A stretch of 64,000 bases of DNA from NCBI RefSeq assembly GCF_001748285.1, contig NZ_BDGT01000010.1, forward strand, positions 1-64,000, in the 5' to 3' direction. Below the pieces are notes generated by a model. The model ran no database searches and was not told where the DNA came from. It was given only the letters and a program-made list of their open reading frames with translations. Below, one piece after another: positions 1-64,000 of this stretch (positions within the stretch are counted from its first letter, which is position 1; every line of letters starts with the position of its first letter). The stretch comes from Thermogemmatispora onikobensis. Lineage in GTDB: Bacteria > Chloroflexota > Ktedonobacteria > Ktedonobacterales > Ktedonobacteraceae. Position numbers and translations under genes: made by a program.

Positions 1-142
1 TCCAGTCCCTCTTTTACCCAGCCGTCGCCACAGTCGAGCCAACTGGACGTGGCATATCTAAGCCTGTATTGCTGCATTTTTCCTATCTGGCTGCTACTAA
101 CCTCGACCTGCGGGATGTTGCTAGAAATGCTGATTCAGAAGC
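1..142. other. Left-edge non-coding stretch
   Basis: This lies downstream of the leftward sua5 gene. I see no convincing gene, RNA or terminator here. The rightward frame that begins at 69 is an antisense shadow of sua5. Confidence 0.5.
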
Positions 143-1282
143 TCAGCGAACTCCTTCAGCCGCGTCTGCGGAGGGGTCAACCTGGATAATTCGCCCACCC
201 GCCGCACGCCGCAGGCGGTCCTGTACTGCCAGCCCCAGGCCCACAGGTCGGAAGCTGCGACAGAGGATCACATTGACTCCTGCCTCTTCTAGCGCCCGCA
301 AGGTGGCGAAGAGGGCCGCCGCCACCTTCTCCGGCTCCTCCAGCGAGGCTGGTGCGCGCACCAGCACCCCGCGTTCCTCACATGGACGCAATGCCTCCCG
401 ATCCTCGACCGCCGCCAGAATGCCCACCCGCTCGCCTCGCCCCAGACGACGCAGGGCCTCAGCGACAAGGGCCTTTCTCTGGGCCTCATCTTCGCCCTCA
501 AAGAGCAGCAGAGGCACTATCGGCGAATAGTGCACCAGCAATTGACCAGGCGAGCGCTGGGCTGGCCCCTCCTCGCTCTCGGGATCGTTAGAGGCCGTGG
601 TCTGCGGCGGCAGCGGAGGCTCAATCTCCGGCAGCACCTCCCGCAGAGCCTCCAGGCTGGTTCCACCAGGGCGCAAGATGCGCGGAGCCGGCGCAGCGAC
701 ATCGACCACCGTCGACTCAACGCCGACCGGTGTTGGCCCCCCATCGAGGATCAGCGGTACGCGCCCGCCGAGATCTGCCAGCGCGTGCTGGGCCGTCGTT
801 GGACTGACATGCTTGAAGCGGTTGGCGCTGGGCGCCGCGATGGGCCTGCCGGCAGCCCGAATGAGCGCACGCGCTACGGGATGGCTCGGCATGCGCACTG
901 CCACCGTCTCCAGGCCCGCTGTCACCAGCGTTGGCACCCGCCGCCCACGTGGCAAGATCAACGTTAATGGGCCTGGCCAGAACACTTCGGCAAGCCGCCG
1001 CGCCCGCTCCGGCACAGCCGCAGCCACTGTCTCCAGCTCTTCTATCTGTGCTATATGAACAATAAGCGGATCAGTGAACGGGCGCCCCTTGGCGGCAAAG
1101 ATGCGGCGAGCCGCCTCCTCGCGCAAGGCATCGCCGCCCAGGCCGTAGACGGTCTCCGTCGGAAAGACCACCAGCTCGCCTGCGCGCAGCAGCGACGCCG
1201 CTCGCTCAATGATATCCGCTTGCGGCTGCTGGGGATCAACAGGGATGACTACAGTAGGAACTGCCTTGATCTCGTCTGCCAT
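143..1282 (-). CDS. sua5: L-threonylcarbamoyladenylate synthase (long Sua5 type)
   Basis: Makes threonylcarbamoyl-AMP from threonine, bicarbonate and ATP for the t6A37 modification of ANN-decoding tRNAs, in the cytosol. The YrdC fold fills about residues 20-215, with FPTETVYGLGGDA starting at residue 40, AAKGRPFTDPL and the SANRFKHVSPTTA stretch. A C-terminal Sua5 domain follows, so this is the long type (about 379 aa). I chose the start at 1282 because family similarity begins soon after it. In-frame ATGs at 1330 and 1345 would add 16 or 21 residues, and none of the three has a strong ribosome site. It sits 194 bp downstream of the NUDIX gene on the same strand and may be cotranscribed with it. 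Confidence 0.92.
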   Translation of the reverse strand: MADEIKAVPTVVIPVDPQQPQADIIERAASLLRAGELVVFPTETVYGLGGDALREEAARRIFAAKGRPFTDPLIVHIAQIEELETVAAAVPERARRLAEVFWPGPLTLILPRGRRVPTLVTAGLETVAVRMPSHPVARALIRAAGRPIAAPSANRFKHVSPTTAQHALADLGGRVPLILDGGPTPVGVESTVVDVAAPAPRILRPGGTSLEALREVLPEIEPPLPPQTTASNDPESEEGPAQRSPGQLLVHYSPIVPLLLFEGEDEAQRKALVAEALRRLGRGERVGILAAVEDREALRPCEERGVLVRAPASLEEPEKVAAALFATLRALEEAGVNVILCRSFRPVGLGLAVQDRLRRAAGGRIIQVDPSADAAEGVR

Positions 1283-1476
1283 GAGTATCTGAGCAACCAC
1301 CTTCTTGATAGAAGTCAGCGCTGGTCTCATCGCCCCCCATAACAATCAAGGGAAGAGCCAGCCCACATGCTCAACGTGCCGCGCTACGCCGTGCCATTGG
1401 ACAAGGCGCCCGCCCTCTGATCTCTGATACAAGCCATACCGCCGGCAGCAGGTGCTGAGGCCGATCAGAAGACAGG

Positions 1477-1989
1477 CTAGCGCCCTCGCCCAGGCTTCAG
1501 CTCTGACTCTGGCCCTTGCTCCCCGCTTGTCTGCCTGGCGAGAAAGCGCTCATAGTCGGCAAAGATAGCCTGCGTTCCTTCGCCCAGGCGGCTCAGGGCC
1601 TCTTCACGCTCCAGCCAGAGCGGCTCACCCTCCATACTTGCCCGCAGCTGGCCGCCGATCACCTCGCCGCAGACGACCGCCGTCAGCGCACTCATCTGCG
1701 TCAGGGAAGCGCTCACCAACCAATAGCAGCCGATAATGCTCTGGGTCCGAATGCGCAGGCCCGTCTCCTCCTCACACTCGCGCACCGCCGCCTCGAAAGG
1801 TGTCTCGCGCCAGCGGATAAAGCCGCCTGGGAAGCTCCAGGTGCCGCGGGCCGTTCGTACTACCAGAAAGCGCCCTTCGCTCTCAACGACTACATTGACC
1901 GCCCCAAGCGGCGGTAAGTTGCCGACAAGCAGAACATTGAGCAGATTAAAACAGATGCTCGCGATGGCCTTGAGCAGGCTATAAACCAC
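1477..1989 (-). CDS. NUDIX hydrolase
   Basis: A 170-aa protein with a full Nudix box (pattern GX5EX7REUXEEXGU) spelled GFIRWRETPFEAAVRECEEETGL, which coordinates the metal for hydrolysis of nucleoside-diphosphate-X substrates. The substrate cannot be told from sequence. The first about 25 residues are hydrophobic (LLKAIASICFNLLNVLLVG), which suggests membrane association or an unusual N-terminal helix. The start is a GTG at 1989 with a strong GGAGGAGAGG ribosome site just upstream. It lies between the kinase-like gene and sua5, all leftward. Confidence 0.88.
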   Translation of the reverse strand: MVYSLLKAIASICFNLLNVLLVGNLPPLGAVNVVVESEGRFLVVRTARGTWSFPGGFIRWRETPFEAAVRECEEETGLRIRTQSIIGCYWLVSASLTQMSALTAVVCGEVIGGQLRASMEGEPLWLEREEALSRLGEGTQAIFADYERFLARQTSGEQGPESELKPGRGR

Positions 1990-2333
1990 AGGTTGCCTCT
2001 CCTCCCATCAGCCAATATACTATGGTTCTCATTGTATCCCATATGGGAAGGGGGAAGAGGAGGCCCTCCCTCTCCCAGTTCAGCCTCATGCTCCACACCA
2101 GCAGCGCCAGTGGAAGCCTGAGTACCATTCACCAGACAAAAAAGCCCGATCGGGATGCTCCCGACCGGGGACAAGCGTGCAGGTCAGCCAACCAGCCAGT
2201 CCAACCGCACCGCAGGCAGGGGCCGCGCGCCAGGCAAACAGGCCCAGGCAGCCAGCCAACACCCTGGACAGGAGAGCCAATGTGGACAGCGTGGAGGACG
2301 ATGAGGACGCTGGACCGGGGTTGCTCTCAGTGC
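1990..2333. other. Intergenic region with terminator and C-rich repeats
   Basis: 344 bp between the kinase-fold gene and the NUDIX gene. It holds a leftward intrinsic terminator (2138-2169) and a simple C-rich tract of CCAACC/CCAGCC type units near 2185-2206 and 2250-2265. No gene is seen. Confidence 0.6.
2138..2169 (-). terminator. Intrinsic terminator of the kinase-fold gene
   Basis: On the minus strand an 11-bp stem (2159-2169 paired with 2145-2155, one G-U pair) closes a 3-nt loop and is followed at once by a run of six T. It lies about 165 nt after the stop of the kinase/FHA gene. Confidence 0.85.
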
Positions 2334-4673
2334 CTACGCGCCGCTCTGACCGTTGGAGGTGGTGCACTCCTGTTGGAGTTGGTAAGCCTCTTCCCAGCTG
2401 TGGCAGACAATCAGCTCGTGGTCACCAAGGCGAATCCGATCACCGGAGCGGAGTACCTGGCTCCCCCTCTGCTCCAGACGCTGGCCGTTGATAAACACTC
2501 CCTCGGCGTTATCACCGTCTTGAATGAGTAGCTCCGTTCCTGCTCGCCGCAGAAAGGCATGGCGACGCGAGACCCGGCGATCTCCCTCCAGCAGAATACC
2601 GCTATCGCCGGCCCGCCCGATGCTGATCTCAGGAGCGGCAAGCTCCACAATAGTGGCCTGGCGGGCAGCTGTCGCCGGCGGCAAGACCAGAATGTAGGTG
2701 GGAGCAGCGACAAGGGGCACTCCCTCAGCAGAGGCTGACACTGGCGCTCTCTGCGCTTCCTCCTGTTGCTCTGACAACCGTCCCTGCTCGCCTCCCTGGC
2801 GCTCCTCCTCTCCATCATCTCTGGCAGCCGGGGCCTGGGCCTCCTCACATGCTTCTTGCGCCTGAGTTCCATTGGCAGCGGGCAGCGCCGGGGCAGCATC
2901 TGCGATCGCGTCCACCTCTGCAGCCTTTTGCTGTCCGTCGGTCTCCGACACAGGGTCCCCCGCTGACCGGCCATGCAGGCCCGAAAGCACTTCGAGCAAG
3001 GACACCTCAACAGGAGACTGCGGCGGGAGGTCCACGGTCACAGGCGACAGGATCGCTGTTCCCGTTTCAGGCTGGTCAACCCGCTCCTGCCCTGTGACAA
3101 TGGTCACAGCCATCTCCGGCGCAAGCATCGCCAACTCAGTCGCTGCTGAGGCAGCAACCTGACTCACCCTCTCGGATGTCGACACATCTGGGCCTGGGGA
3201 GCGGGTCGCCTGGAGCAGCGCCTCAAAATAGGTCAGCGCAGAGCCAGAGGAAGAAACGTCACCTGTCGGCCCGGTGGCGGCCTCTCTGGGCCCCGCTTCC
3301 GCCTCTCCTTCATCCTCGGAACCAGAGGCAGGCGGTTCCGCTAGCCGCTCTGACTGAATCTGGGCCGGCTCCTCGCCCGAGGCCAGTGAATCAGCAGCTG
3401 ACCCCGCTTCCTCACCAGCTATCACCTGGCGCTGCTCGGGCCCGGCTGTCACCTCCGCCTCCTGTTGCGACTGCGGCAAAGATGGGAGCAAGCGCTCCGC
3501 ATCGCCTGAAGCTGGCAACTCATCATCGGTGAGCAAGATCTCAGCTGTAGCCTGCGTCTCAGCCACAGGGAGCGTCGCAGCGAGCCGCTCCTCGGGTTGT
3601 TCAGTGGCAGCCTCTTCCTCCTCCAGGGCAGTTGCTTGCTCCGGCGAGACCTCCTCGACCTCCTTATCCGGTACCATCACAGCTGCCCTTTCAGACTGAC
3701 TCTGACCAACAGCACTTTCCTCCACCCCGCCGGCCTCAAGCGCGGTCCCCGGCTCTTCTCGCTCTGGTGGCTCTCGCGCCGGCTCTTCCTGCAGGCCGGC
3801 AGCAGCCAGCTCGACCGCCGCCACTGGGCGCGGCATCGCCTGCTGCAGCGCCTCGGCAAAGGCCAGCACTGAAGGATAGCGATCCTCGGGATAGACCGAG
3901 AGCGCGCGGCGAATCACCCCCTCAATCTCCACCGGTATCTGCGGATTTAGCGATAGGAGCGATGGGAATGACTCACTCAGCTTGGCCTGCGCAATCTCCT
4001 CGGGCAACCCCAAATAGGGAGGGCGCCCAGCGATCCACGTATAGGCAATCACCGCCAGCGCAAACTGATCGCTGGCCTGCGTTGCTCGCCCACCAAGCTG
4101 CTCTGGAGCCGCCGTCACCGGCAAGATCGGACGCTGCAGCCGCCCGAAGCGACGCACAAAGTGAGCCAGACCGACATCGGCCAGCATGAACGGCGCATAG
4201 TCCGACGCTCCTTCCACATTTGGCCCACGCAGCACCATAATATTGGTCAGGCTCAGCCCCCCATGCAGATAGCCGGCATGATGCACATGCTGCAGCGCCT
4301 GCGCCAACTGCTGAGTGTAGCTGACCGCCGCTGACAGCTCCAGCGGCGGACTAAACCACAAGCGCCCGTCACTATTCAGGAGCGAGCCACTGCTGAACAA
4401 GCGCCGCGCCACATACAAATTGCCGTGCAGCTCCCCATAATCGAGCACCGGAGCCAGGTAGCGGTGAGTCAGCTGACTGATTCCTTGCATCTCGCGGAAA
4501 AACTGCCGCCGCGCTGCATCCGAGAGCGGCGCCCAGGGATGCAGCAGCTTCAGTACCACCTTCCGCAGCAGCAGCGTATCCTCCGCCTCATAGCTCTCAC
4601 CAGCTACTCCGCTGCCAAGGAGCCTGATCACGCGATAGCGTTCGAACCTCTGGCCTTCTCGCAATGCCGGCAT
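2334..4673 (-). CDS. Kinase-fold (pseudokinase) protein with C-terminal FHA domain
   Basis: 779 aa. Residues about 12-290 follow the bacterial Ser/Thr kinase (PknB) fold: glycine loop LLGSGVAG (18-25), VVLKLL lysine K42, helix-C glutamate E61, APE motif and SDQFALAVIAY. The catalytic loop reads HGGLSLTN at 137-144, so the HRD aspartate (Gly139) and the usual Lys (Ser141) are missing; DFG is DVG (166-168). It is therefore probably a pseudokinase that acts by binding. Residues about 300-650 are a Glu/Ala-rich disordered linker. The last about 110 residues are an FHA phosphothreonine-binding domain (ISIGRAG, VSRRHAFLRR, GVFINGQ). There is no transmembrane segment. Start at 4673 has GAGG upstream; an ATG at 4703 has none. 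Confidence 0.85.
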   Translation of the reverse strand: MPALREGQRFERYRVIRLLGSGVAGESYEAEDTLLLRKVVLKLLHPWAPLSDAARRQFFREMQGISQLTHRYLAPVLDYGELHGNLYVARRLFSSGSLLNSDGRLWFSPPLELSAAVSYTQQLAQALQHVHHAGYLHGGLSLTNIMVLRGPNVEGASDYAPFMLADVGLAHFVRRFGRLQRPILPVTAAPEQLGGRATQASDQFALAVIAYTWIAGRPPYLGLPEEIAQAKLSESFPSLLSLNPQIPVEIEGVIRRALSVYPEDRYPSVLAFAEALQQAMPRPVAAVELAAAGLQEEPAREPPEREEPGTALEAGGVEESAVGQSQSERAAVMVPDKEVEEVSPEQATALEEEEAATEQPEERLAATLPVAETQATAEILLTDDELPASGDAERLLPSLPQSQQEAEVTAGPEQRQVIAGEEAGSAADSLASGEEPAQIQSERLAEPPASGSEDEGEAEAGPREAATGPTGDVSSSGSALTYFEALLQATRSPGPDVSTSERVSQVAASAATELAMLAPEMAVTIVTGQERVDQPETGTAILSPVTVDLPPQSPVEVSLLEVLSGLHGRSAGDPVSETDGQQKAAEVDAIADAAPALPAANGTQAQEACEEAQAPAARDDGEEERQGGEQGRLSEQQEEAQRAPVSASAEGVPLVAAPTYILVLPPATAARQATIVELAAPEISIGRAGDSGILLEGDRRVSRRHAFLRRAGTELLIQDGDNAEGVFINGQRLEQRGSQVLRSGDRIRLGDHELIVCHSWEEAYQLQQECTTSNGQSGA

Positions 4674-4858
4674 AGGCGACCTCGCTTTTTCCCCAGATAG
4701 CATCTGTTGCTATTGTAGCATGTTTCTGCTGGCAGACAGCAAAGCAGTAGTACTAAATCGGGGAACCTGCCAGGTAGCAGGAACACCGCAGAACGATCCT
4801 CAACCTCCTCCAAGATAAGGAGACACAAGGAGCAACGAGCAACTGCCCGCCAGAGCAC

Positions 4859-5791
4859 TTAGTGATCCTCGCGCTCAACCGTCGCCCTCCCATCGTTCTG
4901 CCCCCAGCCCGCTGTCGGCTCTTCGCCTGAAGCGGGCCACTCAGGATTAGCCCCCGCAGCGGTCTCCGAGGGAGCGGAGACGCTTTCTGCCAGCGGGACC
5001 GCAGTGAGCGCTCTCTCCCTTTGCTCAAGAGCAGGAGCCTCACCCCCACACCTGGTCTCACCCTGATGAGCCTGAGCGCGAGCCGCCTGCCGCTGCCGGG
5101 CCAGGCGAGCACGACGCAGGCGATAGAACAGCAGAACCGCCAAGCCGACGATGACCAGCGCCAGCGCTCCGGCCCAGCTAATGGCCCGCGCCAGATGCTC
5201 GACAGCCGCAAAATTGTCATGAAAGACGCGCCCGGCGAAGTAGCCAAGCAGTCCGAAAACGGTCGCCCAGAGAATGCCCCCGGCAGCATTGTAGATCAGA
5301 AAGGTCCGCCAACGCATCCGATTGACACCGGCCAGAAAGGCCGCCCAGGCCCGCAGCACGGCGATGAAACGCCCGAAAAAAACTGTTTTATCTCCGTGAC
5401 GAGCAAAGAACTGCTCAGCGCGATCCAGATGCTCAGGCTTGAGAAAGATATAGCGCCCAAAGCGCTCGACCAGCGGTCTGCCGCCATGCCGTCCGAGCAG
5501 ATAACCGAAATTATCCCCCACGATGGCCCCCAGCGCGGCACAGGCGATGACAAGAGGAATTTGCAACTGGCGATCGACCCCCGCCAGAAACGAGGCGAGC
5601 AAGAGCATGGTCTCCCCAGGAAAGGGAATGCCCGAGCTTTCAATCATAATAAAGAGGGCCACCGCGGGATAGCCCCAAACATGGAGCGCATCCTGTAGCG
5701 TCTGCAGAGAGATCAGGGCAGCAATGACCCCCAAAAGCAGGGCTGGCCTGCTGGCAAGGCTCACCAGCGCCAGGCGCGACCACCAGAACAT
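4859..5791 (-). CDS. DedA-family membrane protein (SNARE-associated/VTT domain)
   Basis: A 310-aa polytopic inner-membrane protein. The DedA core (residues about 40-210) has the family signatures ESSGIPFPGETMLLLASFLAG, GDNFGYLLGR and a late amphipathic FFGRFIAVLRAWAAFLAGVNRM segment. DedA proteins are thought to be lipid scramblases or flippases (for example undecaprenyl-phosphate recycling); the exact substrate here is unknown. The C-terminal about 90 residues are a charged Ala/Glu/Arg-rich tail that most family members lack. Strong AAAGGAGG ribosome site 4 nt before ATG at 5791. It lies 91 bp after a membrane glycosyltransferase and 185 bp before the pseudokinase gene, so the three may share a transcript. 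Confidence 0.9.
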   Translation of the reverse strand: MFWWSRLALVSLASRPALLLGVIAALISLQTLQDALHVWGYPAVALFIMIESSGIPFPGETMLLLASFLAGVDRQLQIPLVIACAALGAIVGDNFGYLLGRHGGRPLVERFGRYIFLKPEHLDRAEQFFARHGDKTVFFGRFIAVLRAWAAFLAGVNRMRWRTFLIYNAAGGILWATVFGLLGYFAGRVFHDNFAAVEHLARAISWAGALALVIVGLAVLLFYRLRRARLARQRQAARAQAHQGETRCGGEAPALEQRERALTAVPLAESVSAPSETAAGANPEWPASGEEPTAGWGQNDGRATVEREDH

Positions 5792-5882
5792 GCATCCTCC
5801 TTTGCTTCTGCGGCTTCCTCACACATCAAGCAAGCGACCGTGTACCGGGCCAGTATACGCCCTCGTCCGGCCAAAGACAACC

Positions 5883-7628
5883 TCAAGAGCCGGACATGGG
5901 TAGCTGGAGACCCCCTTGAGTGCCCTGCCGTTTGCCCCGCCACCAGCCTCCTAGCCAGGTTAGCCCAAAGGCCAGCAGCGGAGGCGCGACAGCGCTAAGC
6001 CCCATCCAGCCAATCCAGCCGCCGCCCACCGGAAGGTAGCCACGCGAGAAATAAACAGCAAAGGCCGAGAGGGAGAAGACCAGCACAAAGACTAGCAAAG
6101 CATACTCCAGCGCCGCCGGTCTCCCACGCTGCGGCAAGGCCAGCGGAGCCAGCCCGACGAGCCAGGCTACATACCAGGGGAAAAACCAGGGTGTCACCAG
6201 AAAGATCGCCCCCATCGTCAGCAGCGCCCCCATCGCCCAACGCTCTAGCCGCGGTTGCTCCCAGACCAGCCACAGGGCCATTGCCAGGGTCATCAGCAAC
6301 GCCACTCCCTGCAGCAGATTCCAGGTACTTCGCCGTCCTAAGAGATCGAGCATCGGCCCTGCCCAGCCCCCCAGTGGCTGCGGGTGATAGTACCTCCACT
6401 CCTGAATGGCGCGCAGGATCGAAAATTGACCCAGCTCACGGCTCGTCGAGGGCGGGGCCAACAGGCTGACGACGATGTCATGTGGACTATGACCGAGCCA
6501 GAATGGGAGATAGGCTAGCCCCACCAGCAAGATTGCGCAGCCAAACGCCAGGAGCAGCTGGGTGACCACCAGCCTCCAGCGCCGGCGCAGCGCCAGCAGC
6601 AGGGGCTGGCCCCCGTCGCGCTGCAGGGTACGGAAGAGCAGCAGGCAAAGGAAGAGCGCCACCCCGAGCAAGGCCGTAAACTTGATGAGGACTGCCAGCA
6701 GCATGGCTGCCAGGGCCGGCAACCAGTAGCGCACCCGCTCCAGACGGCTGCCATCAGGATCAGCACAGCAGGAACAGCCCAGCAGCAGGCAGGTCATCAT
6801 CAAGAGATCGTTATGGGCCCCCAACGCACTCTCAATGAGCATCAGAGGATTGAGGCCATAGAGCACGGCCCCTACAGTGATCACGCGCTGTGAGCGACCC
6901 AGGTCCCCCAGCAGGCGGGCGATCAGACCCATATTGAGCAGGTGCGCCCCCAGAGCCAGGAGACGAAAAGCCAGCAGATACGCCGGCGCATTCCCCCCCA
7001 GGAGCCAGCTCAGGGCCGCACAGATCATCAGCCAGAGCGGGCCATAGGCCGCCACGGCGGTCTTCCAGTCATCCAGCGAGGTCAGAGGGTCGTCCGGGAA
7101 GGCAGAGAGCGGCACAAAGTAGGGATTGGCCCCATGCGCTACCATAACCCGGCCATAGCCGGCGTAGACAAAGATATCGTGCGAGAGCATCCCAGGCGCT
7201 ACCACAAGTACTCCCCCACTGACAAGGAGCACTCCAGCCGCGAGCCACAACAGCCCACGGCGACGCCCCACCGTCGTGGCCAGCCTCCAGCTCAGCCATA
7301 ACAGAGACAGATAGAGCACGAAGAGGATGATAATCAGAGTATGAAAGGTGAGATCAGCTCTATCTAAAAAAGGCAAGAAACGCGCAAGAGCCTTCGCCAG
7401 TCTGGCAGGCAACCACAGTCCCAGGGGCGTGAGCGCTCTCCCAGGAAGCTGACCGGCGATAGGGTGCCCAGCCAGCTGCTCCAGGGAGGCAATAGCCGCA
7501 ACAACGATGGCCAGATAACAAGCAAGGAGCAGAGCGACGCCCAAGAATCCCAGACCGGCCCGCGGTGGTTTCGTCCGCACCACCCGCTCCTTGATTGGAT
7601 TGTTGTATGTCAACAGCGTCTCTGTCAT
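5883..7628 (-). CDS. Polytopic membrane glycosyltransferase (polyprenyl-phosphomannose type)
   Basis: About 581 aa with a dozen or so predicted membrane helices. The layout is that of GT-C enzymes of the MptA/MptB alpha-1,6-mannosyltransferase type, which use polyprenyl-phosphate sugars outside the membrane. Visible signatures are the first loop SHDIFVYAGYGRVMVAHGANPY, YGPLW, and LNPLMLIESALGAHNDLLMM. A paralogue lies at 56344-58101 with the same motifs (SQDVFSYITYARIGV, AYGPTW, WNPLLLLEACVNAHND). Donor and acceptor are not known. I prefer the ATG at 7628; a TTG at 7667 would add 13 residues. It lies between the Gpi18-like gene and the DedA gene. Confidence 0.8.
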   Translation of the reverse strand: MTETLLTYNNPIKERVVRTKPPRAGLGFLGVALLLACYLAIVVAAIASLEQLAGHPIAGQLPGRALTPLGLWLPARLAKALARFLPFLDRADLTFHTLIIILFVLYLSLLWLSWRLATTVGRRRGLLWLAAGVLLVSGGVLVVAPGMLSHDIFVYAGYGRVMVAHGANPYFVPLSAFPDDPLTSLDDWKTAVAAYGPLWLMICAALSWLLGGNAPAYLLAFRLLALGAHLLNMGLIARLLGDLGRSQRVITVGAVLYGLNPLMLIESALGAHNDLLMMTCLLLGCSCCADPDGSRLERVRYWLPALAAMLLAVLIKFTALLGVALFLCLLLFRTLQRDGGQPLLLALRRRWRLVVTQLLLAFGCAILLVGLAYLPFWLGHSPHDIVVSLLAPPSTSRELGQFSILRAIQEWRYYHPQPLGGWAGPMLDLLGRRSTWNLLQGVALLMTLAMALWLVWEQPRLERWAMGALLTMGAIFLVTPWFFPWYVAWLVGLAPLALPQRGRPAALEYALLVFVLVFSLSAFAVYFSRGYLPVGGGWIGWMGLSAVAPPLLAFGLTWLGGWWRGKRQGTQGGLQLPMSGS

Positions 7629-7749
7629 AGATTGCGTAGTGAGTAGACTGCAACTGCAGATGGACAAACAGCCTCCTGCTGCCAGGATTCGCGCAGAACC
7701 AGAGCAGCGGGGCGGCTACTAGAAACTCGCTTCGCCGACCGCTCACCAC

Positions 7750-7793
7750 ACCGTTCTCATACCGTTCTCACACCGTTCTCATACCGTTCTCAC
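7750..7793. repeat. Four 11-bp tandem repeats across a gene end
   Basis: The unit ACCGTTCTCAY (Y alternating T and C) is repeated four times in exact register at 7750, 7761, 7772 and 7783, a 2 x 22-bp array. It covers the stop codon of the leftward Gpi18-like gene (stop at 7790-7792) and its trailing sequence. Confidence 0.9.
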
Positions 7794-8956
7794 ACCATCC
7801 AGAACCCCTGGATGAAAATGATGGTCAGGGTGGCCAGCAGCGGCGGGAAGATCAAGGTGATCGCCTGATGAAGGCGCGGATGCTCGCAGGCCAGGGCCGC
7901 CAGAGTCATGAAGCCCGGGAACATCTCCAGGACAAAGCGCTGGTTGGAGATCAGCGAGTCGGGCTGATTGATGCTTGGCTCTACCAAATAGAGCAGCAGC
8001 AGGGCCGCCATCCAGAGCGTATAGCTGAAGCGCAGCCGGCGCCAGCCCAGCACCGCCAGGACGATAAAGCCCAGGGTGGCACTGAGATCGAGTACGAGAT
8101 GGACCGAGAAGAGCGAACCGGCTGGCTGGAGCCAGAACAGCTCTACCAGGGCCTTCCAGATGCCTACCCAGGGCCAGACGGTGCGATGGGACCAGCGATA
8201 TTGTACTGCCGCGAAGCTGAACGGTGAATGGAAAAGATGCCAGCAATAGAGACAATAGATGGCGGTACCCAGCGGAATCAGCACGACTGGTAGTATCCGT
8301 AGGATGAACGAACGCCATTCACTCCGCTCGGGAAGCAGCCCGAGGCTGTTACGGGCAGCCCAGGCTTCCCAGAGGAAGGGCAATACAAGTAAGATACCCG
8401 GCGAGCGGGTCAGGGAGGCCAGCATGCCCAGCAGCCCAGCCAGCCACCAACGCCGCCGACGCATGGCCAGGAAGCAGCCGGTGACCAACAGCAAAAAGAG
8501 CGACTCATTATAGGCGGCAAAGAAGAAGAAGGCCGTTGGGAAAATACAAAGGTAGAGCAGCGTGCGACGGCTGACTTGATCGCCCAGGGCCTCACTGGCG
8601 AGCTGGTAGAGCGTGAATAAGGAGCCAAGCAGTGCCAGGTTGCTGATGAGCATGCCAAAGAAAAGATAGCCGTGGTTTCCCACAAGATGGGCCAAAATAG
8701 TAATTAAGAGAGGGAAAAGAGGAAAGAAAGCGCTGTCGAAAGGGCTACGATAGCCAAACTGAGCAATCTCAACGTAGTGGACGGCATCCCAGCGCTTCCA
8801 CGACATGGCCGCCGCCAGCAGGCTTACTGGTGGCGCGATGTACTGCGGTGGTCGCGGACCATTGAGCAGCGTGTAGGCAAAATAGGTGACCAGAAGAAGC
8901 GCGATGCGGCTGCAGATAAAGAGCCAGAGAATATCAGCGGTTGGCGCACGTTTCAT
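7790..8956 (-). CDS. Gpi18-like mannosyltransferase family membrane protein
   Basis: A 388-aa polytopic protein resembling bacterial relatives of the PIG-V/Gpi18 mannosyltransferases (COG5542 type). Signatures are WKRWDAVHYVEIAQFGY in the first outer loop (family W-D-x-x-x-Y-x-x-I-A-x-x-G-Y), FFPLFPLL, FPTAFFFFAAYNESLF and LTRSPGILL. It would transfer a sugar from a lipid carrier on the outer face of the membrane, for envelope glycan or protein glycosylation. ATG at 8956 has a GAGGAG site upstream. It heads the leftward glycosyltransferase-DedA block, and its last codons run into an 11-bp tandem repeat. Confidence 0.82.
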   Translation of the reverse strand: MKRAPTADILWLFICSRIALLLVTYFAYTLLNGPRPPQYIAPPVSLLAAAMSWKRWDAVHYVEIAQFGYRSPFDSAFFPLFPLLITILAHLVGNHGYLFFGMLISNLALLGSLFTLYQLASEALGDQVSRRTLLYLCIFPTAFFFFAAYNESLFLLLVTGCFLAMRRRRWWLAGLLGMLASLTRSPGILLVLPFLWEAWAARNSLGLLPERSEWRSFILRILPVVLIPLGTAIYCLYCWHLFHSPFSFAAVQYRWSHRTVWPWVGIWKALVELFWLQPAGSLFSVHLVLDLSATLGFIVLAVLGWRRLRFSYTLWMAALLLLYLVEPSINQPDSLISNQRFVLEMFPGFMTLAALACEHPRLHQAITLIFPPLLATLTIIFIQGFWMV

Positions 8957-9808
8957 AAGGAATACTCTTCGCTCCTCTTAGTATAGCAAATCAGATGGGA
9001 TCGCAGGGTCACTTTTCACTTGCTGTTGCTCTCCGCTTCCTTGCTGAGTTTCATTGGTATAACGAATAATCCATAGAGATGGTCAAAAAGGAAGCCTTTC
9101 TTCCCCTAGAGTCTGCGCTTACAACAATAAGCATTGAAAATGACATGCTTCTCTCGAAAGAGAGGAGGCTCACGGCGTTATCTTTTGTCATCTTTCACCC
9201 TGAATTCAGAATAATCCTTCATAAGGCTTGTGATCATCTGGGGTCCTGGTGCCAGCCATCAGGCCAGAACCTGGTCAACGCCAGCGGAATTCAGCCGGCA
9301 GCCTGGTCCAGCAGCAGAAGAGATCAGCCCCTGCGCAATGGTGGCCTTCCTGCTGAGCGTTCTCTCCTCCGAGCCGATGATTCCTCTTGCGGTCGCCGTC
9401 TCCCCGTGCTATAGTGTATTTAACATTCCCTTAACATAAGGTTAATATCCATTTAATACTTCCTCAGTCAGAGAACAGCCGGGCAGCGTCGCCCGAGTGG
9501 GCACAGCGGGCCAGGCCGTCAGGCCGACCTCAACGCTATCAGCAGCAGGCACAGCGAGCCTCCAGGGAAAGAGCACAGTAGCCGGACACAGCGACAAGAA
9601 CAAGGGCCAGCCTTGCGCCCACGTCACGAGAAGTACGTATCAAGCACACAGGTGAGTCAGCAGCAACCAACCCACCTTTCGATCTGGCAGCTTGTCTGTC
9701 TGCTCAAACTGGTACCGGTCAAAGTCGCTCCGCGCCTACAAGTGTGGAGCAGGGATCTGATTCCAGGTAATTATATACAACTCAACGGGAGGGGAGAGAG
9801 AGCAAGCA
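8957..9808. other. 852-bp intergenic region
   Basis: It lies between the divergent Gpi18-like gene and the phosphate transporter. The first about 280 bp are clearly more AT-rich than the surroundings. The only strong element is the PHO-box-like array at 9420-9459. A 111-codon open frame at 9079-9414 has no ribosome site and no recognisable protein features, and I do not call it a gene. Confidence 0.6.
9420..9459 (+). promoter_or_regulatory. PHO-box-like array upstream of the Na/Pi cotransporter
   Basis: Four 7-mers TTAACAT, TTAACAT, TTAATAT and TTAATAC begin at 9420, 9431, 9442 and 9453, spaced exactly 11 bp (one helical turn). This matches the architecture of PhoP boxes in Firmicutes (TTAACA-like repeats every 11 bp) and of PhoB boxes in general. 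The next rightward gene is a phosphate transporter, starting 350 bp downstream. Binding by a PhoB/PhoP response regulator under phosphate limitation is inferred. Confidence 0.75.
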
Positions 9809-11443
9809 ATGGCAACGACAAGCAATCCGACAATGGTCGTGGGCCTGTTACTGGGCGGGGCCCTCTTATTACTCTATGGCCTGCGCCTCCTGTCGGAGGC
9901 CATGCAGCGCGCCGCCGGTCCGCGCCTGCAGAAGGCCACCATGGCGCTGGCACAGCGCCCTTTCATGGCGTTTGGCGTTGGTCTGCTGGCAACAGCGCTG
10001 ACGCAGAGTTCAAGCGCAACCTCCTCGCTGCTGGTGGAGCTGGTGAATGCCGAGCTGGTTCCGCTGACGACGGCCTTCGTCATGGTTTTGGGCACCAATG
10101 TCGGCTCCACGCTGGTCGTGCAGTTGCTTGCTTTCCATGTGGCCGACTATGCTATTCCCATCGCCGGAGCAGGGGCCGCCCTGGGACTGCTGACCCAGCA
10201 TAAGCCGCAGCGCGACCTGGGGCAGGCAGCCTTTGGCTTTGGAGTGATCTTACTCGGACTGGCGGCGCTCCAGGCCGGCAGCGCCCCGATCGCGGCCAGC
10301 CCTGTTACCGCCGAGGTGCTGCGCGCTTTGATGGGGGCGCCACTGGTCCTGGCCCTGTTGGGCCTGCTCCTGGCTCTGGCCTTCGCTTCGAGTGCGGCAG
10401 CCATCGGCCTGGTGCTGGTCTTGACAGCCAGTGGAGCGCTCTCCGTCTTTGCCGCTCTGGCCTTGCTCTTCGGAGCTAACATCGGCTCAACGCTGACAGC
10501 CCTGCTGACAGCCATCAGTCACCCCTCGGTTACAGGCCGCCGTCTGGCCCTGCTCCATACTGGCACCAAGTCGCTGGGGGCTGCCATTGCTCTGGCTCTG
10601 CTTCAGCCCTTGACCAGCCTGCTGGCCCAGCTCGGACTGGAACCCGCCTGGCAGGTGGCCTTGACCCATCTGGTCTTTAATCTGGCCCTGGCCACGGTCT
10701 TTGTTCCCCTGGCCGCTCCAGTCACACGCCTCGTGACCGCGCTCCTGCCAGAACAGGAGAATCAATATGAGCAGCCGCTGGGACCACGCTATCTTGATCC
10801 CGAGGCCCTGGCCTCGCCGGCGGTCGCCCTGGGCCAGGCGACGCGCGAGGTGTTGCGCATGGCCGATATTGTGACGGAGATGCTGCGTCTGTCAATGCTG
10901 GCTTTCGAGAAGCCGGACGCCCGCGTGCCGGAGCGCATCAACGAGCTGGATGACCAGCTTGATCAGCTCAATGCCGCCATTAAGCGCTATCTGACGCAGC
11001 TCGATGAGAGCCGCCTGACCCGCGAGCAGGTACAGCGCGAGCTGGCGCTTCTCTATATTATTACCGATCTCGAGGCCATCGGCGATATTATCGATCGACA
11101 GATGATGCGCCTGGCACGCCGCAAGCAACGCCGCCAGGTTGCTTTCTCTGAAGAGGGCTGGCAGGACCTGCTCAATTACCACGATGAGGTGACGGAGGCT
11201 CTGGAACAGGCTCTGGCTGCTCTGGCTTCGCAGGATACTTCGCTGGCCAATGAGTTCTTTGTGCGTAAGGCGGAACTGAGTAAGATGAAGCGCCAGCTCC
11301 ATCTGCGCCACGTGCGCCGCTTGCAGAGTGGCCTCTCGCCGAGCTGGGAGTCAAGCTCTATTCACCTTGATCTCTTGAACGCTCTGAGTCGCGTGCTGTC
11401 CCATGCATCGAACATTGCACATGCAGTGCGCGGCGACCTCTGA
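9809..11443 (+). CDS. Na/Pi cotransporter family protein with PhoU-like domain
   Basis: 544 aa. The N-terminal about 320 residues are the Na+/Pi cotransporter (NptA/PF02690) fold made of two inverted repeats. Repeat 1 has the signature TQSSSATSS and GTNVGST; repeat 2 has FASSAAAIG and GANIGSTLTA, so the second QSS is degenerate (ASS). The C-terminal about 200 residues are helical and PhoU-like (YIITDLEAIGDIIDR), as in bacterial NptA/YjbB proteins. Role: phosphate movement coupled to sodium across the inner membrane. A purine-rich GGGAGGGGAGAGAG site precedes the ATG. A PHO-box-like element lies 350 bp upstream, so control by phosphate limitation is likely. Confidence 0.9.
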   Translation: MATTSNPTMVVGLLLGGALLLLYGLRLLSEAMQRAAGPRLQKATMALAQRPFMAFGVGLLATALTQSSSATSSLLVELVNAELVPLTTAFVMVLGTNVGSTLVVQLLAFHVADYAIPIAGAGAALGLLTQHKPQRDLGQAAFGFGVILLGLAALQAGSAPIAASPVTAEVLRALMGAPLVLALLGLLLALAFASSAAAIGLVLVLTASGALSVFAALALLFGANIGSTLTALLTAISHPSVTGRRLALLHTGTKSLGAAIALALLQPLTSLLAQLGLEPAWQVALTHLVFNLALATVFVPLAAPVTRLVTALLPEQENQYEQPLGPRYLDPEALASPAVALGQATREVLRMADIVTEMLRLSMLAFEKPDARVPERINELDDQLDQLNAAIKRYLTQLDESRLTREQVQRELALLYIITDLEAIGDIIDRQMMRLARRKQRRQVAFSEEGWQDLLNYHDEVTEALEQALAALASQDTSLANEFFVRKAELSKMKRQLHLRHVRRLQSGLSPSWESSSIHLDLLNALSRVLSHASNIAHAVRGDL

Positions 11444-11480
11444 TGAGAAGATCACCTCCTGTCGCCTTCTCTCTGGTTGG

Positions 11481-11531
11481 CGGAGCGGCAAGGACAGCCC
11501 TGCCCGCGCTGTGCTGGCCATTGCCGCTCCG
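11481..11531 (+). terminator. Stem-loop after the Na/Pi cotransporter
   Basis: A perfect 11-bp stem CGGAGCGGCAA (11481-11491) / TTGCCGCTCCG (11521-11531) with a 29-nt loop, 38 bp after the stop and followed by a pyrimidine-rich tract. Terminator-like, though without a pure T run. Confidence 0.55.
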
Positions 11532-11760
11532 TCGCTTTCCTCTACCGCCATACTGGGCTTGCCCTGGTAACAACTCACCTCGCCCCTTCCTCTCCTTGGC
11601 TTTCCGTTTTCTAGTGCAAAACCAACCGGGGCAGTTTTACACAAGAAAGCTCACTTCGGCAAGCACATGGTCATTTTCAGCTAGCCGTTAGCAATCCGTC
11701 TATCAAAGGGGTAGACTCCCAACAGGGGGAGATGCAGCGTACTCCGTCTTCACTAACGCT

Positions 11761-11776
11761 TGTGAACAGGTTCACA
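11761..11776. promoter_or_regulatory. 16-bp palindrome upstream of the cmr operon
   Basis: TGTGAAC-AG-GTTCACA, 7-bp perfect arms, 100 bp before cmr1. An AT-rich stretch TTGAAA...TATAAG follows, but with only 14 bp between the hexamers, so I do not call a promoter there. The palindrome could be the site of a repressor or activator of the Cmr operon. No regulator is encoded nearby. Confidence 0.45.
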
Positions 11777-11875
11777 GCTTTTGAAAAGAAAAAGCATTAA
11801 TATAAGGACGTCTCCCGAGAAAAACGCTGTGTTTCTACCCTTAGATAGCGAAGAAATATAGAAGGTTTATAACAG

Positions 11876-12874
11876 ATGTTAAAGGCAAGCTTTGAGATTG
11901 AAGTTATCACCCCTCTCTTTCTGGCCGGGGCCAATCAGGCAGAGGCAGAGCTGCGCCCTCCTCCGTTCCGTGGAGCTATGCGCTACTGGTATCGGGCACT
12001 GATTGGCGGGATTACCGGAGGCGACCTGGATGAGGTGCGCCGGCGCGAGGCGCAGGTGTTCGGCGAGACCGAACACGGGTCACCGATACGTGTTCGTATC
12101 ACGGAGGTAAGGCCTCCAGAGCCCTCACCGCCTGACTTCCGCCAAGATCAGAGTAAGCTAGGCATCCGCTATCTCTTCTGGTCGACGGAAGGCTCCAGCA
12201 ATAATCGACCGCGCCGCCGATGCTGTCCGCCTGGGACGCGCTTCAGGCTTCTGCTCACAGCCCATGAGAAAGATCAGCGCTTTCTCCAAGAGGCGATCAT
12301 CTCCCTCTGGTTACTCACTCACTTCGGGGGACTGGGAGCACGTTCTCGCCGCTGCGCCGGTAGCCTGGCCCTTCGCTCTTTTGCTCTCTCCTTCTCCCCT
12401 GAAGTAGAGCTACCCCTATTGTCGCCAGACCAGGTCACAGATCTTGATGCGTTGGCTACCCTCCTTACACTGGGACTTCAAGAGATTAAGCGTTTTCTCA
12501 GTGTTAGTAAGCTATCCAGTGTTGAAAACGCCCGCTTTGATATCATTGCCCCAGGTAATTGCTATATAGCTCTCCTCTCTCCCCAAAATGGATGGCTAAG
12601 AGTAGATGAGGCGTTAGAGGCCGTCGGCAAGCAGTTGCAGCAATATCGCCGCTCTCTTCCAGCAGATGACCGCAGAGCATTCGGCCTGCCTTTACCTACG
12701 CTCAAGAAACGTCTGGCTTCGCCTCTTCATTTGCATATTGCAACTATTGATAGTTCTTATGTATGTGTTGCAACTATATTTAAAAGTAGATTACTACAGC
12801 AGAGACATTTCAATGTCATTAAAAATTTTATAAAAAATTTCCCAGAAGCAACTAAAAGGGAGATAGAGTTATGA
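11876..12874 (+). CDS. cmr1: CRISPR type III-B subunit Cmr1 (Cas7 family RAMP)
   Basis: 332 aa. Starts with the Cmr1 signature: FEIEVITPLFLAGANQ, then PPPFRGAMRYWYRAL (RAMP RNA-binding loop) and the glycine-rich GGLGARSRRCAG segment. In the Cmr complex this subunit sits at the end of the Cas7 backbone near the 3' part of the crRNA and helps bind target RNA. First gene of the operon; ATG at 11876 follows GAAGG by 10 nt. Its stop overlaps the cas10 start (ATGA). The last 40 codons are strikingly AT-rich (about 26% GC over 12721-12840 by my count), unlike the rest of the gene, although the protein still looks canonical there (ASPLHLHI...). Confidence 0.93.
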   Translation: MLKASFEIEVITPLFLAGANQAEAELRPPPFRGAMRYWYRALIGGITGGDLDEVRRREAQVFGETEHGSPIRVRITEVRPPEPSPPDFRQDQSKLGIRYLFWSTEGSSNNRPRRRCCPPGTRFRLLLTAHEKDQRFLQEAIISLWLLTHFGGLGARSRRCAGSLALRSFALSFSPEVELPLLSPDQVTDLDALATLLTLGLQEIKRFLSVSKLSSVENARFDIIAPGNCYIALLSPQNGWLRVDEALEAVGKQLQQYRRSLPADDRRAFGLPLPTLKKRLASPLHLHIATIDSSYVCVATIFKSRLLQQRHFNVIKNFIKNFPEATKREIEL

Positions 12875-15003
12875 CCCAGTCCTACATGCTCATCTTCGCC
12901 CTGGGGCCGGTGCAATCTTTCATCGCTCAGGCGCGCAAGTCGCGCGATCTCTGGCTAGGCAGCTTCCTGCTCTCCCACCTGATGGAGGCAGCTCTTGCCC
13001 AAGTGCCGCCGGGGGTGCTGGTTTTCCCGACCACGCCCAAGATCGACCGCTCGCGCTGGATACCCGATCTGCCCAATCGCTACGTCGCGGTCTTCTCTCC
13101 AACGGAGACCCAGCCCGACCCACTGGCAGCAGCCCGCCAAACGGCTGAGCAAAGCAAGCAAGCGATTTACAGGGCCTGGCAAGACATCTGCGGGGAGGTC
13201 TATCGGCAGCTCTTCGGCGGCAATGGCACTGATGGGCATGAGACGCTACTGCGCACTATCTGGGAACGTCAGATCGATCCCCAACGCCTCTTTGAGATCT
13301 ACTGGGCCATTGCCTCCAACACCGATGGTCAGGGCCGTCCGCTGGTATATGGGGACTGGTTCAAACGTACCTCCCAGGCGCTCGATGCCCGCAAGAGCCT
13401 GCGCGATTTCGCCGCTCAAGATGAACCCGGCGAGAAAAGCACGCTCTCTGGCGAGCGCGAGGCCCTGCATAGCCAGGGCGAGAGTCGGCAGGAGGTCAGA
13501 GCGTTTTGGATACAGGTAGCGGGCAAGCCGGGGGTTTCGGCTAAGGACCTTGCCTTAGATGGCTCTGAACGTCTGGACGCCATCGATACGGTGAAGCGCT
13601 TTGCTCTGCTCTCAAAGAGCTTCCTCAAAGGTCAAGGGGAGGGCAAGCCGGGGTTGGAACAGGGTCTGGATTTCCCTTCAACCAGCACGATGGCCGCCGC
13701 AGCCTTCATTGAGCGCCTGTTATCCCTGGTGCCTTCGTCAGAATCTCCAAGCAGCGAAATTCAGGAGGCAGTCAAGGGCTGGCAAGAGATTACTGCACTC
13801 CTGAAAAGGGAAAAGCCTCATCTGGCTCTTCCTTACCTGGAAAGGAAAGCTCAGCAGGCTAACCACTCCTGGCTCAAGGATGTTGACGGCGAGTGTGCTT
13901 TTGTCGAAACTTTCACCGCCCAGCGGCTGCGCACGAACTACCGCGCTCTGGTCGCATCGCAGCCGCGGCGCTTTCCCAGTGAATGGGTCATCGAGGAGCC
14001 AGGCTATCTCAGCAGGGCCCACGAAGTACTGAGAGAGCTTCACCGGCTCATTGGTGCGCCTAGTCCTTACTACGCCTTGCTACAGATGGATGGCGACCAG
14101 ATGGGCACCCTCATTGGCGAGGTCCAGAGCCAGGCTGATCACCGTGCCATCAGTGGAGCGCTCTCGACCTTTGCGCGCGAGCATGTTCCCGGCATCGTCG
14201 AGGATGAGCGTCCCGGCAAACTAATCTACGCCGGCGGCGATGACGTGCTGGCTTTGGCACCACTGGCGCAGATGTTCTCTCTCGCCTCAGCCCTGCAGCA
14301 GAACTATCGCGAGATCGTGGGGCCGAGCATACAAACGGCCTCCAACGGGACAAGAACGGCTACGGTCAGTATGGGCATCGCCATCGCTCATCATCTGATG
14401 CCGCTGACGCTGGTACGCCGGATGGCACGTGAGGCTGAGGAACAGGCTAAACAGCGCTATGGCCGCAATGCCCTGGTGGTGACGATTCTCTGGCGCTCCG
14501 GCAATACGCTCTCCGCCGGCTGCCGCTGGGAATATCCTTTTTCGGAGAGTGGCTGGCTGACTATGCTCCCGCTGCAAATCTTCCAACATGTAGTAAACCT
14601 TTTTGCAAGCAATACGCTGTCGCCACGCTGCCTGGAGATTCTCAAAAGGGAGCTGCCGGGGTTAGAGGGCTTGCCACAGGAGGCGCGCTGCAGTGAGATC
14701 GCGCGTGTACTGAAACGGCAATGGAACACTACCGCCCTTCAGTCCGACAAGAAGCCATCGCAGAGCCTGGCCCACGACAAGACACCGCGGGACACTGGCA
14801 ACTCCGAATCTTCCACCAGGCTCATGCCTTACGCCCTGGCCTATGCCCTGGTCCGTCTCGCAGCTCTCATGGAAAAGAGTCAGCCTGGAGCCTTCTCCGG
14901 CCCCGACAACTCTGGCCTGCAGGAGGTCCTGAACTGGCTGCAGATTCTGGCTTTTCTCGCAAGGGAGGCAGGAGACAGTGTATCTTTTCATCGAGCCACA
15001 TGA
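12871..15003 (+). CDS. cmr2: CRISPR type III-B Cas10 (Cmr2), GGDD present, HD domain absent
   Basis: 710 aa. Large subunit of the Cmr effector. It carries a Palm/cyclase domain with the metal motif GGDD at residues 455-458 (YAGGDDVLAL), expected to make cyclic oligoadenylate when target RNA is bound. The protein opens directly with FALGPVQSFIAQARKSRDLW, the segment that in full-length Cmr2 follows the N-terminal HD nuclease domain. No HD domain is present and none is encoded upstream, so target-activated ssDNA cleavage is not expected. Translation is coupled to cmr1 by an ATGA overlap, with GGGAG upstream. It overlaps cmr3 by 26 bp. Confidence 0.93.
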   Translation: MTQSYMLIFALGPVQSFIAQARKSRDLWLGSFLLSHLMEAALAQVPPGVLVFPTTPKIDRSRWIPDLPNRYVAVFSPTETQPDPLAAARQTAEQSKQAIYRAWQDICGEVYRQLFGGNGTDGHETLLRTIWERQIDPQRLFEIYWAIASNTDGQGRPLVYGDWFKRTSQALDARKSLRDFAAQDEPGEKSTLSGEREALHSQGESRQEVRAFWIQVAGKPGVSAKDLALDGSERLDAIDTVKRFALLSKSFLKGQGEGKPGLEQGLDFPSTSTMAAAAFIERLLSLVPSSESPSSEIQEAVKGWQEITALLKREKPHLALPYLERKAQQANHSWLKDVDGECAFVETFTAQRLRTNYRALVASQPRRFPSEWVIEEPGYLSRAHEVLRELHRLIGAPSPYYALLQMDGDQMGTLIGEVQSQADHRAISGALSTFAREHVPGIVEDERPGKLIYAGGDDVLALAPLAQMFSLASALQQNYREIVGPSIQTASNGTRTATVSMGIAIAHHLMPLTLVRRMAREAEEQAKQRYGRNALVVTILWRSGNTLSAGCRWEYPFSESGWLTMLPLQIFQHVVNLFASNTLSPRCLEILKRELPGLEGLPQEARCSEIARVLKRQWNTTALQSDKKPSQSLAHDKTPRDTGNSESSTRLMPYALAYALVRLAALMEKSQPGAFSGPDNSGLQEVLNWLQILAFLAREAGDSVSFHRAT

Positions 15004-16171
15004 GACGCTCCTCTTTCGCAGTGGGCGCCCCTTCGATGCCGGCGAGGTCAACTTTGCCGAATCGCTCTTCCCCCCCACTCCTGAAACCTTACAGGGGTCG
15101 CTGCGGGAGCTGATCGCTCGCCACTGGGACCAGCGCAAGAGCCTGCCCGAGCTCCTGCGTGATCCGGCCCTGACAGCCCTGATCGGTAACCAGACAGGCT
15201 ATGGTCGCCTGCGCATCAGGCTGATCACGCTCGCGCGCCGTCAGAAGGCGCAGAACGGCGCTCAGCGCTTTGAGCTGCTCTATCCCATGCCGGCCCACTT
15301 GCTGCGCGCACCGCACCAGCCAGGCTCCCCCTCCAAACGCCTGCTCCGCCTGAAACCGGCCTCGCCCGCTGGCCTCTGGACCAATCTCCCTCAAGGGCAG
15401 CAGCTACTTTATCCCGAAGGCCAAGAGCAGGCGCAACCGCTTGGCAAGGGGAGCAAGCTGCGAGGCTGGCTGACAGCAGAAGGATTAGAGGCAGCCTTGC
15501 GCTCCAACACTGAGATGAGCGAGACTATGATCATCTCCAACAGCGAGATCTACGAGGAAGAGCCACGCACGGGAATCGCTCGCCAGGAGCGCACGCGTAC
15601 GACAGAGGAGGGTATGCTTTATACCATCTACACTGTGCGCCTGCGACCCAGCTATGGCTTTCTTGTCGATCTGCGCCTGGCTCAGACAGCCGACCCTCTC
15701 AGCGATCAGTTGCTACCTGATGAGCAAACCGCTTTGCTCTTGCGCCTGCCCGCGCCCCCGACGCACTTCGCCCATACCCTGGGCGGCGAGAGCCGTCCTG
15801 TGACCGTCTGGCTGATTGATCCCCAGGCTACACCGGTGCGGGCCGCCGCGCCTCAGACGCCAGATCACCTCAGCGGGCAGCGGCTCCTGCTTTATCTGGC
15901 CACCCCAGCGATCTTCAGAAAGGGCTGGCAACCTGAGCGCTGGCCCGCAGATCTCGGCGCACCTATTGCTGCGGCTATCAGTGGCTACCAGTGGATTGGC
16001 GGATGGCAGATGAACCCCAGTCATCACGGTGGTCAGAGCAAAACAGCCCGGCGCTGCGTTCCTGCAGGAAGCGTCTACTTTTTTGACAAGAAAACAGATA
16101 GAGATCTCTACCAGCTAACAGATATCGGCAAAGAAATAGGCTATGGTATGATCCTTAAAGGAGTCTGGTGA
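14978..16171 (+). CDS. cmr3: CRISPR type III-B subunit Cmr3 (Cas5 family RAMP)
   Basis: 397 aa. N-terminus YLFIEPHETLLFRSGRPFDAGEVNFAESLFPPTPETLQGSLREL is the Cmr3 signature (Cas5-like RAMP). Cmr3 caps the complex at the 5' repeat-derived handle of the crRNA and contacts Cas10. The start is GTG at 14978 inside the cas10 end, with GGGAGG about 9 nt upstream. A later DKKTDRDLYQLTDIGKEIGYGMILKG segment is the usual glycine-rich C-terminus. The cmr4 ATG comes 1 nt after its stop. Confidence 0.93.
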   Translation: MYLFIEPHETLLFRSGRPFDAGEVNFAESLFPPTPETLQGSLRELIARHWDQRKSLPELLRDPALTALIGNQTGYGRLRIRLITLARRQKAQNGAQRFELLYPMPAHLLRAPHQPGSPSKRLLRLKPASPAGLWTNLPQGQQLLYPEGQEQAQPLGKGSKLRGWLTAEGLEAALRSNTEMSETMIISNSEIYEEEPRTGIARQERTRTTEEGMLYTIYTVRLRPSYGFLVDLRLAQTADPLSDQLLPDEQTALLLRLPAPPTHFAHTLGGESRPVTVWLIDPQATPVRAAAPQTPDHLSGQRLLLYLATPAIFRKGWQPERWPADLGAPIAAAISGYQWIGGWQMNPSHHGGQSKTARRCVPAGSVYFFDKKTDRDLYQLTDIGKEIGYGMILKGVW

Positions 16172-16172
16172 C

Positions 16173-17141
16173 ATGATTACAGCGACGAGCATGATGTACA
16201 TCTACACAGAAACGTCCTTGCACGCCGGTGTAGGCAGTGGCCTGAGCAGTATCGAGTTGCCGATCCAGCGCGAGCGCCATACCCAGTATCCCATGATCCA
16301 GGGCAGCAGCATCAAAGGGAAACTGCGCGCGTTGATCGTCGATCAGTGCGGCAACAAGTCCGATAGGCGGGTCGAGGCGCTTTTTGGCCACGAGCGCGAA
16401 ACTCAAGAGACCGACCGGCTTCACGCTGGAGCCTTGATTGTCGGAGATGCCCGCATCCTGCTCTTCCCTGTGCGTTCTCTCCGGGGAGTTTTCGCTTATA
16501 CTACCTCTCTTGATGTCCTGGAGCGCTTTCGAAAGGATCTCACCCACATCCACCAGGAGCAGACTTTTCCGCAGTTGCCGCCGGAGCGACCGACGAACGG
16601 CCAGGCGCTGGTTACTGAGGATTCAGAGGTGATCACTTCCGAGGAGAAGTCAGGCCTGCTGCTGGAAGAGTTCAGTTTCGAGGTCAGCAAGAACCAGCAG
16701 GTGACCAGTGTGGCGCACTGGCTGGCGGAGCACGCCCTCCCGCTTGACGGCTACTGGGCCGGCAAGCTGCGGTCTTCGCTGGTCGTCCTCTCCGATGACG
16801 ATTTCCGCGACTTCGCCCTCTACTCAACCGAGCTGATCACGCGCATCGCCCTTAATCAGAGCACGAAGACGGTCGAAGAGCGCGCCCTCTGGACAGAGGA
16901 ACATCTGCCTGCAGATACCCTGCTCTACGCTCCTATCTACGCGACCAACGAGCGACGTCCCAGCGAGCAGGGCCAACAGCCGCGTCATGGCCTGGAACTG
17001 CTCCAAGAGGCTCAGACACTCAGCCAGCAGGCCGGCCCCTACCTGCAGCTCGGTGGCGACGAGACAGTAGGGCGTGGCTTCGTCAAGGTGCGCTGGAGTC
17101 CTGCAGTTCCACTCACCAGCACCACCACCGGTAAGCCCTAA
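16173..17141 (+). CDS. cmr4: CRISPR type III-B backbone nuclease subunit Cmr4 (Cas7)
   Basis: 322 aa. Cmr4 is the repeated Cas7 backbone subunit whose loop aspartate cuts target RNA every 6 nt. The defining segment is present (LHAGVGSGLSS, LPIQRERHTQYPMIQGSSIKGKLRAL, then AGALIVGDARILLFPVRSLRGVFAYTT). In characterised Cmr4 the residue before x-PIQRE is the catalytic Asp (D26 in Pyrococcus furiosus); here that position is Glu28 (IELPIQRE). Slicing may be altered. Start at 16173, directly after the cmr3 stop, with AAGGAG upstream. Confidence 0.93.
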   Translation: MITATSMMYIYTETSLHAGVGSGLSSIELPIQRERHTQYPMIQGSSIKGKLRALIVDQCGNKSDRRVEALFGHERETQETDRLHAGALIVGDARILLFPVRSLRGVFAYTTSLDVLERFRKDLTHIHQEQTFPQLPPERPTNGQALVTEDSEVITSEEKSGLLLEEFSFEVSKNQQVTSVAHWLAEHALPLDGYWAGKLRSSLVVLSDDDFRDFALYSTELITRIALNQSTKTVEERALWTEEHLPADTLLYAPIYATNERRPSEQGQQPRHGLELLQEAQTLSQQAGPYLQLGGDETVGRGFVKVRWSPAVPLTSTTTGKP

Positions 17142-17199
17142 ACTATCGTCCCTTTGTTAGAAAGGATGAAAAAAATAACAGATATAACAGGTGAATCCT

Positions 17200-17772
17200 A
17201 TGATAGAAGAGAAAAAACCCATACGACGACTGCTGGAACAAGAGCGGGGCAAGTTTGCCTGGAACTGCATTCAAGAGATAAAGAAGCTCCCCTCAGCCGA
17301 GCTGCAGGCCGAATATCGCACACGGGCCTTAACCTTTAACCAGATGGTGCAGATCAACGGCCTGGGGGCCACCCTCGGCTTTCTCAGAGCAAAAGCGATT
17401 GAAGAGAAGAAGACGAAGACAGCTGATCAGAAGGCATCTCCAGGCCAGCCTTCGGCGAAGAGCACTCAGCAAGATCAACAAAGACAGCTAAAATCTTATG
17501 GTTACCTGTTGAAGCATCTTACCGAGTGGATGGCCAGGCGTAGGTTTATTCCCCCCATCGAAAAGAAGAGCGAGAGGTGGGAGGACGAAACGCAAGGTGA
17601 CCAGAACAAGCAAGTGGACGCTCTCCTGCTCTGGATCATTCAGGAGGCCAGCAGCAACGATTACCGCCGGGCAACAACCGAGTGTCTGGCCTTCGGCGAC
17701 TGGTTGCGCCGCTTCGCCGAGGCTGAGCTGGAGAAAGAGGAGAACAAGGAGTCTGCCAAGTCCGGGCAGTAG
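17200..17772 (+). CDS. cmr5: CRISPR type III-B small subunit Cmr5 (Cas11)
   Basis: About 190 aa, all-helical small subunit that lines the inner side of the Cmr backbone. The family core is visible: RRLLEQERGKFAWNCIQEI at the N-terminus, then RALTFNQMVQINGLGATLGFLRAK and LLKHLTEWMARRRF with a C-terminal helical part. It is longer than typical Cmr5 (about 120-150 aa) because of a Lys/Gln-rich insertion (residues about 75-105). ATG at 17200 has AGGTG 5-6 nt upstream and is preferred over the in-frame GTG at 17191. 58 bp after cmr4 and 18 bp before cmr6. Confidence 0.9.
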   Translation: MIEEKKPIRRLLEQERGKFAWNCIQEIKKLPSAELQAEYRTRALTFNQMVQINGLGATLGFLRAKAIEEKKTKTADQKASPGQPSAKSTQQDQQRQLKSYGYLLKHLTEWMARRRFIPPIEKKSERWEDETQGDQNKQVDALLLWIIQEASSNDYRRATTECLAFGDWLRRFAEAELEKEENKESAKSGQ

Positions 17773-17790
17773 GGACGGAGAAGCGAGACG

Positions 17791-19134
17791 ATGAATAACT
17801 CACAGCACCGAGAATCAGGCCACGCGAGAAGGCAACAGCATCCCCCGAGAGGCCCCAGCAACCGCGATAGCCACACAACAGCGCAGGGCAAGACATCGCT
17901 CTATCCATTGCCGCCGCGAGCCACAGAGTTGCTCAAAGCAGCGCTCCACAAAGAGAAAGTAGGATCAGGCTCGTCGCAGGAAGCCGGAGCCAATCCTCCC
18001 TCTCAGAAAGGGAAGCCCGGCTCGCCCCAGCAAGATCAGTCCCACTCACAGAGGAGAGACTACCCCGTGCTAGCCTGCCCCAACCTGGGACTGCAGCTTC
18101 ACCGCTACATTCCCAGCGCGGTTCTTCAGTTCTCGCTGGGCTCCGATAGCAAAGCGTTCCCGGCGGCGCGCCAGCAGTGGCTGCAGGCCCTGGCCCAAGG
18201 CTACCAACCCGACCAGGCCCTCGCCACAGGCGCGTACCAGCGCTGGCAGGCCTTCACCCGCGCCCTGAACGCCCTTCATTTCAAGGCCGAGATCGACTGG
18301 CGCCTGGTGGTTGGCCTGGGCGGTAACTCTGTGCTGGAGACCGACCTGACCCTGCACCGCAACTATAGTCTGCCCATTATCCCCGGCAGTGCCCTTAAAG
18401 GTCTGACGCGCAACTACGCCACTCAAGAGGACTGGGAAGTCGCCATCCCCGACGAGCAAGGCCAGCCTCGGCAGAGAAAGAAAGCGGAAGCTGACCTGAA
18501 CCGCCTTTTCGGCACCCTCGATCAGGCCGGCAGCGTCATCTTTTTCGACGCCATTCCACTCGAAGGACAGGCCAGGCTGGAACTAGACGTCATGACGCCC
18601 CACTATCCCGACTATTATCAGAAGAACAGGCCGCCCAGTAACGATCAATCCCCAGTGCCGATCACCTTTCTCACCGTGGCCAAGACTACCTTTGCCTTCG
18701 CCATCGCCCCACGTACTCCCACACCTGGCGACCGCGCCGATACCGTCCTCGCTCTGGCCCTGCTCAAGCAGGCTCTGGCGGACTACGGCATCGGCGGCAA
18801 GACCAGCGCCGGCTACGGCTACTTCCATCAGGCAGCCGAGTCTCCTGTCGCCAACAACGCTCCCCTCGCAGGGCGGGAAGAGGAAGGCGAGGGCATGGAG
18901 GAAGCGCGGGCCCAAGCCAGGGAACTGGCAGCCCTCACCCCCGAACAGCTTCAACGGAAAGGAAGCCTGGAGCTTCTGAGCACTTTGAGGAAAATGCGCT
19001 CGCCCGCCGCAAAACGCCTGCTGGCCCGAGAGATCGAAAAGATCTACCGTCAGAAAGGAGTCGATCTTCAGAAAAAATCAGAATTCTTCAAACAAATAGA
19101 ACAAATTATACAAGAGAAGGATATCCACCAATGA
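17791..19134 (+). CDS. cmr6: CRISPR type III-B subunit Cmr6 (Cas7 family RAMP)
   Basis: 447 aa. Contains the Cmr6 core: RLVVGLGGNSVLETDLTLHRNYSLPIIPGSALKGLTRNYA (RAMP loop with SALKG), LFGTLDQAGSVIFFDAIP, and the late glycine-rich GIGGKTSAGYGYF. Cmr6 sits beside Cmr1 at the head of the complex. The first about 90 residues are a Gln/Ser/Pro-rich extension not usual for the family, and the last about 80 are charged and helical. A GGAG-type site precedes the ATG. Its stop (TGA 19132-19134) overlaps the ATG of a 46-codon frame. Confidence 0.92.
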   Translation: MNNSQHRESGHARRQQHPPRGPSNRDSHTTAQGKTSLYPLPPRATELLKAALHKEKVGSGSSQEAGANPPSQKGKPGSPQQDQSHSQRRDYPVLACPNLGLQLHRYIPSAVLQFSLGSDSKAFPAARQQWLQALAQGYQPDQALATGAYQRWQAFTRALNALHFKAEIDWRLVVGLGGNSVLETDLTLHRNYSLPIIPGSALKGLTRNYATQEDWEVAIPDEQGQPRQRKKAEADLNRLFGTLDQAGSVIFFDAIPLEGQARLELDVMTPHYPDYYQKNRPPSNDQSPVPITFLTVAKTTFAFAIAPRTPTPGDRADTVLALALLKQALADYGIGGKTSAGYGYFHQAAESPVANNAPLAGREEEGEGMEEARAQARELAALTPEQLQRKGSLELLSTLRKMRSPAAKRLLAREIEKIYRQKGVDLQKKSEFFKQIEQIIQEKDIHQ

Positions 19135-19271
19135 TCACCATCCTCGCCCAGAGCCAGCTCATCATCTCTTCCCATGCGCCTTACCGCAAGGTACAGCCCT
19201 CGCTCAAGCTAAGCAAGTCGGGCGGAGCCAAACGGCGCAGCCCACCCGGCCTACTCAGGAGGCAGCATTAG
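19131..19271 (+). pseudogene. 46-codon frame coupled to cmr6, possible truncated gene
   Basis: ATG at 19131 overlaps the cmr6 stop as ATGA, as the cmr1/cas10 junction does, and a GAGAAGGAT site lies upstream. The product begins MITILAQSQLIISSHAPYRK and becomes basic before a stop at 19269. I recognise no domain. The coupling suggests either a genuine tiny seventh operon product or the 5' remnant of a larger ancillary gene whose remainder is gone; the sequence beyond it (to 19764) has no gene. Confidence 0.4.
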
Positions 19272-19461
19272 CCATACTCCCATCACCAGACAGCGTGTCA
19301 TCCCTGCTGCAAGCTGTTGACCTGGGGAAGACTCTGCGACGAGGAGCGCCACTGCGTCAAAGGTAAGGATCACGATTGTCTTGTGCCTCCTCTCAGCTTG
19401 AGTGCCTGAAGAGAGATCAGGTCATTGACCGCATTCAGCCATGATCATACCCCAAACACAG

Positions 19462-19502
19462 CACGCCTCTGGCCAAGGCTCAGCAGAGCGACCAGAGGCG
19501 TG
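19462..19502 (+). terminator. Stem-loop, probable cmr operon terminator
   Basis: Perfect 11-bp inverted repeat CACGCCTCTGG / CCAGAGGCGTG with a 19-nt loop, 328 nt after cmr6, followed by GTCTTGCC. T-poor, so terminator function is moderately likely. Confidence 0.55.
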
Positions 19503-19683
19503 GTCTTGCCTGTAGGTCAGCGCGAGCCATCCCACTCTCCTCAACTTTACAAGAAGAGGAAATACACTTAGACGGGAAAAGCTGCAAGCAACCGTGAAAA
19601 GAAAGCAAGAAAGCCGTATACACATCTTGCAAACAGATTAGCTTTCTTGTTTACTCACTCCCTCATTACCCCCCCACATCCCC

Positions 19684-19712
19684 TTGTCCCAGCCTGTCAC
19701 ATACTGTAGAAT
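19684..19712 (+). promoter_or_regulatory. Candidate sigma-70 promoter of the aldehyde dehydrogenase gene
   Basis: TTGTCC and TAGAAT separated by 17 bp, 53 bp upstream of the ATG at 19765. The -35 is weak, the -10 good. Confidence 0.45.
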
Positions 19713-19764
19713 GGCTCTTGTTAGTGGGTAGAGTGAGCCATGCTTTCAAATGGAGGTATAGTTT

Positions 19765-21519
19765 ATGAGCACCAGCAGCACCCGACACGGCTCTCCTCAC
19801 TTCCCCACCGTGAGCGGCAGTATTGCCCCATCCACGCAGCAGGACATGGATGCCGCCGTGCAGGCGCTGCAGGCCCACAAAGACCACTGGGTCGCAGTGC
19901 CGGTGCGCGAGCGCATTGCCATCTTAGAGCAGCTCCTCAGCAACTTCGTTGCCATCGCCCCGCGCTGGGTTGAGGTCAGCCTCAAAGCCAAAGGCCTCGC
20001 CCCCGACGAGCCGGCGGCCAGCGAAGAGTGGGGAGCGGGCGTCTTACCCGTCATCAACAACCTGCGCCAGCTCCGGCAGTCGTTGCTCGACATCGAGCGC
20101 TACGGCCATCCCCGGATTCCCGGCCCGGTGCTGACCATGCCCAACGGGCAGGTAGCCGCGCGCGTCTTTCCCCAGAGCGTCTACGACCGCCTCTTTTTTA
20201 TGGGCCTCACCGCGGAGATCTGGATGGAACCGGGGGTCAGCATCAGCGAGCTTCCACGTACCCAGGCTCTCATCTACCAGGACCGTCAACACAACGGTAA
20301 AGTGGCGCTCGTGCTAGGCGCCGGTAACGTCGCTAGCATCGGGCCGATGGATATTCTTTACAAACTCTTCGTCGAAGATCAGGTTGTCCTGTTCAAAGCC
20401 AATCCGGTAAACGCCTATCTTGGGCCGCTCCTGAGCGAGGCTTTCCGACCCCTGATCGATCGCGGCTTCCTGCGCCTGGTCTACGGTGGCGCCGAAGAAG
20501 GGGCCTATCTTTGCCAGCATCCGGGCGTCGAGGAGATCCACATCACTGGCTCCGACAAAACCTACGAGGCCATTGTCTTCGGCCCCGGTCCTGAAGGGGC
20601 CCGGCGCAAAGCCGCCCGCCAACCTCTGATCAACAAACGAGTCACCGGCGAGCTGGGCAATGTCAGCCCGTTCATCGTTGTTCCCGGCCCCTGGACGGCG
20701 CGCGATCTCGCTTATCAGGCCGCCCACATCGTTAGCTCTTTAACCAATAATGCCGGCTTTAACTGCAACGCTACGCGCGTGCTGATCCAGCATGCCGGCT
20801 GGGAGCAGCGGCCCGAGCTGCTCAACGCTATCCGGCGTGTCTTGCAGACCGTTCCTCCACGCCTGGCCTACTATCCCGGCGCCAGCGAGCGCCAACGAGC
20901 CTTCGTCTCCGAGCATCCCGAGGCCGAGCTGTACGGACAGGCCAGCGATGGGCGACTCCCCTGGACCCTCATCACCGGCCTTGATCCCGAGCGCGAGGGC
21001 GATATCTGCTATACTACCGAAGCTTTCTGCAGCCTCTTTGCCGAAACCACCCTGGCTGCCGAGAGCATCGCCGACTATATCGATCGGGCCGTGGCTTTCG
21101 CCAATGAACGGCTCTGGGGGACGCTCAATGCCACCCTGATTGTCCACCCCGAATCGCTGAAGATTCCAGCCATCGCCCACGCCGTCGAGCGCGCCGTCGC
21201 CAACCTGCGCTATGGCACCGTCGGTGTCAACTACTGGGCCGGTATCGGCTTCGCTCTGGCTGCAACTACCTGGGGCGCTTTCCCCGGTCACGACAGCTAC
21301 GATATCCAGTCTGGCATTGGCGTGGTTCACAATACCCTGATGTTCTCCCGTGCACAGAAATCTGTGCTGCGTGGCCCCTTCCGCAGTACACCTACCCCGC
21401 TTTGGTTTGTGACCGAGGGGCGCAAGGCCCTCAAGACCTTTCCAAAATTGATCGAGTTTCTGGCCGCACCTTCACCGACGAAGCTCCCGGCCATTCTGCT
21501 CTCAGCCACTGTCGGCTGA
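19765..21519 (+). CDS. Aldehyde dehydrogenase superfamily protein
   Basis: 584 aa, longer than the usual about 480-500 aa. The NAD(P)-binding and catalytic domains are recognisable: LVLGAGNVASIGPMDILYKL, VVLFKANPVNAYLGPL, HITGSDKTYEAIVF, then the general-base Glu296 in GELGN and the nucleophile Cys334 in NNAGFNCNATRVL. The context around the cysteine (GFNC instead of GQxC) and the N-terminal about 130 residues are unusual, so the substrate cannot be assigned. Soluble NAD(P)-dependent aldehyde oxidation is the best guess. ATG has GGAGGT 8 nt upstream. Single gene with its own promoter and a strong stem-loop after it. Confidence 0.82.
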   Translation: MSTSSTRHGSPHFPTVSGSIAPSTQQDMDAAVQALQAHKDHWVAVPVRERIAILEQLLSNFVAIAPRWVEVSLKAKGLAPDEPAASEEWGAGVLPVINNLRQLRQSLLDIERYGHPRIPGPVLTMPNGQVAARVFPQSVYDRLFFMGLTAEIWMEPGVSISELPRTQALIYQDRQHNGKVALVLGAGNVASIGPMDILYKLFVEDQVVLFKANPVNAYLGPLLSEAFRPLIDRGFLRLVYGGAEEGAYLCQHPGVEEIHITGSDKTYEAIVFGPGPEGARRKAARQPLINKRVTGELGNVSPFIVVPGPWTARDLAYQAAHIVSSLTNNAGFNCNATRVLIQHAGWEQRPELLNAIRRVLQTVPPRLAYYPGASERQRAFVSEHPEAELYGQASDGRLPWTLITGLDPEREGDICYTTEAFCSLFAETTLAAESIADYIDRAVAFANERLWGTLNATLIVHPESLKIPAIAHAVERAVANLRYGTVGVNYWAGIGFALAATTWGAFPGHDSYDIQSGIGVVHNTLMFSRAQKSVLRGPFRSTPTPLWFVTEGRKALKTFPKLIEFLAAPSPTKLPAILLSATVG

Positions 21520-21541
21520 GCCATCAGACAGACGGCTTCTC

Positions 21542-21591
21542 GCCATGCTCGCTGGGCCCGGTCATCGCAGGTCAGGCCCAGCGAGCATGGC
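21542..21591 (+). terminator. 17-bp stem-loop after the aldehyde dehydrogenase gene
   Basis: Perfect 17-bp stem GCCATGCTCGCTGGGCC (21542-21558) / GGCCCAGCGAGCATGGC (21575-21591), 16-nt loop, 23 bp after the stop. No T run follows; either a terminator or an mRNA 3'-end stabiliser. Confidence 0.6.
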
Positions 21592-21852
21592 CAGCTTGAG
21601 CTGTTGCGTGCGGCAGCGTTGCCCTTCTCTTCCAACGAGCTGGTTTTGTCTTCTGCTGGGAACAGACACTATAAGCGTTCAGAGAGGTTAGCGCCTGTTT
21701 TATGGCCAGAAATGTCACCTTTTTCTCGGTCACGACGTACCAGGAAAAGGATGACCGTTACGTTCTGGTCAACCAGGCAGGCTCTCAGGGAAGAGAGATC
21801 TAGTATCTGAGATGTGCCAATGACGAAAAATTCATGAAGAGGAGGTCTTTGC
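21592..21852. other. Leader region before the NTF2-like gene
   Basis: 261 bp, moderately AT-rich near 21660-21840. No clear promoter hexamers or gene; a GAGGAGGT ribosome site is at its end. Confidence 0.4.
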
Positions 21853-22263
21853 ATGAGTAAGGCAGCAAGGCTAGTGGCGCTTGCCTCGGCTCTGGAACAG
21901 AAGGATTACCAGCGAGCCGCCGCCTATCTCGCTGACCACTTCGTGTATTATGGGACTGGCACGCAGCATCTCAGCAAACCTCAATTTCTGGAGCTGCTGC
22001 AGACACTTCAGAGCGCTCTTCCCACCTTACGCTTCCACCTGCAACATTTGTGCGAGACGGGGAATCGCGTGACCGCGCATCTGCAATTTGCCGGCCTGCC
22101 CGTCCAATCCTCCCCTGCCGAAGCGAGTGAGTCGCTGGAGGCCGGACTGGAGTGTACTTTCGAGGGGGCCTTTATCACGGGCCTTCGCGTCAAGGCCCCA
22201 CCCCAGCAGAAAGCTGCGGAGGAGACGCTGCGTGCGCCAGGAGCCGCGCTTCGCCAGAGCTAA
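21853..22263 (+). CDS. NTF2/SnoaL-like small protein
   Basis: 136 aa. The N-terminal pattern (LASALEQKDYQRAAAYLADHFVYYGTG, then KPQFLELLQTLQSALPTLRFHLQHLCETGNRVTAHLQFAG) is typical of the cone-shaped NTF2-like/SnoaL fold used by polyketide cyclases and many uncharacterised small enzymes or binding proteins. No catalytic residues can be assigned. The last about 25 residues are Ala/Pro-rich and probably unstructured. Strong GAGGAGGT ribosome site. Monocistronic by appearance, convergent with the PQQ-propeller lipoprotein gene. Confidence 0.65.
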   Translation: MSKAARLVALASALEQKDYQRAAAYLADHFVYYGTGTQHLSKPQFLELLQTLQSALPTLRFHLQHLCETGNRVTAHLQFAGLPVQSSPAEASESLEAGLECTFEGAFITGLRVKAPPQQKAAEETLRAPGAALRQS

Positions 22264-22316
22264 GGGAGTGCGTTGCAGGACGGTGTCGGCAACGCAAGCC
22301 GCACCAGGCCACGCCA

Positions 22317-22359
22317 GCGGAGGAAACTGGGGCCACTGCTGCGCCGGAGCTTCCTCCGC
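22317..22359. terminator. Inverted repeat between convergent genes
   Basis: 9-bp stem GCGGAGGAA (22317-22325) / TTCCTCCGC (22351-22359) with a 25-nt loop. It lies between the NTF2-like gene and the leftward lipoprotein gene, and a long T/C-rich tract follows on the plus strand (22388-22450). Confidence 0.45.
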
Positions 22360-22453
22360 CCCATCAGGCCGACCTGGCCTCGGTCTCGTGTCCGTTTCGC
22401 TTCGTTTCGTTTCTCCCGGTCGCCCTCTTCTTCTCTTTTCTCTTCTTTGAGAC

Positions 22454-23923
22454 TCAGGCGATTCCTACCGCGACCACTCCGTTCATTGTGCCAATGAGGA
22501 GAGTACGCCCCACCAGCGTCGGCGTGGCAAAGCGGGAGGTTGGCTCAATCGAGAGGCGAGCGCGGACCGCTCCCGTCTGACGATTGAGCGCATAGAGCGC
22601 CCCGGTGCGATCTACAACGTAGACGGTATTTCCGGCTACGATAGGCGAGCCGTTGATATTGGCTGGCGCCTGCCAGCCGCGGATGAGACGCGGGCCGCTG
22701 CCGATACTCACCTGAAGCACGCCGAGCGAGCAGGGGAGATAGATGACGCTGTCAACGCGCGCCGCCCCACCATAGGCATCGCAAAGCTTCTGCTCCTGGA
22801 GCTGTCCCCCCACACCACCTAGAGCGTTGGCGCGCAATAGATAGGCAATGCCTGATTTTCCAGCGATGAAGAGCAAGCCATTGGGAAGCAGGACAGGCCC
22901 TAGAGAGCTAAGATCGAGATCGGCGGCGTTATCACTGGCCCACTGGGTCGGCGCAAAGCCATCCTCGAGCTGGAGCGTGGGAGAGAGACGCAGCACTGAG
23001 TCACTATGATCCCAGTCGCCCGAGGTAACAGCCCCATTGCCCACCGAGACATAGATGTTGCCTGACGCATCAACCGCCGGACCGGCAGGGGCCCAGATAC
23101 CACCCTCGCGGGGCGTGGGAACGGCAAAGGCGAGCATGGCCGCTTGCGGGTTGGTGGTCGGCACCGCTACGACACGCCCACGATAGTCGCCGCAGTCGCC
23201 GTAGAGTCCCCCATAGGCAATGTAGATACGCCCATTAGCTAGAGCCAGGGCAGCGCGCTGCTGGTGCACTCGCGGATCTGCCCCTGGCGGGTCGACGCTG
23301 CGGCTGAATTTGAGGACCCCACTATCAGCGTCAACGCCGACAAGTATGTGCCGCGGCCCACTCACTTCGGCTACAGCAAAGACGAGGTTGGTAGCCGGAT
23401 CATAGACCGGGGTGCCGGTGATGCCCAGAGGATCGATATTGCCACAGGGCAGAGTCGCCAGCGGGACAGGCGTCCCAACTCTGGTGTGCCAGAGCACGCT
23501 GCCATTTCTTGCATTCAGAGCATAGAGGGAGTCACCTTCGGTCGCGACGATGACTCGCCCGTGCACGACGAGAGGCTCGGCATAGACTGCCCCGTCCAGG
23601 TGGGTGGTCCAGAGCGAGACCAGGCGGGCCGGATCAGGAACGCCAGCGATGTAGCCACTGCGGGAGTTGTCTCGATGGTAGGTGGTCCAGTCGCTTCCTC
23701 CTCCAGTCGCCGCAACGCTGGCCGTCGGCGTGGGCAAGGACAAGGACGGCGAGGAGGCAACCGTCGGGGTGACAGTCCCTCCCGTCGTATTCCCACCGCA
23801 GGCGGCCAGCAGGCACAGAAGCAGCGCTACCAGCAGCAACTGCCCAGGCTTCCAGAACCAGGCTCTTCCTCTTCCCGGTTCATAAGCGCCTCTTTCTCGA
23901 TCTGCGTATCCTGTTGTGGACAT
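22454..23923 (-). CDS. PQQ-repeat beta-propeller lipoprotein
   Basis: 489 aa. A hydrophobic signal (residues 28-41, LLLVALLLCLLAA) ends in lipobox cysteine Cys42, followed by a Thr/Ser/Pro-rich spacer, so it is probably anchored to the outer face of the membrane. The rest is a PQQ/YVTN-type beta-propeller with repeated blades such as GSDWTTYHRDNSRSGY, GRVIVATEGDSLYALNARNGSVLWHTRVG and GNTVYVVDRTGALYALNRQTGAVRA. PQQ cofactor binding is not implied; such propellers often act in scaffolding or sensing (BamB-like fold). Start at 23923; in-frame residues before the signal are hydrophilic and could be partly untranslated. Confidence 0.82.
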   Translation of the reverse strand: MSTTGYADRERGAYEPGRGRAWFWKPGQLLLVALLLCLLAACGGNTTGGTVTPTVASSPSLSLPTPTASVAATGGGSDWTTYHRDNSRSGYIAGVPDPARLVSLWTTHLDGAVYAEPLVVHGRVIVATEGDSLYALNARNGSVLWHTRVGTPVPLATLPCGNIDPLGITGTPVYDPATNLVFAVAEVSGPRHILVGVDADSGVLKFSRSVDPPGADPRVHQQRAALALANGRIYIAYGGLYGDCGDYRGRVVAVPTTNPQAAMLAFAVPTPREGGIWAPAGPAVDASGNIYVSVGNGAVTSGDWDHSDSVLRLSPTLQLEDGFAPTQWASDNAADLDLSSLGPVLLPNGLLFIAGKSGIAYLLRANALGGVGGQLQEQKLCDAYGGAARVDSVIYLPCSLGVLQVSIGSGPRLIRGWQAPANINGSPIVAGNTVYVVDRTGALYALNRQTGAVRARLSIEPTSRFATPTLVGRTLLIGTMNGVVAVGIA

Positions 23924-24153
23924 GGGCCTTTCTCCTCACTGCGAGAGTTCTCTTATGAAGCATTTCCTTTGCAACGCTGTTGAGAATCTATGAAACCTCC
24001 ACTTTCTGGTATAAACTTGTATGAATTCATCTTCTATGATCCGTAGGACAGCAATGCAGCCTATCTTTCCCAGGCGGCAGAGCTGGTACTTTCGTGCAAG
24101 TAGGTAGAAGCTACTCTTGACGCAGGCAAGCAAATATGCTACCATGCATAACG

Positions 24154-24187
24154 TATCGCAGTGCGATAGGTTGCGCGATACAGTATC
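24154..24187. promoter_or_regulatory. Paired palindromes upstream of acs
   Basis: TATCGC-AGT-GCGATA (24154-24168) followed about 8 bp later by GATAC-A-GTATC (24177-24187), both built on GATA/TATC half-sites. Candidate operator for a dimeric regulator of acs or of the divergent lipoprotein gene. Confidence 0.4.
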
Positions 24188-24437
24188 ACACGGCGGAATA
24201 CCTGGAGTGACAGGACCTCGTCGTTCCTCTCCATCTGTATCACGCGCGGGAGTTGGCCCTTTAACGGTACCTGGCCAGGCCCCGGGTCAGGGTGCGCAAC
24301 CTGGCCCGCCAGGTAATAGTCCGGTAGAGGGTCTTTTTTCGATTGCTCGCGCGTGGCGCGTCGCGACCCTGGCCTTTCTCAATCAGCTTGCAGTACGTCG
24401 TTTCTGCTTCTTCTTCATCTTCTTCTTCAACCCCACT

Positions 24438-24459
24438 CCATCGCCGTCGGTGGCGATGG
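24438..24459 (+). promoter_or_regulatory. Hairpin in the acs leader
   Basis: CCATCGCC-GTCGGT-GGCGATGG, 8-bp perfect stem and 6-nt loop, 33 nt upstream of the acs ATG and close to its AAAGGA ribosome site. It may modulate translation. Confidence 0.4.
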
Positions 24460-24492
24460 TAGCAAGCGTCAGACAGAAAGGACAAAGCAGTC

Positions 24493-26433
24493 ATGAGCAA
24501 CCTCGGCTTTGAGAACACCGATACCATTCTGATGGAGGAACGGCTCTTTCCCCCATCCCCCGAAGTCGTTGAGCGGGCCAATATCATGGCCTACATGAGG
24601 TCCAAGGGCTTCGAGAACTACGAGGACTTCTATCGCTGGTCGCTGGAGCACCGCGAGGAGTTCTGGAACGACATGGCACGGGAACTGCACTGGTTCCAGC
24701 CCTGGCAGACGACTTTCCAGTGGACCGAGAAGCCCTTCTTCCAGTGGTTCGTTGGCGGCAAGTTTAATATCGTCTACAACTGCCTCGACCGCCACATGCA
24801 AACCTCGACGCGCCAGAAGGTGGCTTACCACTGGGAGGCCGACGATGGCTCCAGCCGCACCCTGACGTACGAGGATCTGTATGTGCTGACGAACCGCCTG
24901 GCTAAGGCCCTCCAGAACCTCGGTGTGAAGAAGGGCGACCGCGTTGCTATTTATATGCCTGTCACACCCGAGCTGGTCGCCGCCATGCTGGCCACCACGC
25001 GCCTGGGCGCCGTCCACACGGTGGTCTTCGGCGGCTTCGCCGCGAGCGCTCTGGAGGAGCGTATCAACGATGCCCGTGCTAAGGTGCTCATCACTGTCGA
25101 TACGGCCCATCGCGGGGGCAAGCTGATTGAGTATAAGAAGATCTGCGACGAGGCCCTGGCCAATACTCCCACGATCGAGAAGGTGATCGTCTTCAAACGC
25201 GAGGGCACCGAGGTCCCGATGCAGGCCGGTCGCGATCTCTACGCCGACGAGCTGCTCCAGGATATTCCCAACGATACCGTGGTTCCCTGCGAGGAGATGG
25301 ACAGCGAGGATCTCCTCTATATCCTCTACACCAGTGGCAGTACCGGCAAGCCGAAGGGAGTGGTTCATGTCCACGGCGGCTATGCTGTCGGCGTCTATAC
25401 GACAACGAAGTTCGTCTTCGATATCAAGCCCGACGACGTCTATTGGTGTACCGCCGACATCGGCTGGGTGACCGGCCACAGCTACATCGTCTATGGCCCC
25501 CTGCTGAACGGCGCCACCGGCGTCCTCTTCGAGAGCACTCCGCAGTATCCCGCCCCCGATCGCTACTGGAGCGTGGTCGAGAAGTATAAGGTGACCATCA
25601 TCTACACTTCGCCCACAGCGATCCGTGGCCTGATGCGCTTCGGCGAGGAGTGGCCGGCCAAGCATGACCTGTCCAGCCTGCGCATCCTGGGCACGGTCGG
25701 CGAGCCGATCAATCCCGAGGCCTGGATGTGGTACCGCCACAACATCGGGCGCGATGCGCTGCCAGTTATGGATACCTGGTGGCAGACGGAGACCGGGGCC
25801 ATCTTGATCAGCCCGACGGTCATCCTGCCGTTGAAGCCGGGCAGCGCCACCCGTCCGCTGCCGACCATCGACGCAGCGGTGGTCGATAAGGACGGCAATC
25901 CTGTCGAGACGGGCAAGGGCGGTTTCCTGATCATCCGCCATCCCTGGCCGTCGATGATGCGCACGATCTACGGCGATCCGGCCCGCTACCGCACCTACTG
26001 GGAGACAATCCCCGATGTCTACTTCGCGGGCGATGCGGCCACGATCGACGAGATCGGCTACTTCCGCATCCAGGGCCGCGTCGACGATGTGATCAAGGTG
26101 GCTGGCCATCGCCTGGGTTCAATGGAGATCGAGTCAAGCCTGGTGAGCCATCCGGCTGTGGCCGAGGCCGCTGCGATCGGCAAGCCCGATCCGGTCAAGG
26201 GCGAGCATATCAAGGTCTTTGTGATCTTGAAGACCGGCAATGAGCCGTCGGAGGCGATGGTTCAGGAACTGAAGCAGCACGTCCGCACGAACGTCGGCCC
26301 CATCGCCACACCGGATGAGATCGAGTTTGTGACGGCGCTGCCGAAGACCCGCTCCGGCAAGATTATGCGCCGCGTCCTGCGTGCCCGCGAGCTGGGCCAG
26401 CCGCTGGGCGACGTGACGACGCTGGAGGGATAG
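24493..26433 (+). CDS. acs: Acetyl-CoA synthetase (AMP-forming)
   Basis: 646 aa, the normal length for Acs. Activates acetate to acetyl-CoA through acetyl-AMP, in the cytosol. Visible: adenylate-forming P-loop YTSGSTGKPKGVVHVHGGY, VDTWWQTETG-type motif (MDTWWQTETGAI, whose Trp closes the acyl pocket and favours acetate), FAGDAATIDEIGYFRIQGRVDDVIKVAGHRLGS hinge, and the C-terminal KTRSGKIMRR with the Lys that is often acetylated to switch the enzyme off. ATG at 24493 with AAAGGA upstream. Monocistronic with a long structured leader and a strong bidirectional terminator after it. Confidence 0.95.
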   Translation: MSNLGFENTDTILMEERLFPPSPEVVERANIMAYMRSKGFENYEDFYRWSLEHREEFWNDMARELHWFQPWQTTFQWTEKPFFQWFVGGKFNIVYNCLDRHMQTSTRQKVAYHWEADDGSSRTLTYEDLYVLTNRLAKALQNLGVKKGDRVAIYMPVTPELVAAMLATTRLGAVHTVVFGGFAASALEERINDARAKVLITVDTAHRGGKLIEYKKICDEALANTPTIEKVIVFKREGTEVPMQAGRDLYADELLQDIPNDTVVPCEEMDSEDLLYILYTSGSTGKPKGVVHVHGGYAVGVYTTTKFVFDIKPDDVYWCTADIGWVTGHSYIVYGPLLNGATGVLFESTPQYPAPDRYWSVVEKYKVTIIYTSPTAIRGLMRFGEEWPAKHDLSSLRILGTVGEPINPEAWMWYRHNIGRDALPVMDTWWQTETGAILISPTVILPLKPGSATRPLPTIDAAVVDKDGNPVETGKGGFLIIRHPWPSMMRTIYGDPARYRTYWETIPDVYFAGDAATIDEIGYFRIQGRVDDVIKVAGHRLGSMEIESSLVSHPAVAEAAAIGKPDPVKGEHIKVFVILKTGNEPSEAMVQELKQHVRTNVGPIATPDEIEFVTALPKTRSGKIMRRVLRARELGQPLGDVTTLEG

Positions 26434-26499
26434 CTGCACCTCTGCCTGAACGCCAACAGTTCGGGGATAAGCTGATCCGAGCAGGCAGAATCGCCCTCT

Positions 26500-26549
26500 A
26501 AAGAAGAGCGACCGGGTACGATCGTAACACTACCCGGTCGCTCTTCTTT
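26500..26549. terminator. Bidirectional terminator between acs and the TIM-barrel gene
   Basis: Perfect 19-bp stem (26500-26518 / 26531-26549) with a 12-nt loop. The stem starts with AAAGAAGAG and ends with CTCTTCTTT, giving T-rich ends on both strands. It sits between convergent genes. Confidence 0.85.
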
Positions 26550-26576
26550 CCCCGACGGTGGTGGGGCGGCACCTGG

Positions 26577-27530
26577 CTAATCTGCAGCAGGTGGCTCGGG
26601 TACGCCCAGTCCCGGCGCACGCAGTTCGGAAGTGGTGGCTTCGGGATAGTAGCGCTGCAAGAGTTCCAGGCCAATGCTGGCCCGCCGCACACGCTCGCGC
26701 GAGAGGGCGACCACGGTGGCCTCCAGATGACTGCCACTAGGATAGACATCGGGGGCGTTGCGCAGGCCAAATTTGAGGTAAACCGGGGCGGCCACCCGCA
26801 CTAGCTCGGCAATTTCGTAGTGACGCACGAAGCCACCGAAGTCGTCGGGAGCTTCGACATAGACATCCAGCGGCATGTCGGTCGCTTGCCGGATGGCCGC
26901 CAGCTGCGCGAGCGAGAGATCGGTTGGCGTGTTCAAGGTAGTGCCACCAAGCTGCTCCATGACACGCGCCGCCGCCGGGTTCGCGGTGCCGATCTGGACG
27001 GAGAGCTTGAAGACGAAGTCCGGAGGTAGCTCGCCAGCCTTCTTCATTTCCCCAGCAACCCACAGCAGGCCCTCGTCAGCTACCAGCACCGAGCGGATGC
27101 CCAGGCGAGCGGCACGACGGATGTCTTCCAGGGCGTAGAGGAGCTGGTCCATGCCGCGCTGTCTGGCTCCGAGATTCCGTCCTGAACGACTCACGAACTG
27201 GGCCCCTGTGTCCCAGCCGGCCCGCGGCCCAACAAAGAGGCTGACCTCAATGCCCATCTCATGCCCCAGATGGGCCATCGCCCGAATTTCGTCGCTGCGC
27301 AGCAACATGATGCCGCTCCCCTGCGAGATCCGATGGATACGCACCCCATATTCAAGGGCCGCCTGGCGCACGGCCTCCAGGGCCGCCGGTCCCTCAACAC
27401 TGGGAATTTCAACACGATACTGGGCCCCGTCGGGGAAACGCTTGGAGGAGGTGGGCAGGTCGTGGGCGTCTCCCGTCGGCAGACCCAGCCGCCGCAAGAA
27501 GGCGCGCGTCTCCTGCATCAACTCAGCCAT
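26577..27530 (-). CDS. TIM-barrel protein of unknown function (U32-peptidase-like at best)
   Basis: 317 aa. Alternating strand/helix units (YGVRIHRISQGSGIMLL, GIEVSLFVGPRAGWDTGAQF, LGIRSVLVADEGLLW, FVFKLSVQIGTANPAAARVMEQLG, DMPLDVYVEAPDDFGGF, PVYLKFGLRNAPDVYPSGSHLEAT) indicate a (beta-alpha)8 barrel. It resembles proteins loosely annotated as U32-family peptidases, but I do not see the family's cysteine motif, so I give no reaction. Start at 27530 (MAELMQETRAF) with GGAG nearby; an upstream in-frame start is less likely. Follows the carboxylesterase gene by 101 bp on the same strand. Confidence 0.6.
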   Translation of the reverse strand: MAELMQETRAFLRRLGLPTGDAHDLPTSSKRFPDGAQYRVEIPSVEGPAALEAVRQAALEYGVRIHRISQGSGIMLLRSDEIRAMAHLGHEMGIEVSLFVGPRAGWDTGAQFVSRSGRNLGARQRGMDQLLYALEDIRRAARLGIRSVLVADEGLLWVAGEMKKAGELPPDFVFKLSVQIGTANPAAARVMEQLGGTTLNTPTDLSLAQLAAIRQATDMPLDVYVEAPDDFGGFVRHYEIAELVRVAAPVYLKFGLRNAPDVYPSGSHLEATVVALSRERVRRASIGLELLQRYYPEATTSELRAPGLGVPEPPAAD

Positions 27531-27631
27531 TGTTCTCCGCTCCTGTCTTGTACTGCTCGCTCTCTCTATCAGACAGATGAGATTGCTGGCCTCCTGCTTC
27601 CTGCTCTGTTGCCTCGGCCTATCCCGGCCCA

Positions 27632-29173
27632 TTATTCGGAGAGGCCGCGCAACGGGAGGCCCTCCCAGGCTCGCCGCAGCTCGCCACCAGGATCGTTCAC
27701 AAGGCGACAGGTGAGATCAAAGATCATTGTGGCCCGCTGCTCGGGGGTGTACGCAGGCCAGTCCGGCAAACCAGGGGCCGCGGGCAGGCCGTCGCGCGCG
27801 AAGGCCAGCCAGGCGCCGCTCATCCTGGCGGCCAACTCCTGCAGCTCTGGCTGCAGGCCCTCGGCGGCGCCCAGGAAACGCCGCGCCGGTTCCAGGTTGT
27901 CGAAGACAAAGGGGATCTCCAGGGCGTGACAGGATTTGAGCTTGCCATCGAGGATCGGAGTCTCCCAGGTGAAGAGATACATGTAAACGGGCGCCGCACC
28001 CTGGGCTGCTTTACGCTCGGCCAGACGAATGGAGTTGATGCGCATCATGGCATCGCTCAGGAGAGCCACATACCGCTCCGCCGGCCTCCAGTCGGGATAG
28101 GCACCAGCATACGCCGCCAGCAGGCGCTCAGCAGCTTCTTTGTCCCTGAGCAGCAGCTGGACCCGCTGCCGTAGCCCATCCTCGTCAAGGGCGCCAAGCT
28201 GAGCGTCTCCCAGCAGGAAGAGGGTCGCTTCGTCTTTATTGGTGCCAATGATGAGCGGGACTTGCGCCGAGATGGCCGGCGCCTGGGGATCAAAGGGATG
28301 CTGCGGCAGAATCTGGCCATCGACCACCGGTCCCCAGGGACCAAGAGCATTGGGATTGACGGCGTCGTTGACTTCGATGATGCGCTGCGTTGGGATCTCG
28401 TGCAGCTGCTCTCTGTTGGCAGGCGAGATGCCGAGCGCCTGAAGCAGGCGCTCGGCGCGCTCGGTGGCCTTCCCGCGCGTGGCTATGCGCTGAGCCGGCC
28501 CGCTTTGGACAATGGCGCGATGAAAGAGGCCAGCGGCAGACGGCATGGCCATCAGGACGCAAACCTTGGCACCGCCACCCGATTCGCCGAAGATGGTAAC
28601 GTTCTGCGGATCACCGCCAAAGGCTTCAATGTTGTCCCGCACCCACTCCAGAGCCGCGACGAGATCGAGCATGCCGACGTTGCCAGACTCGGCGTAGTCA
28701 TCACCAAGCAGGTCAGCCAGATGCAGGTAGCCAAACGGCCCCAGCCGGTGATTGACAGTGACGACCACAACATCGCCGCGCCGCGCGAGATTGGTGCCGC
28801 GATAGAAGGCTGCCGAGCCAGAACCCATGCTGAAGCCGCCACCGTGACACCAGAAGAGCACAGGACGCTTGCGGCCATCAGCGACCGCCGGCGTCCAGAC
28901 GTTCAGGAAGAGGCAGTCCTCGCTCTCTTCTTCGCGCCCGCCCTCGCCAATGATAGCCCGTAGGCGCTTCATCCCTTCGGGCGGCTGCGGACAGGCCGGG
29001 CCATACTTGAGGGCATCACGGACCCCAGCCCAGGGTTCCGGCTTCGTCGGCGGGCGGAAGCGGTTGCGCCCCCCCGTCGGCCCGCCATAGGGAATGCCCT
29101 TGAAGGTTGCGATGTCATGGATGGTGGTTCCTCTGACTTTCCCGGCAGAGGTTTCGACAATGAGATCAGCCAT
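27632..29173 (-). CDS. Carboxylesterase type B family protein
   Basis: 513 aa alpha/beta-hydrolase of the para-nitrobenzyl esterase/cholinesterase-like family. Visible: N-terminal VRGTTIHDIATFKGIPYGGPTGGRNRFRPP, the oxyanion stretch VLFWCHGGGFSMGSG, nucleophile Ser198 in FGESGGGAKV, an acidic residue in IGTNKDEATLF and the histidine in SCHALEIPFVFDN. No signal peptide, so cytosolic ester hydrolysis. I chose ATG at 29173 because family similarity starts right after it and GGGAG lies upstream; the open frame extends 49 codons further without similarity. Divergent from the metallo-hydrolase/SDR pair. Confidence 0.9.
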   Translation of the reverse strand: MADLIVETSAGKVRGTTIHDIATFKGIPYGGPTGGRNRFRPPTKPEPWAGVRDALKYGPACPQPPEGMKRLRAIIGEGGREEESEDCLFLNVWTPAVADGRKRPVLFWCHGGGFSMGSGSAAFYRGTNLARRGDVVVVTVNHRLGPFGYLHLADLLGDDYAESGNVGMLDLVAALEWVRDNIEAFGGDPQNVTIFGESGGGAKVCVLMAMPSAAGLFHRAIVQSGPAQRIATRGKATERAERLLQALGISPANREQLHEIPTQRIIEVNDAVNPNALGPWGPVVDGQILPQHPFDPQAPAISAQVPLIIGTNKDEATLFLLGDAQLGALDEDGLRQRVQLLLRDKEAAERLLAAYAGAYPDWRPAERYVALLSDAMMRINSIRLAERKAAQGAAPVYMYLFTWETPILDGKLKSCHALEIPFVFDNLEPARRFLGAAEGLQPELQELAARMSGAWLAFARDGLPAAPGLPDWPAYTPEQRATMIFDLTCRLVNDPGGELRRAWEGLPLRGLSE

Positions 29174-29597
29174 CGCTTCATTGCTCCCTTTCGTTGTCTG
29201 GCAATGTGCTCTCGCTAAGCTGCGCTCTTTTCTTCCCGTCTCGGCTCTCTGGTCTCTGGCCTCTGGCCTGACATGAGTCAAGCCAACCTGACAGGCGTTG
29301 CTCCCCCTTCTCTTCATCACTCACTCAATCAAAGGACAGCGATCGTATTGCCATTGTCCCCCATCAGGGGCAGGCAAAGAGAGGCCGGAGCAGCACGCTT
29401 GTTTGAGAGGGGCTGACTGGGTAGTAAGAGGTAGCGAAGATGGATGCATTGAGTAGGGGTACTTGTCTGATGTACCATTAGAACATGCCGACCTCTCATC
29501 TTCTGACGACTGTCATGCGGTGTGGTAGCCCTGCCACAGGAACTATACGTTACGTGGCCATTGAACGTCAAGCCGCGTCAAGAAATGGAGGAAGGTC

Positions 29598-30557
29598 ATG
29601 GAGATTGTACCTGGCATTCACCGCCAGGAAGCCTACATCGGCAAGAAGCTGATGGCCCATCACTTGATCGTTGGCGAGCGCTCGCTGCTGGTCGACGCAG
29701 GTACGCCCGAGCTGGCTCGCGAGGTGCTGATTCCCTGGCTCGCGGAGCAGCTAGGCGATCCCGCCCGCCTGGATATGATCCTGGTGACGCATGGCGATGT
29801 CGACCACTTCGGCGGCCTGGAGACGCTGCGCGCCGCCTGCCCACGAGCGTTGACGCTGGTGCCCGCTCTCGATCGGCGCTGGATCGAGGACACAGAGGCA
29901 ATCTTCCGCGAGCGCTACGATGCCTACCATGCCGATCACGGCCTGACCTATGCCCCGGAGATGACGCAGATGCTGCGCTCCTGGCAAGGAAAGCCGATTC
30001 CAACAGCGCTCGGCCTGACCGGCGGTGAGGACATCCGTTGCGGGCCTGAGCTGGTGCTCCAGGTGCTCCACGTGCCCGGCCATACGCCAGGCCATCTGAT
30101 GCTGTGGGAACCCCGCCGGCGCGTGGCAATTATCGGCGATGCCCTCAATGGCGCTACCCAGATCGATCGCGATGGTGCTCCGACGGCTCCTCCTCCCTAT
30201 ACCGATCGTGATATCTATCTGACCTCGATCCAGACGATCGCTTCGCTGCAACCAGCGCTCCTGCTCACCGGCCATTTCCCTATCATGCGCGACCAGGAAG
30301 TGACCACCTTTCTGCAGGCGAGCCGCGATTTTGTGCTGCGCACCGACGCTGTGCTGGCACGCCTGCTGGCCGAGGCGACGGAGCCCTTGACGCTCGCTCG
30401 TTTGATTGAGCTGACTGACCCCGTGCTCGGCCCCTTTGGCTTTCCACCCGACCTGGAGTATGCCCTGGAGGCGCATATGCGCTGGCTGGAGCGCTACGGG
30501 CGCGTGCGCCGCCTTCAGCACGAAGGGGTTGTCGCCTGGGAGGCCGTTCGAGACTGA
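29598..30557 (+). CDS. Metallo-beta-lactamase-fold hydrolase
   Basis: 319 aa. MBL-fold core in residues about 1-215 with the metal motif THGDVDH (His65, Asp67, Asp69, His70), PGHTPGHLM, GDALNG and a late GHFP. The usual HxHxDH reads HxDxDH here, so the second metal ligand is Asp, which occurs in some MBL subfamilies and may change metal preference. The C-terminal about 80 residues form a winged-helix-like tail common in MBL hydrolases (EYALEAHMRWLERYGRVRRL). Substrate unknown; hydrolysis of an ester, thioester or lactone is plausible. Likely cotranscribed with the SDR gene 112 bp downstream. Confidence 0.85.
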   Translation: MEIVPGIHRQEAYIGKKLMAHHLIVGERSLLVDAGTPELAREVLIPWLAEQLGDPARLDMILVTHGDVDHFGGLETLRAACPRALTLVPALDRRWIEDTEAIFRERYDAYHADHGLTYAPEMTQMLRSWQGKPIPTALGLTGGEDIRCGPELVLQVLHVPGHTPGHLMLWEPRRRVAIIGDALNGATQIDRDGAPTAPPPYTDRDIYLTSIQTIASLQPALLLTGHFPIMRDQEVTTFLQASRDFVLRTDAVLARLLAEATEPLTLARLIELTDPVLGPFGFPPDLEYALEAHMRWLERYGRVRRLQHEGVVAWEAVRD

Positions 30558-30668
30558 GTCTCGGGCGTTGCCCCTTTTCCGAGCGCGCTTCCCCGCCACC
30601 GCATGACAGAAGCGAGAGCAGAGAGAGCGAGCAAAGGAGCTACTCTGATAAGGAAGAGGAGCAAAGCT

Positions 30669-31454
30669 ATGGGAGTGCTTTCCGGTCGCCTGGCGTTGGT
30701 CACCGGTGCCGGGATGGGCATCGGCCAGGGCATTGCCGTCGAGCTGGCGCGCCAGGGCGCCAGCGTTGGTATCCACTATGCTCACAGCGAAGAGGGCGCC
30801 CGCGAAACGCTGGCGCGCATTGAAGCACTGGGCGGCAAAGCGGTCGCCGTCAAGGGCAATCTGGCCCACGTAGCCGACTGCCGCCGCGTCGTCGATGAGG
30901 CTGCTGAGGCCCTGGGCGGCCTCGACATTTTGGTCAATAACGCAGGGGTCACTCGCGCCGATGATTTCCTCAAAATCAGCGAAGAGACCTACAATGAGGT
31001 CTTCGACCTCAATATGCGTGGCTACTTCTTCTGCGCTCAACAGGCCGTGCAGTACATGCTCAAGCGCGGCGGTGGCTCAATCGTGAACATCACTTCGATT
31101 CATGGCTACGCCGGCTTTCCCCGCCATTCAGCCTACGCTGCTACCAAGGGGGCCATCATCGCCTTCACACGTGAGCTGGCCATCGAACTGGCCCCCCAGC
31201 GTATTCGCGTCAACGCTGTCGGCCCCGGCATCATCGAGGTACCGCGCTATTTCGCCATCCCGGGCTACACCCGCGAGCTGGGCAATACCCTGGTGCCCTG
31301 GGGGCGCGTCGGCCACCCCGAAGATATCGGGCCAGCAGTTGCCTTCCTCGTCTCGGACGCCGCCGAATTCATCACCGGCCAGGTGCTCTATGTCGATGGC
31401 GGCACTACCGCCCGTATGGGGCTGTGGTGGGATCAGGGGGATACCCCTCAGTAG
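30669..31454 (+). CDS. Short-chain dehydrogenase/reductase (SDR)
   Basis: 261 aa classical SDR. NAD(P)-binding TGAGMGIG at residues 12-19, NNAG, catalytic triad Ser in NITSIHG with YAATK, and the C-terminal [11 protein letters not shown]. Very close in form to 3-oxoacyl-ACP reductase/glucose dehydrogenase-like sugar or alcohol oxidoreductases; substrate not assignable. ATG at 30669 with GGAAGAGGAG about 8 nt upstream; an earlier ATG at 30603 adds 22 residues unlike the family. Second gene after the MBL hydrolase, then a 12-bp stem-loop. Confidence 0.9.
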
Positions 31455-31471
31455 CTGATTGAGTCGGGATT

Positions 31472-31519
31472 TTCAGCGCTGGTACCCAATGCGGAACAAC
31501 CGCAGGCACCAGCGCTGAA
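31472..31519 (+). terminator. Stem-loop after the SDR gene
   Basis: Perfect 12-bp stem TTCAGCGCTGGT (31472-31483) / ACCAGCGCTGAA (31508-31519), with a nested GCGG/CCGC in the loop. No T run follows. Confidence 0.55.
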
Positions 31520-31819
31520 GGGCGGAGAAAGACAGACGGTCAGGCAGGCCGTTACCCTCTCTGCCTTGTCTGATCCGTGCCCGGCCTGCCCGCGAGAAGC
31601 GCTCATGGAATAAAGCCCACTTACTGGCGCTTCCTTCGATGGCAAGCCACCCCAGCTGCAGAGTCGAAGATTGAAGAGATGGCATTTTTACAAAAAGTGC
31701 CCTATAGTTCATAGAGGGGAGAGAAAGACAGCCAGCAGAACTTGCTGAACCATTCAGCGCGACCGAGGGCTGACCCCTCGTCCCCAGCCTGACCCACTTA
31801 CTGATGATTCCAGGATAGC
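31520..31819. other. Intergenic region before the TauE fusion gene
   Basis: About 300 bp with no gene. A short hairpin GGCATTTTT-ACA-AAAAAGTGCC lies at 31681-31701, about 145 bp before the gene, and could be an operator. Confidence 0.4.
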
Positions 31820-31845
31820 AGGAGAGACAGGAGAGACAGGAGAGC
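31820..31845 (+). repeat. Tandem 9-bp repeat carrying the ribosome site
   Basis: AGGAGAGAC is repeated at 31820 and 31829, with AGGAGAGC at 31838 directly before the ATG at 31846. Each copy contains a Shine-Dalgarno core. Confidence 0.8.
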
Positions 31846-33171
31846 ATGACCCGTAACGACACAGAGCCGCAGTCAACTACCCAAGTGGAAGAGCAGCAGC
31901 CTGCGACTGCGACTGCGGCAACGACGGCGCCTGCTATTGATGCTCAGGCCGCGACCATTATCGGTTGGATTCTCCAGGGCGGCGTCCTGGTGAGCGCCGC
32001 CGTTATTTTAGCTGGGGTTGTCTGGCTCTTTCTGCAGCCCGGCAGCCCATCCACGACAAGTGTGACGCGCTTTCCTCACTCGCTCCCCGCCTTGATGAGC
32101 GACTTGCTCCAATGGCAAGCTCCCGCGCTCATTGTGCTCGGTCTGGTCTTGTTGATCGCCACACCGGTACTACGTGTTGCTACCTCGATTGTTGCCTTCG
32201 CGCTCGAACGCGACCTTCGCTATGTACTGATCACCCTGGTCGTCCTTCTGATCTTGCTCTACAGCCTCTTCTTTGGCGACCGGGGCACCAGTAGCGCCCA
32301 TCTCAGTAGCCTGGCCCATTTCCACTTTTCCGCCCTCGTTTTCGCCTTGATTTTCTGCGGCTCAGTCGTTGCCGGCCTCCTCGGTTCCCTGATCGGCCTG
32401 GGAGGCGGCGTTTTGATCGTGCCCTTGCTGACGCTGGCTTTCGGATTGCCCATCAGCTTCGCCATCGGAGCCAGCATCATCTCGGTGATTGCCACCTCCA
32501 GCGGCGCGGCTGCAGCTTACGTGCGCGACCGCATTACCAATATGCGTGTGGGCATGTTTTTGGAGCTGGCCACCACCACGGGAGCCATCAGCGGCGCTTT
32601 TCTGGCCGGACTGCTCGCCCCGGGCGTCCTGGGGGTCATCTTCGGCATCATCCTGTTGCTATCGGCTCTGCCCACGCTCTTCAAAATGGGCGAAGAGCTT
32701 CCCTCGGGCGTGCAGAATGATTGGCTGGCCACCCACCTGAATCTGGCAAGCAGCTACCCTGATGAGCATCTCGGGCGTGAGGTTAGCTATCAGGTGACAC
32801 ATACCCCCTTGGGGCTGATTCTCATGTATGTGGCTGGAGTCATCTCGGGCCTGCTGGGCATCGGTAGCGGCGCCTTTAAGGTGCTGGCTATGGATGTTGT
32901 GATGCGCCTGCCCCTGAAGGTCTCGACAACCACGAGCAACTTTATGATCGGCGTGACGGCAGCGGCAAGCGCCGGCATCTATTTTGCCCGCGGCGATATT
33001 CCTCCTCTGGTGGCCGCGCCCGTAGCCTTGGGCATTCTCCTCGGGGCCTTGATTGGCTCTCGCTTGCTCTCGCGCCTCAGCAATCGCGTTATCCGTTTGG
33101 TCTTTTTGCCAGTGATTGTGGCAACCGCGGTGGAGATGATTCTCCACGGTCTGGGGATCGGAGGTATCTAG
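31846..33171 (+). CDS. DUF1634-TauE/SafE fusion, sulfite/anion exporter family
   Basis: 441 aa. Residues about 35-150 are a DUF1634 domain with three membrane helices (IIGWILQGGVLVSAAVILAGVVWLFL..., WQAPALIVLGLVLLIATPVLRVATSIVAFALERD). The rest is a TauE/SafE permease: GLLGSLIGLGGGVLIVPLLTL, ITNMRVGMFLELATTTGAISGAFLAG, and the second half YVAGVISGLLGIGSGAFKVLAMDVVMRLPLKVSTTTSNFMIG. DUF1634 is normally a separate neighbouring protein, so this is a natural fusion. Family role: export of sulfite, organosulfonate or related anions; substrate unknown. Own gene, with repeated ribosome sites before it and a strong terminator after. Confidence 0.88.
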   Translation: MTRNDTEPQSTTQVEEQQPATATAATTAPAIDAQAATIIGWILQGGVLVSAAVILAGVVWLFLQPGSPSTTSVTRFPHSLPALMSDLLQWQAPALIVLGLVLLIATPVLRVATSIVAFALERDLRYVLITLVVLLILLYSLFFGDRGTSSAHLSSLAHFHFSALVFALIFCGSVVAGLLGSLIGLGGGVLIVPLLTLAFGLPISFAIGASIISVIATSSGAAAAYVRDRITNMRVGMFLELATTTGAISGAFLAGLLAPGVLGVIFGIILLLSALPTLFKMGEELPSGVQNDWLATHLNLASSYPDEHLGREVSYQVTHTPLGLILMYVAGVISGLLGIGSGAFKVLAMDVVMRLPLKVSTTTSNFMIGVTAAASAGIYFARGDIPPLVAAPVALGILLGALIGSRLLSRLSNRVIRLVFLPVIVATAVEMILHGLGIGGI

Positions 33172-33221
33172 TCGTAGCCGCCCAGGTCACGATCACTCTG
33201 AGTCCACGCGGGCAATCATCC

Positions 33222-33276
33222 AATCAAGGGCACAGCCCTGCTGATCTCATGCCTGCGCTGGTCTGTGCCCTTGATT
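33222..33276 (+). terminator. Terminator of the TauE fusion gene
   Basis: 14-bp perfect stem (33222-33235 / 33263-33276), 27-nt loop, followed by TTCC. 50 bp after the stop. Confidence 0.7.
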
Positions 33277-33559
33277 TTCCACCAGGTTCTATGGCATGAT
33301 TGCTGCTGATGATTGCAACCAGGTTTCTGTTCGAGCGGAGCACAGTGCAGTATATGGTTGCCAGAGCCGGCTTTCACCCACAGATTCGCCCTCCCTGCTC
33401 TCTCGGCGCTTGCTCGACTAAGCGGCGGTCTGTTTGACCGACTGGCTAGCTCAGCGAGTTTCCACTACTGGTAGTGCTGCAAGCCATGCATGTGTATGGC
33501 CTTGCAGTCTCTCTCTCTGCTGTCTCTAAGCAAGCGATGAGGATGAAGGAAAGGGTACT
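33277..33559. other. Intergenic region before the EamA gene
   Basis: 283 bp, no gene; only weak inverted repeats (for example 33475-33505). An AAGGAAAGGG ribosome site lies at its end. Confidence 0.4.
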
Positions 33560-34474
33560 GTGCACGTTTCTCCCTCACCAACGACACGCCAGGACCGCAG
33601 CAGACGGAGTCTGGCAGGCTTAGCCCCACTTGGGGCCTCTTGCCTCTGGGGAGGCATGTACGTAGTGAGTCGCGCCAGCTTTGGCGCTATTCCTCCGGTG
33701 ACGCTAGGATTGCTGCGCCTTCTGTTGGGAGGCGCCGCCCTCTGGCTGGCACTGCGCCTGGGCGGCCATCGGGAACCTCTACCGCGTCAGGAACGCTGGC
33801 GCCTGCCTTTGCTCGGCCTGTGCATCGCCGCCACTATCACCACGCAGTTTGTCGGGACCGAGCTGGCCAGCGCCCATGATGGAGCGCTGTTGACCACGAT
33901 CACGCCTCTTTTCATTGTACCGCTGGCCTGGCTCTTGCTCGGCGAGCGCCCGCAATGGCGCGTCGTTGCTGGTACCACGCTGGCTCTGGTTGGTGTGGTA
34001 ATCATCGTTGGCAGCGAGCAGGGAAGCAACCCAAGCGCGCAGGCCCGCTCGTTGCTCATCGGTGATGGGCTGCTGATTATCTCGGCCTTCTTTTGGGCCT
34101 TGTTTACTGTTCTCGGGACGCCACTTGTCCGCAAACACTCGGCTTTGGTGGTCACAACCTACGGGACGCTTTGGAGCCTGGTCTTTTTCGCTCCTCTGGC
34201 CCTGTGGGAGTTGAGTCAGCACCCTGTGCTTTCTTTCTCGCCTGGCGCTCTGGCCAGTGTGCTCTACCTGGGATTGGGAGCAACAGCCCTCGCCTGGTTT
34301 CTCTGGTACCGCGGTGTGGAACGGCTGCCCGCGGGAGTGGCGGCTATTTTTTTCTTCGCCCAGCCGCTGGTCGGCGGTTTGCTGAGCGCACTTTTGCTAC
34401 AGGAAGTCCTGGGGCCTGGCTTCTGGCTTGGTGGCCTGGTGCTGGCGTTGGGGATCATGCTGGCTTCGCTCTGA
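33560..34474 (+). CDS. EamA-family (drug/metabolite) transporter
   Basis: 304 aa with ten predicted membrane helices in two EamA repeats, typical of the DMT superfamily. Visible: LAPLGASCLWGGMYVVSRASFG, LRLLLGGAALWLAL, and in repeat 2 LLIISAFFWALFTVLGTPLV, YLGLGATALAWFLWYRGVERLPAGVAAIFFFAQPLVGGLLSALLLQE. Probably exports a small metabolite or amino acid; substrate not assignable. Starts with GTG at 33560, preceded by AAGGAAAGGG. Monocistronic with a clear stem-loop at 34589-34631. Confidence 0.88.
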   Translation: MHVSPSPTTRQDRSRRSLAGLAPLGASCLWGGMYVVSRASFGAIPPVTLGLLRLLLGGAALWLALRLGGHREPLPRQERWRLPLLGLCIAATITTQFVGTELASAHDGALLTTITPLFIVPLAWLLLGERPQWRVVAGTTLALVGVVIIVGSEQGSNPSAQARSLLIGDGLLIISAFFWALFTVLGTPLVRKHSALVVTTYGTLWSLVFFAPLALWELSQHPVLSFSPGALASVLYLGLGATALAWFLWYRGVERLPAGVAAIFFFAQPLVGGLLSALLLQEVLGPGFWLGGLVLALGIMLASL

Positions 34475-34588
34475 GCCAGAACGGCCTGACAGCTGCTTCC
34501 AGCAAGGAGCCAGACCATCCCCTCTCTAACAAGCTGCTCGCTCCCTCGACAGACGGTCGTTCCACAATCCCAACTGCTTGCACGAGAG

Positions 34589-34631
34589 GGGGAGCGCCTG
34601 CCCAGGCTATGGGCCTCGACAGGCGCTCCCC
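34589..34631 (+). terminator. Terminator between EamA and coiled-coil genes
   Basis: 12-bp perfect stem GGGGAGCGCCTG (34589-34600) / CAGGCGCTCCCC (34620-34631), 19-nt loop, then TTGGCCTCTCTT. Sits between convergent genes. Confidence 0.65.
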
Positions 34632-34709
34632 TTGGCCTCTCTTGCTCTGCTGTGCTGCCGCCAGTTTTAGGAATACATCGCCATATATAGAAATAGAGAG
34701 CTGGCAGAA

Positions 34710-35369
34710 CTAATTGACTTGACCTCCCTGCCGTGCGTTGAGCAAGGTGGTGATTTGAGCCAATGCCTCCATAATACGCGCCTCTAAGGCCACCACCTCT
34801 CCTCTGATGCGTCCCTCTAAGGCCGCCATATCTTCTTTGATGCGTCCCTCTAAGGCCGCCATATCTTCTTTGATGCGTCCCTCTAAGGCCGCCATATCTT
34901 CTTTGGTGACCATCTTCTCTTCGATCGAGGCGACACGTTCCTCCAACGCCTCCAGCCGCCTCTCAACCTTCTCCATGCGCTCTTCCAGACGCTCCACACG
35001 CCCTTCCAACGCCTCCAGCCGCCTCTCAACCTTCTCCACACGCTCTTCCAGACGTTCCACACGCCCTTCCAAACGTTCTATGCGCCCTTCGAGACCGGCC
35101 ATGCGGTTCTCCAGGCTAGCAGTGCGCATCTCTAGCAGAGCCGTTCGCTCCTGCACAGCACGCACCTCATCACGGGTTGCCACCACCAGCGCCTCCAGGC
35201 GCTGAAACCGGGCCTCGCTCTGGCGCTCGCTGTGTAGCTGATACTCAGCCAGCTGTCGAAAACTCACCTGCATATCGGCAGCCAGCCCTCTAACATCCGC
35301 ACTAAGCACAGCAATGGCATGCTCCTGGGCACGGACGCGATCGGCCAGCCAGAACCGCTCTAGCGACAT
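34710..35369 (-). CDS. Coiled-coil protein built from internal repeats
   Basis: 219 aa, almost entirely heptad-like coiled coil, with no signal peptide or membrane helix. The middle has two copies of a 21-residue unit (EGRVERLEERVEKVERRLEAL and its variant with M), and the C-terminal part three copies of KEDMAALEGRI. At DNA level these are 63-bp and exact 33-bp tandem repeats. No enzyme motif. Could be a scaffold, length-ruler or toxin-antitoxin-unrelated structural protein; function unknown. It stands alone between the EamA and DeoR genes. Confidence 0.75.
   Translation of the reverse strand: MSLERFWLADRVRAQEHAIAVLSADVRGLAADMQVSFRQLAEYQLHSERQSEARFQRLEALVVATRDEVRAVQERTALLEMRTASLENRMAGLEGRIERLEGRVERLEERVEKVERRLEALEGRVERLEERMEKVERRLEALEERVASIEEKMVTKEDMAALEGRIKEDMAALEGRIKEDMAALEGRIRGEVVALEARIMEALAQITTLLNARQGGQVN
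34806..34904. repeat. Three exact 33-bp tandem repeats within the coiled-coil gene
   Basis: Units at 34806-34838, 34839-34871 and 34872-34904 are identical and encode KEDMAALEGRI in the leftward gene. A degenerate copy precedes them (to about 34805). Confidence 0.92.
34957..35082. repeat. Two 63-bp tandem repeats within the coiled-coil gene
   Basis: Units start at 34957 and 35020 (63 bp apart) and differ at a few positions. Each encodes a 21-residue (three-heptad) coiled-coil unit. Confidence 0.88.
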
Positions 35370-35633
35370 CCTCCGTCTAGCTCCCTTCTCTCAAAATAGA
35401 TGGCCTGGTCACTCGGTTGATCCTGGTCAATACCACCAGAACCATGAGAAGAGGATAACAGATCCAGGCACCAAAAGCAAGTTCTCCAAAAGGATATCTT
35501 CATATTTCTTCTTGATACACAAGAAAGAGTGTATCAAAATTCAATAAAGCTTGCTTGCCTTCATTACAAGCAGACAACGTCGTTAAATACGACAGGAAAC
35601 AGGGAAGCAACCGGACAGATGGAAGCGCCGAGG

Positions 35634-36413
35634 CTAGGCAAGAATGACCTCGATCCCCAACTCGCGCAGGCGAGTCAGCGTCTCGCTATCCAGCCCGCTG
35701 TCCGTGATAATAGTATCGATGGCACTTAATGGCGCCACTGCTGTCAGCATCACCTTCCCAAATTTGCTATGATCGGCTACCACAATGCGCCGTCGCGCCC
35801 GCTCAATCATCGCCTGCTTCGTGCCGGCCTCCTCAAAATTGAACTCGGTCAGCCCATGTTCGACTGTAACACCACCAACAGCGATGAAAGCTTTATCGAC
35901 CTGGAAACTGCGCAGCGTCCGCTCGGCCAGATGACCGACCAGCGACAGCTCGCTCGGGCGTAGCTTCCCTCCCACGACGATGACCTGAATCGCCGACTGA
36001 TTGGCCAACTCCAGAGCCGCCCGTAGATTCGTTACCAGCACCGTCAGATTGCGCTTTCCCTTGAGCGCCCGCGCGATCTCCAGCGTCGTTGTCCCCACAT
36101 CAAGAATCAGGCTCTCCCCATCGTTGACCAACTCCACAGCCCGCGCCGCGATGCGCCTCTTTTCCTCAGCATGCTCGGTCTCGCGCGCACTAAACGGCGG
36201 TTCATAGCTGGCTCCGCGCAGGCTGATGGCTCCTCCATGTACCCGCCTGATCAGCCCCTGCTCTTCCAGCTCCTGCAAATCTCTGACTACCGTAATGCTA
36301 GAGACGGCAAAGCGCTGCGCCAGATCGCGTACCGAGGCCACCCCACTAGACTCAATAATTTCAAATATCTTTCTACGACGTTCCTGAGCAATAATCTTAT
36401 TTTCCTTCTTCAT
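35634..36413 (-). CDS. DeoR/GlpR-family transcriptional regulator
   Basis: 259 aa. N-terminal DeoR winged helix (ERRRKIFEIIESSGVASVRDLAQRFAVSSITVVRDLQELEEQGLIRRVHGGA) followed by the sugar-phosphate sensor domain (LILDVGTTTLEIARAL, TNLRAALELANQSAIQVIVVGG, VDKAFIAVGGVTVEHGLTEFNFEEAGTKQAMIERARRRIVVADHSKFGK). Expected to repress a sugar or polyol catabolic operon and to be released by a phosphorylated intermediate. No such operon lies next to it, so its targets are elsewhere. ATG at 36413. Confidence 0.9.
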   Translation of the reverse strand: MKKENKIIAQERRRKIFEIIESSGVASVRDLAQRFAVSSITVVRDLQELEEQGLIRRVHGGAISLRGASYEPPFSARETEHAEEKRRIAARAVELVNDGESLILDVGTTTLEIARALKGKRNLTVLVTNLRAALELANQSAIQVIVVGGKLRPSELSLVGHLAERTLRSFQVDKAFIAVGGVTVEHGLTEFNFEEAGTKQAMIERARRRIVVADHSKFGKVMLTAVAPLSAIDTIITDSGLDSETLTRLRELGIEVILA

Positions 36414-36791
36414 TCAGTGTATGCTCCCTCAGTTTGCTCATCCTCACCCTGCTCGCCCACTGAGCAGATCAACGGGCGATGTCAGTCCTCAGCTCCTTTC
36501 CCCGCGTGCGCCCGACCTCCTCCTCAGGCCCTATCGAGCATTGTATCATGCCCCGCACTCTCTCCAGGAGCTGTTGAGCCAGTGGCCCCCTGAACGGGTA
36601 ACTATCAAGGCCCCGCTCCCTTTTCTATAAAGGAAGAAGGATATCAAGAAAAAAACTGCCAGAGCGTAACCCTTACCTAGAGTTGTATCTCGCAACGTCT
36701 TTAGAGCAGAGTACCATCGCCAGAGATCAAGAGACCTCCGGCGATGCGCGTACTGCTCTCTTAAACAGTCGAGTTGAGAAGAGGAGAAGAC
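36414..36791. other. Divergent intergenic region with structured element
   Basis: 378 bp between the deoR-type gene and the small membrane protein gene. It contains an A-rich patch with TATAAAGGAAG near 36627 and the interrupted stem-loop 36703-36759. Confidence 0.5.
36703..36759 (+). promoter_or_regulatory. 57-nt interrupted stem-loop in a leader
   Basis: Three nested helices: AGAGCA/TGCTCT, GTAC/GTAC and CATCGCC/GGCGATG (17 bp in total with small bulges), ending 32 nt before the small membrane protein ATG. Candidate cis-acting RNA or operator. Confidence 0.45.
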
Positions 36792-37040
36792 ATGGCTAAA
36801 GTCGATATTCATGAGACGACAAAAGCTGCTCGTGATATGCAAGAGCAGTATTTTCGGACCACCGATCGTCTTCCCGGCGAGATGTGGTACTGGGCTGCTC
36901 TGGTCTCGATCATTACCTCAGCTGTGCTTTTCGTAAGCGGCAAGCGTGATTGGGGGCTGTTCGTCGGTCAGTGGCCACCAGCTTTCTTGCTCTTCGGCAT
37001 TTTTCATAAGCTGCTGCGCCCGGCCCGCAGCCAGTTCTAA
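36792..37040 (+). CDS. Small two-helix membrane protein
   Basis: 82 aa. N-terminal about 28 hydrophilic residues (MAKVDIHETTKAARDMQEQYFRTT), then two membrane segments (WYWAALVSIITSAVLFVSG and GLFVGQWPPAFLLFGIFHKLL). Resembles small uncharacterised membrane proteins found in Chloroflexota and Actinobacteria. ATG at 36792 with GAGGAG upstream. Role unknown. A structured leader precedes it and it is convergent with copA. Confidence 0.7.
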   Translation: MAKVDIHETTKAARDMQEQYFRTTDRLPGEMWYWAALVSIITSAVLFVSGKRDWGLFVGQWPPAFLLFGIFHKLLRPARSQF

Positions 37041-37091
37041 GGTCGGGCCAAACGGTACGCATCCCCCATCGCTCTCGCACTGTTGGTAGCG

Positions 37092-37188
37092 GGCGGAAGA
37101 AGGAGAGCCTTCGGCCACAGCAGTCGACAGCCGCCTTCCCCGGTCCCGACTGCGCATTCCTCGCCTGATCGCTTCTCCTTCTTCCGCC
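37092..37188. terminator. Nested hairpin between convergent genes
   Basis: Perfect 15-bp outer stem (37092-37106 / 37174-37188) enclosing an inner 7-bp stem GCAGTCG/CGACTGC (37120-37126 / 37147-37153). It probably ends both the small membrane protein and copA transcripts. Confidence 0.5.
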
Positions 37189-37196
37189 TCTTGCTT

Positions 37197-39602
37197 CTAC
37201 CGCTCGCTCCCCCACCGTTCAAAGCGACGCAAACGGAGGGCATTCCCGACCACAGAGACTGAGGAGAGCGCCATCGCCGCTGCCGCGAAGATCGGGGCCT
37301 GCTCCTTGAGGAAAGGAATCAGAGGCGAGAGGATCGCTGTCGGAATGAGCACACTATTATAAGCAAAGGCCCAGAAGAGGTTTTGCTTGACGGTGCGCAA
37401 CGTCGCCCGTGACAGGGCCAGTGCGGTGGCCAGGCTGCGCAGATTCCCTTTGACCAGGACAATATCAGCCGTCTCCAGGGCGATATCGCTGCCGTTACCC
37501 ATCGCAATCCCAACATCGGCCTGGGCCAGCGCAGGTGCATCATTGATGCCATCGCCCGCGAAGGCCACGGTCAGCCCCTGCTGCTGCAGGCGATGCACCT
37601 GTTTAGCTTTCTCCGCCGGCAGAAGGTCAGCGAGCACGCGCTCAGTGGGGATGCCAACCTGAGCGGCGATGGCCTGGGCTGTACGCTGGTGATCGCCGCT
37701 GACAAGCCAGAGCTGCAGCCCGTGGGCCTGCAGTTGGCGCACCGCCTCAGCCGAGCCTGGTTTCAAGGTATCAGCCAGCGCCAGCAGGCCCGCCAGCCGA
37801 CCAGCTACAGCTACCAGCATCACGGTGCCCCCTTGCTGCTCCAGCCGCTCCAGCTCGGGACGCACTTCCACCAGCCCCACGCCACGCTCCTCCAACAGGC
37901 GCGGCCCACCGATCAAGATCTCCTGCCCTTCTAGTACGGCCTCCAGGCCCCGACCGGGCAGAGCCGTCAGGTGCTCCGGCCTGCGCCTCAGAGAGAGGCC
38001 ACGCTGGTGGGCCGCCTCCACTACGGCGCGCGCCAGCGGATGCTCCGAGCCTTGCTCAACCTCGGCGGTCAGACGCAGTAAGCCAGCTTCGTCCCAGGGA
38101 GCCAGAGCCAACAGCGCAGTGAGCTGCGGCTTGCCACGTGTTAAGGTGCCTGTCTTATCAAAGAGCAGCGCCTGCACTGCTTGAATACGTTCCAGGCTCT
38201 CGCCTCCCTTGATCAGAATCCCTTGCTCAGCTCCCACACCGGTACCCACCATGATGGCTGTAGGGGTTGCCAGTCCCAATGCGCAGGGACAGGCCACCAC
38301 CAGCACGGCCACCGCCGCGATCAAGGCCCTGATCCAGTCCACGCTCCCCCCCCCACTCATAGCCCCCACCAGTCCCCAACCGAGGAAGGTCAGCAGGGCA
38401 ATCACCAGCACCGCTGGTACAAATATGCCCGCTACGCGGTCGGCCAGACGCTGCACAGGGGCCTTGCTGCCCTGGGCCTGCTCAACGAGACGAATGATAT
38501 TGGCCAGCAGGGTATCGGCGCCGACGCGCGTGGCCCGCATGGTCAACAGGCCGCTCTGGTTGATCGTCGCCCCGATCAGCGGCTCGCCCTCTCCTTTCTC
38601 GACTGGCAGGCTCTCCCCGGTGACCATCGACTCATCGACCGTCGAGTGACCGGCCACGACCAGACCATCGACAGGGATGCGCTCGCCGGGACGCACGACG
38701 AGCAGGTCGCCCGGCTTGACTGCGGCAATTGGTACTTCGTGCTCCTGACCATCGCGCAGGAGATGCGCACTGCGCGGCTGCAGTCCGATCAGACGGCGAA
38801 TAGCCTGACCAGCCTCGCCTCTGGCCCGCGCCTCTAGATAGCGCCCCAGGGAAATGAGTGTGATGATCAGGGCCGCAGTGTCATAAAAGGTCGGCTCATC
38901 AGCTAGCTGCGGGACCGCCGTGGCCACCAGGCTGAGCAGGTAAGCCGCCGTTGAGCCAGCCGAGATGAGTGTGTCCATGGTGGCCGACCCATGCCGCAGG
39001 TTCTTGAGCGCATTACGGTGAAATTCCCAACCAACCACCGCCCAGACAGGCGTCGTGAGCAACAACAGGAGATAGTTCTCCCCCGGGAAGCGGTCCATGA
39101 AGAACATGCTGAGCACAACGACAGGCAGCGAGAGAGCGATCGCCATGAGTAGCAGCCATAGCCGACGTTGATCCACCTGCCGCTGGCCCTCACTCACGCC
39201 CAAAGCCCCCGCCGCAGCCGTGTCTTTGCCGCCGCTGCTCACACTATCTCCCCCGACGTACTCGCTGCGCTGATCCTCTTCCCCCCCCCTTCCTTCCTCT
39301 GCGGACGGCCCAAGCGGCAGCGCTTCATAGCCCAGTTGCTCAACTTTCTCGACCATCAACGCCGGGCTAACCTGACCAGGATCATAAAGCACTGTGGCTT
39401 TCTCCGTGGCAAAGTTAACGCTAGCCTCCTTGACGCCCGGCAAGCGCTGTAGGCCCCGCTCAATGCGCCTGGCACAAGAGGCGCAGCTCATGCCCTCCAG
39501 CGCCAGCGTCAGCGCAGCCATCTGCTCAGACTCACCGTTCCCTCCACTGCTCCGCTCTATGCTGCTCTGCGGTCCACCAGGACCAGGCAGATAGGTTGCC
39601 AT
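37197..39602 (-). CDS. copA: Copper-exporting P1B-type ATPase (CopA)
   Basis: 801 aa. One N-terminal heavy-metal-associated domain with GMSCASC (Cys40, Cys43), eight membrane helices, A-domain TGES, the transport motif [14 protein letters not shown], the phosphorylation site DKTGTLT, HP motif SEHPLARA, and [20 protein letters not shown]. The CPC and following YN/MSS residues ([28 protein letters not shown]) are the Cu(I)-type pattern. Exports copper from the cytosol. Start at 39602 (MATYLPG) because AAGGAG lies 9 nt upstream; an ATG 9 nt earlier abuts the same site. A CsoR-like operator overlaps the promoter region. Confidence 0.95.
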
Positions 39603-39632
39603 CTGCTGCATCTCCTTGTGTTCATCGCTCGA

Positions 39633-39666
39633 TATTAACCCACACCCCCCCGGTAGGGGTCTAATA
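39633..39666 (-). promoter_or_regulatory. CsoR-like copper operator upstream of copA
   Basis: On the minus strand, TATTA-G-ACCCCTACCGGGGGGGT-GTGGGT-TAATA: a GC-rich pseudo-inverted repeat (ACCCC...GGGGT) flanked by TATTA/TAATA, about 30 bp before the copA ATG. CsoR operators share this G/C-tract arrangement. No csoR gene lies in the window, so the regulator would act in trans. Confidence 0.6.
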
Positions 39667-39796
39667 GAAAGGATAGCGCAAGAAGCCATCCTTGTCAAAT
39701 GCGCAGGAGATCTGGCCGCTGGCTCTGCTCAGCCAGTTCTGTGCTATAATGAGAGAGCAAAGAGCCAGCGAAGCATGTTTCATAAGAGAGAGGAGC

Positions 39797-40450
39797 ATGA
39801 GCGTCCCTTCAAGCAACCAGCAGAGTGCAGCGCGTCGAATTCTTCGTCGCTTTCGCGGCTTGCAAGCCCATCTGGAGCCTGGGGAAGAGCCTCTAGAGAG
39901 CCGGCCTGTCATTTGGCACAGTCAGCAACACGGCAGCGTCGCCTGTGATGTCATTCTCACGAACAGGCGTCTGCTCGGCTATTACCAGGTCCAGTTCCCG
40001 CGCTCGCGCTTTTTCCTGGAGGCCATTCCTCTGACAGAGATCACAGCCATCACGCTGCGCAGTCCCCAGAGCAAGCCGCTGCTGCATGAACTGCTGATCA
40101 GCTCTGGGCAAGGTGCTGTCCTGCTGCGGGCTCCTCGTCGTGTGATCGAGGGCCTCTACGACTCCTTGCATCGCCTTGGAGGAGAGACCGGCCCAGAGCC
40201 AGAACAGGTCGGGGCAGGGCCGGCAAGAGTGCCCTCACCGCGCTTCGATCGTCAGCAGCTCGCCGGCTCCGCAGAGCACTCGCCCGCGGGCATCGCTCTG
40301 CTCTTCGCCTGCGGCCTCATCCTCGAAATCATCGCCGTCTTTCTCTGGCTCACCACGGGTAGCCTGGCCACCAGTCTGCCGCCTTTTGTGACCGGCCTGC
40401 TGACAGTGCTCACGGCCATTCTCGTCTACCGTCAGCGTCGAGCCGCATGA
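39797..40450 (+). CDS. Membrane-anchored PH-like domain protein
   Basis: 218 aa. The N-terminal about 135 residues read like a bacterial PH/YdbT-type domain (GEEPLESRPVIWHSQQHGSVACDVILTNRRLLGYYQVQFPRSRFFLEAIPLTEITAITLR, then LLHELLISSGQGAVLLRAPRRVIEGLYDSLH). A spacer and two C-terminal membrane helices follow (GIALLFACGLILEIIAVFLWL, FVTGLLTVLTAILVY). No enzymatic motif. ATG at 39797 with AGAGAGGAG upstream. Divergent from copA and possibly sharing its control region; function unknown. Confidence 0.65.
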   Translation: MSVPSSNQQSAARRILRRFRGLQAHLEPGEEPLESRPVIWHSQQHGSVACDVILTNRRLLGYYQVQFPRSRFFLEAIPLTEITAITLRSPQSKPLLHELLISSGQGAVLLRAPRRVIEGLYDSLHRLGGETGPEPEQVGAGPARVPSPRFDRQQLAGSAEHSPAGIALLFACGLILEIIAVFLWLTTGSLATSLPPFVTGLLTVLTAILVYRQRRAA

Positions 40451-40524
40451 GCTGAGCCTGGAGGGCGTCTCTGGCCCTTCTTTCCTTTGTTAGCTGGGAG
40501 AGCATTGGCCGTTAGCCAGCAACG

Positions 40525-40554
40525 TTGACACGTTCTTTTTACGACAGGTACAAT
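40525..40554 (+). promoter_or_regulatory. Sigma-70 promoter of the etf operon
   Basis: TTGACA (40525-40530) and TACAAT (40549-40554) with an 18-bp spacer. This predicts a leader of about 255 nt before etfB. Confidence 0.75.
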
Positions 40555-40702
40555 ACAAAGGGCCTGGTAAATACAGCGATTGGCCTGCTCGTTCTATCCA
40601 TAGCGAGAGAATCTGTGCAGACGTAAGGCGCCCGGGGCAGTCCTCTCTTCTGACGAACGCAGACAGCACACGGCCCTTTTCCGATGGAGAATGGCAAAGA
40701 AG

Positions 40703-40731
40703 GCAAAGAAGGCGTTGCCGTTCTTCTTTGC
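40703..40731 (+). promoter_or_regulatory. Hairpin in the etfB leader
   Basis: GCAAAGAAG / CTTCTTTGC, 9-bp stem with an 11-nt loop, preceded by a partial copy of the left arm (GGCAAAGAAG at 40693). About 85 nt before etfB. Confidence 0.4.
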
Positions 40732-40816
40732 AGAGAAGGCGCCATCTTACGCAGTTGTAGGCTGTCTTGTGTCTTGCGCCTTTGCTCGCACATAGGTAAG
40801 ATGAGGCAACAACGCA

Positions 40817-41602
40817 ATGAAGATCTTCGTCTGTGTAAAGCAGATTCCAGACCCCAACACCGTCGAAAGCAAGCTTGACCCTGCCACAAAACGACTGGTG
40901 CGCACCGGGGTCTCGCTGGTGCTTGACCCGGGAGACGAGACAACGATCGCGGCTGCGATCAAGCTGCGCGATAGTCTCGGCAACAGCGAGCTGACAGCGA
41001 TCAGCATGGGCCCAGCCAGTGCCCAGGAGGCCCTGCGACGCGCCCTGGCGATGGGCGTTGACCGCGCGATTCTCATTAGTGATCCGGCCCTGGCTGGTTC
41101 GGATGTGCTGGGCACGGCGCGCACACTGGCTGCCGCCCTCAAGCGCGAGAGTCCCGATCTGATCTTCTGCTCGACCGAGAGCACCGATGGCTACACCGGC
41201 ATGGTGCCTGGGGCGATTGCCGAGTTGCTGGGCCTGCCCCAGCTCACCTTTGCGCGCGAGATTACCGTCGAGGGGAGCAAAGCCGTGATCAAGCGCGTCA
41301 CGCAGACCGGCTATGAGGTGGTCGAGAGTCCTTTGCCCGCCGTGGTGACCATCGCCAGCGGCTCCTTCGAGGCCATCTATCCGACGATGAAGGGCATTAT
41401 GAGTGCGCGCAAGAAGCCCTTCAGTCAGTTGAGCCTGAGCGATCTCGGGCTGGAGCCGTCGCAGGTCGGGGAGGCCGGCGCCCGCGAGCAGATCCTCTCC
41501 ATCGGGAAGGCCGAGGCCCGCGCCGCCGGGCAGATTATTAAGGACGAGGGCAACGCTGCCGAGATCATTGCCGACTTCTTGCAGCGTCACCAGTTGCTCT
41601 AG
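40817..41602 (+). CDS. etfB: Electron transfer flavoprotein beta subunit
   Basis: 261 aa. Begins MKIFVCVKQIPDPN and carries the EtfB core (LVLDPGDETTIAAAIKLRD, AISMGPASAQEALRRALAMGVDRAILISDP, STDGYTGMVPGAIAELLGLPQLTF, TIASGSFEAIYPTMKGIMSARKKP). Forms the EtfAB heterodimer that takes electrons from acyl-CoA dehydrogenases. First gene of etfB-etfA-etfD with a sigma-70 promoter about 260 bp upstream. Stop is 14 bp before the etfA ATG. An acyl-CoA dehydrogenase lies 7 kb away, a likely electron donor. Confidence 0.95.
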   Translation: MKIFVCVKQIPDPNTVESKLDPATKRLVRTGVSLVLDPGDETTIAAAIKLRDSLGNSELTAISMGPASAQEALRRALAMGVDRAILISDPALAGSDVLGTARTLAAALKRESPDLIFCSTESTDGYTGMVPGAIAELLGLPQLTFAREITVEGSKAVIKRVTQTGYEVVESPLPAVVTIASGSFEAIYPTMKGIMSARKKPFSQLSLSDLGLEPSQVGEAGAREQILSIGKAEARAAGQIIKDEGNAAEIIADFLQRHQLL

Positions 41603-41616
41603 GAGGAGTGCAGGTT

Positions 41617-42588
41617 ATGGCAAAAACGATCTGGGTCCTGGTCGAAATCGAGGATGGCCGGCCAGCTCGCTCGTCTCTTGAGGTGCTCAGTAAGGCCGCC
41701 CATCTGGGTCGCGCCGAGGCGATTGTACTCGGCTCCGCCGCCGCGACGGTGGCCCCCTCCCTGGGTGAGTTTGGCGCCGAAAAGGTCTACGTCCACGCCG
41801 ATCCTACTTACGATACCTACCTGACGCTCCCCGCTGTCGATACCATCAGCGATTTGCTGCAGCGGCAGCAGCCCGATCTTCTGCTCTTCCCCACCACCTA
41901 CGATGTCCGCGATATCGCTGCTCGCCTGAGCGCCCGCCACAATCTGGGCCTGATCACGGATGCTACCGACCTCCGCTACGAGGGCGAGCGCCTGGAGGTG
42001 ACGGTCCCCTGGGGCGGAGAGAACGTCGTGGTCGCCACCCATCCTTATCAGGGAACGGGAATCGTGCTGACGCGCCCGAAAGCTTTCTCGGTGGAGCGTT
42101 TCGAGGGCCGTCAGGCTGAGATCGAGCAGCTCTCGGTGACGCTGCGGCCCGAGTCGCAGCAGATGAAGATCCTCGACCGCGTCGAGGTCCAGAGCGAAGG
42201 CCCCGCCCTGGAGGATGCCAGCATTATTGTGAGTGGAGGCCGCGGTCTGGGGAAGGCCGAGAATTACCACCTGGTCGAGGAGCTGGCGGCAGTGCTCGGC
42301 GGAGCGCCGGGCGCGACACGAGCTATCGTCGATGCCGGCTGGCTTCCCTACAGCTATCAGATCGGACAGACTGGCAAGACGGTCAAGCCAACCCTCTATA
42401 TTGCTTGCGGCATTAGCGGCGCGATCCAGCATCTGGCTGGCATGAAAGGCTCGAAGTATATCATCGCCATCAATAAGGATGAGCACGCGCCGATCTTCTC
42501 AGTGGCCGATTTGGGCATCGTCGGCGATGTGCTGACGATCCTGCCCCAGCTGACCGAGGAAGTGAAGCGGCGTAAAGCCCAGCTCTAG
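41617..42588 (+). CDS. etfA: Electron transfer flavoprotein alpha subunit
   Basis: 323 aa. N-terminal domain starting [15 protein letters not shown]-terminal FAD-binding domain with the family signature [99 protein letters not shown]. Partner of EtfB, passing electrons from beta-oxidation dehydrogenases to the membrane reductase EtfD encoded next. ATG at 41617 with AGGAGG 10 nt upstream; the GTG at 41608 abuts that site and is less likely. 145 bp before etfD. Confidence 0.96.
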
Positions 42589-42733
42589 CGCGCTTACGCT
42601 CGCTCGTTCTCGCTGACGCACAAGCAGGCAAGAAGCAGCATACTACTGCGGTGGGGCACGGCTGCCGCTGCAAAGCAGCAAGCAGGCAGATAGGCAGGGC
42701 GACGGGGCCCCGCCGCCTTTAAGGGAGGTTGTC

Positions 42734-44878
42734 ATGGCACCCCCTGCCATTTCTCCAACCGGTGGGTGGATCGGGACGACTATCTTTGTGGTAATTTTCC
42801 TGGCGGCGCTGACAGTTTTCGGCCTGCGCGCCGGGCAGCTGGTGACGCTGCTGGCTAAGGCTCGCCGCGAGGATCGCACCGATCATCTGGAGGAGCGCAT
42901 CGGCGATTTCCTGCTGGTGGTGCTCGGTCAGAGCGGCGTCCTGCGCGATCCAATCCCCGGCCTGGCACACTTTTTTACCTTCTGGGGCTTTATCATTATT
43001 CAGTTCGGGCTGCTGAATCTGATCCTGGGAGCTTTTAACGGCTCGCTCCCGCTGATCGGCCACGATCATACGTTTGCAGCCTTGCTCGACCTCTTTGTGC
43101 TTTTCGTGCTGGTCTCGCTGATTGTCTTCGCGATCCGGCGCGGTATCGTGCGTCCCCGACAGTTATCGAGCCGCCTGCACGGCCCGTGGGACGGCTTTAT
43201 TATCCTGGGCCTCATTTTCCTGGTCCTGCTGACCCTGGCCCTGGTTGAGACCTTCGGCTTTGCCGCCAGCCACGGCGAGGAGTGGTCTCTGATCGGTTCC
43301 TGGCTTGGCCCCTCCTTCTATGGCCTGGGCACGGCCACCAACGTGGTCCTCTACCGCGTCTTCTGGTGGGCCCACATCCTGACGGTGCTGGGCTTCCTGG
43401 TCTATCTACCGGGATCGAAGCATTTGCATCTGATGGCGACGCCCTTCAATGTCTTCTTCCGTAACTATGGTCCCCGCGGCGCGCTGCCGCTGTTGGAGAA
43501 CCTGGAGGAGCGCGAGGACTACGGGGTCTCTAAGGCAGAGCAGTTTACCTGGAAGCAGCTACTGGATGGCTACGCCTGTACGGAGTGCGGTCGCTGCAAT
43601 ACGGTCTGCCCGGCTACGAATACCGGTAAGCCGCTGCTGCCCAAGGAGATTATCCTGGGCGTCAAGGAGTCGCTGCTCGACCGCCGTCATGAGATCGTGG
43701 GTGAGCCGAATCTTTTCCAGAAGCTGCCGCTGGCCGATGTGCGCGGCGGCAACGGCCATGAGGAGATTCAGCCGCTCGTGGGCGGGGTGATCAGTAAAGA
43801 GGCACTCTGGGCCTGCACTACCTGCGGCGCCTGTATGGAGATCTGCCCGGTTTCGATCGAGCATGTGCCCAAGATCGTGGATATGCGGCGCTCTCTGGTG
43901 ATGGAGGAGAGCGATTTCCCTCCCGAGGTGACGTCGCTGTTCAACAATATCGAGCGCAATGGCAATCCGTGGGAGATCAGTAACGATCGCCGCGCGGAGT
44001 GGGCCGCGGGCCTGGGTGTGCCGCTGATGGCGGAAAACCCCGATGCCGAGGTGCTCTATTGGGTCGGCTGCATGGGGTCTTTCGATCAGCGGAACCGGAA
44101 GGTGGCGACAGCGCTGGTGAAGATTCTGAAGGCCGCCGGGGTGAATTTCGCTATCCTCGGCCCCGAGGAGTCCTGCACGGGCGACCCGGCTCGCCGCATC
44201 GGCAATGAGTACCTCTGGCAGATGATGGCCCAGCAGAATATTGAGGTGCTCAATAGCTACGGCTTTAATACCGCTCAGACGGAGACCGAGACCGCCCACA
44301 ATGGCCACGGCCATAACGGCCAGACCGCCCGCCCACGGACTATCATTACGGCTTGCCCGCACTGCTTCAATACGATTAAGAATGAGTATCCACAGCTCGG
44401 CGGCCACTATGAGGTGATCCACCATAGTGTTTTCATCGATCGCTTGATCAAGGAGGGCCGCCTGCAGCTCCCCACCGGCTTCGATCAGCGTAAGCTGACC
44501 TACCACGACCCTTGCTATGTTGGCCGCTATAATGGGGTCTACGATGAGCCGCGCCGCGTGTTGACGGTGCTCAATAGCAACGGGGTCACGGAGATGCGCC
44601 GCAACCGCAATAAGAGTTTCTGCTGCGGCGGCGGCGGCGGTCGCGCCTGGATGGAGGAGCGCCTCGGTAAGCGGGTCAATCAGACGCGCGTCAATGAGGC
44701 TCTGGAGACAGAGGCCGAGGTGCTGGCAGCGGCTTGCCCGTTCTGTATTATGATGTTTGAGGATGGCGTGAAGGGCGTGGAGGCGGAGGAGCGCCTCCAG
44801 GTCGAGGATATCGCGGAGATCGTGGCCCGCGCCCTGGAGGAGGCCGCTACACCTGCCCCGGCTCGCACCGGTCAGTAG
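42734..44878 (+). CDS. etfD: Membrane Fe-S ETF:quinone oxidoreductase (EtfD type)
   Basis: 714 aa. About six N-terminal membrane helices of the nitrate-reductase gamma/haem-b type (residues 15-235), then two 4Fe-4S ferredoxin clusters (CTECGRCNTVCP from residue 282 and CTTCGACMEICP from about 361), then two CCG domains of the HdrB/GlpC type (WVGCMG...CTGDPARR...CPHCFNT and YHDPCYVGR...CCGGGGG...CPFCIMM). This matches the EtfD proteins (Mycobacterium Rv0338c-like) that move electrons from EtfBA to menaquinone. Its position after etfB-etfA confirms the role. A His/Gly-rich short insertion (HNGHGHNG) lies before the first CCG end. Followed by a clear terminator. Confidence 0.92.
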   Translation: MAPPAISPTGGWIGTTIFVVIFLAALTVFGLRAGQLVTLLAKARREDRTDHLEERIGDFLLVVLGQSGVLRDPIPGLAHFFTFWGFIIIQFGLLNLILGAFNGSLPLIGHDHTFAALLDLFVLFVLVSLIVFAIRRGIVRPRQLSSRLHGPWDGFIILGLIFLVLLTLALVETFGFAASHGEEWSLIGSWLGPSFYGLGTATNVVLYRVFWWAHILTVLGFLVYLPGSKHLHLMATPFNVFFRNYGPRGALPLLENLEEREDYGVSKAEQFTWKQLLDGYACTECGRCNTVCPATNTGKPLLPKEIILGVKESLLDRRHEIVGEPNLFQKLPLADVRGGNGHEEIQPLVGGVISKEALWACTTCGACMEICPVSIEHVPKIVDMRRSLVMEESDFPPEVTSLFNNIERNGNPWEISNDRRAEWAAGLGVPLMAENPDAEVLYWVGCMGSFDQRNRKVATALVKILKAAGVNFAILGPEESCTGDPARRIGNEYLWQMMAQQNIEVLNSYGFNTAQTETETAHNGHGHNGQTARPRTIITACPHCFNTIKNEYPQLGGHYEVIHHSVFIDRLIKEGRLQLPTGFDQRKLTYHDPCYVGRYNGVYDEPRRVLTVLNSNGVTEMRRNRNKSFCCGGGGGRAWMEERLGKRVNQTRVNEALETEAEVLAAACPFCIMMFEDGVKGVEAEERLQVEDIAEIVARALEEAATPAPARTGQ

Positions 44879-44938
44879 CTCCCGTCTCTGCCCCGTTCAG
44901 TCCCTTTCATTCTCTCTCCTCCATTGTCTCTCCTTGAG

Positions 44939-44970
44939 GCGCCCCGGTTAACTGCACTGGGGCGCTTTCT
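44939..44970 (+). terminator. Terminator of the etf operon
   Basis: Stem GCGCCCC (44939-44945) / GGGGCGC (44959-44965), 13-nt loop, then TTTCTTCT. 60 bp after etfD. Confidence 0.8.
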
Positions 44971-45031
44971 TCTCTCTCTAGAGACACTGTTAGAGCTGTG
45001 TTAGAAGATTGTCAGAAAACCGTTATATGAC

Positions 45032-45060
45032 TTGACATTTTTTGTGAGATGGACTATACT
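45032..45060 (+). promoter_or_regulatory. Near-consensus sigma-70 promoter of hsp20
   Basis: TTGACA (45032-45037), 17-bp spacer, TATACT (45055-45060). Predicts a GC-rich leader of about 200 nt before the Hsp20 ATG. Confidence 0.85.
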
Positions 45061-45264
45061 ATGGTCGGACGAATGAAAGAGCGGGTGCCGGCGGACGCTG
45101 GAGGCGGTTGCCAGGGCGGTGACTGGGCTGAGCTGGCGCCTATCCATCCGGCTCCGCCCGGCAGGTGAGGTGACGGTCAATGGGTTGGGTTAGTCGTGGT
45201 GGGAGGTTGCGGGCTTCTTCTTCTCAGAAAGAGACGGATGTGGGTCAGTACGGAGGTGTGAGCA
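45061..45264 (+). other. Untranslated leader of hsp20
   Basis: About 200 nt, GC-rich, no open frame of note. It ends in CGGAGGTGTGAGCA before the ATG. A short CTCCG near 45155 could pair with CGGAG of the ribosome site, but I see no ROSE-type thermometer. Confidence 0.45.
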
Positions 45265-45753
45265 ATGACAACACTGCTACCGTTTGATCCTTTCCGCGAG
45301 GCGCTGAGCCTGCGCAAGGCGATTGATCAGCTCTTTGAGCAGAGCTTCGTTCGTACTGGTTGGCCGCTGGTGGGTCGCCAGAGTCCAGTTGCGCAGCTGG
45401 ATGCTTACGAGACGGAGCAGGGGTATCGGGTGCGCATGCTGGTTCCCGGCGTGAAGCCGGAGGAGCTGGATGTGAGTATTCAGCAGAATACGTTGACGCT
45501 CAAGGGCCAGCTGCCGGCCTTTGTTGGCCCCGATGAGCAGGTGCACTGGCTGGCTCAGGAGATTACGCCTGGCCACTTTGAGCGTAGCTTGACGTTCCCG
45601 AAACCCATCGATGCCGATCACGTGGAGTGTACTTACGAACACGGCGTGCTGACACTCTGGCTGCCTGTTAGGGAGGAGAATCGTCCGAAGCACATCAGTG
45701 TACGCAGCGGCTCCGATCAGCCGCTGACGGTTGAGTCAAGCCTCGCCCGGTGA
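45265..45753 (+). CDS. Small heat-shock protein, Hsp20/alpha-crystallin family
   Basis: 162 aa. ATP-independent holdase of unfolding proteins. The N-terminal arm FDPFREALSLRKAIDQLFEQ leads into the alpha-crystallin domain (VAQLDAYETEQGYRVRMLVPGVKPEELDVSIQQNTLTLKGQL..., GHFERSLTFPKPIDADHVECTYEHGVLTLWLPV), with the family G-V-L-T-L-x-L-P motif and a C-terminal HISV anchor. ATG with GGAGGT upstream and a near-consensus promoter about 205 bp upstream. Transcript likely ends at a bulged hairpin at 45789-45822. Confidence 0.95.
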   Translation: MTTLLPFDPFREALSLRKAIDQLFEQSFVRTGWPLVGRQSPVAQLDAYETEQGYRVRMLVPGVKPEELDVSIQQNTLTLKGQLPAFVGPDEQVHWLAQEITPGHFERSLTFPKPIDADHVECTYEHGVLTLWLPVREENRPKHISVRSGSDQPLTVESSLAR

Positions 45754-45788
45754 TCGCTCGCTCATTCATCAGCTGAGATAGCGGCAGG

Positions 45789-45822
45789 CAGGGGCCGCTC
45801 CAAGCAAGGAGCGCCGCCCCTG
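45789..45822 (+). terminator. Hairpin after hsp20
   Basis: CAGGGGC-CGCTCC / GGAGCG-CC-GCCCCTG, 13 bp with a two-base bulge, 6-nt loop. No T run; moderately terminator-like. Confidence 0.5.
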
Positions 45823-46060
45823 TCCTCCGGCGCGTGGCTTGAGCGGCCCCCGCTTTATCGGGCGCTGTCCTTGTCTGGTCTGGTCTGGCCTGGCTGACGA
45901 ACGGCTTTCGCCAGGCTGTCTCTCTCACTCGTTTCCTTGTTTTGTCCATCGTCTCTCAATGAGCTTTGCTCGTTAGCACTCTGCTTCCTTGACAGAGAGT
46001 GTGTCTGGTCTGATCTGACATCTCTTTCTTCTGGATGTCTAAGGAAAGGAGGAGAGGACC

Positions 46061-46600
46061 ATGAACGCGCTTCTTGCCACCGGTCTCTTGCTGTTGCGTC
46101 TGACACTTGGTCTCATCATTATGGCTCATGGTGCTCAGAAGCTGTTCGGTCTGTTCGGCGGTCATGGCCTGCGTGGCACGCAGGAGATGATGAGCAGGCT
46201 GGGCCTGCAGCCGGCTCCGTTCTGGGCCTGGGTCGTGGCCCTGGGCGAGTTCGGCGGCGGTTTGCTGGTAGCACTGGGCCTGCTGACGCCTCTGGCGGTC
46301 TTGCTCCCAATGGGTTCGATGCTGGTGGCCATCGCCAGGGTGCACTGGGCTAAGGGCTTCTGGAACAGCCAGGGCGGCTTTGAGTTCAATCTGACCCTGC
46401 TGATGATGGGCGTCGTACTCGGCCTGACGGGCGCCGGTAGCTTCTCGCTGGACCAGCTGCTCACTTTCGCTCCGCCTCAGCCGCTGACCTTCTTGATCGG
46501 ACTGGTGGTTCTGATCGCGCTGCTGCTGATCCTGATCCCGCTGGGCAATCTGCTGGCCCGGCGTTCGCAGGAGCCAGCCCAGGGCGCTATCCAGCCCTGA
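46061..46600 (+). CDS. DoxX-family membrane protein
   Basis: 179 aa with four predicted helices and the DoxX pattern (LLLRLTLGLIIMAHGAQKLFGLFGG near the start, GEFGGGLLVALGLLTPLAVLLPMGSMLVAI in the middle). DoxX-like proteins are found in respiratory and redox-stress contexts; no reaction is known for this one. A purine-rich AAGGAAAGGAGGAGAGG site precedes ATG at 46061. Monocistronic by appearance, ending in a strong terminator. Confidence 0.85.
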   Translation: MNALLATGLLLLRLTLGLIIMAHGAQKLFGLFGGHGLRGTQEMMSRLGLQPAPFWAWVVALGEFGGGLLVALGLLTPLAVLLPMGSMLVAIARVHWAKGFWNSQGGFEFNLTLLMMGVVLGLTGAGSFSLDQLLTFAPPQPLTFLIGLVVLIALLLILIPLGNLLARRSQEPAQGAIQP

Positions 46601-46638
46601 TCAGCACAGACGGGAAATCCGCGAGTCTCGGGGAGACT

Positions 46639-46689
46639 GCCGGGCAGGGATCTTCCTCCTACCACCTCCTGCCCGGCACAGGTTTTTTT
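46639..46689 (+). terminator. Intrinsic terminator after doxX
   Basis: 10-bp perfect stem GCCGGGCAGG (46639-46648) / CCTGCCCGGC (46668-46677), then ACAGG and a run of seven T. Confidence 0.85.
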
Positions 46690-46827
46690 GGGCAGAAGAA
46701 TGGGGACCTCACCACCTCAACAGCGGAGTTCTGGCTAGCTAGCTCGCTAGCGAGGCTCCCTGTTCGTGTGCTGTGCTGCGCTACGGAGCGGACCGTACCA
46801 GCGATTCCACCCAGGTTCGCTGCTGAC

Positions 46828-48303
46828 TTACTCCTGGCGCTCGGAAGCCGTGGGTTGCAGCGGCGCGCTGGTGAGACCCGTCAGCTGTGGACCTTTATCG
46901 GCCCGTACCAGTGAGCAGGCTATGGCCAGCACACAGATCAGGGCCGAAGCCAGAAAGGCGTGATCCATCGCGGCGGTAAAAGCCTGGGCAATGGCGGGCG
47001 CCAGATGCCCGACAGTGCCCAAAAAGACGCTGGCCACCAGGGCTGGCGGCATGGAGACAGCAGCGACGTCCAGGGCGACGGCGAAGCTGAAGATCATACC
47101 TACGTTGCGCAGGGTGTTGAGGGTGGCAGAGGCAACGCTCAGATGGCTGCGCGGGGCCGCACTCATGGCGGTGCTGGTGTTCGGCGACCAGAAGAAGGAG
47201 CCGCCGATGCCCATCAAAGCCAGAATGAGAGCCAGTTGCCAGTAGGGCGTGGTCGGCGTCAGCAGTCCCAACAGCACCAGGGCGAGCGCCTGGATAGCCA
47301 GGCCGATGGTGGCCGGTATGGCCCCACCGATCCGATCAGCCCAACGCCCCCCAAGCGGCCCCACCAAGGAAATGAAGAGAGGCAGCGGGAGAATGAGCAA
47401 GGCCGCTACCAGCGGCGAGTAGCCACGCACACCCTGCAGATAGAAGATGACGAGAAAGTTGACCGCGAAGACGGCTAGCGATTGGAGCATGGCCGCTAGA
47501 ACCGAGAATGCGTAGACGCGGTTGCTGAATAGCTGCAGGTTCAGCATGGGAGAGGCATAGTGACGCTCGCGCCAGAGGAAGGCGAGTAGAGCTATCAGGC
47601 CAATGAGAAGGAGAGCCACAATGAGCGGCGAGCGCCAGCCAACGCTGATGCCTTCCAGAAGGCCAAAGAGGAGACCCACCAGACCGATGCAGAAGAGCAG
47701 GGCTCCAAGGATGTCGAAAGGCTCGCGTCGCTGACGCGGAGCAATCTCGTGCAGGAGAAAATAAGCGGCGAGCATCGCTATCAGACCAACGGGCAGATTG
47801 ACCAGGAAGATCCAGCGCCAGCTGGCAAGCGAGAGGATGAGACCACCAAGGACAGGACCAAGCACACTGCCAGCCCCCCAGGTAATGGAGTTGAAGCCCA
47901 TCGCTGTGCCACGCTCGCCCGGCGGAAAGACTTCGGTGATGATGGCCATCGCATTGGCGTTGAGCATGGCCCCCCCAGCTCCCTGGAGAACCCGGGCCGC
48001 AATCAGAAAGAGATCGTTGGGAGCCAGACCGCAGAGGACAGAGCCAATGGTGAAGACCAGAAAGCCCAGATTATAGAGGCGGACGCGGCCAAACATGTCC
48101 GCCATTCTGCCAAAGGAGAGCAGCAGCACGGTGCTGATCAGCAAATAGCTGGTAATCACCCAGGTCATACGCACCAGGTCAGAATGAAGGTCCTGCAACA
48201 TGGCCGGCAGGGCAAGAATAACGATGGTCGAGTCAATGGCAACCATTAAGGAGCCAAGGGTGACAACCGAGAGCGCGATCCATTTGTATTGCAACTTTTT
48301 CAT
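46828..48303 (-). CDS. MFS transporter, DHA2 (EmrB/QacA-like) family
   Basis: 491 aa, 14-helix type. Motif A (GRMADMFGRVRLYNLG), motif C (GSVLGPVLGGLI) and the DHA2 start WIALSVVTLGSLMVAIDSTIVILALPAML are visible. A proton-driven exporter of drugs or toxic metabolites; substrate unknown. I start it at 48303 (MKKLQYKW) where family similarity begins, although the ribosome site is weak; an ATG at 48324 is possible. No TetR/MarR regulator is encoded beside it. Confidence 0.9.
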   Translation of the reverse strand: MKKLQYKWIALSVVTLGSLMVAIDSTIVILALPAMLQDLHSDLVRMTWVITSYLLISTVLLLSFGRMADMFGRVRLYNLGFLVFTIGSVLCGLAPNDLFLIAARVLQGAGGAMLNANAMAIITEVFPPGERGTAMGFNSITWGAGSVLGPVLGGLILSLASWRWIFLVNLPVGLIAMLAAYFLLHEIAPRQRREPFDILGALLFCIGLVGLLFGLLEGISVGWRSPLIVALLLIGLIALLAFLWRERHYASPMLNLQLFSNRVYAFSVLAAMLQSLAVFAVNFLVIFYLQGVRGYSPLVAALLILPLPLFISLVGPLGGRWADRIGGAIPATIGLAIQALALVLLGLLTPTTPYWQLALILALMGIGGSFFWSPNTSTAMSAAPRSHLSVASATLNTLRNVGMIFSFAVALDVAAVSMPPALVASVFLGTVGHLAPAIAQAFTAAMDHAFLASALICVLAIACSLVRADKGPQLTGLTSAPLQPTASERQE

Positions 48304-48800
48304 GACGCTGTGCCCATCTCTCATCAGGTCTGCCAATCAGACACCGGCGGGCCTTCAAGGACAGTCCAGCCGCAGATCGTGCCTGATGCTCCTGACTGCT
48401 GGCTCGATGAGCATGACTTGCTGGCGGCGGCTTTGCCCACTGTGCTGTGCTGCCCGCCCGATGCCGGGCCGGGTGCTGCGAAGGAGCGTCAGATTGCCAT
48501 TGTCCATTGGACGGCGCCCCTCCTACCCACCTTCTTCATGATAGCACAAAGCCATCGAAGATGATCGATCATATCACTCGGTATGAAGCTATTTGCTCGT
48601 ATCACACCTTTTATCTGCAAACCCGAGCGCCTCTCCGATGATGAAGTGCTAGAGCTGCTGCGCGTGCCGTGCAGTACAGGGTTCTGGTTCCGCCTTTCAC
48701 CAGGAGAGGCGCAGCCCTGAACCAGGCTTCTGCTGTGGCAGCCGCGCCTCTCGCTGCTGGATAAAAGCAGGCACTGATTGCTCTCTGTTGCTAGCCTCAG
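48304..48800. other. Intergenic region before the MFS gene
   Basis: About 500 bp. It contains the 12-bp palindrome ATGATCGATCAT at 48561-48572, a 45-codon plus-strand frame (48583-48720) and three related GAGAGGCGC/GCGCCTCTC segments that can form alternative hairpins (48627-48752). Confidence 0.5.
48583..48720 (+). other. 45-codon open frame, doubtful small gene
   Basis: ATG at 48583 to TGA at 48720. The product begins MKLFARITPFICKPE and contains the peptide LSDDEVLELLRVPCSTGFWF. No ribosome site and no recognised domain. Listed because composition looks protein-like; it could be a relic or chance. Confidence 0.2.
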
Positions 48801-49955
48801 CTAGGCTGAAGCTCGCGTCAGCAACTCGCGCGCAATCACCAGGCGCTGAATCTGATTGGTTCCCTCATAGATCTGGGTGATCTTGGCGTCGCGGAGCATT
48901 CGCTCTGCCGGATACTCCTTCATGTACCCATAGCCGCCCAGGATCTGGATAGCGTCGCTGGTCACCTCCATCGCGATATCCGAGGCGAACATCTTGGCCA
49001 TCGACGAGTACATCGTAAAGCGCTCCTCGCCACGATCGATCATCTCCGCCACATTGTAGACCAGCAAGCGTGCTGCCTCGACCTTCGTGGCCATGTCGGC
49101 CAGCATAAACTGAATGCCCTGGTTCTCAGCAATCGGGCGTCCGAACTGTACCCGCTGCCTGGAATAGGAGACAGCCAGATCCAGCGCCCCCTGAGCGATG
49201 CCTACCGCCTGGGCCCCAATGCCGGGCCGCGTGCGATCCAGGGTGCGCATGGCAATGTGGAAGCCATCGCCCTCGCGCCCAATCAGGTTCTCTGCTGGCA
49301 CCTCACAATCATTAAAGATCAGCTCTGCCGTCTGCGAGCCCTTGATCCCCATTTTATCTTCCACGCGCCCCACGGCGAAGCCTGGAAAATCCCGTTCTAC
49401 AATGAAAGCGCTGATGCCGCGCGTCCCCGCCTGCGGATCAGTCAGGGCAAAGACCGTGTTGACCTGAGCCAGGCCGCCATTCGTGATGAAGCGCTTCGAG
49501 CCATTGAGTATGTAGCGGTCCCCTTTGCGCACCGCGACAGTGCGCATCGCCGCCGCATCCGAGCCAGAGCCGGCCTCGGTCAGACCGAAGGCCGCCAGCC
49601 ACTCGCCGCGCGCCAGCGGTGGTACATACTTGCGTTTCTGCTCCTCGCTGCCGGCCAGCAGAATCGGCATGGCTCCCAGCTGCTGCACTGCCAGCAGCAG
49701 GCCCGTTGTGGCACAGCAGCGCGACAGCTCTTCAATAGCGCGCACCACCGCCAGCTTCGTCGAGCCGAGACCACCGTACTCCACGGGGAAGGGCATAGCG
49801 TAGATATCCTGCTGCGCCAACAGCTCTTTCATATCCCAGGGGAATTCCCCCGTGCGATCTATCTCCGCCGCGCGCGGCGCCACACGCTCGGTTGCAATTT
49901 CGCGAATAGCCGCAATCAGCTCCTCTTCTTCGGGAGAGAGATGAGAAACCGCCAT
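48801..49955 (-). CDS. Acyl-CoA dehydrogenase, short-chain type
   Basis: 384 aa. FAD-dependent dehydrogenase that makes the trans-2-enoyl bond of acyl-CoA in beta-oxidation. Visible: N-terminal helical domain ([26 protein letters not shown]), [17 protein letters not shown] and [18 protein letters not shown] in the beta domain, [20 protein letters not shown], and the catalytic Glu in [19 protein letters not shown]. Best fit is the butyryl/short-chain subclass, though the exact chain length is not decidable. Electrons likely go to EtfBA at 40.8-42.6 kb. GGAG precedes the ATG. It follows mutS by 173 bp on the same strand. Confidence 0.94.
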
Positions 49956-50128
49956 AGACGACGCTCCTTTGCTGGATATCGACTAGAGACAAAGAAAGCA
50001 CAGGACACAACCATTGTGTTTTGGAATATACCACAGAGAGGCCGCCCCCATGCCAGGTGGACAGACTCCCGCTCCCGTTGAAGAGTGAGCGAGCAGGCGC
50101 TGCCCCTTTCTGTGTAACAGACAGGGAC

Positions 50129-52948
50129 TCAGCCCTCACGGCGCGCCCGCTGCTGTAGCTCGTAGAGCTTGCTGATGGCCTCGATCGGCGTCAGGCTCTC
50201 GATATCCAGGGTCTTCAGCTCCTCAAGGATTGGATGCGGCTCAGCGGCGAAGAGCGTCATCTGCCAGCCCAAGGGCATGGTCATATCCTTCATGGCCTTG
50301 CGTCGCGCCTGGGCCTCGCCCTTGCGCTCCAACTCGGCCAGGATCTCCTGGGCCCGATGGATGACCGGGCGTGGAATGCCGGCCAGCTCTGCCACATGCA
50401 CCCCATAGCTGCGATCGGCCCCACCCGGGACAATCTTGCGCAGAAAGACGATGCGGCCCTCCTCCTCACTCACGGCCACATTAAAGCAGCGAATGCGTGG
50501 CAGGACGCGCGCCACCTCCACCAGCTCGTGATAGTGCGTGGCGAAGAGCGTCCGCGCCCCACAGCGCTTATTGTTATGCAGATACTCGACGACCGCCCGC
50601 GCGATGGCCAGGCCATCGTAGGTGCTGGTGCCGCGTCCGATCTCATCGAGAATTACCAGACTACGCGGGGTGGCATGGTGCAAAATATTGGCCGTCTCCA
50701 CCATCTCGACCATAAAGGTACTCTGGCCTGTCGCCAGGTCGTCCTGAGCCCCGATGCGCGTAAAGATACGATCCACAATGCCAATAGTGGCCGTCTGGGC
50801 CGGCACATAGCTGCCGATCTGGGCCATGAGCGTAATCAGAGCCACCTGGCGCAGGTAGGTGGATTTTCCGGCCATATTTGGCCCGGTGATAATAAGAATC
50901 TGGGCCTCGTGATTCGAGAGCTCTGCATCGTTGGGGACAAAGGGCACGTCCGGCTGAGCCTGCTCAACGACCGGGTGGCGCCCGGCGATGATGCGAATGG
51001 TATCGCCGTCGTTTAACTCGGGACGACAATAGTTATTGCGCGCCGCCACTTCGGCCAGACTGAGATAAACGTCGATCTCGGCCAGGGCGTGGGCTGTGGC
51101 CAGCACCCGCTCAGCGCCTTGCGCGGCGATCTCCGCCCGGATCTGGGCGAACAGCTCGCTCTCCAGCTTGTTGATGCGCTCACGCGCATTGAGGATGGTC
51201 GCCTCGTACTCCTTCAGCTCCGGCGTCACAAAACGCTCGCTGTTGGTCAGGGTCTGACGCCGCTGGTAGTCGGCAGGCACGCGCTGCTTATGAGCATTGG
51301 AGACTTCGATGAAATAGCCGGTGTTTTTGTTATACCCTACCTTGAGGGAGCTGATGCCCGTTCGAGCGCGCTCGCGCTGCTCCAGACGCTCTAACCAGCG
51401 CTGTCCGTCCTGAGAGATCGCGCGCAACTGATCAAGCTCTTCGCTGAAGCCAGGCCGAATGATCCCCCCCTCGGAGATGCTGGCCGGAGGCTCCGCTACA
51501 ATGGCGCGCTCAATGAGCGTGATGACATCTTCGGTATCAGCCAGTCGCTGCAGTAAGGTCGCTAGCGAGGGCATCGAGTGCAGCGCTGCCGCTCCCTCTT
51601 CATCGGCGGCAGCCAGATCGGCGCGAATCTCCGACGCCCCTCGCAGGCTGCTCGCCAGAGCGATAAGGTCGCGCGGGCCAGCGATGCGCTGGCGTACACG
51701 ATTGATCAGGCGCTCAACATCGCCGATCTTCTTGAGAATCTCGCCCAGGCGCGCCCGCAGCAGTGGGGCCGCCAATAGCTCCGCGATTACTTCCTGGCGC
51801 TGGCGCAGCGCGGCGAGATCCAGCAGCGGCTGACCGAGCCAGCGGCGCAACAGGCGCCCACCCATCGGGGTGCGCGTGCGGTCGAGTACCCAGAGCAGCG
51901 AGCCTTTGAGGGTGCCGCTGCGGCCACTCTCGAAGAGTTCCAGGTTGCGCCGCGTGTGGGGATCAAGAGTCATAAAATGAGCGGTCGAGTAGGTCTCCAG
52001 GGCGGTGAGTTGGGGCACGATCTCCTTCTGCGTCTCTTGGACGTAGGCCAGAACAGCCCCAGCGGCGCGGATGGCCAGCGGCAGCCTTTCGCAGCCAAAG
52101 CCCTCTAGAGAGACGACGCCAAAGTGAGTCTGCAGGCGATGACGCGCATCGGCCTCACTGAAGAAGCGTGCATCGTAGGGGGTGACATGGCCGGCCAGCC
52201 CTTTAAAGAGTCGCGCCAGCGGAGCAAACTCCTCGTCGTCATCCTCCTCCAGCTCGTCCTGCTCACCCAACAGGGCCGCCGCACCGTCGGGATCACCATT
52301 GCTGCCAAGGCGGGGAACCGGCTTTTCACTCATCACTGCTGCCAGCCAGCGCCGCTTGCGATTGCTTTGCTGCCCATAGTGGGCCTCCACCAGGACCTCC
52401 GCCGGCGCGATGCGCGCCATCTCTTGCTGCAAGGTCAGCTCCGGCTCGCTGGTCGCAATCTGCGTCGCGGCGAATTCGCCCGTGGTGATATCCACATAGG
52501 CTACTCCAACGGCGTTGCGCCCCATAACCGCCGCCGCCAGAAAGTTATTGCGCTTGGCTGCCAGCATGGCCGGCTCAACCACGGTTCCCGGTGTTACAAT
52601 GCGCGTCACCTCGCGCTCTACCAGCCCCCGCGAGAGGGCAGGGTCGCTGACTTGCTCGCAGACAGCCACCCGGTAGCCCTTGCTCACCAGGCGAGCAATG
52701 TAGCTGTCGGCGGCCTGATGCGGCACTCCAGCCATCGGAGCCTTCTCTCCACGGCCAAAGTCGCGCCGCGTCAGGGCAATCTCCAGCTCTCGGGCCACGA
52801 TCTCGGCATCCTCATCAAACATCTCATAGAAGTCGCCCATACGGAAAAAGAGGATGGTGTCGGGATAGCGCTCCTTGATGGCGAGATATTGAGACCGGAT
52901 CGGACTATGGTTGCTCTGCTGCTCTCTCTCGTACTCCTCAAATAGCAC
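50129..52948 (-). CDS. mutS: DNA mismatch repair protein MutS
   Basis: 939 aa, longer than typical MutS (about 850) because of acidic insertions around residues 230-245 (EQDELEEDDDEEF). Mismatch-recognition domain with FxE (GDFYEMFDED), connector and lever domains (NTGYFIEVSNAHK), ATPase core with Walker A TGPNMAGKSTYLRQ, DEIGRGTSTYDGLAIARAVVEYL and ATHYHEL, and a C-terminal helix-turn-helix-like end. Detects mismatches after replication. No mutL beside it. ATG at 52948; a small palindrome CGCTTT-GTA-AAAGCG lies about 55 bp upstream (53003-53017). Confidence 0.97.
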   Translation of the reverse strand: MLFEEYEREQQSNHSPIRSQYLAIKERYPDTILFFRMGDFYEMFDEDAEIVARELEIALTRRDFGRGEKAPMAGVPHQAADSYIARLVSKGYRVAVCEQVSDPALSRGLVEREVTRIVTPGTVVEPAMLAAKRNNFLAAAVMGRNAVGVAYVDITTGEFAATQIATSEPELTLQQEMARIAPAEVLVEAHYGQQSNRKRRWLAAVMSEKPVPRLGSNGDPDGAAALLGEQDELEEDDDEEFAPLARLFKGLAGHVTPYDARFFSEADARHRLQTHFGVVSLEGFGCERLPLAIRAAGAVLAYVQETQKEIVPQLTALETYSTAHFMTLDPHTRRNLELFESGRSGTLKGSLLWVLDRTRTPMGGRLLRRWLGQPLLDLAALRQRQEVIAELLAAPLLRARLGEILKKIGDVERLINRVRQRIAGPRDLIALASSLRGASEIRADLAAADEEGAAALHSMPSLATLLQRLADTEDVITLIERAIVAEPPASISEGGIIRPGFSEELDQLRAISQDGQRWLERLEQRERARTGISSLKVGYNKNTGYFIEVSNAHKQRVPADYQRRQTLTNSERFVTPELKEYEATILNARERINKLESELFAQIRAEIAAQGAERVLATAHALAEIDVYLSLAEVAARNNYCRPELNDGDTIRIIAGRHPVVEQAQPDVPFVPNDAELSNHEAQILIITGPNMAGKSTYLRQVALITLMAQIGSYVPAQTATIGIVDRIFTRIGAQDDLATGQSTFMVEMVETANILHHATPRSLVILDEIGRGTSTYDGLAIARAVVEYLHNNKRCGARTLFATHYHELVEVARVLPRIRCFNVAVSEEEGRIVFLRKIVPGGADRSYGVHVAELAGIPRPVIHRAQEILAELERKGEAQARRKAMKDMTMPLGWQMTLFAAEPHPILEELKTLDIESLTPIEAISKLYELQQRARREG

Positions 52949-53002
52949 GGTTCACCTCTCCCAGAGACTCTTGGCGTGATGCTTAGTTTACCCCGAATCC
53001 GC

Positions 53003-53017
53003 CGCTTTGTAAAAGCG
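53003..53017. promoter_or_regulatory. Palindrome upstream of mutS
   Basis: CGCTTT-GTA-AAAGCG, 6-bp arms. Candidate operator or part of the mutS promoter; no other signal seen in the 320 bp up to 53268. Confidence 0.3.
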
Positions 53018-53268
53018 TTCTAGCCATCCTGCTGCTCATGAGCACGCCTAGCTGTTCAGTCCTACCCGGTTGCCAGTACGATCAGCTTTTGCATATACTT
53101 TGAACATCCCCGTGTGGGTTGGAGGAACTACGTCGCGAGGCCCGGCTCTTCCTGGCGCGGCCCTTCCTCCTATCTCGCTCGCAAGGTAAGCTCGTGCATG
53201 AGCGTCAAGATGCCGGCTATATGTAACCATGAGCACGCATCGATAGATCTGCTGTTGAACGGTGCACC

Positions 53269-53637
53269 ATGATGACTGCAAACGGGTCTCCATTGAGCGA
53301 CGTCGAGCTGTCACTCTTCTCCTGGCACCTCCACATTCCTCTCCCGCTGGGAGTGCTGCTTTTGCTTTCGTTCCTCTTGGGCGCACTGGTCTTCTATGTA
53401 ATCGCAGTTCTGGCCTCGCTCAGGGACCGGCGAGAGCTGGAGCAACTGCGCAAGCGTGTGGCCGAACTTGAGCGAGAGAAGGCAGCAGCTCTGCAGGCGG
53501 CGCGCATTCCTTCCGGGCCGCTCCCGCAGATGCCACCGGTTGTGCCAATGCCCGGTATCCCAGGTATGCCCGGTCCCGGCACACTTCCTGGCCACCACCC
53601 TGGCCCTCCTGCCGGTTATCCGCCTGGAGCCTATTAA
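53269..53637 (+). CDS. LapA-like single-span membrane protein with Pro/Gly tail
   Basis: 122 aa. A single helical hairpin-like hydrophobic stretch (LPLGVLLLLSFLLGALVFYVIAVLASL) followed by a charged coiled coil RDRRELEQLRKRVAELEREKAAAL matches the LapA (DUF1049) arrangement. The last about 35 residues are Pro/Gly/Met-rich (PGIPGMPGPGTLPGHHPGPPAGY), a flexible tail not usual for LapA. In other bacteria LapA helps assemble or regulate lipopolysaccharide; here the role is unknown, since this organism type has no LPS. ATG at 53269 with a weak ribosome site. Confidence 0.65.
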   Translation: MMTANGSPLSDVELSLFSWHLHIPLPLGVLLLLSFLLGALVFYVIAVLASLRDRRELEQLRKRVAELEREKAAALQAARIPSGPLPQMPPVVPMPGIPGMPGPGTLPGHHPGPPAGYPPGAY

Positions 53638-53817
53638 GGCGAGGGCTGCTCCACCTCGCCTCGCTGGTCCGAGGGAGGGAGATCCTGCTCTCCCCTCTCC
53701 AGGTGTAGGTGAGACGGTTTCTCTCGCCCGACGTTTGGCCAGTAGTCAGTGGCCAGGGCCAATTCAATTACCAGGATTGGACTGAGCAAGCTCCGCTCCG
53801 TGAACCGCCACTATAAC

Positions 53818-53848
53818 AAACAAAAGGACGGGCTTCCGCTTCCCGTCC
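53818..53848 (-). terminator. Terminator of the unknown coiled-coil pair
   Basis: On the minus strand GGACGGG (53842-53848) and CCCGTCC (53826-53832) form a 7-bp stem followed by TTTTGTTTGTT. Lies 94 bp after the stop of the 475-aa gene. Confidence 0.75.
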
Positions 53849-53941
53849 CCTGGGGTCTTTTCTCCTCTCCTGCTCTGCTCTGCCCCGCCTCCTCGGTCCG
53901 GCTGTTTGACAGGGAAGGACAGCGCACAAGATGCCAGCTGC

Positions 53942-55369
53942 TCAATCAAGTTCGACACTATGCCGGCCAAAAATGCGCTGCCAGAAACGCAGCTCTGCCG
54001 CTGTATCTTCCTCCCCTTCCTCTATGCCAACCGTTTCGTTGGGATCATCCTCCCCTTCATCCTTCTTCACGGTCTCGGGCCTGGCCTGCATCTGCTCCTC
54101 CGCCTGCGGCGGCTCCGGCTCCTCCAGGTCAGCCAGGGCCGCCGCCCTGGTCTCGTCAGCCGCCGCCGCGCTGCCCTCGACCTCCACCTCGGCAGCAACC
54201 TCCGATAGCTCTGGCTCCTCCCCATTGCTTTCGCATCCTGGCTCAACAGCGACCTCATCTGCTGGGTCAGACCGGTCTGCTGCCTCCCCCGCAGACCGAT
54301 CCTCTCCCTCGGGCCAGATCACTTCCTCTCTCACAGAGGCCCCTTCGGGAGAACCAGCAGCGCTAAACTCATAGAATGCCCCCGCCAGAGCGTGGTCTGT
54401 CTCTTGCTCAACCGAGGGCCTCTCTCTCTTCTCCGCGCCCTCTTCGTTGGTCAGATCGTGGTTTTCGTCGGAGGCCGTTGTTGCCCCATCGACAGCGCTA
54501 CCGACATACTCACGCATGGCCGGCTCGGCCAGAGAAGAGGGGAGCTGCTCTAGCGGGGCCTCACTGAGAGACGTCTCAGACATCTCGCTCTCGACGGTGC
54601 TCTCCCGCGTCTCCACTTCCGGCGCGGCCTCTTCCTGCCCACCTGGCCCCTCTGCTGTCGCGGCTCCGCCCGCCAGTCCGGCCTCTGTCGCCAGGAAGAT
54701 CTCTTCTTCAGAAAGGGGAACCACCTCCGCTGGAGTCGCCTGCTCGGACGTTGAAGGCTCCACTACCGGAGCTTCAGCGCCGTCGACTACCACCACCTCC
54801 GCAGGCACGATTGCAGGCAGACTCCCTGCAGTGGCCTCTTCGGAGAGCAGACGGCGCAGGAACTCGTCTTCGCTTAGCCCATTGTCAAGATCCCCTTCTT
54901 CACTCTCCGCCAGGGTCCTGCTCCCCGTCCCAGCCTGAGTGGCAGTCTCCGCCGCCAGCAGCGTCCCCTCCTCGATCGAATCGAGCCAGTCATAGGCTCC
55001 CTCCAGAGCATGCTCACACCAGCGCGTATAATCGCCGTCAAAGAGGCCCAGCCGCTGACAGGTCTCAAGCCGACGAAACATGGCCTGCAACCATTCCTCG
55101 CCACGTTCGCAGAGACGATCGAGCAGGACGACATCGCTGACCCCCCACGCGCGCAGGGTCGTCAGGAGGTTTAACACTCCCTCCGGGGGCTGAAGCTGAC
55201 GCAGGCGCTCGGCGTTCTGCTCAATCTGCTGACGCAGGGCCTGGATCTCCGCCTGCAAGACGGCCAGACGCTGCTCGGCTAACCAGAGCTGATAGCCAGC
55301 ATAGAACTCCTCGATGTCGCGCCGGCTCAGGCGGCTGTAGAGATGCAGCAACTGCTCGCTGTTGTTCAT
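53942..55369 (-). CDS. Unknown acidic protein with N-terminal helical domain
   Basis: 475 aa. Residues 1-140 are helical and probably folded: YSRLSRRDIEEFYAGYQLWLAEQRLAVLQAEIQALRQQIEQNAERLRQL (coiled coil), then VLNLLTTLRAWGVSDVVLLDRLCERGEEWLQAMFRRLETCQRLGLFDGDYTRWCEHALEGAYDWLDSIEE. About 140-450 is a Glu/Ala/Ser-rich, strongly acidic, disordered tract. The last 17 residues (LRFWQRIFGRHSVELD) form a short amphipathic end. No known domain recognised. It follows the Pro/Ala-rich gene by 48 bp, likely the same transcript. GAGGAT precedes ATG at 55369. Confidence 0.7.
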   Translation of the reverse strand: MNNSEQLLHLYSRLSRRDIEEFYAGYQLWLAEQRLAVLQAEIQALRQQIEQNAERLRQLQPPEGVLNLLTTLRAWGVSDVVLLDRLCERGEEWLQAMFRRLETCQRLGLFDGDYTRWCEHALEGAYDWLDSIEEGTLLAAETATQAGTGSRTLAESEEGDLDNGLSEDEFLRRLLSEEATAGSLPAIVPAEVVVVDGAEAPVVEPSTSEQATPAEVVPLSEEEIFLATEAGLAGGAATAEGPGGQEEAAPEVETRESTVESEMSETSLSEAPLEQLPSSLAEPAMREYVGSAVDGATTASDENHDLTNEEGAEKRERPSVEQETDHALAGAFYEFSAAGSPEGASVREEVIWPEGEDRSAGEAADRSDPADEVAVEPGCESNGEEPELSEVAAEVEVEGSAAAADETRAAALADLEEPEPPQAEEQMQARPETVKKDEGEDDPNETVGIEEGEEDTAAELRFWQRIFGRHSVELD

Positions 55370-55417
55370 CTTGGTATCCTCAAGCAGAGCACGGGGCCAG
55401 TCAGTTGGCAGGAGCCT

Positions 55418-56068
55418 TCACTCCTGGGCCGGGCCCTCTCCCAAAGCGGAGGAGTGGGACGAAGATGGCGAGGGGGAAATGCGCCCCCAGCGCTCCAACC
55501 AGCGCTGTACCAGGCGATTGGTGCGTATCCGCTCTTCATCGATGGGACCAGGGCGCCGATCTTTACCCGAGGAGACGGTCAGACGATGAAGCCACTCAGG
55601 CAGCTCAAGTTCCTGCAACTTCACTGGCCATCCCAGCTGAGCCAGGCTCTCCTGATGAGGAGCAGAAAGCCCACCACCACGCTGCTCTGGGCCTGCAGCA
55701 GGCAACGGTGCCTGCGTAGGGGCAGGAGCAGGGACAGGAGCAGGAGCAGGGGTAGGGGCAGGAGCAGGGCCAAGGCTTCCAGTGACCTCGCTCGTGTGAT
55801 GCCTTGGCCAGGCTCTCGCACCACTAGAGGAGGGCGGCGGCGAGGGCGGCGAGAGATTCACACGCGCCTGCTGACCCTGCTGCTGCCCTTCCTCCTCTAG
55901 CGCGCTCAGCAGAAGACGCACGAGCTGATTCTCTGGCCGCGGCTGCACTCGCTCTAACTGGCCGAGCCGCTCTAGCAAAGCGGCTCGCTCAGCTTCCAGC
56001 GCCTCCAGTTTCCGTCTCAGGCTCTGGTCTGTCTCCTGACAGAGTAGCCATTGCTGGTACTGGCCCAT
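55418..56068 (-). CDS. Unknown coiled-coil protein with Pro-Ala linker
   Basis: 216 aa. N-terminal coiled coil (MGQYQQWLLCQETDQSLRRKLEALEAERAALLERLGQLERV), then a linker with repeated Pro-Ala units (PAPAPTPAPAPVPAPAPTQAPLP), then a small C-terminal helical part (LAQLGWPVKLQELELPEWLHRL, NRLVQRWLERWGRIS) rich in Trp and Leu. No recognised family. I start at the ATG at 56068 where the coiled coil begins; the open frame extends 22 codons further upstream. Lies 48 bp before the 475-aa gene, so they probably form an operon; a DtxR-like palindrome lies upstream. Confidence 0.65.
   Translation of the reverse strand: MGQYQQWLLCQETDQSLRRKLEALEAERAALLERLGQLERVQPRPENQLVRLLLSALEEEGQQQGQQARVNLSPPSPPPSSSGARAWPRHHTSEVTGSLGPAPAPTPAPAPVPAPAPTQAPLPAAGPEQRGGGLSAPHQESLAQLGWPVKLQELELPEWLHRLTVSSGKDRRPGPIDEERIRTNRLVQRWLERWGRISPSPSSSHSSALGEGPAQE
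55719..55772. repeat. 6-bp repeat tract encoding Pro-Ala
   Basis: A run of GGRGCA-like hexamers (minus-strand codons CCT/CCC-GCT/ACC) encodes the PAPAPTPAPAPVPAPA linker. Replication slippage could change its length in frame. Confidence 0.7.
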
Positions 56069-56185
56069 CGTACTTGCTCTGCTCACAGCAGTCGCTTGAA
56101 TGGCACGCGGCTCCCTTCTGCCAAAGTATACCATGCCTGGTCCCCACGAACAAGCGGCACTTTACACGAGACCGTATACTATGTT

Positions 56186-56211
56186 TAGGTATTTATACCT
56201 AGCGATAGGTA
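56186..56211. promoter_or_regulatory. DtxR/IdeR-like palindrome in a divergent promoter region
   Basis: TAGGTA-TTTA-TACCTA (56186-56201) and a third TAGGTA half-site at 56206-56211, 20 bp from the first. With its flank it reads TTAGGT-N6-ACCTAG, close to the iron-box consensus TTAGGT-N7-ACCTAA. It lies between the leftward unknown pair and the rightward glycosyltransferase. Confidence 0.5.
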
Positions 56212-56343
56212 AAAATACTGGTACTGGTCCTTGCCCAACAGGACCAGGGCGTGGATAGTCCACAGACCACGGCGGGGGTACCTTTCCAGATGACATATCC
56301 AGCAACTCCTCTAGCTCAAGGCTATACAAAAAAAGAATCAGGG

Positions 56344-58101
56344 ATGACGGAGCCTTCTTCAGGATCGCGACCCGTCTTCTTTGCACTGCTGCTAGGGATG
56401 GCCCTGATGGCCCTTGGCCTCATCCTTCCCCTGCGCGCGCTCTACTTCTACCAGGCATTTCCCGGCTCGTGGGTAGAACATTGGCTTCTTCTGCCAACGC
56501 GCCTGCTTTTCCCCCACCAGCCACCTGTCTCGCCGCGCCATCCCCTGGACGCTCAGGCCCTGCACAATGCTCCGCTCAACTGGCACGACCTGCTCCTGTT
56601 CTGGGGAGGTTTGGCGCTGGTCTGCCTGCTCTATCTGCTAGCCCTCCGCGCCTTGCCTCCCTTGATCTCCTACCGCTTTATCCTCTTATCAACGGCTTTC
56701 CTCGGTTTCATTTTAGTATTATATCCTGCTCTGACTTCACAAGACGTTTTCTCCTACATTACCTATGCCCGCATAGGCGTAATTTACCATCTCAATCCCC
56801 TGACCACCCTCCCCGTTGCCATCTCTGAGGACCCCATCTATCAATACATCTTTTGGACCACTCAACCCTCGGCCTACGGCCCGACCTGGATCGCCTGCAC
56901 CAGCCTGCTCCAGTGGCTGGCACTACAGCTGCACCACAGCAGCGTCTGGAGCATGGTGCTGCTCCTACGCCTTTTCGGCCTGGCCATGCACCTTGGGGCC
57001 ACCATTCTTCTGTGGAGCGGCAGCAGCCTGGCGCTTGCGCCGCAGGAGAGCGCCTCTCCGCGCCTTCGCCTGGCCCGTCTCACCGCCACCCTGGCCCTGG
57101 CCTGGAATCCTCTCCTTCTTCTGGAAGCCTGTGTCAACGCTCACAACGATGCCACCATTCTCTTCCTGATCATGCTAGCCTGCTGGCTCCTTCTCCGCTG
57201 GCAACGCCGCCAGCAAGTGCCCTGGCTGCTGGCGGCCACTCTGGCCCTGGCCCTGGCGGCCTGTCTCAAAATCACCTTCATCGTCATCTTCCCCGGGCTG
57301 CTCCTCTTCCTTCTGGCACAGGAGGAGCGGCGCCCTCTCTGGCTGCGCCTGCGTCTACCAGCGGCCATGCTCCTCACGTATGTGAGCTGTATCGTGCTGC
57401 TCTATTGGCCATTCTGGCACCACGGCGCCGTGCTGCGCCTCTTCCGGGTCAACCCCAGTGCCTCGATGGCCCGTAATACACTATATGAATTTTTAGTTCA
57501 TCTTTACGCGACCATTGTCCATATCCGCTTGATCCAGATGAATCCAAATACGGGGTCCCTTCCGGAGAGTGTGGCCCACACGATCGCCAGTTTGCTCTTT
57601 ATACTCACCTACGCTGGTCTCTGCCTCCACGCCTTACGGCGGCCTGCCTCCATCCGTTCCCTCTCCGCGCTCTTCGGCTGGATGGCCCTGGCCTGGCTTC
57701 TCTTCTGCAGTGTTGGCTCTACCTGGTTCTGGCCGTGGTATCTGGTAAGCTGGGTTGGCCTGAGCCTGCTTGCGCTGGTGAGTGGCAAGGGCCGGCCAGC
57801 CCTGCTGCGCTCGCGGGCTTTTGCGGTTACTGCGGCCTTCACCGCCTTCTGCATGCTTTCAATCTATGCTGGCTATGTCTGGGGGATGGAGCGCACCGGG
57901 CTTCCCTTCTTACCCGGCTTACAAATCAGCTGGCTGCGCGGCCTATGGGGCTGGTCCTTCCTGCTGCTGGTCATTCCGTTGGTACTGACTCAGCGCCGGC
58001 GCCAGCAGACCTGGTCAACGCTGGCAGAGCAGCCGCTGCCGCTGGTGAGCCACGGACAAGGGAGCGACAGGCAACAGCGGGGACGTCTGCCAGTCTCCTG
58101 A
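56344..58101 (+). CDS. Polytopic membrane glycosyltransferase (paralogue of the 5.9-kb gene)
   Basis: About 585 aa, a dozen predicted membrane helices, GT-C type. Signatures shared with the gene at 5883-7628: SQDVFSYITYARIGV, YGPTWIAC, WNPLLLLEACVNAHND and a TWFWPWYLVSWVG segment. Expected to transfer a sugar from a polyprenyl-phosphate donor outside the membrane, perhaps for glycolipid or surface polysaccharide. Start at 56344 is preferred because the first helix follows shortly; ATGs at 56290 and 56251 are possible. Monocistronic; ends in a stem-loop and is convergent with rodA. Confidence 0.8.
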   Translation: MTEPSSGSRPVFFALLLGMALMALGLILPLRALYFYQAFPGSWVEHWLLLPTRLLFPHQPPVSPRHPLDAQALHNAPLNWHDLLLFWGGLALVCLLYLLALRALPPLISYRFILLSTAFLGFILVLYPALTSQDVFSYITYARIGVIYHLNPLTTLPVAISEDPIYQYIFWTTQPSAYGPTWIACTSLLQWLALQLHHSSVWSMVLLLRLFGLAMHLGATILLWSGSSLALAPQESASPRLRLARLTATLALAWNPLLLLEACVNAHNDATILFLIMLACWLLLRWQRRQQVPWLLAATLALALAACLKITFIVIFPGLLLFLLAQEERRPLWLRLRLPAAMLLTYVSCIVLLYWPFWHHGAVLRLFRVNPSASMARNTLYEFLVHLYATIVHIRLIQMNPNTGSLPESVAHTIASLLFILTYAGLCLHALRRPASIRSLSALFGWMALAWLLFCSVGSTWFWPWYLVSWVGLSLLALVSGKGRPALLRSRAFAVTAAFTAFCMLSIYAGYVWGMERTGLPFLPGLQISWLRGLWGWSFLLLVIPLVLTQRRRQQTWSTLAEQPLPLVSHGQGSDRQQRGRLPVS

Positions 58102-58116
58102 GTTCCAGGCCCGGAC

Positions 58117-58156
58117 GCCGGTGCGCCATCTGTACCTGCGCAGGCGGCGCGCCGGC
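58117..58156. terminator. Stem-loop between glycosyltransferase and rodA
   Basis: 11-bp stem GCCGGTGCGCC (58117-58127) / GGCGCGCCGGC (58146-58156) with one T-G wobble and an 18-nt loop, between convergent genes. No T run. Confidence 0.45.
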
Positions 58157-58211
58157 TCCAGCTCAGTCTGGCCCTGATCGGAGCGGAGCCAGCGAGGGGG
58201 GGCCCTGTCAG

Positions 58212-59579
58212 CTAAGCCAGCCCTTCGCGCTCCAGAGCGCTATTGTGGGAGATGCGCAGGAGAATGCCGATAATAATATAGTTAGCGATCACCGAGCTAC
58301 CACCGTAGCTCAGGAAGGGCAAGGGAATACCAGTGAGAGGAAGCAGCTTGATATTACCAGCGGCAATAATCAGAGTCTGCAGCGCAAAGATTGAGGTCAG
58401 ACCCGCTGCCAGGAGCTGGTTAAAGGGGTCGCGAGCTTCCATAGCAATGCGGTAGCCCCGGTAGATCAGCAGCAGATAGAGGCCAATGAGAGCTAGCAAG
58501 CCCCCCAGTCCCAACTCCTCACCCAGGGCGGTCAGGACCATATCCGACTCCACTACCGGAACGATCGTCGGATGGCCCAGCCCGAGGCCGGCGCCGAGAA
58601 TGCCACCGCTGGAGAGGGTGATCAGTCCCTGGACAACCTGGAACCCCTTATTCTCAGCAAAATCCGTCTGGGCCTGGGTCCAGTGTTGCCAGTTCACCAC
58701 ATCAAAGCCAACAACCGCGAAGCGATTACGCACATAGCTGAAGAGGGAATAGCCAATGAAGCCCAGGAGAGCAAACAGCAGCAACCCAAAGAAGACATAG
58801 GACTTCTTTTGGGAGCTGAGATAGATCATGCAGAGGAAGAGACTGTAGATCAAGAGGGCCAGCCCTAACTCGCGTACCACCAGGAAGAGGAGCAGAGCAA
58901 TGCCCAACATCATAAAGACGGGGCCGAGCTGGCGCAACGGGGGCAGGCGGAAAGGGCCAAAGCGCGGCCCTTTGCCAGCCAGAATATCGCGATTCTCGCT
59001 CAGGTAGGCCGCGAAGAAGATGACAATGCAGATCTTGAGCAGCTCTGAGGGCTGGAAGGCAAAAGGACCAAGCTTGAGCTGGTCATGCGTTGGGCTGTCG
59101 AGATTCTTCACATGGAAGGTATTGACCAGAGTCACGCAGACCAGAAAGAGGCCGAGCACGGCCCAGGTATATTTGTAGCGCTCCAGCCACTGCATGCGCC
59201 GCAAGCCGAAGAGGGTGACCATGCACATGATAATGCCCAGGATCACCCAGATCAGCTGCTGCGTCCCCAACGTGGAACGATTGATATCGGGGCCGATGCG
59301 CATCGCCATCAGCACCCCCAGGCCGCTGAGCAAGCCCACCAGCGGCAGCAGCATTTGATCGGCCCGCGAGAAAAAGAAGCTCAGCACAATGTTGACTGTC
59401 AGAAACAGGGCGATCAGACCCAGAATAGGAATAAGCCCCTGGACCGGCGGCAAATTGCGTGTGCTCAGAGAGGAGGTCTGATCACGATTGGCCAGTAAGA
59501 GCTGGGTCATGCCCAGCAGCAAAATCAGAAACGGGATAATGAATAATCCCAGTTCTTTCCAGCGATAGCGAAACGTCAT
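58212..59579 (-). CDS. rodA: SEDS-family peptidoglycan polymerase (RodA/FtsW type)
   Basis: 455 aa, about ten to twelve membrane helices. The SEDS signatures are clear: the large outer loop HDQLKLGPFAFQPSELLKICIVIFFAAYL, the catalytic-loop region VPVVESDMVLTALGEELGLGG (with the conserved Asp), and NIKLLPLTGIPLPFLSYGGSSVIANYI. Polymerises lipid II into glycan strands with a class B PBP. Start at 59579 (MTFRYRWKEL) fits the family; the open frame continues upstream to 59723 through a repeat-rich stretch that is unlikely to be coding. Last gene of fhaA-fhaB-rodA; no pbp, pstP or pknB follows as it does in Actinobacteria. Assigned RodA over FtsW from this context. Confidence 0.85.
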   Translation of the reverse strand: MTFRYRWKELGLFIIPFLILLLGMTQLLLANRDQTSSLSTRNLPPVQGLIPILGLIALFLTVNIVLSFFFSRADQMLLPLVGLLSGLGVLMAMRIGPDINRSTLGTQQLIWVILGIIMCMVTLFGLRRMQWLERYKYTWAVLGLFLVCVTLVNTFHVKNLDSPTHDQLKLGPFAFQPSELLKICIVIFFAAYLSENRDILAGKGPRFGPFRLPPLRQLGPVFMMLGIALLLFLVVRELGLALLIYSLFLCMIYLSSQKKSYVFFGLLLFALLGFIGYSLFSYVRNRFAVVGFDVVNWQHWTQAQTDFAENKGFQVVQGLITLSSGGILGAGLGLGHPTIVPVVESDMVLTALGEELGLGGLLALIGLYLLLIYRGYRIAMEARDPFNQLLAAGLTSIFALQTLIIAAGNIKLLPLTGIPLPFLSYGGSSVIANYIIIGILLRISHNSALEREGLA

Positions 59580-59783
59580 TGCAGCCAGACCTTTCACTGT
59601 CAGCAAGTCTCGGCAAACCGGAGCGCGCCGAGCCACACCCAACAGAACCCAGGCGAGCCCATAACCCGCCATCGAACCTGACCAGCCAGCCAGGTCGCAG
59701 CCAACCAACCAGCATGCCCTCAACCGACCAACCGAGCCAGCCGGCGAGGATCAGCGAGGGAAGGATTGAGCAGACCCTGCGAG
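59580..59783. other. Repeat-rich gap between fhaB and rodA
   Basis: 204 bp with CCAGCC/CCAACC simple repeats (59682-59742). On the transcribed (minus) strand these give clustered GG pairs that could form a weak two-layer G-quadruplex. No gene. Confidence 0.4.
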
Positions 59784-60230
59784 CTAGGGCGTGAGCTTAA
59801 AAGAGACCGGCCCGATCTGGATCAGATCACCAGGCCGGGCGGGCAACGGCTCACGGGCCGGTTTGCTATTCAGAAAGGTGCCATTGACGCTACCGGCATC
59901 CTGAACATACCAGACGCCATTGCGATACCAGAGCCGTGTATGCTCAGCAGAAATAAAGGGGTAGGGCAACTGGATCGTGTTAGTAGGACCACGCCCAATT
60001 GTTGTCTGCGGCATCAGGTCAAAGCGCGTCCCCGGCAGCAGATTGCTGGGACCACTGTCGACTACCACCAGATGCCCAACCACCGGCGGCGTGTGCCCCC
60101 CCACCTCACTGCCCATGGCCGCCGTCCTGCGCAGATCACGGGAGATCGTTAGCACAACCTGCATCAAAAAGAGGTAGAGAAGGATGAGCAGCAAGATCCT
60201 TAATATCAATAAAAAGACATCCAAAGGCAT
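59784..60230 (-). CDS. fhaB: FHA-domain membrane-anchored protein (FhaB type)
   Basis: 148 aa. One N-terminal membrane helix (FLLILRILLLILLYLFLMQVVLTI) and a C-terminal FHA domain (TTIGRGPTNTIQLPYPFISAEHTRLWYRNGVWYVQDAGSVNGTFLN) with the conserved GR, S..EH and NG positions. In Actinobacteria FhaB (FipA-linked) binds phosphothreonine peptides in cell-wall synthesis and division. Lies 12 bp after fhaA and before rodA, as in the actinobacterial fha-pbp-pkn cluster. Recruits its partners at the membrane (inferred). Confidence 0.85.
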   Translation of the reverse strand: MPLDVFLLILRILLLILLYLFLMQVVLTISRDLRRTAAMGSEVGGHTPPVVGHLVVVDSGPSNLLPGTRFDLMPQTTIGRGPTNTIQLPYPFISAEHTRLWYRNGVWYVQDAGSVNGTFLNSKPAREPLPARPGDLIQIGPVSFKLTP

Positions 60231-60242
60231 GAGTCAGTGTCC

Positions 60243-61097
60243 CTACCTTCGCTCGAAGTAGAAATCGTAGCTTCCAATGGTGAAACGATCACCGCTGCGC
60301 AGGGTATGCTGCCGTACCCCGGGCATCCCATTCACCGTGATTCCGTTGGTGCTACCGAGATCGAAGAGCATAAACTGTCCATTGGGCTGATATTTGATTT
60401 GCGCATGGTAGCGAGAGACGCGCTTATCTTCCACAATAATATCGTTATTGAGCTGTCTGCCGATATTGACGACTGGCTTCTCGATGCGATAGACCTGCTG
60501 GCCCTGGGGCACGCGAATGGTGAGCCAGGCCTGTGGCATTGGGGGGGCAGGGCGTGCTGTAGCCAGGCCACTCATCGACGAGCCGGCGGGGGCGTCGATG
60601 CCAGGTAACAATTGGCCAGACTGCAACTGGGCCCGCAGCTGCGCAAGCTGTTCGGCGCTCAGCGCCTGGGTCTCCATCACCTCGCCGTCGACGCTGGGAT
60701 CGCCAGTCCGATGCTGCCGGTCGACCAGCTCGGCTTCGATGCGCACCAGGCCCGGGCGCAAGGTACTGTCGGCATGGAGGCGCAGCACCGGATTGGAGCG
60801 CAGGGTATAGTGTCGTTGGCGAGCCAGATTCACCAGATCCTCCTGCCACTCGCGAACCAGAATCGCCTGGCTGGGAGCGAAACGCTGATGGTCCTTGATA
60901 CTCAGGTAAATATCGTAGACGTTGGGTGCCAGCAGGCGATCCACCCCCTGGAAGACGTTATCCTCCATCGCCCGCTCCAGCTTGCGAGCCACCTCCACCG
61001 GCTCCAGTCGCGAAGGGAAGAGAAAAGCAAACGGCCCCTCGATCAGCCGCTGCATAAAGGCTTCAAACCGTGAGAGTGGATTCTGGCGCGTTTTCAC
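60243..61097 (-). CDS. fhaA: FhaA-type protein: DUF3662 plus FHA domain
   Basis: 284 aa. The N-terminal DUF3662 domain (residues about 5-125, MQRLIEGPFAFLFPSRLEPVEVARKLERAMEDN..., LAPNVYDIYLSIKDHQRF) and the C-terminal FHA domain (VVNIGRQLNNDIIVEDKRVSRYHAQIKYQPNGQFMLFDLGSTNGITVNG) are the FhaA layout. FhaA binds phosphorylated partners such as MviN/MurJ in peptidoglycan synthesis control. No membrane helix. 17 bp after ribF and 12 bp before fhaB, so probably cotranscribed. Confidence 0.88.
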   Translation of the reverse strand: MKTRQNPLSRFEAFMQRLIEGPFAFLFPSRLEPVEVARKLERAMEDNVFQGVDRLLAPNVYDIYLSIKDHQRFAPSQAILVREWQEDLVNLARQRHYTLRSNPVLRLHADSTLRPGLVRIEAELVDRQHRTGDPSVDGEVMETQALSAEQLAQLRAQLQSGQLLPGIDAPAGSSMSGLATARPAPPMPQAWLTIRVPQGQQVYRIEKPVVNIGRQLNNDIIVEDKRVSRYHAQIKYQPNGQFMLFDLGSTNGITVNGMPGVRQHTLRSGDRFTIGSYDFYFERR

Positions 61098-61114
61098 CCT
61101 GGCTCACGCTCCCT

Positions 61115-62056
61115 TTATAGAATCTGCCGAACCTGCTCCACATCGGCGGCCATCTGCGCCTTCAAGGCTTCTATACTGTCAAAACGCCGTTCATCGCGTA
61201 ATCGGGCGATGAATTCTACGAGAATGCGCTTGCCGTAGAGATCAAGCTCGACATCCAGCAGGTACGCCTCCACCAGTGGGCGCTCGCTGGGGAAATTGGG
61301 ACGAATCCCGACGCTGACCGCACTCTTATAGACGTGAGGAGAAGAAAACACGTCACACATTCCCGCCTCCTCCTCCACCGCCACCCGCGCCGCGTAGATG
61401 CCATTGGCCGGCAGCAGGCGATAGGGTTCCGGCACAAGATTGGCCGTTGGGAATCCCAACAGCCGGCCACGATGATCGCCGTGTACCACGACGCCGCTCA
61501 AAAGTAAGGGATGTCCAAGCAGCTCGGCGGCTTCGGCGATGCGACCTGCGCTGACGAGCGCGCGAATCTCGGTACTACTCACGCGCACCCCACGAATCTC
61601 CTCCAGCGGGAGCGCGCGGACCACCAGCCCATGCTCTGCGCCATAGCCTTGCAGGAAGGCGATATCTCCCTCACGATTGTGCCCCAGACTGAAGTTTTCG
61701 CCTACCACAAGCCCTTTCAGGTTAAAGGCAGCACGCAGCTCATTGAGAAACTGGCGCGCCGGCATGGCTGCCACTTGCGGCGTAAACTGCACCACAATGT
61801 AGTCCTCTACCCCGCCATAGCGCCGTGCCAGAGCCAGCTTCTCCTCCAGCGAGGTCAGGCACTGGAGTGGCACATGGGGCCGTACGACCGCCAGCGTATG
61901 CGGTTCAAAGGTCAGCAGTACCGGTTTACTGCCCAGGGTCGCCGCCAATGCTCGCAGCTCATGGAGCAGGCGCTGGTGTCCTCTATGAATGCCATCGAAG
62001 TTCCCGATGGTAATGACGATTGGTTCCTGCGCGGTTACGGTGGTTTGATAGTTCAT
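61115..62056 (-). CDS. ribF: Bifunctional riboflavin kinase/FMN adenylyltransferase
   Basis: 313 aa. N-terminal FAD synthetase nucleotidyltransferase (TIGNFDGIHRGHQRLLHELR; LTFEPHTLAV; VGENFSLGHNREGDI; VSSTEIRALV) and C-terminal riboflavin kinase (HGDHRGRLLGFPTANL, then NGIYAARVAV, VGIRPNF, VEAYLLD). Makes FMN and FAD. Start at 62056. It stands 143 bp after truB in the common truB-ribF order. FAD is needed by the Etf and acyl-CoA dehydrogenase proteins encoded elsewhere in the window. Confidence 0.96.
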   Translation of the reverse strand: MNYQTTVTAQEPIVITIGNFDGIHRGHQRLLHELRALAATLGSKPVLLTFEPHTLAVVRPHVPLQCLTSLEEKLALARRYGGVEDYIVVQFTPQVAAMPARQFLNELRAAFNLKGLVVGENFSLGHNREGDIAFLQGYGAEHGLVVRALPLEEIRGVRVSSTEIRALVSAGRIAEAAELLGHPLLLSGVVVHGDHRGRLLGFPTANLVPEPYRLLPANGIYAARVAVEEEAGMCDVFSSPHVYKSAVSVGIRPNFPSERPLVEAYLLDVELDLYGKRILVEFIARLRDERRFDSIEALKAQMAADVEQVRQIL

Positions 62057-62199
62057 AATGAATAGTGGTGGCCCTTTACGTTCTGCTCAGTGTCGCACCC
62101 GCAGCGGGCGTTTTAATAGTATCACAGCTCTAGTGGTCAGGCAACAATCGCGCGCTTTCTTAACCAGCCTGGGGGAATTGCCCGCCGTCGCCGTCCCGC

Positions 62200-63159
62200 T
62201 CAAGAGCGTCGTTCGGGTCCAAAGACCCGCGTCGGCTGCCAGAGCTGCAGCTCTGGCTTCCAGGCAGCTAAGGCCCAGGTTCTCCCCTGCTCGTCGCAGA
62301 CGCGCGCCAGTCGTGGCTGTTCTTCCTGCCGGGAAGCGTTCTCTCGCCAGCCTGGGAGAGAGGCCCGAGCAGGCAAGGGGCCAGACTCTGGCCCAGGGGC
62401 GCGAAAGCTGTTCCCGTGCAGGACCCGCTGCAGGGTTTTGGCGTCGACGACGAGCGCCGGGTAATGCTGGAGAGCAATATCCAGTGGCCGAAGATAGTGC
62501 GCAAGGTGACCGCTCTCCACGGCCTCGGCCAGCTGCTCCAGGGTAATGCTCTCCTGCAGAGTCAAAGGTCCGCTGCGCGTCCGTAGCAAGGCGTTCAGAG
62601 ACGCTCCACAGCCGAGGCGCTGGCCCAGGTCGTGGGCCAGCGAGCGAATATAGGTTCCCTTGCTGCACTCGATCTCGAGCAGGAGCCGCGGCTTCTCCCA
62701 GGCGAGGAGAACAAGGCGCTCGATCACAACTGGACGAGCCTCCAGCTTGAGGCTTTCCCCAGCCCGGGCGCGACGATAGGCCGGCTCCCCCTGGAGCTTG
62801 ATGGCCGAGTAAGGCGGGGGTACCTGCAGCTGCGGCCCGAGAAAGGTGCTCAGGACGCTCTCAAGCTGCTCACGGGTGAAATCCGGCACTGGCCGCTCGT
62901 TAAGAAGCCGCCCCTCGCGATCATAGGTGTCGGTCTCTCTTCCCAGGACAATCTCGGCCTGATAGGCTTTACCGCTCTCGCTGAGATAGTCGGCCACGCG
63001 CGTGGCGAGGCCAACGCAGATGGGTAGCACCCCACGAGCCAGGGGGTCCAGCGTCCCAGCATGGCCTACGCGCTGTTGGTGCAGGAGACGACGCACGCGC
63101 GCGACGACATCGTGCGAGGTGAGACCTACGGGCTTGTTGATGTTGAGGATGCCGTCCAT
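62200..63159 (-). CDS. truB: tRNA pseudouridine-55 synthase TruB
   Basis: 319 aa. Begins MDGILNINKPVGLTSHDVVARVRRL, catalytic Asp in GHAGTLDPLARGVLPICVG, KAYQAEIVLGRETDTYDREG, YSAIKLQGEPAYRRARAG and SKGTYIRSLAHDLGQRLG, ending in a PUA-like tail. Makes pseudouridine-55 in the tRNA T-loop. ATG at 63159; the upstream nrnA gene ends at 63126, so the two overlap by 34 bp and are probably translationally coupled. Confidence 0.96.
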   Translation of the reverse strand: MDGILNINKPVGLTSHDVVARVRRLLHQQRVGHAGTLDPLARGVLPICVGLATRVADYLSESGKAYQAEIVLGRETDTYDREGRLLNERPVPDFTREQLESVLSTFLGPQLQVPPPYSAIKLQGEPAYRRARAGESLKLEARPVVIERLVLLAWEKPRLLLEIECSKGTYIRSLAHDLGQRLGCGASLNALLRTRSGPLTLQESITLEQLAEAVESGHLAHYLRPLDIALQHYPALVVDAKTLQRVLHGNSFRAPGPESGPLPARASLPGWRENASRQEEQPRLARVCDEQGRTWALAAWKPELQLWQPTRVFGPERRS

Positions 63160-64000
63160 TGCTCCTTTCCCCGCCGTAGCTCAGCTTCCAGCCTGGCCAC
63201 AACAAAGGGGATCGCCTGCTCCAACGGCAGATCAAGCGTGGCGCCTGCGGCACGGGCATGGCCACCGCCACGCCCCAGGCGCTGGCAGATCTCTGCGGCG
63301 TTATAGGGAGCCGCGCAGCGCAAGCTCAGGCGCGTCGTGCCCGGGTCGCCGTAGCTCTTGAAGAAAGCCGCAATTCTCACTCCTTCGATATCACGGAGCA
63401 GGCCGGCCAGATTGTCATCCATCTCTGGCAAGGCTCCGGTCTCGGCCAGGGTGGCATCGCTGGCCCACGACCAGATCAGCTGTCCATCACAGGCCGTCTG
63501 CGCTTGCAGCAGGACCCTGGCGCGCAGGCGCTCTTGGGCCAGCGGATGGGTCCGAAAGACAGCCTGAGCGATTGGCTCGGGAGAGGCTCCAGCTCGCAGC
63601 AGCAGGGCCGCCGCCTCCAACGTTCGAGACGTGGTGCTGGGGAATTGGAACGAGCCAGTATCGGTCATCAAGCCTGTCAGCAAACAGAGCGCCGCTTCGG
63701 GCGTCAGCGGCAGCTGAGCCTGCTGTTGGAAGAGGACCAGCAGCTCCGCCGTAGCCGCCGCCGTTGGGTCGATGATCGTCACCTGCCCACAGCCCATGCT
63801 GCTGATGTGGTGATCAATATTGAGCAGCGGCACCCGCTCCAGGAAGGAGCGATGGCGCTCGTAGAGGCTGCCAAAACGCGGCAGTTCTCCGGCATCGAGC
63901 GCTATCACGAGATCGAAATCCTCATCCCCCAGGTCCTGCTGAAAGCGCTCCTGAGCGGGAAGGAAGGAGAAAGCCCGTGGCGGCGGGTCGGCACAACAGG
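63126..64000 (-). CDS. nrnA: DHH-family nanoRNase/pAp phosphatase (NrnA-like), N-terminus outside window
   Basis: Partial: at least 291 codons are visible and the frame stays open to the right edge, so the N-terminal HxNPDGDAxGS part lies beyond. Visible: FDLVIALDAGELPRFG (second DHH-type motif), NIDHHISSMGCGQ (DHH), LLTGLMTDTGSFQFPSTTSRTLEAAA, and the C-terminal DHHA1 glycine-rich GRGGGHARAAGATL. Degrades 2-5-nt RNAs and dephosphorylates pAp. Reading upstream from the first visible GTG at 63908 gives the continuous residues LPAQERFQQDLGDEDFDL, confirming the frame. The order nrnA-truB-ribF is the common rbfA-nrnA-truB-ribF layout. Confidence 0.93.
   Translation of the reverse strand, partial: CCADPPPRAFSFLPAQERFQQDLGDEDFDLVIALDAGELPRFGSLYERHRSFLERVPLLNIDHHISSMGCGQVTIIDPTAAATAELLVLFQQQAQLPLTPEAALCLLTGLMTDTGSFQFPSTTSRTLEAAALLLRAGASPEPIAQAVFRTHPLAQERLRARVLLQAQTACDGQLIWSWASDATLAETGALPEMDDNLAGLLRDIEGVRIAAFFKSYGDPGTTRLSLRCAAPYNAAEICQRLGRGGGHARAAGATLDLPLEQAIPFVVARLEAELRRGKEQWTASSTSTSP

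Follow-up and report, generated by a model that had tools for sequence, protein, structure and literature searches.

A tandem array of four 11-bp repeats of the PHO-box type precedes a sodium/phosphate (Na/Pi) cotransporter gene in Thermogemmatispora onikobensis, a member of a family of bacteria of soil and hot springs. The array is conserved before all orthologues of that gene and lies just downstream of a conserved −35/−10 pair, whereas arrays with the same type of unit occupy a second fixed position, upstream of the −10 element, at pst promoters. From this combination, we infer that a Pho regulator probably represses the Na/Pi transporter gene when phosphate is scarce and activates pst and a symporter-like gene. 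The binding of the regulator, its identity, the sign of its effects and the direction of transport are in each case inferred from the sequence.

The array spans positions 9420–9463 on the plus strand of the window (i.e., the whole 64,000-nt stretch analyzed) and reads TTAACATTCCC TTAACATAAGG TTAATATCCAT TTAATACTTCC. These are four units at exact 11-bp steps (9420–9430, 9431–9441, 9442–9452 and 9453–9463, the core of the last ending at 9459), seen both by direct reading and with a matrix derived from pst promoters, and they follow the pattern TTAAYAY. A first-pass annotation of this DNA had described 7-mers at exactly 11-bp steps across 9420–9459, a description that stands even though the fourth core, TTAATAC, deviates by one letter. 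The array is thus built as PHO boxes are defined, i.e., from at least two direct repeats that follow each other every 11 bp and comprise ~7 conserved bp and 4 bp of lower conservation. A TTAACA-type Pho box belongs to Bacillus PhoP, and its likeness to the Na/Pi array is plausible. The unit had also been set apart from the GTTCACC type of Streptomyces, a contrast with which the available portion of PMC4415409 agrees.

Allowing up to two mismatches, a two-unit pattern matched the window three times, each time within the array, compared to a mean of 0.12 and a maximum of 1 in shuffled sequences. Allowing up to one mismatch, it matched the whole 5.56-Mb genome six times, i.e., the three matches in the array and three single sites. 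We also scored the window with a matrix built from 48 units of 12 pst promoters, all from other genera and none from the genus of the host: the array came out on top with 40.6 bits, the best site outside it reached 14.1 bits, and the maximum over 100 Markov-shuffled windows was 16.45 bits. In the stretches scanned from the rest of the genome, this matrix also detected weaker arrays upstream of a phosphate:H+ symporter-like gene (28.0 bits) and a second PstS-like gene (21.3 bits).

The next gene (9809–11443, plus strand) encodes, as had been claimed, a phosphate transporter: its 544-aa product combines a Na_Pi_cotrans domain (PF02690, 6.9e-45) with a C-terminal PhoU domain (PF01895, 1.2e-19). 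The protein scored above the cut-offs of the bacterial Na/Pi symporter families NF037997 (140.2 vs 50) and PF02690 (152.9 vs 29.1), and below that of TIGR00704 (190.6, cut-off 210.1). The Na/Pi-PhoU layout is probably also that of NptA and YjbB. Based on the available portions of the respective papers, NptA of S. pneumoniae is a low-affinity Na/Pi-type importer (PMC4913102) and YjbB of enteric bacteria a Na/Pi-type proposed exporter (PMC11389368); both resemble the 544-aa protein in being bacterial proteins of the Na/Pi cotransporter type, a likeness drawn from their descriptions, which mention no control by a box lying over the start of transcription. Directly after the transporter gene, positions 11876–16171 (plus strand) carry type III CRISPR genes encoding a RAMP protein, Cas10/Cmr2 and Cmr3 according to Pfam.

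We then considered the conservation of the array. A protein search across 61 genomes, including that of the host (E of 1e-20 or better), placed the Na/Pi protein at 24 places in 13 genomes. When orthologues were defined as copies with ≥60% identity (one of which, in G004, is truncated by a contig end), the array preceded 11 out of 11, representing 5 genera and 60–98% protein identity. At the 13 paralogue places, by contrast, no array was found when 430 nt, and then 1500 nt, upstream were inspected. One genome of the same genus (G002) has neither the Na/Pi match nor its array, yet has kept a pst operon with a five-unit array.

Across the 47 genomes of the class, a three-unit motif yielded 27 matches in 13 genomes, compared to 2 for the reversed pattern. 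Grouped by eye, these matches form 16 places, 11 of them at Na/Pi genes; the others lie at genes for an MgtC protein (G016), a TauE/SafE protein (G009), a 1213-aa protein (G015) and a RimK-like ATP-grasp protein (G016), and the sixteenth is at C1:2243419 of G009. The 1213-aa product after the array on contig C42 of G015 was considered by eye as a phosphoesterase, a name that received no support from Pfam or NCBIfam. With a looser motif, 40 matches were obtained in 61 relatives vs 11 for the control, so that lone weak matches outside the family are untrustworthy. A search of 84,980 species genomes for the exact pattern of TATAGT followed by the array retrieved 15 stretches, 10 of them from Ktedonobacteria (nine before Na/Pi genes, one before MgtC), with the other five distributed over Clostridia (three), Xanthocytophaga (one) and a sequence without assignment (one), before unrelated or unclear genes. 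In a Lachnospiraceae metagenome-assembled genome (L118, 2736–2774, minus strand), TATAGT is followed by four TTAACA units at 11-bp steps, with no clear gene near downstream; this is possibly a Firmicutes Pho box or a chance occurrence in AT-rich DNA.

The promoter at the Na/Pi gene is also conserved. We predict a −35 element, TTGCGG, at 9387–9392 and an extended −10 element, TGC-TATAGT, at 9407–9415 (hexamer 9410–9415), both on the plus strand. An alignment of seven promoters is largely invariant over the CTTGC of the −35 region, the TG of the extended −10 and the first three unit cores, with CTTGC, TG and the TA of the hexamer unchanged throughout, and diverges past the array. In all 11 Na/Pi promoters, TTGNNN and TANNNT are separated by 17 nt and the pair ends 2–5 bp upstream of the first unit; the hexamer is TATAGT in 10 promoters and TAAAAT in one, and the array has four units in 10 and three in genome G010. 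The frequency of this arrangement in shuffled flanks of the eleven was 0.0004–0.007. Extrapolating from the −10, transcription would start at ~9422, inside the first unit, and the array would thus span the predicted start. The −35 element matches the consensus at 3 of 6 positions, and a generic promoter scan did not report the conserved −35/−10 because its −35 rule is stricter; the same scan pointed to TTAACA-17-TAATAT within the array as a possible second promoter.

At pst promoters, the same kind of array is positioned differently. We collected 24 pst loci, i.e., 6 from the genus of the host and 18 places found through PstC in 17 other genomes of the family, and detected an array at 22 (units such as TTAACAT, TTAACAA, ATAAAGC and TTAATTC), with none in the stretches available from G013 and G016, the latter being the first 700 bases of a contig. 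In all 22 arrays, which cover 10 genera, the last TTAA and a TANNNT hexamer are exactly 15 nt apart, counted from start to start (21 of 21 without G010, whose anchor was found with a pattern containing this hexamer and is not independent), and any other offset between 5 and 30 is represented by at most one array. In contrast, TANNNT occurred at +15 in none of the 11 Na/Pi arrays, and anywhere between +8 and +30 in only two (G010 at 30, G026 at 13). The Na/Pi-type arrangement was in turn seen in 2 of the 22 pst arrays and in 0 of 12 symporter arrays. The arrays before MgtC and TauE/SafE also display it, for a total of 13 out of 15 arrays examined, and those of G015 C42 and G016 C74 fit neither geometry.

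The pst operon of the host includes pstS, pstC, pstA, two pstB-like genes and, as its last gene, a response regulator (L071, 5437–6285, minus strand); pstS, pstB and the regulator were named by family and the others by position. No histidine kinase was seen among the large reading frames flanking this operon. Its array consists of five TTAA units, at steps of 11, 10, 11 and 11, followed by TACAAT. A genome scan with TTAAYAT, which the first-pass annotation had proposed in order to see whether hits precede pst, missed this operon, whose TTAA array is divergent and came to light by direct reading. The pst units of the genus (TTAAAGS, TTAACCS) differ from TTAAYAT past the TTAA core, so that core and step are common with the Na/Pi array and less of the remainder is.

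The geometry found at pst extends to other genes. Upstream of the phosphate:H+ symporter-like MFS gene of the host (L131, 5597–7259, plus strand; TIGR00887 341 bits, below the cut-off of 610), which adjoins a second PhoB-like regulator gene, the array reads ATAACATTGGCGCGC and is followed by TACGAT, with the same spacing as at pst, i.e., in activation geometry. Expressed as a single pattern (TTAA-N7-TTAA-N7-WTAA-N11-TANNNT), this geometry matched exactly 45 times, in 29 of the 47 genomes, compared to no match for the control. We annotated 25 of these, leaving out 20 (11 of them from the genus of the host): 11 preceded symporter-like genes, named by likeness to the host protein matching TIGR00887, 4 PstS-like genes, 1 a sulfatase-fold gene, 3 genes whose products match propellers weakly or not at all, 1 a TerC gene located 376 nt off and 5 nothing clear. 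Within the host genome, exact matches occur only twice, at pst and at the symporter gene. With two mismatches, 9 matches were obtained vs 7 for the control, i.e., the +15 pattern is no longer specific under relaxed matching. In three genera (G018, G025 and G013; L165, L169 and L171), the proteins encoded after an exact array of activation type look related to one another and match beta-propellers weakly or not at all; their gene is a candidate phosphate-starvation gene.

Given these two positions, the Na/Pi array is probably the operator of a Pho response regulator (PhoB/RegX3-like, OmpR family), with its four 11-bp units accommodating two head-to-tail dimers. Repression is predicted because the array lies just downstream of the conserved −35/−10: at about −2 to +42 it would be in a repressor position, from which the bound regulator would obstruct RNA polymerase where transcription is predicted to begin. 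The Na/Pi-PhoU transporter would then be made when phosphate is plentiful and switched off in phosphate starvation. At pst and the phosphate:H+ symporter-like gene, where its sites lie immediately before the −10, this regulator would act as an activator. Switching the transporter off in starvation would be desirable for a low-affinity importer and an exporter alike.

The first-pass annotation had proposed a PHO box ahead of the transporter. The box itself is borne out by the 11 orthologues and by the units at pst and symporter genes; the array is not placed as an activating element would be, being downstream of the −35/−10. In a classical activating PHO box, the bound regulator would recruit RNA polymerase to a promoter in or downstream of the array, and the transporter would be induced in phosphate starvation. 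Activation is the role of most known PHO boxes, the array does precede the gene in the same direction, and TTAACA-17-TAATAT could be read as an internal promoter. However, the hexamer that follows every pst array at +15 is missing from every Na/Pi array, and the conserved −35/−10 sits upstream of the array instead, which makes this explanation unlikely.

Alternatively, the array could be the operator of another, non-phosphate OmpR-family regulator, for which the phosphate genes would be a part of the targets. An 11-bp step is usual among OmpR-family sites, PhoB-like regulators are numerous in the host genome, where the PhoB model has 68 matches, and an array is also seen, in one case each, before MgtC, TauE/SafE and ATP-grasp genes. 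The regulators next to the activation-type arrays scored below the cut-off of the PhoB equivalog TIGR02154 (296.2 bits): the pst-linked protein reached 231.1 bits and the symporter-linked one 247.8 bits. Since the best solved relative of the pst-linked regulator is RegX3 and the PhoB cut-off was missed, we call it PhoB-like by position only. Furthermore, pst units in the genus of the host diverge after TTAA, and the Na/Pi array may therefore have a different OmpR-family regulator. A regulator unrelated to phosphate nevertheless appears quite improbable, as 11 of the 16 three-unit places in the class are Na/Pi genes and most genera carry similar units in their pst and symporter promoters.

The remaining explanations fare worse. 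If the predicted start is right, the array is part of the transcript, in a leader of ~390 nt in this genus (the start codon is 389 nt past the array start, and direct reading assigns 9464–9808 on the plus strand to the remainder of the predicted leader), and the repeats could function in RNA as a long-leader element. This is very hard to reconcile with the pst and symporter units, which are upstream of the −10 and would be outside the transcript, and no Rfam family matched within 8957–9900. A chance or functionless leftover repeat can be set aside almost entirely, as the array is far above the window expectation and has been kept in 5 genera despite diverged flanks.

The favored reading, a Pho regulator with opposite effects from two positions, can be compared with known systems as described in the available portions of the cited papers. 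The nearest consensus among those compared is the cyanobacterial SphR/PhoB box, CTTAACCT, with 8 bp + 3 bp and a TTAA core, which occurs before pst genes in at least three tandem units and needs TTAA for binding in EMSA (PMC1906773, PMC11126600). Tandem direct repeats, 11-bp step and TTAA core are shared with the Na/Pi array, whereas the unit is not TTAACAT, and the cyanobacterial box is described as activating while the Na/Pi array lies over a predicted start. E. coli PhoB activates from a box that, at pst, ends ~10 bp before the −10 hexamer (PMC1906773), and its 11-bp direct repeats upstream of the −10 resemble the Ktedonobacterial pst and symporter promoters (PMC4415409, PMC1906773); its unit, CTGTCAT, is different, and the Na/Pi array is on the opposite side of the −10. 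For opposite effects of one phosphorylated Pho regulator depending on the promoter, B. subtilis PhoP offers a parallel, activating tua and repressing tagAB (PMC6232261), although these targets are cell-wall genes and not a phosphate transporter. In S. meliloti, low-affinity phosphate transport by pit is repressed as pst is induced (PMC8829014), i.e., a second phosphate transporter goes down as pst goes up, as proposed here; the Na/Pi-PhoU protein belongs to another transporter family and to Chloroflexota, and its case is argued from sequence.

PHO boxes and Pho repression are thus already known kinds of regulation. A Ktedonobacterial Pho regulon, or its box with two positions, was not found in the open-licence PMC literature at the level of titles and abstract starts. 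More tentatively, the Pho regulon of Ktedonobacteria may be split by box position, with boxes upstream of the −10 activating pst and the phosphate:H+ symporter and start-site boxes silencing phosphate outlets or brakes, namely a Na/Pi-PhoU protein acting as an exporter, the role proposed for YjbB, and, in single genomes, MgtC and TauE/SafE; we regard this extension as possible rather than probable, and if true, the repressed genes would mark a phosphate overflow system. Taken together, these results supply a sequence-level Pho regulon for Ktedonobacteria and a signed prediction, i.e., a single motif that would have opposite effects from two fixed positions, the sign going beyond what the first-pass annotation had claimed. 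They also bear on the role of the Na/Pi-PhoU transporter, which would be linked to phosphate plenty, through low-affinity import or export, rather than to starvation.

Follow-up and report, generated by a model that had tools for sequence, protein, structure and literature searches.

The Cmr4 protein of Thermogemmatispora onikobensis, the slicer subunit of a type III-B CRISPR system, carries glutamate in place of the aspartate that cuts the target RNA in characterised Cmr4s, and this change is common to its whole genus. The region analysed here, called the window below, is a stretch of 64,000 nucleotides of contig NZ_BDGT01000010.1. We see about an even chance that the change is a conservative replacement maintained by selection, in which case a signalling complex would have a slicer of reduced speed. 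The evidence, drawn from sequences, suits a weakened but functional site no less than an inactive one.

The gene cmr4 (16173–17141, forward strand) is a single open frame of 322 codons. Its product matches TIGR02580 with 238.9 bits for a cut-off of 87, over positions 2–283 of the 283 of the profile, and the closest solved structures are Cmr4 chains (9arw and 4rdp/4w8w/4wnz, E about 1e-50). It belongs to a complete cmr1–6 operon whose other genes, co-directional on the forward strand, are cmr1 (11876–12874; TIGR01894, 67.9 bits), cas10/cmr2 (12871–15003; TIGR02577, 174 bits, with PF12469 and PF22335), cmr3 (14978–16171, its start codon putative; TIGR01888, 100.8 bits), cmr5 (17191–17772; TIGR01881, 76.8 bits) and cmr6 (17791–19134; TIGR01898, 162.6 bits); all six proteins score above the curated cut-offs. 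By these defining genetic features the operon is classed as type III-B; the HD domain of Cas10 and the slicer Asp, neither of which is universal in this subtype, were both looked for and neither was found. The arrangement varies in two members of the genus: in Thermogemmatispora HOG59 a gene resembling tnpB stands on the opposite strand between cmr3 and cmr4 (L060 5388–6284), and in T. tikiterensis, alone among the genus members seen, cas6 immediately follows cmr6 (L062 5263–6288).

The first-pass annotation had proposed that Glu28 replaces the catalytic Asp of Cmr4 (D26 in P. furiosus), that the flanking family residues are intact and that the change is a specific one. All three claims stand, and the change is also rare, fixed in the genus and under purifying selection, with the companion residues retained. 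Located by alignment, by pattern match and in six genomes of the genus, the Glu28 codon (GAG, 16254–16256, forward strand) falls on D26 of P. furiosus Cmr4 within a stretch that is free of gaps from His17 to Lys48 and takes in H17, P30, R33, E34 and K48. His17 (16221–16223, forward strand), an invariant residue of the slicer site, corresponds to H15 and Lys48 to K46, while the slicer-site acids Glu242-Glu243 (16896–16901, forward strand), which correspond to E227-E228, are intact. The same alignment places no Asp of the Thermogemmatispora protein in the D26 column, nor does the catalytic Asp turn up at another place in it. H17, P30, R33, E34, K48, W240, E242 and E243 are constant in the six Thermogemmatispora proteins and in three Glu-bearing Cmr4s found sporadically elsewhere. 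One nuance concerns the position of P. furiosus Y229, occupied by His244: a second catalytic loss at this place was ruled out, as the nearest Asp relatives also have His and the site is variable in the family, the sporadic Glu cases included. Because six separately assembled genomes of the genus share GAG at codon 28, a sequencing error was ruled out too. We also discarded a new Asp in Cmr6 as a compensation: the residue of Cmr6 that matches the slicer residue of Cmr4 is indeed Asp (VLETDLTLHR), and most of the nearest Asp relatives share it.

Across the Cmr4 families, Glu at this position is very rare outside Thermogemmatispora. In a class-level survey of 47 genomes it was found in six of the six Thermogemmatispora, and Asp in all the other Cmr4s covering the site; the nearest relatives of the same family carry Asp. 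Wider, 84,980 species genomes were scanned with a pattern built on one form of the motif—once Asp is admitted too, it recovers 37 of about 40 full-length Cmr4 loci, the total being our own count—and only Glu was counted. Nine matches were obtained: five Thermogemmatispora, one chance match and three real Cmr4s, from Cohnella faecalis, a deltaproteobacterial MAG and a Chthonomonadaceae MAG, which belong to separate lineages. The chance match, in Stenomitos (L051), lies inside a frame of 55 residues and was rejected as a Glu Cmr4. The viral contigs gave no match to the Glu-motif pattern, and the plasmid records named (Thermomicrobium, Thermus, Runella, Vibrio, Paenibacillus) have Asp in all cases. 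Since Cmr4 occurs in roughly one sixth of the genomes of three sampled phyla (above cut-off in 70 of 400 for the phylum of the window, 69 of 398 for that of Cohnella and 56 of 386 for the cyanobacterial one of Stenomitos), the eight Glu cases make up a very small fraction of Cmr4s overall.

A set of 150 Cmr4-like proteins, from loci sampled by score so that very divergent Cmr4s are under-represented, has Asp at the site in 111 rows, Glu in 11 and an empty position in 28. The Glu rows comprise the six Thermogemmatispora, Cohnella, the deltaproteobacterium, the Chthonomonad (counted twice) and a divergent Cas7; the empty ones are a fragment and 27 cyanobacterial proteins. None of the 150 has Asn, Gly, Ala, His, Tyr or Val there; among the Asp-type Cmr4s seen, the only replacement is the acidic one, Glu. 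As to the divergent Cas7-like protein (L127, G289:C73:5100-7700, from the phylum of the window), it scores above the Cmr4 cut-off and its Glu, at the slicer column, stands in a Csm3-like context (RVELTIVRDP).

On a quick tree of Cmr4, built with the slicer column removed and in which long branches meet, though not near the Thermogemmatispora clade, Glu requires five separate changes. The six Thermogemmatispora proteins form a clade (support 100) inside another (support 99) whose five other members all have Asp. Because the Glu clade is nested among Asp members, Asp is likely the ancestral state, and the simplest history has Glu arising from Asp on the genus stem. The 27 cyanobacterial Cmr4s (L170–L196) also form one clade (support 100): their motif reads GNLLGIARE, with no acid at the slicer position, and Gly, Arg and Arg occupy the positions of P28, K46 and W225. 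The III-Bv system that Synechocystis 6803 carries on pSYSA (L200 6001–6780), whose Cas10 has both an HD motif and GGDD, falls within this clade. Thermogemmatispora Cmr4 stands outside the cyanobacterial group, in a separate clade, and has kept P, K, W and an acid. The cyanobacterial clade is the stronger natural case of a Cmr4 without slicer acid, and Asp at the D26 position is no strict requirement of Cmr4, III-Bv also doing without it.

In Cas10, Cmr2_N begins at residue 7 and the second palm domain, PF22335, is matched with 120 bits. The GGDD cyclase motif (residues 455–458, RPGKLIYAGGDDVLALAPLA, 14233–14244, forward strand) is intact in the context IYAGGDDVLA, and is intact as well in Cas10 of the sporadic Glu loci. 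No match to an HD family was found for Cas10 in the window or in those loci, and by inspection the HD domain is absent also from Cas10 of the nearest relatives. Since Cas10 keeps GGDD with no HD detected, its predicted output is cyclic-oligoadenylate signalling without HD-type DNA cutting. This agrees, at the level of sequence, with the earlier suggestion that the complex signals through Cas10; the poor cutting of RNA proposed along with it is a candidate effect of Glu28.

The cmr operons of the Asp relatives are flanked by sets, varying from one to another, of CARF-HTH (NE0113), Card1-like CARF-PDDEXK, AAA-Csx3, Csx15 and CARF7 genes. None of these signalling genes was found beside cmr in Thermogemmatispora, an absence that is provisional in draft genomes; where contigs show the neighbourhood, the operon lies between the same two non-defence genes, whose products resemble a Na/phosphate cotransporter and an aldehyde dehydrogenase. 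In T. carboxidivorans, T. aurantia and T. tikiterensis, Card1-like and CARF-HTH genes adjoin each other far from cmr. The module of T. carboxidivorans (L076 7996–11785, its Card1-like gene at 8495–9484) adds Csx15-like and AAA-Csx3-like genes, and the two other species match this stretch along its length. In the genome of the window the flanks of this orphan-module site are present, with about 1.5 kb holding mCpol and CARF-TM genes there instead of the module (L090 5553–6742; G000:C2, about 71.5–72.7 kb). The mCpol product matches PF18182 with 105 bits, and what looks like a frameshift, at a run of T, divides the CARF-TM gene. The site appears as one where a second-messenger module has been swapped for another; mCpol, the minimal CRISPR polymerase, is reportedly the synthase of the Panoptes system. 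No member of the CARF families searched, a set that leaves aside HEPN-type Csx1/Csm6, was found in the genome of the window, a provisional result on a draft assembly.

A SAVED gene is present in six of the six genomes of the genus. That of the window's genome encodes a TIR-SAVED protein (L063 435–2204) and adjoins a second type III operon, whose Cas10 has GGDD; gene and operon together span L063 435–10939 (G000:C8). One Cas7 of this operon has the canonical Asp motif, VDRTVARD (L063 8368–9180); in several of the Cas7-like subunits the slicer position seems to be taken by Lys, e.g. SSSKSPIVL. Any messenger that the Cmr-associated Cas10 makes would have to work through effectors encoded at other loci. 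As for the crRNA, each genome of the genus has two to four cas6 genes, placed at three sites in the genome of the window, and another contig of the latter, C59, bears a CRISPR array of 26 copies with a repeat ending GGGATTGAAAG. It is plausible that the Cmr complex is loaded with crRNA in trans.

Selection on the operon was estimated by pairwise Nei-Gojobori comparison between genus members, a simple estimate over pairs that are not independent: the mean dN/dS is 0.205 for cmr4, the lowest of the operon, then 0.23 for cmr3, 0.29 for cmr5, 0.34 for cmr2, 0.43 for cmr1 and 0.45 for cmr6. The synonymous divergence of cmr4 from the window reaches about 0.67, and the codons directly after that of Glu28 show silent variation only within the genus. 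On the genus stem, 12 of 288 comparable columns changed and were fixed, D28E being the sole one at a slicer-site residue. Glu28 is, on this pattern of substitutions, a replacement kept under selection with no decay. A decaying operon, in which Glu28 would be a by-product of lost function, could be read from the TnpB-like insertion of the HOG59 MAG and from the faster evolution of cmr1 and cmr6. We consider it most improbable: none of the six cmr frames is interrupted in the window or in those members of the genus whose contigs span the operon, the mean dN/dS stays at 0.2–0.45 across all six genes, and the genome of the window has its Cas6 genes and its 26-copy array.

The reading that we favour is that Asp became Glu in Cmr4 on the genus stem, that Glu was then retained by selection, and that slicing is probably slower. 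In a related type III complex the slicer Asp coordinates Mg2+ at the scissile phosphate (PMC11026444); Glu28 keeps the carboxylate, one methylene further out, and would still bind the metal. The complex most likely assembles on crRNA, binds the target RNA and cleaves it every 6 nt, presumably at a lower rate, or with a different preference for metal or temperature. With a slower cutting, the target-bound Cas10 would make cyclic oligoadenylate longer by means of its GGDD motif and, as there is no HD nuclease, this signal would be the main predicted output. A working site is favoured because every replacement of Asp seen in Asp-type Cmr4s brings in an acid, because the companion residues are kept, and because the acid-free clade has changed the equivalents of P28, K46 and W225 too. 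It is favoured also because a dead slicer with a live Cas10 is toxic, yet Glu loci keep effectors: CARF effectors adjoin those of the deltaproteobacterium and the Chthonomonad, and SAVED or CARF effectors persist in Thermogemmatispora. This toxicity was described in S. islandicus (PMC9368842), and in P. furiosus the slicer-dead mutant was unobtainable in the wild type, and was obtained only with the DNase and Csx1 disabled (PMC7192623).

Glu28 might rather abolish slicing and turn the complex into a natural binding and signalling device which holds its target RNA uncut: nothing but dissociation, or clearance of the messenger, would end the Cas10 signal, and Glu would preserve the structure of the loop, not the catalysis. 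Asn or Ala at the slicer site does abolish cutting, with the D26N and D27A complexes still assembled (PMC7192623, PMC9368842), and the acid-free Cmr4s of cyanobacteria, III-Bv of Synechocystis 6803 included, indicate that such complexes can persist. Toxicity would be softened by the lack of an HD domain and of local effectors; the loss of the latter, together with the absence of the searched CARF families from the genome of the window, would make a dead slicer tolerable there, and the VDRTVARD Cas7 of the second operon could supply slicing. We nevertheless hold a dead site for possible but rather doubtful, as the companion residues have not drifted, unlike those of the acid-free clade, as the Asp of Asp-type Cmr4s is replaced by an acid only, and as CARF effectors stand next to two of the sporadic Glu loci. 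At the opposite, the active site could have adjusted so that Glu28 is neutral, with a cutting equal to that of the Asp enzyme at growth temperature. The unchanged charge, the lack of drift at the other slicer-site residues and the several independent origins of Glu agree with neutrality, but eight real Glu cases in 84,980 species genomes make it unlikely: a neutral exchange between Asp and Glu would be common, and because Glu is so rare it does not seem freely exchangeable with Asp. Against the attenuated slicer, an Asp-to-Glu change at a metal site often removes most of the activity, and the rarity of Glu, the lost local effectors, the absence of the searched CARF families and the Asp-bearing Cas7 of the second operon count against it too.

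By the usual view, type III signalling is brought to an end by the cleavage of the target, which acts as its timer. We tentatively suggest, as a minority view among those weighed here, that a Cmr with little or no slicing serves the whole genus as a long-lasting RNA sensor, the Cas10 signal acting in trans on distant effectors such as TIR-SAVED or the orphan Card1-like module, and the off-switch having moved from the cleavage of the target to the removal of the messenger. A slicer residue altered over a whole genus offers a natural and stable variant for testing the timer idea, by a comparison at one residue. Together, Thermogemmatispora and the acid-free cyanobacterial clade suggest that natural systems can adjust slicing or dispense with it.

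A text search of the literature, whose scope left out the primary papers on the P. furiosus slicer, returned no report of a natural Glu, D26E or D33E. Among the known systems, the III-B complex of P. furiosus resembles that of Thermogemmatispora by its six subunits, its GGDD Cas10, a Cmr4 that aligns over its full length and the equivalents of H15, K46, W225, E227 and E228; it differs by Asp26, where Thermogemmatispora has Glu, and by an active HD DNase in Cas10 and a Csx1 effector (PMC7192623). VmeCmr of Vibrio metoecus is reportedly likewise a III-B complex with an HD-less Cas10 acting via cyclic oligoadenylate, but its effector is NucC (PMC8682760). The Asp operons of the same family (L066–L070) are nearer: they share the gene order and an HD-less GGDD Cas10 and have the closest Cmr4s, but their slicer has Asp and their flanks carry CARF-HTH, Card1-like, AAA-Csx3 and Csx15 genes. 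The III-Bv system of Synechocystis 6803 (L200) shares with Thermogemmatispora a natural departure from the slicer Asp and a GGDD Cas10, but it has no acid at this place, further changes in the slicer site and an HD motif in Cas10, and it belongs to a separate clade.
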